Assembly (NCBI GenBank): GCA_002007315.1
Contig: LNZQ01000227.1
Span: forward strand, 1 to 11,359
Origin: Epulopiscium sp. Nele67-Bin004
GTDB lineage: Bacteria; Bacillota_A; Clostridia; Lachnospirales; Cellulosilyticaceae
Direction: 5' to 3'
DNA: 11,359 bases
Numbering within the stretch: position 1 is the first letter of the stretch; each line of letters begins with the position of its first letter. The translations under genes and the position numbers were made by a program. This document shows, in pieces, positions 1 through 11,359 of this stretch. Below the pieces are notes generated by a model. That model searched no databases and was not told the origin of the DNA. It saw nothing but the letters and a program-made list of their open reading frames with translations.

Positions 1-604
1 CGTTGTAGTGGATACGCCCGAAAGTCATATTAAACGCCACGAACACCGCCAAAAACGAATAAATATTGGTGATCTGTTTCAGCTCAAATCCCCCGCCTAT
101 GATGGTGTTGCTGTTATCGTCGGTGTCCCACATTTTGAAGCCTTCCCCGCTAAGCGTCAGCGCCGAACCTCTTATGTATTGCTTTCCCGATGAATTGGTT
201 ACCACCCTTCTGAGATCATACACGGAAAATCCTCCCAATCCCCCTACGCCAATGTAATTTTTATCCAATCCGAATCCGTCAGTTTTAGTCAAAGGCACCT
301 GATAATACATTCTCACAGACGCAAAAACTCTGGTAAATCTAAAAAACTGCAAATCCACCAATGTCACAGCCACAGGAATAGACTCGCCCGTACTGCCTGT
401 AAAATACCCGCTGAATCGTTCGCTCACCTGAATAGACGGTATCCAATACGCATAAGGCATCTGATACATCTCATAACGCCTCATCATTCTGTCTTGATAT
501 ACCTGCGTCAGCCTCTGTATATAAAAAGGATATTCATCCTGCGGTATATCTTCGGCGTAAGTGTTTATCGACGATATAAACATCAATAACAACAACAACT
601 TCAT
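1..604 (-). CDS. Exported outer-membrane-like protein, paralogue 1 of 3 (3' end beyond window)
   Basis: The frame is open from an ATG at 604 to the left edge, giving 201 codons without a stop. The start is set by GGGAG about 8 bases upstream. Residues 1-17 (MKLLLLLMFISSINTYA) form a signal peptide with a likely cleavage at TYA|ED. The rest aligns along its length with the next two genes: AYWIPSIQVSERFSGYF (52-68), IPVAVTLVDLQFFRF (76-90), YYQVPL (100-105), GVGG (119-122) and SGEG (152-155). Alternating hydrophobic and polar stretches with many Gly and aromatic residues suggest a beta-rich surface or outer-membrane protein. I do not recognise a named family and assign no function. It is separated from its upstream paralogue by a terminator-like hairpin (654-676), so it probably has its own promoter or relies on read-through. 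Confidence 0.8.
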   Translation of the reverse strand, partial: MKLLLLLMFISSINTYAEDIPQDEYPFYIQRLTQVYQDRMMRRYEMYQMPYAYWIPSIQVSERFSGYFTGSTGESIPVAVTLVDLQFFRFTRVFASVRMYYQVPLTKTDGFGLDKNYIGVGGLGGFSVYDLRRVVTNSSGKQYIRGSALTLSGEGFKMWDTDDNSNTIIGGGFELKQITNIYSFLAVFVAFNMTFGRIHYN

Positions 605-653
605 AACTGTCTCCCGATATTTAGTATTGATAATTAAATAACAACAAACATCG

Positions 654-676
654 AAAAAGCCCCATTAAGGAGCTTT
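654..676 (-). terminator. Rho-independent terminator after paralogue 2
   Basis: Read on the minus strand, AAAGCTCC (676-669) pairs with GGGGCTTT (663-656), with one G·U pair and a 5-base loop, followed by a T run. It starts about six bases past the stop codon of the gene at 682-1335. Confidence 0.65.
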
Positions 677-681
677 CCCGA

Positions 682-1335
682 TTAAAATGCTAATCCTATT
701 GTTCCGCCAACACTGGTGAACATAGATCTATCCATTTCGTTGTTTATAGTTCCGAAATTCAAGCTGACACCCATATGGATAGCAAAAAACGTATCTATGG
801 TGTTCACTACTGTAAATTCCAAACCTATTCCGGATATAGAAATCTGCATATTATCAGGCACCCAGATTCTATAACCTTCTCCGGCAATGCCTACTGCGGT
901 GCCATTTACGTATTTTTTGTTGTCACGCATATGGACTTTTCTATTATCATATAAATTACCGCCGGCAAGTACGCCGACACCAATAAATCTGTTATCCAAG
1001 CCGTATTTGCTTGTTTCAGATAATGGTATCTGGTAATAAAACCTAAACATCATAAATCCTGTGCTGTACCGGAACAGCTGCAGGTCTACTAATGTTTGGG
1101 CGACAGGTATAGGGCTTTTATCACCGCTTACGAAATAGCCGCTTACCCTCTCGCTTATATGGAGCGAAGGCAGCCAATATGCAACCTTCATCTGTGTTAA
1201 TTCATAATATCTTATTAATTCACTCTTGTATTCTTGTACCGGTTCTTCTATGCGGCTGTCAGAAGAACCCTTAGAATCATCTTGAGCGTGTAAATTAGTA
1301 CTGAATACAAACAAAAATAATAAGAATATTATCAT
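682..1335 (-). CDS. Exported outer-membrane-like protein, paralogue 2 of 3
   Basis: This 217-residue protein starts at the ATG at 1335, not the in-frame ATG at 1377. AAAGGAG lies about 7 bases before 1335, and this start puts a signal peptide (MIIFLLFLFVFSTNLHA|Q) at the N-terminus. It shares with its neighbours AYWLPSLHISERVSGYF (52-68), YYQIPL (100-105), RKVHM (132-136) and AGEGY (151-155). It ends in GGTIGLAF; a terminal Phe after alternating hydrophobics resembles the beta-signal read by the outer-membrane insertion machinery. A Ser/Glu-rich spacer (21-38) follows the signal peptide and is absent from paralogue 3. A beta-barrel or surface protein of unknown role is the best inference. No named family is recognised. 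Confidence 0.8.
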   Translation of the reverse strand: MIIFLLFLFVFSTNLHAQDDSKGSSDSRIEEPVQEYKSELIRYYELTQMKVAYWLPSLHISERVSGYFVSGDKSPIPVAQTLVDLQLFRYSTGFMMFRFYYQIPLSETSKYGLDNRFIGVGVLAGGNLYDNRKVHMRDNKKYVNGTAVGIAGEGYRIWVPDNMQISISGIGLEFTVVNTIDTFFAIHMGVSLNFGTINNEMDRSMFTSVGGTIGLAF

Positions 1336-1362
1336 TCTTTTCTCCTTTGTATTCCATACTCT

Positions 1363-1391
1363 AATATACATAAGCAAAACCGGAAATCCAA
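1363..1391 (-). promoter_or_regulatory. Possible sigma70-type promoter for paralogue 2
   Basis: On the minus strand TTGGAT (1391-1386) lies 17 bases before TATATT (1368-1363), about 28 bases upstream of the ATG at 1335. The -35 box is weak (TTG only). It sits just past the terminator of the upstream gene, where a promoter would be needed. Confidence 0.35.
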
Positions 1392-1401
1392 ATGTTTTAC
1401 T

Positions 1402-1431
1402 AAAAAACCCCCAAATAATGAGGGTTTTTTT
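1402..1431 (-). terminator. Rho-independent terminator after paralogue 3
   Basis: On the minus strand AAAAAACCCT pairs with a G-rich arm running into TTTTTT, with a loop of about 8-10 bases. It lies directly after the stop codon of the gene at 1437-2084. Confidence 0.7.
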
Positions 1432-1436
1432 ATAAT

Positions 1437-2084
1437 TTAGAACGTCAATCCAATCGAACCGCCGAAACTTATAAAGTTTTTGGTATCTCCGTAGATATTG
1501 ATATTGCCTCCGCTGACATTAAGCCCCGCGCTCAGCCCGAAGAACTGATTAAAGCTGTACATAGCCTTTACTTCCGCACCGCCTCCGTATATGCGTTTAT
1601 CTTCGTCATCGACGTTCCACAAATGATAACCCTCGCCCGCTACAGACATTACCCAGCCTTTAACGTGCTTGTGTCCGCCGGACATGTGGACTTTTCTGGT
1701 GTCGATGAGATTGACGCCGAAAGCTCCGCCGAATCCGAAATACATATCGTTAAGCGGCGAGTAGCTTTGGTCGGTTAGCGGCACTTGCCAATACATTCTG
1801 CCTTCACCCCATATTCTCGAAAATCTGAAAATATGCACTTCGGCAATAGTCATCAACACAGGAATCGCATCGTATCCGTCGATAAAATACCCGTTGATGC
1901 GCGCATCCACATACAATGACGGCATCCAAAAAGGAACTGTCAGCTCTGACAATTCATACATACGCATAATTTCTTTTTGCGAATGTTCCATAGCGTTCGT
2001 TACCCATTTTGGGTAATCGGTGTTGTCTTGGGCGTATACATTTACGGCGGACAAGACAAACATCAACAATAATAATCTTTTCAT
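1437..2084 (-). CDS. Exported outer-membrane-like protein, paralogue 3 of 3
   Basis: This 215-residue protein has a signal peptide MKRLLLLMFVLSAVNVYA|Q. Its start is supported by AGGAG about 7 bases upstream. Landmarks shared with the other two copies are PFWMPSLYVDARINGYF (51-67), YWQVPL (98-103), RKVHM (130-134), AGEGYHLW (149-156) and the C-terminal GGSIGLTF. Again the last residue is Phe, as in many outer-membrane beta-barrels. It is the most diverged copy in the central strands (IAEVHIFRF instead of LVDLQ.FR). It is the first of the three from a good promoter (2118-2146). The family is unrecognised; beta-barrel or surface location is inferred from composition, signal peptide and C-terminus only. 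Confidence 0.82.
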   Translation of the reverse strand: MKRLLLLMFVLSAVNVYAQDNTDYPKWVTNAMEHSQKEIMRMYELSELTVPFWMPSLYVDARINGYFIDGYDAIPVLMTIAEVHIFRFSRIWGEGRMYWQVPLTDQSYSPLNDMYFGFGGAFGVNLIDTRKVHMSGGHKHVKGWVMSVAGEGYHLWNVDDEDKRIYGGGAEVKAMYSFNQFFGLSAGLNVSGGNINIYGDTKNFISFGGSIGLTF

Positions 2085-2117
2085 TATTACTCTCCTATAA
2101 ATAAAATTTACAAGAGT

Positions 2118-2146
2118 ATGTTAAACAGCCCCGCCGTATTCGTCAA
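2118..2146 (-). promoter_or_regulatory. Sigma70-type promoter for the outer-membrane-like gene cluster
   Basis: On the minus strand TTGACG (2146-2141), a 17-base spacer and TAACAT (2123-2118) match the sigma70 consensus well. The boxes lie 33 bases upstream of the ATG at 2084, in the gap after the oxidoreductase gene. Confidence 0.6.
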
Positions 2147-2165
2147 TACTATTTTTGAAATATAT

Positions 2166-3146
2166 TTATACAGGTGCAGGAAAACCGTATTTTTGGTTTA
2201 ATCCTTCCATAACGCTTCTAGCTCCGTTGAACGCCAGCATTATAGAGCCTCCCTTTCTGCCCGACGCCAAATCGCCTATCATAAAGAGTCCGTCTATAGA
2301 GGTCTCGCCGTTGTCTCTCAAGACTACATTGGTGTCGTCGTACTCCAAACCGCAGTTTGCCATAAAGGCTGTAGGAGACGCCCCTCCCAGCGAGTAGACG
2401 ATTTTGTCTACAAACATAGGGTCGTGCTTCTCGAAGCTGACTTTGATTTTGTCGCCGTCCTGCTCTACGGAAGTTATATTAGTGCCGAGATACATGGCGA
2501 TTTTTTTCTGGAAGAGCAATTCATTGAGCCTGTCTATATTGAGTTGATTCATTCTGAAGATTTTATCCTGCCTGTAGGACAGCGAGACGTTGTTGCCCAT
2601 TGCGGACAGAGTCTGCACATACTCGGAAGCCGAATCGCCCCCGCCCACTACCAAAATATCAAATCCTGTAATATTTTGTTTTTGGAGGTTCAAAATATCA
2701 TAAGACACATTCGGCAACACCGCCGCCGGGATTTTGTAGTCGGGTTTTCTAGGTTTTGCGAAGACGCCGCTCGCCAAAACCACATATTCCGCCTCATAAG
2801 TTCCGTCCGAAGTCTCTATCTCGAAAACTTTGTCTTTTTTGGTGATTTTCTGCACTTCCGTGTTGAATTTAATATCTAGGGAGTTGTCGTTGATAGCGCT
2901 ATCCATCATAATATGATACTGGTCGAGAGATATAATCCCTGTAAATCCCAGCTGCCCTGTTTGAGGCACTTCTATGCTTTTGTAGACGGAGTTTATATCC
3001 TTTCCTGCTGGATAAAACTGCCTGACGGACGCGTTGTCCTTATCCGATTTCTCGAATATCACGACGTCTTTGACGCCTGCTTTTGCCAATTCAACGCCCA
3101 TAGCGATACCCGCCGGGCCTGCTCCGATTATTGCGACTTTTTTCAT
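2166..3146 (-). CDS. FAD/NAD(P)-dependent oxidoreductase, thioredoxin-reductase-like without CxxC
   Basis: This 326-residue flavoprotein has an N-terminal FAD-binding Rossmann motif GAGPAG (8-13), the ASG turn (125-127), an internal NAD(P)-binding motif VVGGGDSAS (166-174) and the C-terminal FAD motif GLFMIGDLA (286-294). This is the two-Rossmann layout of thioredoxin reductases and their relatives. The only cysteine is Cys265, so the redox-active CxxC of true thioredoxin reductase is missing and it cannot reduce thioredoxin by the usual route. Relatives without CxxC include ferredoxin/flavodoxin-NADP reductases, the YpdA family and the epsilonproteobacterial TrxR2-like proteins; which applies here is open. 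The start is supported by GGAG about 7 bases upstream. It is transcribed away from galE across a 139-base AT-rich gap. Confidence 0.85.
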   Translation of the reverse strand: MKKVAIIGAGPAGIAMGVELAKAGVKDVVIFEKSDKDNASVRQFYPAGKDINSVYKSIEVPQTGQLGFTGIISLDQYHIMMDSAINDNSLDIKFNTEVQKITKKDKVFEIETSDGTYEAEYVVLASGVFAKPRKPDYKIPAAVLPNVSYDILNLQKQNITGFDILVVGGGDSASEYVQTLSAMGNNVSLSYRQDKIFRMNQLNIDRLNELLFQKKIAMYLGTNITSVEQDGDKIKVSFEKHDPMFVDKIVYSLGGASPTAFMANCGLEYDDTNVVLRDNGETSIDGLFMIGDLASGRKGGSIMLAFNGARSVMEGLNQKYGFPAPV

Positions 3147-3175
3147 TATCTGCTCCTATTTGAGTATATTTGTGT

Positions 3176-3201
3176 ATATATTATAATAAATTATAATATA
3201 T
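3176..3201. repeat. Perfect 11-bp inverted repeat between divergent genes
   Basis: The arms ATATATTATAA and TTATAATATAT are perfect complements around a 4-base centre (TAAA). The repeat lies between the oxidoreductase start (3146) and the galE promoter (3225-3253). It contains the best -10 candidate for the minus-strand gene (TATAAT at 3195-3190, with a weak TTGTAT at 3218-3213, 17-base spacer). It could be an operator or simply the result of extreme AT-richness. Confidence 0.5.
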
Positions 3202-3224
3202 TTACTTTAAAAATACAAGTATTA

Positions 3225-3253
3225 TTGACACATAAACGATAGTGGTATATAAT
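3225..3253 (+). promoter_or_regulatory. Consensus sigma70 promoter of galE
   Basis: TTGACA (3225-3230) and TATAAT (3248-3253) are both exact consensus boxes with the ideal 17-base spacing. They lie 32 bases upstream of the galE ATG, with AGGAG in between. Confidence 0.85.
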
Positions 3254-3285
3254 TTATATTATAACTTAATTTAGGAGTGATTATT

Positions 3286-4278
3286 ATGAAGAAAAACATT
3301 CTAGTTGTAGGCGGGGCGGGCTATATAGGCTCTCACACCGTAAAACAGCTATTCCAGCAAGGCTACACGCCTATTGTCTTGGACAACCTCAGCAAGGGGC
3401 ATAAAGAGGCGCTTGACGCTATCAGCCCCGACATCGCATTTTATAAGGGGGATTTGGGCGACGTAGACCTCCTCAATCAAATATTCAAAACCCACGCCAT
3501 AGACACGGTTATGCACTTTGCGGCGATGATAGAAGTCGGAGCGTCGGTGCATCATCCCGATACTTATTACGACAACAACGTCAGCAAGGTTTTAAGGCTC
3601 TTAGACGCCATGAGAGCCAACGGAATCAACAACTTCGTGTTCAGCAGCACGGCGGCCACTTTCGGCGTCCCTGAGGAAGAGAAAATAGACGAAAACCACT
3701 CCCAGCTCCCTATCAATCCTTACGGCAGTTCAAAATTAATGGTAGAATGGATACTCAGAGATTACGCACACGCTTTCGAGGGATTCAACTACTGCATACT
3801 GAGATACTTTAACGCGTGCGGCGCCGACTTGGAGGGCAAGATAGGGCCTTCTTACGAGCCTGCAGCCCTTTTAATTACCGTCACCCTGCAGGCAGCCAAC
3901 GGCGAACGCGATATGCTCAAAATCTTCGGTACGGACTACCCTACCCCCGACGGCACCGCTGTGAGGGATTTCATCCACGTCGTGGATTTGGCAAAAGCCC
4001 ACATCGTAGGCATGGAAAGAATGGTCAACGAAAAAGTCAGCGACTCTTACAATCTCGGCACAGGACTGGGGAATTCCGTCAAAGAAGTAGTCGAACAATG
4101 CAAAAAAATCACAGGTGTTGATTTCACAGTCGAAGAAGCCCCGCGACGCGAAGGCGACCCTCCTTTCCTTGTAGCCAACCCTGACAAAGCGCAAAGACTC
4201 CTAAATTGGAAAGCCGAGTACAATCTCACAGACATGATTAAAACCGCTTGGTACTGGGAACAACACAAAACCTACTAA
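3286..4278 (+). CDS. galE: UDP-glucose 4-epimerase
   Basis: GalE interconverts UDP-glucose and UDP-galactose in the cytoplasm, using tightly bound NAD, and feeds galactose use and surface-sugar synthesis. The 330-residue product is of normal length for this short-chain dehydrogenase/reductase family. It shows the NAD-binding GGAGYIGSH (9-17), HFAA (77-80), the catalytic SST (120-122), the Y-x3-K pair Tyr146/Lys150 in NPYGSSK, RYFNACGA (173-180) and VRDFIHVVDLA (226-236). Substrate choice could extend to N-acetylated sugars; sequence alone does not decide this. The start at ATG 3286 is chosen over an in-frame GTG at 3277, because AGGAG (3273-3277) fits the ATG with 8-base spacing and overlaps the GTG. 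It is the first gene of a short operon with the acetyltransferase 21 bases downstream. Confidence 0.95.
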   Translation: MKKNILVVGGAGYIGSHTVKQLFQQGYTPIVLDNLSKGHKEALDAISPDIAFYKGDLGDVDLLNQIFKTHAIDTVMHFAAMIEVGASVHHPDTYYDNNVSKVLRLLDAMRANGINNFVFSSTAATFGVPEEEKIDENHSQLPINPYGSSKLMVEWILRDYAHAFEGFNYCILRYFNACGADLEGKIGPSYEPAALLITVTLQAANGERDMLKIFGTDYPTPDGTAVRDFIHVVDLAKAHIVGMERMVNEKVSDSYNLGTGLGNSVKEVVEQCKKITGVDFTVEEAPRREGDPPFLVANPDKAQRLLNWKAEYNLTDMIKTAWYWEQHKTY

Positions 4279-4299
4279 CAAAATATACAAGGAGTATGT

Positions 4300-4830
4300 A
4301 TGTTTGGTATCGACATCAACGACGACATCAGAATAGAGTTTTTGGACAACCATCACGCAGATGATTTGTTTGAGCTTACTGTCAAAAACCGCGACCACCT
4401 GAGAGCGTGGATGAGCTGGATTGACAAAACCAAAGACAAAAACGACACCCTGCACTTTATACGCGACCACAAAAATCACTGGCTGACCAATCAAGGTTTT
4501 GTCTGCGTGATTTTCTACAACGGCGCTATGTGCGGGACTATAGACTTCCACAACGTCAAACCCGCCAACAACTCCATATCCATAGGTTATTGGCTGGATA
4601 AAGACCATCAGGGCAAAAACATCATGTCCCAATGCGTGGAAACATTCATCGAGATAGCCTTTGATATTTACGGAGTGCATAAAGTCGTGATTTCCGCAGC
4701 CGCCGAAAACACCCGCTCCCAAAAAATCCCCCAAAAGCTGGGATTCGAGTTTGAGGGCATACAAAAAGACGCCGACATCGTCAACGGTCAATATCAAGAC
4801 CACTACACCTACTACAAGCTCTCCAAATAA
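4300..4830 (+). CDS. GNAT acetyltransferase of the RimL/RimJ type
   Basis: This 176-residue acetyltransferase resembles the RimL/YdaF group, which acetylates N-termini of ribosomal proteins or small amines with acetyl-CoA. Visible features are the N-terminal LRAWMSWID (34-42), the core strand ISIGYWLD (93-100), the acetyl-CoA loop QGKNIM (104-109) and the closing N-x2-S...KLGF.FEG (137-153) typical of this group. The start at 4300 is set by AAGGAG just upstream; a nearby ATG at 4296 is out of frame. It follows galE by 21 bases and shares its promoter. A role in sugar N-acetylation beside GalE is possible, but the motifs fit protein or small-molecule acetylation better. Substrate unknown. Confidence 0.85.
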   Translation: MFGIDINDDIRIEFLDNHHADDLFELTVKNRDHLRAWMSWIDKTKDKNDTLHFIRDHKNHWLTNQGFVCVIFYNGAMCGTIDFHNVKPANNSISIGYWLDKDHQGKNIMSQCVETFIEIAFDIYGVHKVVISAAAENTRSQKIPQKLGFEFEGIQKDADIVNGQYQDHYTYYKLSK

Positions 4831-4838
4831 CCACACAA

Positions 4839-4864
4839 AAAAACACCCTGTATAGGGTGTTTTT
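4839..4864. terminator. Bidirectional terminator between convergent genes
   Basis: AAAAACACCCT (4839-4849) and AGGGTGTTTTT (4854-4864) form a perfect 11-bp stem with a GTAT loop and A/T runs on both sides. It can serve the plus-strand galE operon and the minus-strand gene ending at 4886. Confidence 0.85.
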
Positions 4865-4885
4865 GATTTATAAATTTAGTTTAAT

Positions 4886-5317
4886 TTATTTATTAAGATT
4901 TGCCAAAACAGCCTGTATCTGCTCTTGTGCTTTTGTCTGTATATCCAGCATTTTCTGCTTGTCGGCGAGACGTTTTTGATTCATCTCCGCATCCAGCAAG
5001 GCAATCTGCTCGGCAAGTTTTTGGGCTTTTTGCTTGTCCTTTTCGGCTTTCATTTCTTTGGTTAAATTTTTAACCTGCTCGCGGGTTTCTTTATCTTTAT
5101 CTTTCAATGATTTCATCTCGTCGCGTGATTTTTCGATAATCTGCTTGATTTCGCTTTGCACAGCCTCAGGCAGAGCTTCCATCACCTTACGGCTTATTCC
5201 CATATCTTCGCCGCCTCTTCCACCGCCGCGTCCTCCGCGACCGCCGTCTCTAGCTTGAGCGAAAGAAACTCCGCTGATTAAAAATACACACAATGCCAAC
5301 ATAATTTTACTTTTCAT
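4886..5317 (-). CDS. Small exported helical protein with Gly/Arg-rich N-terminus (family member A)
   Basis: This 143-residue protein has a signal peptide MKSKIMLALCVFLISGVSFA|Q. A Gly/Arg-rich stretch (about 23-36, repeats of GGRGG) follows, then a long Lys/Glu/Gln-rich helical region to the end. The helix region holds LPEAVQSEIKQIIEKS (49-64) and, near the C-terminus, ADKQKMLDIQTKAQEQIQAV. The same landmarks recur in the next three genes, so they form one family. Small exported all-helical proteins of this build recall the CpxP/Spy periplasmic chaperone and metal-stress group, but the LTxxQ motif is not present; LPxxxQ sits at the comparable place. Function is therefore only suggested. The start is supported by AGGAG 7-8 bases upstream. 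Confidence 0.8.
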   Translation of the reverse strand: MKSKIMLALCVFLISGVSFAQARDGGRGGRGGGRGGEDMGISRKVMEALPEAVQSEIKQIIEKSRDEMKSLKDKDKETREQVKNLTKEMKAEKDKQKAQKLAEQIALLDAEMNQKRLADKQKMLDIQTKAQEQIQAVLANLNK

Positions 5318-5384
5318 AATTCTCTCCTAAGAATATATTTGTCTGAATAGACTTATTTTTTTTATAATCGACTATACTATATTA

Positions 5385-5416
5385 AGTCCGCAGCTCCGCC
5401 TAAGGATTCGTTTTTC
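5385..5416 (-). promoter_or_regulatory. Promoter region of family member A, homologous to that of member B
   Basis: On the minus strand GAAAAACGAATCCT (5416-5403) is followed by 14 bases and then GACTT (5388-5384), running into an ATATA-type stretch. The same 14-mer, the same 14-base gap and GACTT recur upstream of the next gene (5993-5961). The -35 position here is degenerate (CGGACT), so promoter strength is uncertain; common origin with the other copy is clear. Confidence 0.5.
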
Positions 5417-5436
5417 ACAAAAAAATTTTACCCAAC

Positions 5437-5465
5437 AAAAAACACCCCGATTAAGAGGTGTTTTT
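5437..5465 (-). terminator. Rho-independent terminator after family member B
   Basis: AAAAACACC (5438-5446) pairs with GGTGTTTTT (5457-5465) around a 10-base loop, with a T run on the minus strand. It ends 18 bases from the stop codon of 5483-5905. A 24-base core is identical to the hairpin at 6014-6037. Confidence 0.75.
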
Positions 5466-5482
5466 ATAAAACATATCTATAA

Positions 5483-5905
5483 CTATTGAGCTAAGATTTT
5501 TTGTATCTCAGCAACGATTTTTTGTTTCTCGGCGAGATACCTTGTTTCCATATTCATTTTCATAACGGAGACTTCGACAGCCATTTGAGCGGCTTTTTCT
5601 TTGTCTTTCTCGGCACGCATGGTTTTTTCCATTTCTTTCATTTTATCGTACTCGGCTTTTTCGCCTTCACGCATGGTTTTGAGTTCTTCCTTAGATTTTT
5701 CCATCAATTCCTTGATAGACATCTGTATGGATTCAGGCAATGCATTGAAGACGCGCTTATTGATAAACTCGTCACGCATATCGCCTTTGTGGTCGCCTCT
5801 CCAGCCCATACGGTCGCCGCGTTCGTTTTTGCTTTTTTGCGCGAAAGCCTCGCCGCCTGCCAAAAACACGCTCAAAACCAGAGCAAACAAAATACTTTTT
5901 CTCAT
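5483..5905 (-). CDS. Small exported helical protein (family member B)
   Basis: This 140-residue protein has a signal peptide MRKSILFALVLSVFLAGGEAFA|Q. A short charged, Met/Trp/His-containing stretch (about 29-45) is followed by a Lys/Glu/Met-rich helical region. It shares LPESIQMSIKELMEKSKEE (54-72) and the C-terminal AEKQKIVAEIQKILAQ with members A and C, and is the closest relative of A. It lacks the LTxxQ motif of CpxP/Spy, so that assignment is only structural analogy. The start is supported by AGGAG 8 bases upstream. It has its own promoter-like boxes (5945-5967) and its own terminator, so it is probably a single-gene unit. Confidence 0.8.
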   Translation of the reverse strand: MRKSILFALVLSVFLAGGEAFAQKSKNERGDRMGWRGDHKGDMRDEFINKRVFNALPESIQMSIKELMEKSKEELKTMREGEKAEYDKMKEMEKTMRAEKDKEKAAQMAVEVSVMKMNMETRYLAEKQKIVAEIQKILAQ

Positions 5906-5939
5906 AATGTTCTCCTAAAACATAATTTATATAAAGATA

Positions 5940-5967
5940 ATTTAAGCTTTATATTATATAAAGTCAA
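5940..5967 (-). promoter_or_regulatory. Promoter of family member B with an internal palindrome
   Basis: On the minus strand TTGACT (5967-5962) is followed by 17 bases and a weak -10 (TAAATT). The spacer is almost filled by the palindrome CTTTATATAATATAAAG (5963-5947, 8-bp arms around one base), which is operator-like in position. The 14-mer GAAAAACGAATCCT lies 14 bases further upstream. Confidence 0.45.
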
Positions 5968-6012
5968 CAAAAAAGTTTCAGGATTCGTTTTTCCAAAAAA
6001 GCTCCAAAACAC

Positions 6013-6043
6013 AAAAAAACACCCCGATTAAGAGGTGCTTTTT
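6013..6043 (-). terminator. Rho-independent terminator after family member C
   Basis: AAAAGCACCTCTT on the minus strand pairs through CACC/GGTG and flanking A/T runs, ending in TTTTTTT, just after the stop codon at 6056. Its core is identical to the terminator at 5437-5460. Confidence 0.7.
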
Positions 6044-6055
6044 TGACTAACAGAT

Positions 6056-6580
6056 TTAATTTGTAGCATTCAGTATGCTGTGGATTCTTTCCTGCGCTTG
6101 AATACGAATTTCTATAGCTTTTTGCTCGGCTAGCAATTTTTCTTTCTCTGCGGCATTTCTGGCGAGAGCGATTTCTTTTGCTATTTCGCTGGCTTTGGCT
6201 TTATCCGTTTCATCGACCAAACGTTTTTCCATACTGCTCATATCTCTATTCACGGTATTTCTGACTTTCATGTCGAGGGCGTGTACTTCCGCTTCGGTTT
6301 CCTGCACTATCGATGCGATAGAAATTTGAATTTCATCGGAAAGATGATGCAGTTCCGCAGGCAGATTTCTGACAAAACTCATATCTCTGCGGGCGTTTGT
6401 TGCGCCGGCTTGATTTGTTGTACTCGCTGTACTGTTTGTCGACACTGCCTGCGTATTCGTGGAATGCGAACGGTCAGCGCCTTTCATTGTGTCGTCGCTG
6501 TTACGGCGATGGCACGTGCTTACCATAATCAAACCTACAACGGCAACCACAGCAATAATAATAATTTGTCTTCTATTCAT
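6056..6580 (-). CDS. Membrane-anchored helical protein (family member C)
   Basis: This 174-residue protein has a basic N-terminus (MNRRQ) and one hydrophobic segment (about 6-21), then CHRR (23-26), a Ser/Thr/Asn-rich linker (about 29-62) and the helical domain of the family. The domain has LSDEIQISIASIVQE (80-94) and, near the end, AEQKAIEIRIQAQERIHSIL. Unlike A, B and D it seems to keep an uncleaved anchor; Cys23 lies after VST, not a canonical lipobox, so lipidation is uncertain. The start at 6580 is set by AAGGAG about 9 bases upstream. It follows the 45-codon mini-gene by 103 bases, with which it shares the anchor and linker. Role unknown; a periplasmic stress or envelope-binding function is conjecture. 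Confidence 0.78.
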   Translation of the reverse strand: MNRRQIIIIAVVAVVGLIMVSTCHRRNSDDTMKGADRSHSTNTQAVSTNSTASTTNQAGATNARRDMSFVRNLPAELHHLSDEIQISIASIVQETEAEVHALDMKVRNTVNRDMSSMEKRLVDETDKAKASEIAKEIALARNAAEKEKLLAEQKAIEIRIQAQERIHSILNATN

Positions 6581-6683
6581 GGCAATTCTCCTTGCTAAGA
6601 ATACATTATAATTAAATTCAAATAATAAATATCCGTCATTCTAAATTACCTTTTATATTCTAATTAAATCACCAAAACAGATG

Positions 6684-6821
6684 CTACTGGTTCGTTGTTT
6701 GTGTTGCTGGTGTATTAGCGTTGTGGCTTTGGCTGCTTCTGCCTCTTCTATGACAGAATCCCAACAGAACAACTAACACAATCACGACTACGCCAATGAT
6801 TATCATGGTTCTACGGCTCAT
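6684..6821 (-). CDS. 45-residue membrane mini-protein, truncated paralogue of member C
   Basis: The product is MSRRTMIIIGVVVIVLVVLL, then GFCHRR and an Ser/Asn/Thr-rich tail ending ATQTTNQ. An excellent AGGAGGGAG lies just upstream of the ATG, one of the best ribosome sites in the window, so translation is likely. It matches member C residue by residue in layout: basic N-terminus, one membrane segment, CHRR, then a Ser/Thr/Asn linker ending TTNQ. It stops exactly where the helical domain would begin. No helical-domain remnant is visible downstream in any frame, so this looks like a clean short gene rather than a fresh frameshift. It lies 33 bases after member D and is probably co-transcribed with it. 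Function unknown. Confidence 0.7.
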   Translation of the reverse strand: MSRRTMIIIGVVVIVLVVLLGFCHRRGRSSQSHNANTPATQTTNQ

Positions 6822-6854
6822 AGCTCCCTCCTAAATTTATTTGCTTATATCAGA

Positions 6855-7316
6855 TTAATTATACATATTAGTATTCATACTTGAATTCATATTTGTAGTG
6901 CCGGCTGCGCTTCTGATTATCGCCTGTATTTTTTCGTGACCGGCTTGACGCAGTTGATAAATCTGCTCGCTCACATTCAAATACTCCTGCACGGCTTGTT
7001 TTTGAATATTAACCATATTCTGCTGCGAGTTCACGGAGGCGTTTGTGCTGTAGTTGTTCACCTCTTGAAGCAGCTGCCGCAAATCAGAATTTTCCACGAC
7101 GTGGCGGATTTTCATCATTGTCTCCTCGTGAATCTGCTCTATCTTGCGCTGGTCTGCAGCCGGCAGAATCGCAAATATAGGCAGGTGCATCATGACGTTT
7201 GACATATGCGTGTTTGTGTGCATATTTTGTCGGTGCTGCATATTTGTATTATACATAGCAAAAGAACTTCCGCTGCAGACAAAAACAAATAAAAATATCA
7301 ATATACCCTTTTTCAT
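6855..7316 (-). CDS. Small exported Met/His/Asn-rich helical protein (family member D)
   Basis: This 153-residue protein has a signal peptide MKKGILIFLFVFVCSGSSFA|M. The mature N-terminus (about 21-46) is unusually rich in Met, His, Asn and Thr (for example MQHRQNMHTNTHMSNVMMH). A helical region follows with LPAADQRKIEQIHEETMMKI (53-72) and GHEKIQAIIRS, and the tail is again Asn/Met-rich (about 140-153). It is the most diverged member of the four-gene family, with Gln/Asn replacing much of the Lys/Glu. The His/Met clusters could bind a metal such as copper, but this is inference from composition. The start is supported by AGGAG about 10 bases upstream. No terminator follows it, which fits joint transcription with the mini-gene downstream. 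Confidence 0.78.
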   Translation of the reverse strand: MKKGILIFLFVFVCSGSSFAMYNTNMQHRQNMHTNTHMSNVMMHLPIFAILPAADQRKIEQIHEETMMKIRHVVENSDLRQLLQEVNNYSTNASVNSQQNMVNIQKQAVQEYLNVSEQIYQLRQAGHEKIQAIIRSAAGTTNMNSSMNTNMYN

Positions 7317-7408
7317 AATAGTTATCTCCTAATGAATTATAAAGTTAAACAAATTAACTCTATATACAAATATACATAAATATAAACCTAATATGCCCAA
7401 AAATAAAA

Positions 7409-7435
7409 AAAAACTGCAAAAAAATTGCAGTTTTT
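7409..7435 (-). terminator. Rho-independent terminator after the TPR-like gene
   Basis: AAAAACTGCAA (7409-7419) and TTGCAGTTTTT (7425-7435) form a perfect 11-bp stem with an A5 loop, with a T run on the minus strand. The stem overlaps the stop codon at 7434-7436. Confidence 0.8.
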
Positions 7436-8171
7436 ATTTGTAATATTCGCCGTTGACGTTCGCGTCTATGGCTTTTTGTATCATCATATTATCGGGGAAC
7501 ATATTATGCGCGATTTTTATCTCTTCTTCGGCTTTCTGCTCCTCCCCCTTCCTGAAGTACACCTGCGACCGCCAAAGATAAAGCTCCAGCTGTTCGCGTT
7601 TGGTGACGGCGTATTTTTCGGCTTGATTTAGATAGTCCAAAGTCTTATCGAGAGAGCCTCCGCCGTACTTTGGAGCGTAATAATACCACATAGCCATCCT
7701 GATATACGCCATAAAAAAGGTGTTATCCATTTTGATTGCCTGCTCATAAAATTTCAGATTCTGCTTGGAAATCGAAATCAACGTAGGCAGACTCTTGTAT
7801 GTACTCATCACAAAACCTATATCCGCCAGCACCGTGATAAACGCAGAGTCGACGGGGTTGCTTTTCATATATGCGAGCATTTCGTTTCTTTTGTCTTCTA
7901 GTGCTTTTACCTGCTGCGCCGATAATTTATCACCCGAGTAGATTTTATTTGTAAGATACAAATAAAACGCATCCAGCGAGATACCGTCGCGTTCCGATAG
8001 TTTTTGATTTTTTGTGTAAAGATATATTTTATCTATCTCCAAGCCCATATCTTCGGCATTGGTTAGAATTTTACCGTTTGGAGATACCTGCGAGTAATAC
8101 GTCTCAGCCAAGTCGTTAATAGCCCCGTAAAGCGGCGACACGCATAAAATAAGAAGCAGCAGCAACAACAT
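7434..8171 (-). CDS. Exported tetratricopeptide-like repeat protein
   Basis: This 245-residue protein has a signal peptide (MLLLLLLILCVSPLYG|A). The C-terminal half looks like helix-turn-helix repeats of the TPR type: KFYEQAIKMDNTFFMAYIRMA, then LDYLNQAEKYA.TKREQLELYLWRSQVYFRKGEEQKAEEEIKIAHNMFPDN. The insert YYYAPKYGGGSLDKTLDYL between repeats resembles that of TPR proteins such as the spirochaetal TatT, where a Pro/Gly-Gly loop splits two repeats. That link is tentative. TPR proteins act as protein-binding scaffolds, here probably in the periplasm. The start has GAGGA 7 bases upstream and a good promoter (8221-8250). It is transcribed divergently from gatA. Confidence 0.75.
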   Translation of the reverse strand: MLLLLLLILCVSPLYGAINDLAETYYSQVSPNGKILTNAEDMGLEIDKIYLYTKNQKLSERDGISLDAFYLYLTNKIYSGDKLSAQQVKALEDKRNEMLAYMKSNPVDSAFITVLADIGFVMSTYKSLPTLISISKQNLKFYEQAIKMDNTFFMAYIRMAMWYYYAPKYGGGSLDKTLDYLNQAEKYAVTKREQLELYLWRSQVYFRKGEEQKAEEEIKIAHNMFPDNMMIQKAIDANVNGEYYK

Positions 8172-8220
8172 TTTAATCCTCTTGCATTATAAAATAAAAT
8201 ATTTAATTTTCGTATTCTAT

Positions 8221-8250
8221 ATTATATAACAATTTACTATATTTTGTCAA
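8221..8250 (-). promoter_or_regulatory. Sigma70-type promoter of the TPR-like gene
   Basis: On the minus strand an exact TTGACA (8250-8245) is followed by an 18-base spacer and an exact TATAAT (8226-8221), about 50 bases upstream of the ATG at 8171. Confidence 0.7.
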
Positions 8251-8343
8251 AGATTTTTAATTTTGTACTATTATATAAATATTACAAAATGTAAAATATC
8301 GCCCCGATAAGTTATAAATAATACATATATTCGTCAATAAATA

Positions 8344-8372
8344 TTGACTTATGTATTGATATATTTTATAAT
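8344..8372 (+). promoter_or_regulatory. Sigma70-type promoter of gatA
   Basis: TTGACT (8344-8349) and exact TATAAT (8367-8372) are separated by 17 bases, 31 bases upstream of the gatA ATG. A perfect inverted repeat flanks the -10 box (8354-8390). Confidence 0.75.
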
Positions 8373-8390
8373 AAATAAAGTATATCAATA
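8354..8390. repeat. 10-bp inverted repeat flanking the gatA -10 box
   Basis: TATTGATATA (8354-8363) and TATATCAATA (8381-8390) are exact reverse complements 17 bases apart. The TATAAT box lies between them and the likely transcription start lies at about the right arm. The position suits a repressor operator. Confidence 0.55.
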
Positions 8391-8402
8391 TAAGGAATTT
8401 AT

Positions 8403-8552
8403 ATGTCTATCACATCTAAAAAAATATACCAGCTATCGGAAATGCTCTCCAAAAAAGAAATCAGCTCAGCTGAGATTACAGAACATTACCTCAAAAATAT
8501 CGATACCCGCCGCCGTTCGTCTTGGCATACCAAAGCTTGTATAACTAGCTAA
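8403..8552 (+). CDS. gatA: N-terminal fragment of aspartyl/glutamyl-tRNA amidotransferase subunit A, truncated by a sequence junction
   Basis: Translation from ATG 8403 (AAGGA 7-8 bases upstream, promoter at 8344) gives [20 protein letters not shown] followed by [14 protein letters not shown]. This is the standard GatA opening: a helix, then K/EIS(S)xE(L/I)xxxYLxxI. GatA is the amidase subunit of GatCAB, which converts mischarged Glu-tRNA(Gln) and Asp-tRNA(Asn) to the amide forms. Only about 34 codons of roughly 480 are present. After Asp34 (8504) the reading becomes [10 protein letters not shown] and stops at 8552, because the DNA is now the reverse strand of radA. The amidase Ser-Ser-Lys triad is absent. 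The break is best read as a chimeric join, not gene decay. Confidence 0.7.
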
Positions 8553-9473
8553 AGCTTGAACCTCGATAAGCATAGGACGTGTTCCTTCTATATTACAAGT
8601 TACCACTGACCCGGGAGCATCTTCAGGTCTACCTGCCAGCATTAGTGCTGATGGATTGTTCACCTCAACAAGTCCAACATCAACCATTTCAAAAACGCCA
8701 ATTTCATTTGTAGATCCAAATCTATTTTTTACCGCCCGCAAAATCCTAAATGAGGCATGTCGCTCACCTTCAAAATATAACACTGTATCAACCATATGTT
8801 CCAGCACTCTAGGTCCTGCAAGTGCACCTTCTTTAGTTACATGTCCCACTATAAGTATAGTTATTCCATCACCTTTTGCAATGTTCATAAGGGTATGAGT
8901 TGCCTCTCTAACTTGACTAACGCTTCCAGGTGCAGATGTCACTTCTTCGCAATATACAGTTTGGATAGAGTCCAAAATTATTAAATCAGGCTTATTATTT
9001 TTAATAGTTGCTGTAATATTTGACATGTTGGTTTCTGAAAGCAATGATAAATTCTCTGTTTGAACTTTTAAACGTTCTCCTCTAAGTTTTATTTGTGCCA
9101 CCGATTCTTCACCCGAAATGTATAGCACTTGTTTGCTTTGTGTTCCAAGCGTTTCACATATTTGCAATAATAATGTCGACTTACCAATTCCAGGGTCTCC
9201 CCCTACAAGAACAAGAGACCCTCTAACGATACCACCACCAAGCACCCTATCAAGTTCCCCCATGCCCGTAGTTGTTCGGCTCTCCTCTAATATTTGAACT
9301 TCTTTAAGTTTTATAGGTTTGTTTGCAATATTTTTCTCGATTGTTTTAGCTTTTACATCAACAATTTCTTCGACAAGGGAATCCCATTCATTGCAAGATG
9401 GGCATTTTCCAAGCCACTTCACAGATTGATGTCCACAAAGTTGACATATATACATATTTTTCTTTTTAGCCAT
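8466..9473 (-). CDS. radA: DNA repair protein RadA/Sms, C-terminus replaced at a junction
   Basis: RadA is a RecA-like ATPase and helicase that promotes branch migration in recombinational repair. The start at ATG 9473 fits GGAGGA directly upstream, better than the in-frame TTG at 9485. Present are the zinc finger Cys10-x2-Cys13-x10-Cys24-x2-Cys27, Walker [11 protein letters not shown] (91-100), Walker B LIILDS (164-169), the RadA-specific KNRFG (249-253) and the start of the Lon-like domain ([26 protein letters not shown], 297-325). RadA homology stops at Asp325 (8499). The last 10 codons ([10 protein letters not shown]) are antisense gatA. About 120-130 residues of the usual ~455 are missing. 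It lies downstream of clpC as in Firmicutes, in DNA visibly more AT-rich than the left piece. Confidence 0.92.
8499..8507. other. Chimeric junction between gatA and radA
   Basis: ATCGATACC can be read both as the gatA continuation (I-D-T) on the plus strand and as radA (G-I-D) on the minus strand. Left of it the sequence is GatA; right of it, RadA. Composition also changes here. Confidence 0.75.
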
Positions 9474-9489
9474 ATTTTCCTCCAATAAA

Positions 9490-9511
9490 AAAGGAGCTTA
9501 ATAGCCCCTTT
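9490..9511 (-). terminator. Rho-independent terminator after the small gene, abutting the radA ribosome site
   Basis: On the minus strand AAAGGGGCT pairs with AGCTCCTTT (9-bp stem with one G·U, ATTA loop) and runs into T6. It ends four bases before the GGAGGA of radA, so radA needs read-through or a promoter inside the preceding gene. Confidence 0.75.
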
Positions 9512-9519
9512 AAAACAAT

Positions 9520-9930
9520 TTATTTTGCTGTTAATTCAACAAGTTTTTCTTCTGCCGTTGCATCAACCGAAATATTTACTTTTCCTGTTGCAGTCGTCTT
9601 TACAAGGCCAACCATTGCTTTGTCAACTTTAAAATCATATTCGGTATCAGGCGTAAGTTCTAAAGTTATTTGTGTTTGTGCCGTACCTTCAACAAAAAAC
9701 CTTACACCTTTATCTGTAACTTTGAAGTGATGAACTGCTGTTCCAGGGATTGATTCATACACTAATTCACCATCTTTTTTTAGCTTAGTAACTTCATTAA
9801 AACTTTTAGCTTTGTATTTAAAACCTTCTATTTCAAAATCCAAAACTTTTGTTTTACTATCCAATTCATAATTCCCAAAACTTATAGTGCCGTCCGAGTT
9901 AGTTCGTATAATTTCTTTAATAACTGCCAT
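9520..9930 (-). CDS. Small conserved clostridial protein of the type often annotated 'endosialidase'
   Basis: This 136-residue protein starts MAVIKEIIRTNSDGTISFGNY and contains the segment YESIPGTAVHHFKVTDKGV (59-77). From memory it closely resembles a family found in Lachnospiraceae and related Clostridia that databases often label endosialidase. It is far too short to be a catalytic sialidase and shows no sialidase Asp-box, so that name should not be taken as function. Composition is acidic with alternating hydrophobics, suggesting two small beta-sandwich parts. There is no signal peptide and no cysteine. It lies between clpC and radA, which are usually adjacent, with its own promoter (9969-9997) and terminator. 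Role unknown. Confidence 0.7.
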   Translation of the reverse strand: MAVIKEIIRTNSDGTISFGNYELDSKTKVLDFEIEGFKYKAKSFNEVTKLKKDGELVYESIPGTAVHHFKVTDKGVRFFVEGTAQTQITLELTPDTEYDFKVDKAMVGLVKTTATGKVNISVDATAEEKLVELTAK

Positions 9931-9968
9931 ACTTAAACCCTCTCTCTCATAATAGTTTGATATTTATT

Positions 9969-9997
9969 ATTATACACATAAAATGTTATTTTGTAAA
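9969..9997 (-). promoter_or_regulatory. Promoter of the small gene, overlapping the clpC stop codon
   Basis: On the minus strand TTTACA (9997-9992), a 17-base spacer and exact TATAAT (9974-9969) lie about 38 bases upstream of the ATG at 9930. The -35 box is inside the clpC 3' end. Confidence 0.65.
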
Positions 9998-11359
9998 AAC
10001 AATTTTTTCTTTATCGTCTTCTTTTGTAGTTTCAACCTGAACAGTATCGCCTTCACGAACTTGACCTGAAAGCATTTCATCAGCAAGTTGGTCTTCAATT
10101 GTTGATTGAATAAGTCGTCTAAGTGGTCTTGCACCATAAGCTTCATCGTAACCTTTAGTAGCTAAGAATTTGATAGCATCTTCGTTTAACACTAAATTTA
10201 CACCCACATTTTTTGATATACGTGCAACTAAATTTTTTGTCATAACTTGGGCAATCTCTTCAATATGCTCTTGATTTAATGGATGGAAAACAATAGTCTC
10301 GTCTAGTCTATTTAAAAATTCAGGTCTAAACAACTTTTTTACTTCTTCCATAACCATTTTTTTCATATCAGTATATTGTTTATTTGCATCACTATTATTT
10401 ACAAACCCCATACGTTTAGGTGTCATAATCTGTGTTGCACCAATATTAGAGGTCATAATGATAATAGTATTTTTGAAATCCACAACTCTACCTGTTGAAT
10501 CTGTAATGTGTCCATCATCCAAAATTTGTAATAAAATATTAAACACATCACCATGAGCCTTTTCAATTTCATCAAGCAATATCACTGAATATGGCTTTTG
10601 TCTAATTTTTTCAGTAAGTTGACCACCTTCTTCATATCCTACATATCCAGGAGGCGAGCCAATAAGTTTTGATACAGAATGTTTCTCCATATACTCACTC
10701 ATATCAATTCTAATCATAGACTTTTCTTCACCAAAAAGTTCTACTGCTAAAGCTTTAGTAAGCTCAGTTTTCCCAACACCCGTAGGTCCTAAAAACAGAA
10801 ATGAACCTATCGGACGGTTTGGATCTTTGAGCCCAACACGACCACGGCGTACTGCTTTAGAAACACTGACAACTGCTTCATCTTGACCAATGATTTTTTT
10901 GTGTAATTCTGCTTCTAGATTTTGAAGCTTTTTACTGTCTTCTTGAGCAAGCTTAGTAACTGGTATGTTTACCCAAGTACTTACAACTTCAGCAATATCC
11001 TCCGATAACACAGTTTGGCTATTTTTATTTTGTTTTTCTTCCCAATCTTTTGTAAGTTTTACAAGTTGGGTACGAATTTCGTTTTCTTCTTTTTTAATTT
11101 GACTAGCCAAATCAAAATTTTCATCTATTATTGCTTGTTCTTTTTTTGCACTAAGCCCTACTAGCTGTTTTTCAACTTCTCTAATTTGGTCTGGAGAGGT
11201 GTATGCTCGTAACTTTACACGAGATGCTGCTTCATCAAAACCTTTTCCACTAATATTAAGAGGCAATCTGTTTTTCCAGTTATTGATGCACTCACTCATT
11301 AATTTACTTTCTAAATCTTCAATTAGATTTTGGTTTACTTCTAATGCCTCTTGATTATT
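9986..11359 (-). CDS. clpC: ClpC ATPase, middle and second AAA+ module, with foreign sequence at the 5' side
   Basis: ClpC unfolds proteins for ClpP degradation and is part of the Firmicutes stress regulon. The frame is open to the right edge. Recognisable ClpC starts at DEAASRVKLRAYTSPDQI and continues with a UVR-like middle motif (KKEQAIIDENFDLASQIKKE). The second AAA+ module has Walker A GPTGVGKTEL, the pore loop GYVGYEEGGQ, Walker B VILLDEIEKAH, sensor 1 MTSNIGA, the arginine finger region RPEFLNRLDE and sensor 2 GARPLRR. Before DEAAS one expects the near-invariant FLPDKAIDLI. Instead the frame reads CINNWKNRLPLNISGKGF, preceded by NQEALEVNQNLIEDLESKL, which I do not recognise and which does not fit any AAA+ part. 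Homology therefore ends at about 11,236. The ATG at 11,299 has no ribosome site and is not a real clpC start. Confidence 0.9.
   Translation of the reverse strand, partial: NNQEALEVNQNLIEDLESKLMSECINNWKNRLPLNISGKGFDEAASRVKLRAYTSPDQIREVEKQLVGLSAKKEQAIIDENFDLASQIKKEENEIRTQLVKLTKDWEEKQNKNSQTVLSEDIAEVVSTWVNIPVTKLAQEDSKKLQNLEAELHKKIIGQDEAVVSVSKAVRRGRVGLKDPNRPIGSFLFLGPTGVGKTELTKALAVELFGEEKSMIRIDMSEYMEKHSVSKLIGSPPGYVGYEEGGQLTEKIRQKPYSVILLDEIEKAHGDVFNILLQILDDGHITDSTGRVVDFKNTIIIMTSNIGATQIMTPKRMGFVNNSDANKQYTDMKKMVMEEVKKLFRPEFLNRLDETIVFHPLNQEHIEEIAQVMTKNLVARISKNVGVNLVLNEDAIKFLATKGYDEAYGARPLRRLIQSTIEDQLADEMLSGQVREGDTVQVETTKEDDKEKIVFTK
11234..11242. other. Second probable junction, inside clpC
   Basis: ClpC homology begins at the Asp codon 11236-11234 (DEAAS). 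Immediately upstream on the minus strand the conserved LPDKAIDLI block is absent in all three frames, and unrelated but open coding-like sequence takes its place to the window edge. Confidence 0.6.

Follow-up and report, generated by a model that had tools for sequence, protein, structure and literature searches.

A probable chimera of Brevinema-like and Epulopiscium-like DNA with short shared words at both of its joins

Genes and Composition of the Window

The window, that is, the whole stretch of DNA analysed here (11,359 bases), spans an entire contig, and its genes fall into three pieces, A, B, and C, that meet at two joins (Table 1).

Table 1. Pieces, genes, and joins of the window.
Feature	Position	Strand	Content or basis
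Piece A, Brevinema-like (Spirochaetota) segment	1..8504 (end approximate)		Three secreted-looking paralogues, FAD oxidoreductase, galE, GNAT acetyltransferase, four small secreted-looking paralogues, TPR-like gene, gatA start; assigned by GalE matches, GC3, and codon usage
gatA-like 5′ end, 34 codons, cut at join 1	8403..8504	+	Translation; GatA alignments; weak amidase profile matches
Join 1, word ATCGATACC common to both sides (ATCGAT as a minimum)	8499..8507		Between gatA and radA
Piece B, Epulopiscium-like segment	8499..~11238		
radA 5′ part, Epulopiscium-like, cut after Gly-Ile-Asp	8499..9485	-	TIGR00416, 473 bits; 80% identity to RadA of Nele67-Bin005
136-aa protein between clpC and radA	9520..9930	-	137-aa counterpart at the same place in Nele67-Bin005
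clpC 3′ part, cut at join 2	9986..11238	-	Pfam; DNA matches of related genomes stop near join 2
Join 2, 3-5 bases common to both sides (ATC to ATCAA)	11234..11238		Between clpC and a glycosyltransferase gene
Piece C, 126 bases	11234..11359	-	Identical to L091:2120-2245 of Epulopiscium sp. Nele67-Bin005

At 2-2084 on the minus strand, piece A carries three consecutive secreted-looking paralogues of 201 (open-ended), 231, and 215 aa with mutual identities of 36-40%; the two that were scanned gave no Pfam family, and a comparison of the protein at 1437-2084 with plasmids found none. Four small secreted-looking paralogues (140-174 aa; 22-37% identity in the pairs found) follow one another at 4886-7316 on the same strand, with one of them above the Pfam cut-off for the heavy-metal resistance family Metal_resist. 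Upstream of the TPR-like gene (7434-8171), a perfect promoter-like site, TTGACA-18-TATAAT, lies on the minus strand at 8221-8250.

The taxonomic protein search of piece A was made with one gene product, GalE. The six named sequences among its best 20 matches all belong to Brevinema or Brevinemataceae (60-76% identity), and, within the best 120 of 7999 matches, the nine best are 72-80% identical to it and the first named match from outside these two taxa is that of Elusimicrobium simillimum, at rank 32 (59%). A search of viral contigs with GalE gave no relative, and when 24 genomes of the Epulopiscium family were compared with piece A as a whole, just two short stretches matched, one 57 and the other 36 bases long. 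From this one gene and from codon usage, piece A looks like DNA of a Brevinema-like spirochaete.

Piece B, on the other side of join 1, looks like DNA of an Epulopiscium-like bacterium. The order and orientation of its genes—clpC, a protein without a Pfam family above the cut-off, and radA—equal those of Epulopiscium sp. Nele67-Bin005, to which its DNA is 72-74% identical. The composition of the two pieces differs as well. GC3 is 0.42-0.63 in the genes of piece A (0.54 overall, from nine of its eleven genes, the two at 2-1377 being omitted and the gatA start not being counted) and 0.18-0.26 in the three genes of piece B (0.21 overall), the latter value also being that of eight Epulopiscium genes taken together, a set that includes the homologues of piece B. 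The codon-usage distance between pieces A and B is 12.3, as against 3.6 between piece B and the Epulopiscium set. Searched separately, as the earlier note had proposed, the left half was assigned to Brevinema by GalE and the right half to Epulopiscium by RadA (80%). Thus, by homology searches and codon usage, different phyla, one Brevinema-like and the other Epulopiscium-like, lie on the two sides of join 1.

The gatA-like Start and Join 1

The plus-strand open reading frame that begins with the ATG at 8403 comprises 49 residues in total and was described in the earlier note as a gatA start with promoter and ribosome site that runs to Asp34. This description was borne out by the reading frame itself, by an AGGA preceding the ATG, by a sigma-70-like site (TTGACT-17-TATAAT, 11 of 12 positions, at 8344-8372) of a kind that is frequent in the window (five promoter-like matches found, 3.5 expected from shuffles), and by alignments to GatA N-termini. 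The alignments were made against five of six GatA loci, the sixth having been lost to a motif filter; all five come from the Epulopiscium family and two are nearly identical. Scores ranged from 69 to 81, and in each case none of 2000 shuffles reached the score. Matches to amidase profiles were weak (two families, E = 0.027 and 0.043) and both in N-terminal register, whereas Pfam gave no match to the gatA start. The label gatA is therefore clear by direct alignment and is drawn from the alignments and the weak amidase profiles, since Pfam and solved structures were uninformative. Among the latter, the matches of the 35-residue start to HypB (E = 0.35) and MtrB (E = 0.78), both unrelated, are attributable to chance.

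A bait composed of window residues 1-34 and the GatA body of contig L099, scored on residues 1-42, returned six candidates, none at E ≤ 10, so an intact source copy of the gatA of the window was not seen in this search. Within the Epulopiscium family, gatA is present in 14 of 24 genomes and was not found in that of Nele67-Bin005; such misses may be due to incomplete genomes. In addition, an inverted repeat with 16-base arms that are 94% complementary and five bases apart (8354-8390) covers the -10 region that precedes the gatA-like reading frame and could be an operator.

On the radA side, the homology to TIGR00416 was confirmed to end where the earlier note had placed its end, running through Gly-Ile-Asp up to the join. 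The residues that follow in the window are IFE, while those in the 119 RadA relatives are YNR in 115, YNK in one, and FNR in one, the motif not having been located in the other two. Furthermore, 21 of 295 genomes of the order matched 81 bases around join 1 at E ≤ 0.001 in a DNA search. None of the 21 matches starts to the left of 8499 and six start exactly there; the Epulopiscium-side edge can therefore be placed at base 8499. The layout of the junction across this base occurs in none of these 21 matches among the 295 genomes, the Nele67-Bin005 genome had no match to this short 81-base query, and a 33-base pattern crossing the join had no exact counterpart in viral contigs.

The shared word ATCGATACC reads Ile-Asp-Thr on the plus strand, in the frame of gatA, and Gly-Ile-Asp on the minus strand, in RadA. 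The gatA-side edge would lie at or beyond 8504 if Ile33-Asp34 are native to GatA. The earlier claim that nine bases fit both genes thus holds in so far as the word is present and its ATCGAT part is assigned to both, with Thr35 (to 8507) falling either way, and the shared length is accordingly given as 6-9 bases. Joins made at random were computed to share at least six bases in 0.23% of cases and at least nine in 0.005%.

Join 2, Piece C, and the Contig End

The earlier note described a single head-on join. Join 1 was confirmed, but the contig has a second, previously undescribed join 2.7 kb further on. DNA matches on the clpC side stop at 11236-11240 in ten rows, with no row from that side extending beyond. 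The word shared here would be five bases long if the native clpC codon for Ile was ATT, as it is in contig L001, and three otherwise; random joins were computed to share at least three bases in 6.3% of cases (P = 0.063). The match of piece C lies inside an uninterrupted gene for an 860-aa glycosyltransferase on a Nele67-Bin005 contig (L091) of 5,577 bases.

The lengths over which contig ends overlap were surveyed in all 90 Nele67-Bin005 contigs, each taken up to its first 20 kb; 49 of them were thereby covered whole, and three were all N and had no usable end. Exact end matches of at least 21 bases were counted for 133 usable contig ends together with the two of the window. The 52 matches comprised 29 (16 contig pairs) of exactly 127 bases, 22 of other lengths between 21 and 136 bases, three of which are 127-base overlaps with one or two mismatches, and the 126-base match of the window. 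We attribute the peak at 127 bases to de Bruijn assembly at k = 127, which is the maximum that SPAdes allows. The tail of the window ends inside another contig and is one base below this length, a difference that could stem from the correction of one base or from a separate assembly. The window is likely to come from the same assembly as Nele67-Bin005, although the length of 126 rather than 127 and the 22 of 52 matches with other lengths count against this.

Among the 16 pairs, three were found in which an end lies inside a contig with which it shares almost nothing else over the 3,000 bases beside that end; these ends, which stop in this manner after exactly 127 bases, are in L143/L165, L163/L125, and L167/L162. 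The public Nele67-Bin005 genome may therefore hold further chimeric ends. For the window, comparison of the overlaps suggests that the contig end is likely to be the point at which a chimeric path meets the true path.

Origin of the Joins

Judged on sequence evidence, the window is very probably chimeric and made up of three DNA pieces that derive from fish-gut bacteria living in one community, namely Brevinema-like piece A, Epulopiscium-like piece B, and the 126-base tail, piece C. An artefactual fusion of two genomes had been suspected in the earlier note, and this suspicion is upheld by the differing phyla of the halves, by their sharply contrasting codon usage, and by a second join that repeats the pattern. 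The name Nele67 presumably refers to the surgeonfish Naso elegans. Both Brevinema and Epulopiscium are reported to occur in the guts of Naso tonganus and a butterflyfish (PMC9338936).

A graph that needs an identity of about 127 bases is not expected to merge genomes on 3-9 bases, and the molecules that entered the assembly therefore most likely carried the joins already. The earlier attribution to an assembly or amplification artefact is thereby narrowed, with a chimeric molecule formed before sequencing being favored and a pure assembly merge at the nine-base word being unlikely. The shared words point to annealing, rare as they are in random joins. The mechanism that we propose is in-vitro template switching. 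A growing 3′ end would detach from its template while DNA was being amplified in vitro or the library prepared, a step for and against which we regard the case as evenly balanced. The freed end would then re-anneal on a foreign template where a few bases are complementary (6-9 at join 1 and 3-5 at join 2) and be extended, and the assembler would walk through the resulting chimeric reads, halting at the end of piece C, where the chimeric path would meet the true path on another contig.

Metagenome assemblies are known to produce false joins, and a pure assembly error, in which the library was free of chimeric molecules and the assembler itself fused two genomes where they have a few bases in common, would also place shared words at both joins. 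These words are, however, 6-9 and 3-5 bases long, as against overlaps of mostly 127 bases in the genome of piece C, and the window contains no N and hence no visible gap-filled scaffold; we consider such an error very unlikely.

A real event is more improbable still. In this reading, a Brevinema-like segment would have entered an Epulopiscium-like chromosome by insertion or recombination and so interrupted radA, and clpC would have undergone a second rearrangement. The contig is free of gaps, and short shared words are also carried by the breakpoints of natural end-joining, both of which such an event would fit. It would nevertheless have cut gatA, radA, and clpC all at once, and the codon usage of piece A shows no drift toward that of piece B, while piece C comes to a dead end within a gene whose reading frame is uninterrupted in another contig. 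Moreover, the features that a natural rearrangement would be expected to show at its breakpoints, whether a repeated sequence or a gene for an integrase or from a mobile element, were not found: no mobile-element family scored above the cut-off in 14 window proteins (Pfam, with the open reading frame at 2-604 left out) or in ten (NCBIfam, among the matches listed), clpC giving only weak cross-matches to IS21 helpers below the cut-off, and no repeat of at least 14 bases is present at either join. That a giant, highly polyploid Epulopiscium-like cell held minority genome copies with real end-joined insertions of DNA from neighboring Brevinema is likewise extremely improbable.

On the reading of a chimera formed in vitro, the gatA/radA junction is most likely an ordinary artefact with no standing as a genuine genome feature, and gatA, radA, and clpC, although cut in the window, are probably intact in their source organisms. 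The truncated copies should thus not be taken as pseudogenes. The contig serves only as a warning, in that the adjacency of gatA to radA and the presence of galE with clpC are unusable as neighborhood evidence. The 126-base tail in turn suggests a cheap screen for chimeras, namely a search for contig ends that match the interior of another contig over an assembler-sized length.

Comparison with Known Chimeras

Inter-genome chimeric contigs occur in metagenome assemblies, and the window resembles them in combining several taxonomic sources in one contig and in its dead end at an assembler-sized overlap. Unlike in such contigs, the breakpoint words of the window are far below the assembler overlap, which argues for chimeric molecules rather than repeats.

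The chimeras generated by multiple displacement amplification (MDA, with phi29 polymerase) provide the second comparison. Those described in PMC1855051 and PMC4595205 were formed within one genome and are mostly inverted, whereas in the window two genomes are joined, so that "inverted" has no meaning; amplification of the sample is putative. Complementarity of 2-21 nt was reported in over 70% of MDA chimera junctions, but complementary bases in only 28-35% of chimeras with parts more than 10 kb apart (PMC1855051); as the latter are the kind most like a two-genome join, the expectation of shared words under MDA is weaker for the window than the overall figure implies. The likeness lies in the fusion of unrelated places at short shared words, as set out in both papers: the window draws on two unrelated sources, and the word lies within 2-21 nt at both of its joins. 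According to PMC4595205, MDA chimera overlaps peak at 6 nt and are mostly 5-8 nt long, and the 6-9 bases of join 1 are at or slightly above this published bulk.
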